Assembly: GCA_938038145.1 (NCBI GenBank) | Contig: CALHQU010000043.1 | Location: 1 to 10,323 of the forward strand | Direction: 5' to 3' | Length of the DNA: 10,323 nt | DNA from: an uncultured Candidatus Saccharibacteria bacterium | Lineage (GTDB): Bacteria > Patescibacteriota > Saccharimonadia > Saccharimonadales > Saccharimonadaceae | Shown here: positions 1 to 10,323 of the stretch, in pieces | Layout of the letters: every line of letters begins with the position of its first letter | How positions within the stretch are numbered: the stretch's first letter is position 1 | Position numbers and translations under genes: made by a program | Notes under the pieces: generated by a model | What the model was told of the DNA's origin: nothing | Database searches by the model: none | The model's input: only the letters and a program-made list of their open reading frames with translations

Positions 1-1
1 A

Positions 2-949
2 TACTTTTTCAAGCAATTGGCGGACTTCGTCGGTCGTTGTGGTGTGCATCAACTGTTCGCGTAGTTCTTTGGCGCCGTCAAAATCGCGAATATAAATCTT
101 GAAAAAACGTTTTAGAGTCTCAAAAGGTCGCCCTAAAATCGGCTGGTAAGAATCAAATAAATCCAAGTGATAATTAAGAAGCGCCAACAGTTCTTCTTTA
201 TGATTCTCTGAGTCAGTTTTCGATTCGCGGAAGCAGAACGGATCACTGAAAACGCCTCGCCCAATCATAATTCCATTCACGCCAGGATGTTTTCTGGCAA
301 TTTCCAGCCCATGCTCTCGGTCGCGAATGTCGCCGTTGATAGTCAGGAGCGTTTGTGGGGCAATTTCATCGCGCAGTTTAACAATCTCGTCAATCAATTC
401 ATAATGCGCCGCAACTTTGCTCATCTCTTTTTTCGTGCGCAGATGAATTGTCAAGTTCACGATGTCTTGCTTGAGGATTATCGTCAGCCACTCGCGCCAT
501 TCGTCTACATAAGTATAGCCCAGTCGAGTTTTTACGCTAACGGGCAATCCAGATTTTTTGGCGGCGTCAATTGCAGCTATCGCTATGTCGGGTCGACGAA
601 TCAGAGCCGCACCGCCGCTTTTAATGGCAGACTTGGCGGGACATCCCATATTGATATCAATTCCGTTAAAACCAAGTTCCGCGCAGTGTTTAGCGAAAGC
701 TTCCATATCCCCTGGCTCGCCACCCCAGATTTGCGCAATCAGCGGCTGCTCATCGTCGGTTTTAATTAATCGCCCAGCTATGGCTTTGTCGCCAGCGTGA
801 ACCCAGCCGGTAGCATTTGCGAACTCGGTGAAAAATATATCTGGTGCGCCAGCCTGTTTCACGACATGACGAAACACGACGTCGGTGACGGCTTCCATTG
901 GTGCCAATATGAAAAATGGCTGCGGTAAATCATTCCAAAACGATGTCAT
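2..949 (-). CDS. dus: tRNA-dihydrouridine synthase (3' end off the window)
   Basis: This is an FMN- and NADPH-dependent enzyme that reduces uridine to dihydrouridine in tRNA D-loops. I translated the minus strand from the ATG at 949 and obtained 316 residues without a stop, running off the left edge; family members are usually about 310-350 residues, so only a short tail should be missing. The N-terminal FMN-site motif reads LAPMEAVTD (about residue 15). The catalytic cysteine motif is NMGCPAK with Cys103, followed by SGGAALIRRP. VSVKTRLGY (about 135), TIHLRTKKEM (about 167, the family HGRT site written HLRT), INGDI and GIMIGRGVFSDPF complete the barrel pattern. An extended -10 box lies 7 nt before the ATG and no Shine-Dalgarno is visible, so the mRNA may be leaderless. 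Family assignment is secure; which tRNA position it modifies cannot be told. Confidence 0.93.
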   Translation of the reverse strand, partial: MTSFWNDLPQPFFILAPMEAVTDVVFRHVVKQAGAPDIFFTEFANATGWVHAGDKAIAGRLIKTDDEQPLIAQIWGGEPGDMEAFAKHCAELGFNGIDINMGCPAKSAIKSGGAALIRRPDIAIAAIDAAKKSGLPVSVKTRLGYTYVDEWREWLTIILKQDIVNLTIHLRTKKEMSKVAAHYELIDEIVKLRDEIAPQTLLTINGDIRDREHGLEIARKHPGVNGIMIGRGVFSDPFCFRESKTDSENHKEELLALLNYHLDLFDSYQPILGRPFETLKRFFKIYIRDFDGAKELREQLMHTTTTDEVRQLLEKV

Positions 950-956
950 CTCTGTT

Positions 957-965
957 ATTTTATCA
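957..965 (-). promoter_or_regulatory. extended -10 promoter of the dus gene
   Basis: On the minus strand the bases read TGATAAAAT, an extended -10 element (TG, one base, TAAAAT). It ends 7 nt before the ATG at 949, which would place transcription start at or next to the start codon. There is no recognisable -35 box. The box lies only 1 nt downstream of the T-tract of the preceding terminator, so one unit ends and the next begins within a few bases. Confidence 0.6.
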
Positions 966-966
966 C

Positions 967-1003
967 AAAAAAGGAAAAACCCTATCTCATCATTGAGATA
1001 GGG
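967..1003 (-). terminator. intrinsic terminator of the microprotein/tRNA-like unit
   Basis: A perfect 10-bp hairpin has arms CCCTATCTCA (980-989) and TGAGATAGGG (994-1003) with a 4-base loop. On the minus strand it is followed by TTTTTCCTTTTTT (979-967). This is a textbook Rho-independent terminator for transcripts coming from the 1590 side. On the plus strand no T-run follows the stem, so it acts in one direction only. Confidence 0.9.
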
Positions 1004-1037
1004 TGTGGGCGGGCTCAAGCGGTTCTGCTCGGAGTAA

Positions 1038-1083
1038 TTCTCAACGTTGAGAAAAACTGCCACGAGTGAACTCGCGAACCTGA
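1038..1083 (-). other. hairpins in the 3' part of the unit
   Basis: Between the tRNA-like gene and the terminator lie a 16-base perfect palindrome (1038-1053, TTCTCAACGTTGAGAA), a small CGAG/CTCG hairpin (1063-1074) and one copy of a 10-base repeat (1074-1083, TCAGGTTCGC on the minus strand). I find no credible reading frame here. The elements are consistent with a structured 3' segment of one RNA; no known RNA family was recognised. Confidence 0.4.
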
Positions 1084-1091
1084 AACTGGGA

Positions 1092-1121
1092 GGGAAGCAA
1101 AACGCCTTTGTTTTACTTCCC
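1092..1121 (-). other. 12-bp hairpin directly behind the tRNA-like gene
   Basis: Arms 1092-1103 and 1110-1121 pair over 12 positions in the minus-strand RNA, with one G-U pair, around a 6-base loop. The stem begins 3 nt past the presumed discriminator base of the tRNA-like gene. No T-run follows, so it is not a normal intrinsic terminator. A stable stem this close to a tRNA 3' end could affect 3' trimming or protect a processed end; that role is inference. Confidence 0.5.
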
Positions 1122-1124
1122 CAG

Positions 1125-1216
1125 CGGACACAGCGGGACTCGAACCCGCAACCTCCCACTACGCCGACATCGTTGTCAACGCGGCGGGTGCTCTACCATT
1201 TAAGAGCTATGCGTCC
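1125..1216 (-). tRNA. tRNA-like gene with a 24-nt anticodon loop
   Basis: The minus strand folds as a tRNA. The acceptor stem is GGACGCA (1216-1210) with TGTGTCC (1132-1126), one G-U pair. The D-stem is GCTC/GAGC around a 10-base loop with GG at the 18/19 site. The variable loop is AGGTT, and the T-arm is GCGGG-TTCGAGT-CCCGC, fully canonical. The discriminator is G1125 and CCA is not encoded. The anticodon stem CCCGC/GTGGG pairs, but it encloses 24 bases (1160-1183) instead of 7, and D-loop position 14 is T instead of A. Inside the long loop, CGTTGACAACG can form a mini-hairpin and TTGACAA looks like a Val(GAC) anticodon loop, but its flanks do not pair as a stem. Removing 17 bases from the loop at any point does not give a 7-base loop with T33, so a simple intron is not supported. 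It may be an extended or processed tRNA, a tRNA-like processing signal, or a decayed gene. No amino acid is assigned. Confidence 0.6.
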
Positions 1217-1340
1217 TGTGATTCTTTTCTGGTCTACCAGCTGGGCGAACCTGACCCAGGGACGGACGTCCTTTACTGACCGCGGAGATCAGTGGTTTCG
1301 GTGTCGCGCAAACCTCTACCGCCATGCCACGGAAAAATAG
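1217..1340 (-). other. structured spacer between microprotein and tRNA-like gene
   Basis: This stretch has no credible reading frame but at least four hairpins on the minus strand: CTGG/CCAG (1229-1240), CTGGG/CCCAG (1241-1259), CTGATC/GGTCAG with one G-U pair (1276-1292), and GGTTT/AAACC (1294-1314). It carries two GGTAGA motifs resembling a tRNA D-arm (1231-1240 and 1313-1322) and a TCAGGTTCGC motif resembling a T-arm (1245-1254). It could be a decayed tRNA, part of a larger structured RNA, or an mRNA 3' UTR. I could not match it to RNase P RNA, SRP RNA, tmRNA or a T-box. Confidence 0.4.
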
Positions 1341-1493
1341 TCAGGCGTTCTTACCTCCACACTGGAGGCACACCTGACCGCTACCACCGCAGTTGTCGCA
1401 GCGGTAGCCGAGTGACTTCTTGCCAGTTCCCTGGCAAGATGGACACGTTTTCGTACCTGAGTAGCCCATGTTGCTACACGGTCTACATGACAT
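1341..1493 (-). CDS. 50-residue protein with four CxxC motifs (DnaJ-like zinc finger)
   Basis: The ATG at 1493 opens a 50-residue frame ending with TGA at 1341-1343. It holds eight cysteines in four CxxC pairs: C3/C6 (CRPC), C17/C20 (CPSCQGTG), C32/C35 (CDNCGGSG) and C42/C45 (CLQCGG). Two pairs are full CxxCxGxG motifs, the signature of the DnaJ central zinc-binding domain, which binds two zinc ions through four such motifs. There is no J-domain or other part, so the protein is essentially a free-standing zinc domain. The start is fixed by GAGGTGA (1507-1501) 7 nt upstream; the other ATG at 1488 is followed at once by TAG. A chaperone-like or RNA-binding role is inferred from the fold only. 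It lies in one apparent transcription unit with the tRNA-like gene. I am confident it is a real gene, less so about its function. Confidence 0.8.
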   Translation of the reverse strand: MSCRPCSNMGYSGTKTCPSCQGTGKKSLGYRCDNCGGSGQVCLQCGGKNA

Positions 1494-1500
1494 GAGATTT

Positions 1501-1507
1501 TCACCTC
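1501..1507 (-). promoter_or_regulatory. Shine-Dalgarno site of the 50-residue protein
   Basis: GAGGTGA on the minus strand, 7 nt before the ATG at 1493. The GAG part (1507-1505) is also the end of one arm of the hairpin at 1505-1525, so that hairpin can partly hide the ribosome site. Confidence 0.75.
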
Positions 1508-1584
1508 TTTTCTAAAAGAAAAGAGTTGACCTCCTAATTATGCTCCTAGAGAGCATAATTCGAAAAGTCAGCTCTACCAATAAA
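1505..1584 (-). promoter_or_regulatory. hairpin-rich leader, possible cis-regulatory RNA
   Basis: The leader RNA, read on the minus strand, has three helices. Outer helix P1 pairs GAGCTGAC (1574-1567) with GTCAACTC (1530-1523), with one C-A mismatch. P1 encloses a perfect 10-bp hairpin (1536-1545 with 1551-1560). Hairpin B is a perfect 8-bp stem (1505-1512 with 1518-1525) overlapping the Shine-Dalgarno. P1 and B share bases 1523-1525, so they compete. A second purine-rich AGGAGG (1536-1531) has no start codon close behind it. This fits a switch controlling translation of the zinc protein, but no known riboswitch class was recognised. Confidence 0.45.
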
Positions 1585-1590
1585 GCGTTT

Positions 1591-1596
1591 ATTATA
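1591..1596 (-). promoter_or_regulatory. -10 box upstream of the leader
   Basis: A perfect TATAAT on the minus strand (1596-1591); a second TATAAT lies 15 bp upstream (1611-1606). No good -35 match is seen at 16-18 bp. Transcription would start near 1584, just before the leader helices. No clear terminator separates this from the helicase gene, so read-through is also possible. Confidence 0.4.
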
Positions 1597-1640
1597 ATAA
1601 CACTAATTATAAAAAAATGCAACAATATACCAGAATATTT

Positions 1641-4600
1641 TTATATTTCGCCCGCCAGCAGGTCTTTTTCGAATTGCAACATCCCTTTATAATCCGCCGA
1701 ATAGTCAGAAATATCCGGCAGATCTAACGTGGTAATTTTTCGCCAAATAATCTCAATCAGTTGCGTAAATTCAGACAGTTCTTCTCTGGAGAATGTATCT
1801 TCCAGGCTAAGAATATCGCCGGTCTTCGTGTCTGGCTCGACAAATTGCAATCGCCCGCCAGTAAACGTGAAATTGCCATAATCGCGTGAGTGCTCGACCA
1901 GCAGCTGATAGAACATCAATTGCTGACGATATTTATGAAGTTTAATTTTTTCGTAATCGGCCGAACCTTTCCAAGAATGCGCTGGCTTGCCAGTTTTATA
2001 ATCCGTTACAAATATAGTTTTATTTTGCTTGTCGATGTCGACAACGTCAAGTTTACCGGTCAATCTGGCGTTATCGATAATTACGCCTTGGTTTGAAAAG
2101 TCCAGTTCCGCCAAGTCCGTGTCGTGAAAATCTGAAGATTTGGCGTTTAAGAACGCGGTCAAAGCCGACTTCCCTTTGTCTAAGTACAATTGAAAATCAT
2201 CCGCTGGCAAATGCTGGCTCTCGAGTGATTTTTGGAAAAATTGGAGGATTTGTTCGGTGCTTGGCAGTTGATGATCGGCGCTGAATGAGCAATGTGCTTG
2301 CTGAAGGCTGCTGTGAATCGCGGTTCCGTAAGCTGCGGCGGAATTTTTGGCGGATGGAAAATGCAGTAAATTGTTCAATAAGAAATTCTGCGGTCCGCCA
2401 CGTGAAACGTCGAGGAAATTATTCAAATGCGTCGCGGAAAGTTTGTATGTTTCCAGCGCTGGCGCCAATAAATCCTTTAATTCTGGAACAATCGGCGAAG
2501 TTAGCCGCGTCGTCCAGTCGGTTTCAGCGAGTTCAATTTGTTCCGCTGGATCATCGCTGGTTGGAATGATGGTTGGCGTGCAATTTGTTAAGAAACTGGC
2601 AATTATCGTGTCGCTGCCAGAATCGTTGGTTTGAGAATAAGTCATGGTCAATGTGGTTTTGGCGCGAGTCATCGCCACAAAGAATAATCGAAGTCGTTCG
2701 TCGTAAGTAGCGCCCGCTGGCTGAAGTTGGAGGTTTGCGGGATATCGAATAGCTCGGTTGCGTGTGCGGACTTTTTCACCCCAAGCGCTGTCAATTGCCC
2801 CGATCACGAAAACGTGCGGAAATTCCAGACCTTTGGATTTATGGGCGGTCATTAAGTTTATGGCGCCGCTGAGTGAACTTGCGTGCGTGCGAATTTGCGT
2901 TAAGCGGGTTTTTGTCGAAATATGTAGATCAATAAACTCCAAAAAGTCTTCCAGCGTTGGGTTTTTATCGGTGATTCGATCGCGAAGTTTTTGACGCAAA
3001 GTGCGCAAACTTTCCAGGATTGTCAGATATGCTTCTGGGTTTTTATCTAGCTTTTCTGGCGAGAAATAGAAATTGGCGAGAGAATTGACTTGAAGGTCGC
3101 CGCTTTCGTCGTCAGTTAAGCCTAATAAATTGTCCAATTGCTCTTCCAGTGGCAAATTCGGTACGTCCTTAGCGCGCTCCAAAAGCCACTCCGCAAATTC
3201 CTTAAATGCGCTATTCGCCAGCATACTTTCCAGCCACAATTGCCGATTTTTGTAAGCTTGAAGGCTCAATTTCCAGATGTCCAGCGCAGAAAATCCAAAC
3301 GCTGGATGAGCCGTAATTTCCGGCAATAAGCTATTGGCGACGTCCAAATTATTCTGGCTAATCGCCACGACAGTTCGCGCCAATTTATCCAGAATCTGGA
3401 TTATGTCTTGCTCCAGAATGTCGTCGTGACGTTCGTAATTGACAAAAAGATTTTCCTTATAAAGATGCGGAAGGATTTCAATGAGTTCTTTATGGTGGCG
3501 CGCGATAATCGTGATGTTTTCTGGTTTCTCGCCATTTTTTATCAGCTCGGCAATTTGTTTGGCAATTCCCGCTCGCTCTTCGCTAACAGATGAGAATTCT
3601 TGGATTTCGACTTTTGAGCCTTCGCTATTTGCGTGTGCGGTCAATTGTTTTGATAGCCCGTCAATCGTGTTTTCCAGTCGATCCGCGCCCTGAGTGATGA
3701 CGTCCCGCGCTGACGATAAAATATTCTCGGCAGAACGATAATTGTCGGTCAAAACGATGATTTTTGGATCGTTATAATGCTGACGGAAACGCTGGATATT
3801 GCCCACGTCTGCGCCTTGGAAGCTGAAGATTGCTTGGTCGTCGTCGCCAACCGCCATGATGTTTGGGTTGTCGTCGTTCTCGCTGGTCAAATTGAACAGC
3901 AATCGTAATTGCGCTAAGTTTGTGTCCTGGAACTCGTCGACCATGATGAATTGGAATTGCTCTTGGAGATTTGCGCGCAATTCTGGGTGAGATTCGCAGG
4001 CTTGAATAACGGATAAAATCATATCGTCGTAGTCAAATAACGAGCGCTCGGACAGAATGTTTACGTACTTTTCGTAAACGTCAATTGCGGCGGATAATTT
4101 TTCTGCGGCGGTAAAATCTTTCAGGACAAATTCGCCATTGGCATTTTTTTCGCACCATTTATTTTTCCAAGCAGTCAGCGGCTTGGTTGAGTTTTCGTCA
4201 ATTGCTTCCTGAGTGGCGTGCACGATGCTCAGCGCTAAAACGTTGGCGTATGGCGTGATTGAGGCTGGCAATTTTGAGTTTTTCTCGTCAGGATTTTTGG
4301 CGGCTAAATTGGCAATTTTCTCAGCTATCGGCGCAAACATTTCGATTGTCTTTTTCGATATTTTGGCGGAAAATACTTGCTGAATATCTGGCGTGATTTC
4401 GGCGATTGTGCTTTGATTGTCCTCAGTAATTGCCCGTAATTCTGACGGCGTTAAACCGCTTTGCTTGAACTCGGAAATGATTCGGATGAGGTCTTTGATG
4501 TAAACAAATTCCCCGTTGTTTTTTGCACTTAATGGATTTCGCCAATCAAGTCCTTCGAGTATTCCAGAGATAATTTGATATTGCGTCAATTCGTCAACCG

Positions 4601-4937
4601 GCTGAGCGTCGGCGCCACGGAAAAAATACTCGCGATGTTGATTGATGATTTCTGTGCCGAAGCTGTGAAATGTGTGAATCGCAATTTTATACGCGTCCTC
4701 ACCGATAATCTGGCGGAGTCGTTGGCGCATATTTGTGGCGCCACTTTCAGTAAACGTCAAGCATAAAATACTGTTCGGTAAAGTGTCGGTTTGTCTTAGG
4801 ATTTGGGCGGTGCGCATACTTAGAAGCTCGGTTTTCCCCGTTCCTGGCCCAGCAATTACCAAAAGCGATCCGTGGATGTAGTCGACTGCTTGTCGTTGAT
4901 TATCGTTTAATTTAGCGTAACGAGTATTGAAATCCAT
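1641..4937 (-). CDS. UvrD/Rep-type helicase with C-terminal PD-(D/E)XK nuclease
   Basis: This is a 1098-residue superfamily 1A DNA helicase fused to a RecB-like nuclease, a layout known from AddA/AdnA-type double-strand-break processing enzymes. Helicase motifs in order: Q-motif LNDNQRQAV (10-18), Walker A AGPGTGKT (29-36), Walker B DEFQDT (334-339), GDDDQAIFSFQG (364-375), LMTAHKSKGLEF (695-706) and RLFFVAMTRAK (750-760). The nuclease motifs are GTAIH (His875), GKLDVVD (Asp964) and TDYKTGK (Asp979, Lys981), followed by a QQLMFYQLL segment, so the active site looks intact. Where AddB/AdnA-like nucleases have iron-sulfur cysteines, this protein reads NFLDVSRGGPQNFLL, with none. The ATG at 4937 is preceded by TGGTAGAAT ending 6 nt upstream and by no Shine-Dalgarno, suggesting a leaderless mRNA. 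It may replace RecBCD/AddAB in recombination; that is inference. Confidence 0.93.
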   Translation of the reverse strand: MDFNTRYAKLNDNQRQAVDYIHGSLLVIAGPGTGKTELLSMRTAQILRQTDTLPNSILCLTFTESGATNMRQRLRQIIGEDAYKIAIHTFHSFGTEIINQHREYFFRGADAQPVDELTQYQIISGILEGLDWRNPLSAKNNGEFVYIKDLIRIISEFKQSGLTPSELRAITEDNQSTIAEITPDIQQVFSAKISKKTIEMFAPIAEKIANLAAKNPDEKNSKLPASITPYANVLALSIVHATQEAIDENSTKPLTAWKNKWCEKNANGEFVLKDFTAAEKLSAAIDVYEKYVNILSERSLFDYDDMILSVIQACESHPELRANLQEQFQFIMVDEFQDTNLAQLRLLFNLTSENDDNPNIMAVGDDDQAIFSFQGADVGNIQRFRQHYNDPKIIVLTDNYRSAENILSSARDVITQGADRLENTIDGLSKQLTAHANSEGSKVEIQEFSSVSEERAGIAKQIAELIKNGEKPENITIIARHHKELIEILPHLYKENLFVNYERHDDILEQDIIQILDKLARTVVAISQNNLDVANSLLPEITAHPAFGFSALDIWKLSLQAYKNRQLWLESMLANSAFKEFAEWLLERAKDVPNLPLEEQLDNLLGLTDDESGDLQVNSLANFYFSPEKLDKNPEAYLTILESLRTLRQKLRDRITDKNPTLEDFLEFIDLHISTKTRLTQIRTHASSLSGAINLMTAHKSKGLEFPHVFVIGAIDSAWGEKVRTRNRAIRYPANLQLQPAGATYDERLRLFFVAMTRAKTTLTMTYSQTNDSGSDTIIASFLTNCTPTIIPTSDDPAEQIELAETDWTTRLTSPIVPELKDLLAPALETYKLSATHLNNFLDVSRGGPQNFLLNNLLHFPSAKNSAAAYGTAIHSSLQQAHCSFSADHQLPSTEQILQFFQKSLESQHLPADDFQLYLDKGKSALTAFLNAKSSDFHDTDLAELDFSNQGVIIDNARLTGKLDVVDIDKQNKTIFVTDYKTGKPAHSWKGSADYEKIKLHKYRQQLMFYQLLVEHSRDYGNFTFTGGRLQFVEPDTKTGDILSLEDTFSREELSEFTQLIEIIWRKITTLDLPDISDYSADYKGMLQFEKDLLAGEI

Positions 4938-4943
4938 AGTTTT

Positions 4944-4952
4944 ATTCTACCA
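4944..4952 (-). promoter_or_regulatory. extended -10 promoter of the helicase-nuclease gene
   Basis: The minus strand reads TGGTAGAAT, ending 6 nt before the ATG at 4937. There is no good -35 box and no ribosome site. The spacing puts the transcript start at the start codon, as in the dus and 162-residue protein genes. Confidence 0.55.
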
Positions 4953-5114
4953 TGTTGGCAGCCTTCAGAACGCGATAATCACGCCATTAAAGATTGTACT
5001 GAAGAAAATGTCGACGCTTGGAATGAAAAACATCCAGAAGATGCGTTTAAGGGTAAAAGCCACTTGGATATTTCCCGTCAATCAGTCGAATCGGTCAGAC
5101 AGGTTGGCTATTAG
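4950..5114 (+). pseudogene. decayed gene fragment, possibly a laccase-domain (YfiH/PgeF) tail
   Basis: A plus-strand frame runs open from the helicase promoter region to TAG at 5112-5114 and has no start codon. Its translation from about 4965 is strikingly protein-like, with the segments ERDNHAIKDCTEENVDAWNE and GKSHLDISRQSVESVRQVGY. The second resembles the stretch in YfiH/PgeF-type peptidoglycan-editing factors where a conserved LD is followed by a helix ending in a Gly-hydrophobic pair. That protein would continue past this point, whereas here a stop follows at once. I read it as a remnant of a lost gene. The reading frame is seen directly; the family is a tentative recollection. Confidence 0.4.
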
Positions 5115-5153
5115 ATTTCACATCTTTGCCATCTCGCGCACCTCATAAAAAAA

Positions 5154-5162
5154 TGGTAAAAT
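5154..5162 (+). promoter_or_regulatory. extended -10 promoter of the 162-residue protein/ATPase pair
   Basis: TGGTAAAAT ends 7 nt before the ATG at 5170. No -35 box and no Shine-Dalgarno are visible. It almost copies the helicase promoter (TGGTAGAAT), and the two diverge across the 4938-5169 gap. Confidence 0.6.
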
Positions 5163-5169
5163 ATTATCT

Positions 5170-5658
5170 ATGAATAAGGCGACGTACGACGAGCTGGCGC
5201 TGGAGCGAATTGCTAAGGAAAAATTTGGTTTTCCAATTGATGTTCAATCGATAATTTTGTGGCACGCCGATGTTAGTCGCACGGCTAAGGCATCGGTGTT
5301 TTTGACGAATAAAAAGCAGCTGATGATGTATTTGGAGGCGACTTCGCCGTTGATTTTATCTGACGTTAAAAAGATAATTTCGCGAATGGGTATGCGGGCG
5401 GAATTGTTCCTTCCACCAAAAGGTCAGCCGCGATATTTTGAAGATATTGGCAAACGCAAATTCCGCGAAGTTTTTCCTGGAAGAAGGCACGTTACGGATG
5501 AAGATTTGCATTTTTATAAAACTTTGGCGCCGTATAATCCTGCCTTGGTTTTGATTTCTGAAGTGAAAAATGGCGAGATATATCAATTTGATTCTGACGC
5601 GTACGGAAATTGGCGAGTTGGCGCAAGGTTCAGCTACAGAAGGATTCGGGCAATTTAA
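5170..5658 (+). CDS. unknown 162-residue protein, coupled to the P-type ATPase
   Basis: I do not recognise this family. The protein is soluble-looking: no signal peptide or membrane segment, and basic overall. The N-terminal half has a short alpha/beta pattern (DVQSIILWHADV, then ASVFLTNKKQLMMYLEA). A middle stretch reads LFLPPKGQPRYFEDIGKRKF, and the end contains NPALVLISEVKNGEIYQFD and NWRVGARFSYRR. The start at 5170 is chosen because the promoter box ends 7 nt before it. The stop TAA (5656-5658) shares its last base with the ATPase ATG (TAATG), so the two are almost certainly translated together. An accessory or regulatory role for the transporter is the natural guess, from position only. 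Confidence 0.85.
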   Translation: MNKATYDELALERIAKEKFGFPIDVQSIILWHADVSRTAKASVFLTNKKQLMMYLEATSPLILSDVKKIISRMGMRAELFLPPKGQPRYFEDIGKRKFREVFPGRRHVTDEDLHFYKTLAPYNPALVLISEVKNGEIYQFDSDAYGNWRVGARFSYRRIRAI

Positions 5659-7961
5659 TGCGCGACTACTTGGATATTATTAAGCGGAATCTGCTTTCCC
5701 CTATTGTCGTGGTGATTTTTCTGCTGGCTGGCGCGCTGGTTTATGTTCGCGAATATCGTGATGCGTGGTTTATTTCGGTGGTGATTGTCGTGAACTCGAC
5801 GATTGGCATTATTCAGGAGCTAAGGGCTAAGCGAGTTTTGCGTCAATTGGAGCTGATGAGCGCGCCGAAAGCTCGATTGTTGAAAGACGGAAATGTTGTC
5901 GAGGTCGGTTATGATGAGCTTAAAATTGGCGATGAAATCCTTATTCAGGCTGGTGATGAACTACCGGCGGACGCGAAAGTTATCGAGTCGAAAGGCTTGG
6001 AGCTGAATGAAAGTATGTTGACTGGCGAGTCTGCGTCGATTGAGAAAAAGGATGGCGATGTCGTGTTGGCGGCGACGACGGTTTTGGCTGGTGAAGGTGC
6101 GGCGCGAGTAATTGCGATTGGCGACGACACGAAAGCTGGCGCGATTAGCCAAGTCCTGAAGCGTTACAAGCCAGAACTCACACCTCTGCAATTGGCGATT
6201 TGGCGCGCAATTTATTTCTTGACTTACGGCGCAATTGTCCTGTCGTTACTTATCGCTATCGTCTATTATTTCTCTGGCGATAACGTCGTAGTCATCCTAA
6301 AAACCATCACTTCGGCAGCGGTTACGGTCGTGCCTGAAGGTCTGTTGTTGGCGAGTTCTCTGCTTTTGGCGTTCGGCTCACTGCGATTAGCCCAGGCAAA
6401 AGTCTTGCCGCAAAAATTGTCAGCAATTGAAGCGATGGCGCTTTTGAATCTGCTGGCCGTAGATAAAACAGGCACCTTGACTAGTGATGAAGTGACGCTG
6501 GAGCAGGTCGTGGCTTTTGGTGATGAAAATGACTATTCAGACTCTGACGTTGCCAGTTTTGCGGCATTAATTGCTCATGAAACCAGCGGCGGAAATATCA
6601 CTGGTCGTGCGATTTTGGCGGAAGTTACGTCGCCAAAAAATACGAAAGTTTTGGAAGTGATGGCGTTTTCGTCGGCGCGTAAAATGGCTGGCGTGAGGGC
6701 GAATATTGACGGTGAAATTCGGACGTTAATGATGGGCGCGCCAGAGTTCGTGTCGAAGTTGGCGCCAGTAGATAAGGAAACTCAGAAAAAGCTGAATGAT
6801 TGGGCTGACAATGGCTTGCGTGTGTTGATGCTGGCTGAATTTTCGGACGATAAAACCAAATTGAAAGACTTAAAAAATGGTTCTGGAACGGCAATTGGTG
6901 CGGTTATTCTGCGCAATTCCCTGCGTCATGGCGTTGTTGAAACGGTGGATTTTTTGCAGCGCCAAGGCGTAACTATTCGCGTAATCTCTGGTGATAATCC
7001 GCGCACAGTTCAATATATCGCTAAGGAAGCTGGAATTAAACATCCAGAAAAGGCGATTTTAGGTGAGGATTTGGCGGCGCTTAGCGAAGACGAATTTAAT
7101 AAGGCTGCCGATATTTACACGATTTTTGCCAGAGTTTTGCCGGATCAAAAAGAGCGCTTGATTAATCGATTCCAGCAATCTGGCAAGTTCACTGGTATGG
7201 TTGGCGACGGTGTAAACGACGCTTTGGCGCTAAAAAAGGCTGACCTCGGTGTGGCGATGTACGCGGGCGCTCCAGCATCGCGTCGAGTTTCCGACATTAT
7301 ATTGCTAAACAATTCGTTCACTTCTCTGCCGATGGGAATGAAATTGGGCAATCAAATTATGCAAGCAATCGAAGTCATCGCTGTTCTGTTTTTCCATAAA
7401 ATTATTTACGGCGTGACGCTTCTTCTTGCGACGATTCTCATCAATATGAATTACCCGTACTCGCCGCGCCACATTACATTTATGAATATTTTTCTGGTGA
7501 CGATGCCAACTCTTATGTGGACGCTGTTTCCGCCCGTTCCGAAGCATCGAATAAATCCGAAGAGATTCTGGCACGATACTTTGCTGGCCGTTACGCCGAT
7601 TGCTTTAATTACTGGCGTGGCTGTCGCGTTCACCTATTGGATTACCTCTGTTATGTTCCCTGGTCACGCCGCAGGAGTCGCAACGATGACGGTGCTTACC
7701 GCGACTTTGTTTGGCGTATATCTGGTGTTCTTAGTGGGAATTATGCTGGACGTAACCATCGATAAATCTGCCAAGCGTGCTCGCTTGCTTTATCTTCTGT
7801 CGGTGATTATTGTGGCGGCTGGAAGCTTTGGTTTTGGGTTCCTGAGAGATTTCTTCGATTTCACCGTGCCAAATTTGTTCATAATGTGGCCAGCAGTTGG
7901 TGTAATTGCCATAGCGATGATAGCCCAGTGGTGGCTAGCTCGCCGCGCTGGTAAAAAATAA
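5658..7961 (+). CDS. cation-transporting P-type ATPase, CtpE/Exp7-like
   Basis: This is a 767-residue HAD-superfamily membrane pump that drives cation transport with ATP through a phospho-aspartate intermediate. Key sites: TGES (122-125) in the actuator domain, PEGL (226-229) in the ion-binding membrane helix, DKTGTLT with phosphorylated Asp269, ARKMAG in the nucleotide domain (Lys342) and GDGVND (516-521). Two membrane helices precede the actuator domain, two flank PEGL, and about six follow GDGVND. PEGL, rather than CPC or PEAL, is as I recall it in the CtpE/Exp7 group; mycobacterial CtpE has been linked to calcium uptake, so Ca2+ is the best guess. There is no N-terminal metal-binding domain. 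I start it at the ATG overlapping the upstream stop; an in-frame TTG at 5610 lies inside the neighbour. AGAAGGA about 13 nt upstream may serve as a weak ribosome site. A broken copy of its last residues lies at 9048-9161. Confidence 0.93.
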   Translation: MRDYLDIIKRNLLSPIVVVIFLLAGALVYVREYRDAWFISVVIVVNSTIGIIQELRAKRVLRQLELMSAPKARLLKDGNVVEVGYDELKIGDEILIQAGDELPADAKVIESKGLELNESMLTGESASIEKKDGDVVLAATTVLAGEGAARVIAIGDDTKAGAISQVLKRYKPELTPLQLAIWRAIYFLTYGAIVLSLLIAIVYYFSGDNVVVILKTITSAAVTVVPEGLLLASSLLLAFGSLRLAQAKVLPQKLSAIEAMALLNLLAVDKTGTLTSDEVTLEQVVAFGDENDYSDSDVASFAALIAHETSGGNITGRAILAEVTSPKNTKVLEVMAFSSARKMAGVRANIDGEIRTLMMGAPEFVSKLAPVDKETQKKLNDWADNGLRVLMLAEFSDDKTKLKDLKNGSGTAIGAVILRNSLRHGVVETVDFLQRQGVTIRVISGDNPRTVQYIAKEAGIKHPEKAILGEDLAALSEDEFNKAADIYTIFARVLPDQKERLINRFQQSGKFTGMVGDGVNDALALKKADLGVAMYAGAPASRRVSDIILLNNSFTSLPMGMKLGNQIMQAIEVIAVLFFHKIIYGVTLLLATILINMNYPYSPRHITFMNIFLVTMPTLMWTLFPPVPKHRINPKRFWHDTLLAVTPIALITGVAVAFTYWITSVMFPGHAAGVATMTVLTATLFGVYLVFLVGIMLDVTIDKSAKRARLLYLLSVIIVAAGSFGFGFLRDFFDFTVPNLFIMWPAVGVIAIAMIAQWWLARRAGKK

Positions 7962-7997
7962 CTGCTAATGAGCGCCAGAAAAAAGTATAACCGCCAT

Positions 7998-8034
7998 AAA
8001 AAACGCCGGCAGGCAAATATCGTATGCCTGCCGG
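7998..8034 (-). terminator. intrinsic terminator of the 308-residue protein gene
   Basis: A perfect 10-bp stem has arms CCGGCAGGCA (8006-8015) and TGCCTGCCGG (8025-8034) with a 9-base loop. On the minus strand it is followed by CG and TTTTTT (8003-7998). The ATPase arrives from the other side, but no T-run follows the stem in that direction, so any effect on the ATPase transcript would be weak. Confidence 0.88.
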
Positions 8035-8055
8035 ATCATTCTTGGTAGTCTTGGT

Positions 8056-8982
8056 TTATCTAGCTTCTTTTGAAAGCGGCTCTATATTCGACAGCTCGCG
8101 AATTCTTTTATTATACCAATCATTCAGCTCGGCGCAATGCTCCCAATTGTATCGGCCTAGCCTATTACAGATATTTTTAACAAATTCTTCATCTTCATAA
8201 AGAGTGACATCCATCTGGTTAAGAGATTCCTCTGCGACGTCGGCTATGGCTACATTCTTGTTTTCATTAAGGCGTGCTTGCATAAGTTTTGCCCACAGTA
8301 CGGCATAACAGGTCTGCATTAAAAACTTAGCTTCGCTTGCCGAGTCAAACGGATCCTCCTCTGGTTGATTTTGTTTGTCGCCGTAGACGTTATCTGTATA
8401 TGTTTTGTTTCCTTTAAAAGTAAGTTCTACATCCCATACTTCATCTTTCAGTCTTCGGTAGGTTTCTTCACTGTTAATGATAGCGTCTGCTTCCTGAATT
8501 TTTTCATTTCCGGCGAGGCGCTTTGCCTTGTCTTCCGCTGCTTCAGCTTCAAGGATTTCTTTTGGTATGTTGTCTAGGGTGTCTGTTACTAGCGGATAAC
8601 TTCCAATAACCCCACCAATAATGTTGTCAGTGACAGTTATCTCTTGATTGTAGTGTCCGCGCATAGCTCGCGCCCAAGCTGCCTCTAGTTTCTTTGGGTC
8701 AGAATCAGAATCTTTATCCACGAGCACATAGACACCACCAAAATCTAATAATGCCTGATTTTCCTCTGGAGTTTCTGGGCTGGTTGGAATGGCGTTTTGT
8801 GTCAGCACTATTGCATCGCGGAAGAATACTCTATTTCCAAGGAGATCGTTTCCGTCAACTGCTGGAACTTTTTCAAGTGGGCTGTGATGAGTGAAATCAT
8901 CATAGTTTTCTAAGCTTTCCCAGCCAGTTGCTTTTTGCTCGCCTGGCACTTCTTGTTCTGGTAACTTGTCCATTTCTGTCAT
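8056..8982 (-). CDS. unknown acidic 308-residue protein
   Basis: I do not recognise this protein. It is soluble-looking, with no signal peptide or membrane segment, and strongly acidic, especially in the first 30 residues and in the Glu/Asp-rich middle. Visible stretches include GGVYVLVDKDSDSDPKKLEA, an Ala/Glu/Lys-rich helix (EILEAEAAEDKAKRLAG), and a likely helical segment AKFLMQTCYAVLWAKLMQAR near residue 225. The start at 8982 is chosen because GAGGAG lies 11 nt upstream and a consensus promoter lies further up. An in-frame GTG at 9033 would start within the spacer between -10 and -35, so it is not used; ATG 8973 is a less likely alternative. It has its own promoter, ribosome site and terminator, forming a closed cassette between the ATPase and a broken copy of the ATPase tail. 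Confidence 0.85.
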   Translation of the reverse strand: MTEMDKLPEQEVPGEQKATGWESLENYDDFTHHSPLEKVPAVDGNDLLGNRVFFRDAIVLTQNAIPTSPETPEENQALLDFGGVYVLVDKDSDSDPKKLEAAWARAMRGHYNQEITVTDNIIGGVIGSYPLVTDTLDNIPKEILEAEAAEDKAKRLAGNEKIQEADAIINSEETYRRLKDEVWDVELTFKGNKTYTDNVYGDKQNQPEEDPFDSASEAKFLMQTCYAVLWAKLMQARLNENKNVAIADVAEESLNQMDVTLYEDEEFVKNICNRLGRYNWEHCAELNDWYNKRIRELSNIEPLSKEAR

Positions 8983-8993
8983 GATATATAAAA

Positions 8994-8999
8994 CTCCTC
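8994..8999 (-). promoter_or_regulatory. Shine-Dalgarno site of the 308-residue protein
   Basis: GAGGAG on the minus strand, 11 nt before the ATG at 8982 and 20 nt before the alternative ATG at 8973. This decides for the first ATG, although the spacing is on the long side. Confidence 0.65.
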
Positions 9000-9017
9000 T
9001 TTTATGATGGTATTGGC

Positions 9018-9046
9018 ATTGTATCAGCAGCACGATTCCGTGTCAA
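9018..9046 (-). promoter_or_regulatory. consensus sigma70-type promoter of the 308-residue protein
   Basis: On the minus strand TTGACA (9046-9041), exactly 17 bases, then TACAAT (9023-9018). This is the only promoter in the window with a perfect -35 box. Transcription would start near 9011, giving a leader of about 30 nt with the GAGGAG site. The -35 box abuts the recognisable ATPase-tail remnant. Confidence 0.85.
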
Positions 9047-9047
9047 G

Positions 9048-9161
9048 CTTACTGATGTTCCGTATTAAGAGTTAATGTGGCCGGCAGCTGGTGCAATTGT
9101 CGTAGCGATGTTAGCCCAGCTATTCATTGCTCGCTGGGCTGGTCGGCGAATTGTTCGGTAG
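9048..9161 (+). pseudogene. remnant of a second P-type ATPase 3' end
   Basis: The plus strand reads in frame TDVPY, stop, ELMWPAAGAIVVAMLAQ, LFIARWAGRR, IVR, TAG. This aligns without gaps to the end of the intact ATPase (TVPNLFIMWPAVGVIAIAM, IAQWWLARRAGKK). From 9072 I count about 56 of 72 identical bases over 24 codons by eye. A TAA at 9066-9068 replaces a Leu codon, so the piece is broken even though it keeps its own final stop at 9159-9161. Nothing further upstream matches; the cassette promoter starts there. It also contains an 8-bp inverted repeat (9113-9140) with no T-run, so I do not call it a terminator. Confidence 0.8.
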
Positions 9162-9169
9162 GAACTTGT

Positions 9170-9547
9170 CTATCTATTCAGTAATTTGCCAAAAACGAAA
9201 TATCCTATAGTCCAGAAAACGCAACCGCATAGTAAAAATATTCCGAATACTTTCAAATAGTCTGTGAACGAGTTTAACTCGTACCAGCCGCTTATTAATA
9301 AACAAGGAAAAATTGTAAATATCATGACGATAAAATGTATGGCGGATTGTTTGAGCAATGACCATTTTTCAATGTCGTATATTACGGATGCGGCTGCGAC
9401 TATGGATACTATGATGCCAGTTAAGAATGTTCCCTTAGTTTGTGACGTGTCAATTTTTTGATATGTCATTATGAGAGCTAATGCCGACATTATAACAAAA
9501 GGAATAATTCCTCTAAACGTAGCTTGCTTTAATATTCTAGTCTTCAT
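9170..9547 (-). CDS. DUF3021 family membrane protein
   Basis: This 125-residue protein has four predicted membrane helices, roughly 14-31, 40-60, 67-87 and 97-119. The stretch AASVIYDIEKWSLLKQSAIH, just after helix 2, is the most typical part of DUF3021 proteins (a helix, then a WSLLKQ-hydrophobic-H motif), and KVFGIFL with a final aromatic-rich helix also fits. In Firmicutes such proteins often sit next to LytTR-type DNA-binding regulators and may modulate them; no such regulator is in this window. The start codon lies 9 nt after the stop of the methyltransferase gene, so both are probably co-transcribed. No clear Shine-Dalgarno is seen. The biochemical role of the family is not known to me. 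Confidence 0.75.
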   Translation of the reverse strand: MKTRILKQATFRGIIPFVIMSALALIMTYQKIDTSQTKGTFLTGIIVSIVAAASVIYDIEKWSLLKQSAIHFIVMIFTIFPCLLISGWYELNSFTDYLKVFGIFLLCGCVFWTIGYFVFGKLLNR

Positions 9548-9556
9548 GGATATAGA

Positions 9557-10288
9557 TTACGCTTTCTTATCCAAAACCACAAGGTGTTCAATGTGCGGCG
9601 TCCTCGGGAAGAAATTGTAGCCTTGATGATGCACGATTTCGTATTTTTTCTGAAGCAGGCTGACGTCTCGCGCTTGCGTGACCGGATTGCAACTCAGATA
9701 AATAATCCGAGGTGGCGCTGTTTCCAGCAGTCTATTAGTAACATCCGCGTGAAGTCCAGCGCGCGGCGGATCAACGATGACGATTTGCTTGCCAGTTATA
9801 TATTCCAGAGATTTTTCGCTCGGCGCCAAAATCGCCTTGGCGTTTGGTCGATTCAGCTTGGTGATATTCCTCTGCATTTCCGCGACGGCATGTTCGTTAA
9901 TTTCCACGAGCGTCACGTCATCGCCTCCAATTGTCAAACCAATTGTCCCAACTCCAGAGTAAAGGTCAAGGGTCGGCATTTTTTCATTGCAATTAATCCA
10001 TTTTTTCATATCGTTCAGGGCTTTTTCGTAAACGGGAATGTTGACTTGGAAAAACCCTTCGCAGGCGTAGTTGAAGGCGACGCCTAAAATCGTGTCGCTC
10101 AGTGTTGTGTCGCCGAATTTGTTCAAGCGTTCTGTAATTCGGCTAGCTGGGCTTTTGGGGTCGGAATAGATTATTTCGCCACCTTTGGCTGATAATAATT
10201 TGGCTTCGTCTTCGGAAATTAGATTTTCTATTCGATCTTTTACGTACAATTGCCAAACGGCGTTTCCCTGTTGGTCTGAGCGAATCAA
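9557..10288 (-). CDS. rlmD: RlmD-type 23S rRNA uracil-5-methyltransferase, catalytic part
   Basis: This is the SAM-dependent methyltransferase half of the TrmA/RlmC/RlmD family, which makes 5-methyluridine in RNA. Visible sites, numbered from the TTG at 10288: FFQVN (79-83) with the SAM-contacting Gln, DLYSGVG (108-114, SAM motif I), DPPR (173-176), YLSCNP with nucleophile Cys200, and HIEHL with the base Glu234. Full-length proteins are about 370-450 residues and begin with a TRAM domain and, in classic RlmD, iron-sulfur cysteines; those parts are absent here. The frame is homologous-looking a little upstream of the TTG (ELQKTLLIRSDQ) but hits TAG at 10316-10318. Another frame reads LLEKSGTTK up to a run of six A's, as if one base had shifted the frame. 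The true start is therefore probably outside the window. RlmC or TrmA specificity cannot be excluded. Confidence 0.85.
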   Translation of the reverse strand: MIRSDQQGNAVWQLYVKDRIENLISEDEAKLLSAKGGEIIYSDPKSPASRITERLNKFGDTTLSDTILGVAFNYACEGFFQVNIPVYEKALNDMKKWINCNEKMPTLDLYSGVGTIGLTIGGDDVTLVEINEHAVAEMQRNITKLNRPNAKAILAPSEKSLEYITGKQIVIVDPPRAGLHADVTNRLLETAPPRIIYLSCNPVTQARDVSLLQKKYEIVHHQGYNFFPRTPHIEHLVVLDKKA

Positions 10289-10323
10289 GAGTGTTTTTTG
10301 TAGTTCCTGATTTTTCTAATAAA

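Follow-up and report, generated by a model that had tools for sequence, protein, structure and literature searches.

A candidate structured RNA with a probably non-decoding tRNA-like domain between uvrD and dus in Saccharibacteria

The tRNA-like domain that we describe here most likely belongs, as an exchangeable part, to an undescribed structured RNA lying between uvrD and dus in an oral Saccharibacterium (TM7). The stretch analysed, hereafter the window, is 10,323 nucleotides long, and we put at roughly 0.7 the probability that the element at 1216-1125 on its minus strand is a non-decoding tRNA-like part of a predicted RNA of some 600 nt, which would also carry a microprotein ORF; it may dock a reader of the tRNA elbow. 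Comparison of related loci establishes, at the level of predicted pairing, that the acceptor and T-stem core with its T-loop motif has been kept, that the anticodon loop has given way to a closed helix, and that CCA is unencoded.

Read along the minus strand, uvrD comes first, then the RNA locus, then dus. Over its best segment, the UvrD-like helicase of the window is 98% identical both to its homologue in TM7 oral taxon 352 (locus L001) and to that of a Saccharibacteria chromosome (genome G001, locus L002), and the gene from 949 is, we presume, dus, encoding a tRNA dihydrouridine synthase. The interval between them is predicted to hold a structured RNA of about 600 nt as its own transcription unit, with the parts in the order leader, ORF, pseudoknot, tRNA-like domain, 3' domain and terminator:

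4937-1641, minus strand: uvrD, encoding UvrD plus PD-(D/E)XK nuclease domains
about 1584-979, minus strand: the RNA locus, about 600 nt, between uvrD and dus
1591..1596, minus strand: -10 element TATAAT, predicted from sequence, with no convincing -35
1494..1584, minus strand: leader, with a hairpin at 1536-1560 (inverted repeat) and a AGAGGTGA-type ribosome binding site
1341..1493, minus strand: ORF of 50 codons for a zinc-ribbon-like microprotein with CxxC pairs
1241..1259, minus strand: hairpin 1, whose loop bears the pseudoknot strand GGUUC (1251-1247); counterpart in 8/8 genus loci
1229..1240, minus strand: hairpin 2, CUGG-UAGA-CCAG, found by eye; counterpart in 6/8 genus loci (absent from L143 and L146)
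1217..1228, minus strand: linker (AAAA) with pseudoknot strand GAAUC (1224-1220), immediately before the tRNA-like domain
1125..1216, minus strand: tRNA-like domain, from Rfam RF00005 and fold prediction, made up of the next six items
1216-1210/1132-1126, minus strand: acceptor stem
1207-1190, minus strand: D arm
1155..1188, minus strand: anticodon-position arm, predicted closed (5 bp, 1x1 C.A, 9 bp, ACGA tetraloop)
1154-1150, minus strand: variable region
1149-1133, minus strand: T arm
1125, minus strand: discriminator G, with CTG next, not CCA
1086..1124, minus strand: post-domain hairpin containing CAAAGGCGUUUUGCUUCCC, identical in L001 and L002
1010..1085, minus strand: 3' domain, with the motif CAGAACC at 1027-1021
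979..1004, minus strand: predicted intrinsic terminator, an 11-bp stem with a U run after it
from 949, minus strand: dus, 3' of the RNA locus

The RNA would start near 1584, and a scan for consensus promoters returned none in the window, whose interval is outside the 20 of 60 longer uvrD-dus intervals that have a strong promoter match. Folding of the 371-nt stretch 1345-975 has a z score of -5.27, equalled by none of 100 shuffles. When the window was scanned against Rfam, the tRNA family RF00005 was the sole one to reach its gathering score; there was no tmRNA match (RF00023), and a match to mascRNA fell far under threshold (15.9 bits against a gathering score of 42.5). The ORF product has three database relatives at 69-88% identity, and it is 50% identical to the ORF product of L050, a locus outside the genus. 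A 49-codon reading at 1346-1492, in a frame other than that of the ORF, gave no Pfam match. A phage or plasmid origin was dropped because the locus found no match among 50,697 phage and 72,556 plasmid records; an 18-mer gave two viral-contig matches, about the number we would estimate by chance, and five matches to the zinc-ribbon span 14-38 residues of CxxC-type sequence.

The original prediction had placed a tRNA-like element at 1125-1216, and here the covariance model bears it out, with RF00005 covering exactly these positions on the minus strand, over the whole model, at 43.6 bits (E 9.6e-07 in the window; gathering score 29). ARAGORN, in turn, calls no tRNA in the window, even when introns up to 300 nt long are permitted. 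The minimum free energy of the domain is -47.4 kcal/mol (z -5.40), and 0/200 shuffles are as stable. The stem CCCGC/GTGGG does flank 24 nt and position 14 is not A, as predicted; read directly, it is T. What had been taken for an open anticodon loop of 24 nt is nonetheless predicted to be mostly paired, through a 1x1 C.A mismatch, 9 bp (GCGUUGACA/UGUCGGCGU, G-U included) and an ACGA tetraloop, and the predicted fold lacks the proposed CGTTGACAACG mini-hairpin tipped with GAC. The whole arm amounts to 14 bp with one mismatch and is predicted to offer no loop fit for decoding: at the anticodon-stem position there is no 7-nt loop with U33, and the 7-nt loop with T33 that can be drawn in the arm sits on a weaker hairpin (4/5 pairs) off that position. 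The idea of an enlarged anticodon arm accordingly gains support, closed arms being found in same-genus relatives as well. None of the eight contiguous 17-nt excisions yields T33, just as the original prediction had it, and all of them leave G at position 33; an intron-bearing tRNA was dropped for this reason and because ARAGORN finds nothing with introns allowed. Judged by RF00005, the domain has the cloverleaf profile of a decoding tRNA; a 3' CCA is not encoded after it, and pair 3-70 is A3-U70 rather than the alanine identity pair G3-U70. By its sequence it also has the shape of an RNase P substrate, with a 7-bp acceptor and a 5-bp T stem under a T-loop.

Eight loci of the genus were compared, namely the window, L001, L002, L041, L043, L143, L146 and L153. 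Nine genus genomes were considered, and seven of them, or the records named for them, supply these loci together with the window; left out were L144 (genome G107), which is cut at a contig end, and genome G102, which offers a Dus fragment alone. Rfam matched the domain in the window, L041, L043 and L143, and in L001, L002, L146 and L153 it was placed by eye. Across the eight, every acceptor cell is a standard pair (56/56), and this in six distinct sequences, one of which is common to L041, L043 and L146; permuted pairings average 44.9, 2/2000 permutations attain 56, and both sides have changed at five of the seven positions. The T-stem cells pair just as completely (40/40), L002 having a T-loop of 8 nt, and a G-U at pair 3-70 occurs in one locus of the eight (L153). 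Such pairing is a poor fit to the free decay of a tRNA gene, which the original prediction had named as the outcome that would overturn it.

Directly upstream, a pseudoknot strand ends 0-3 nt 5' of the domain in 8/8 loci, a count not calibrated separately by shuffling. Its pairs differ from locus to locus (GGUUC/GAAUC, GAUUC/GAAUC, UGAUUC/GAAUCA, UGAUU/AAUCA and GCCC/GGGC); the strands were picked by eye and their pairing scored by script, MAFFT having misaligned hairpin 1. A control does exist for placement, in which we looked for an acceptor of seven standard pairs, a 5-bp T stem and a loop starting TTC, the whole set off from the pseudoknot strand by no more than 4 nt: acceptor and T arm stand so placed in 8/8 loci, against 2/16,000 shuffles of the same stretches. 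The CAGAACC motif is likewise present in all eight genus tails, and outside the genus in 2/62 other intervals (L087 and L102).

The anticodon-position arm is predicted to vary a good deal, being 5 bp, 1x1, 4 bp and a tetraloop in L001 and L002, 6 bp with a 5-nt loop in L041 and L043, 7 bp with a 4-nt loop in L143, a bulged stem with a 5-nt loop in L146, and long and irregular in L153. The predicted folds of the eight genus loci contain no 7-nt U33 anticodon loop, and a scan of these loci for T33 loops was positive for the window alone, through the weaker hairpin mentioned above. A three-armed fold is predicted in seven of the eight: L002 has no separate D and T arms and falls short of a full cloverleaf, the T arm of L001 pairs differently, and L153 lacks a normal D arm and its seventh acceptor pair is unpredicted. 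Against the tmRNA profile, the L001 domain scores 21.3 bits, under the 47 needed.

The window and its near relatives also differ sharply in how much of the locus they share. Against L001 and L002 respectively, the window is 93.9 and 94.5% identical at the end of uvrD, 92.6 and 95.2% in the leader, 86.1 and 86.1% in the tail, and 95.1 and 90.6% at the start of dus, whereas identity falls to 65.2 and 64.9% in the ORF, to 69.2 and 66.4% between ORF and domain, and to 64.8 and 64.2% in the tRNA-like segment. Shuffled controls (the window against shuffled L001, five per segment) gave 55-70%, and all three of these segments are near that level; by sequence identity, then, the flanking genes are 91-95% identical and the ORF and tRNA-like segment between them is unalignable. 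Between L001 and L002 themselves, the domain is 82.1% and the stretch preceding it 89.4% identical, with the ORF, at 68.5%, not clearly shared. A second microprotein family, marked by a QAGS.G motif, was found in 4/294 genomes of the order, two of these four having supplied query rows, and lies in a uvrD-dus interval in 4/4. Small proteins unrelated to the window microprotein are encoded in other uvrD-dus intervals.

How far does this arrangement reach beyond the genus? A Dus search found the gene in 100/101 family genomes, and 94 loci were mapped, the window and five further loci included. A uvrD-dus interval could be measured in 67 of them, the other 27 having no uvrD in the upstream stretch (23, by contig end or other gene order), overlaps (2) or no dus (2). 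Seven of the 67 intervals are 63 nt or shorter and the remaining 60 span 245 to 2360 nt. In the first 110 nt, 20/60 of these longer intervals have a promoter-like pair (10/12 or better), against 0.9 in shuffles, and a perfect long-range helix, 12 bp or longer, occurs in 19/53 intervals (those of 245-1250 nt), against 1/159 mononucleotide shuffles; 11 of these 19 helices have a 5' arm starting GACA, most like GACAGAGATAGTG. Such a closing helix was not found in the window interval, so what unites the wider family with the genus RNA is synteny and the kinds of parts they share. In many intervals a helix of the GACAG..ATAGTG kind bounds the variable part, and the pair occurs twice in L079 and in L116, as though the unit had been duplicated.

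Rfam scans gave 19 new interval matches from 20 loci, 3 from 12, none from 19, 6 from 17 and 1 from the window. What else the 12-locus scan returned was repeats, matches under the gathering score and one ordinary tRNA outside the interval (L001); in the scan of G001 the L002 locus had no Rfam tRNA match. All 29 tRNA-like matches lie inside a uvrD-dus interval on the strand of uvrD and dus, one tRNA match in the relatives' scans falling outside an interval, and in the window and the relatives scanned no Rfam family besides RF00005 reached its gathering score. At least one tRNA-like match is held by 21/60 longer intervals, L143 being a further genus locus outside the 60; the other 39/60 have no tRNA match over the gathering score. 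CCA stands next to 3/29 embedded matches, against 37/37 ordinary tRNAs of G001; these 37, taken from the loci of the top 30 of 42 scored places, cover all 20 amino acids. Of the embedded matches, 8/29 allow a 7-nt arm with T33, and one of the eight has CCA, so some of these eight may be real tRNAs; the same test passes 33/37 of the ordinary G001 tRNAs and misses 4, and ARAGORN's own calls give T33 and a CCA end to 37/37. Relatives with a normal 7-nt loop at this locus, which would have pointed to a decayed gene in the window, were not seen in the genus, and the wider family supplies eight matches that can form such an arm. Inserts at the anticodon position run to 64 nt (L065) and 71 nt (L056), figures that come from an automatic arm parse of poor quality. 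In L041, at 1577-1738 (minus strand), a second tRNA-like match of 34.4 bits is followed by a third, selenocysteine-tRNA-like, of 43 bits (below its gathering score of 47), and L109 has at 299-391 (minus strand) a tRNA-Gly-like match with a good GCC loop, CCA and a 23-nt insert in the variable region.

What the cell could do with such a domain depends on its processing enzymes. The bacterial CCA-adding enzyme (PF01743) was found in 0/5 and 0/18 relative genomes, of unstated completeness, in a search for the bacterial type, as distinct from archaeal class I, among relatives of the window genome; the profile was positive in 10/14 controls, the ten bacteria. RNase P RNA is present in 5/5 relative genomes. 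RNase Z (TIGR02651) passes its cut-off in 0/23 genomes and gives a match of any strength in 0/5 of one set; in the other set 4/18 have weak matches of 18-21 bits against a cut-off of 293, in ORFs of 711-731 codons that are probably another metallo-beta-lactamase nuclease. All 14 controls match TIGR02651, and 9/14 pass the cut-off, which 5/14 miss. Maturation of the window domain by RNase Z is therefore unlikely, and cleavage by RNase P is possible. The suggestion that the element serves the processing of a longer RNA survives in part: it does sit in a syntenic locus for a predicted structured RNA, and RNase P could cut there, with RNase Z an improbable partner.

Binders of the tRNA elbow and the acceptor/T stack read the parts kept here, and the parts lost serve decoding and charging. 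We think it probable that the tRNA shape is kept for a role outside translation, because the domain is anticodon-free and these tiny genomes have no bacterial CCA-adding enzyme that we could find. The rigid L-shape would present the elbow and an acceptor/T handle to a tRNA-elbow reader, most likely RNase P, leaving the former anticodon arm as a free peripheral stem. RNase P might then cut at 1217/1216, parting the microprotein mRNA from the 3' RNA, or the docked domain might act as a clamp, and the pseudoknot adjoining the potential cut site could restrain cleavage. Granted that the domain is what we take it to be, docking to RNase P itself is a tentative proposal, drawn from the kept elbow, acceptor and T parts and from a review stating that an RNA need only present an acceptor/T stack for RNase P to recognise it, and naming tmRNA and MALAT1 among the non-tRNA substrates (PMC4919913). 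Against it, a pseudoknot 0-3 nt upstream could block the enzyme. A purely architectural role is in our estimate nearly as likely as RNase P docking, and a decoy role comes behind both.

Such a decoy would be a tRNA mimic that sequesters, from phage or competing bacteria, nucleases that cut tRNA or factors that bind it. It would account for the rapid replacement, the ORF and domain being wholly different between near relatives; it would have no anticodon loop available for cutting; and a role as competitive inhibitor has been proposed for the tRNA-like domain of YrlA (PMC7790460). The shared pseudoknot and 3' motif imply a further role, however, and we regard the decoy as unlikely. Rather less plausible is a degraded tRNA gene, inherited or captured beside a small ORF and drifting without function. 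The missing CCA and usable anticodon, the failure to align with L001 and L002 despite flanks of 91-95% identity, and the fact that the L001 and L002 domains are not Rfam tRNA matches are all what a pseudogene would lead one to expect, yet drift would hardly leave acceptor and T stems paired in every cell of eight loci, extra bases that make a predicted 9-bp helix, and a pseudoknot strand just 5' of the domain in 8/8 at a placement met twice in 16,000 shuffles.

Of the readings that keep the domain closest to translation or to tRNA modification, we think little. That the RNA is a cis-acting leader controlling the downstream dus, by mimicry of that enzyme's tRNA substrate, has in its favour a tRNA-like fold 5' of a tRNA-modifying enzyme gene in 21/60 longer intervals, but it is very unlikely: a predicted terminator intervenes in the window, and 7/67 loci have almost no interval. 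Moreover, dus probably has its own promoter, because 45/60 intervals place a -10-like hexamer no more than 30 nt from its start, against 17.8 in shuffles, and regulation of dus by the RNA was rejected on the terminator and this separate -10. Most improbable of all is a functional tRNA that would read a codon after special processing, its anticodon arm being enlarged or its gene holding a small unusual intron, as the original prediction had also entertained. The cloverleaf score is good and 8/29 family matches could show a 7-nt T33 loop, but no 17-nt excision leads to T33, the window encodes no CCA, 23 relative genomes gave no bacterial enzyme to add it, and the 37 ordinary tRNAs examined in G001 already cover all 20 amino acids. 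A bolder version of the favoured reading, which we consider doubtful, is that of a new large RNA class at one fixed chromosomal site of Saccharibacteria. Conflict with phages or neighbouring bacteria would drive cassette-like swapping of the microprotein ORF and an anticodon-free tRNA mimic while the ends stay conserved, and the mimic would be the active part, capturing a tRNA-reading enzyme.

A tRNA-like domain, a pseudoknot and an ORF are combined in one RNA by tmRNA, and the window RNA likewise joins all three. Here, however, the order is ORF, pseudoknot, complete tRNA-like domain and 3' domain, CCA is missing and pair 3-70 is A-U. An identity with tmRNA was dropped, since 8/10 family genomes tested already have a tmRNA over the cut-off, that of G001 being at another place. 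GOLLD and ROOL are likewise large structured RNAs of bacteria with unknown function; the window locus differs in having no Rfam match for the larger RNA, a uvrD-dus site and no match in the phage collection, and its tRNA part is non-decoding and stands behind a pseudoknot. MALAT1, with mascRNA, also has a tRNA-like fold within a long RNA, whereas at the window locus we expect neither RNase Z processing nor CCA addition. YrlA, a bacterial Y RNA, is similarly a non-coding RNA with a tRNA-like domain (PMC7790460), and the window RNA differs from it in lacking an Rfam match of that kind and in having an ORF.

In the literature covered we met no report of tRNA-like elements in Saccharibacteria or of structured RNA in Patescibacteria, and none on CCA addition in Saccharibacteria; with most subscription papers and preprints outside that scope, novelty is provisional. 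Of the work met on the candidate phyla radiation, one paper deals with rRNA introns and another with release factors. Few tRNA-like domains have been found in RNAs other than tRNA, and those known have revealed how cells or viruses reuse the tRNA machinery. With domain and microprotein replaced while the flanks stay nearly identical, these loci form a natural series of variants for testing which parts of the tRNA shape are needed and, if expressed, the RNA would add a large class to a phylum for which the literature searched reports none.

Two smaller observations concern the rest of the window. At 8056-9033 (minus strand) a protein of 325 residues is encoded, with a sub-threshold match to the Thoeris inhibitor Tad4 (23.6 bits against 25). 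At 947-962 (minus strand) a TAAAAT hexamer ends 7 nt 5' of the dus ATG, which suggests that the dus leader is very short or absent.
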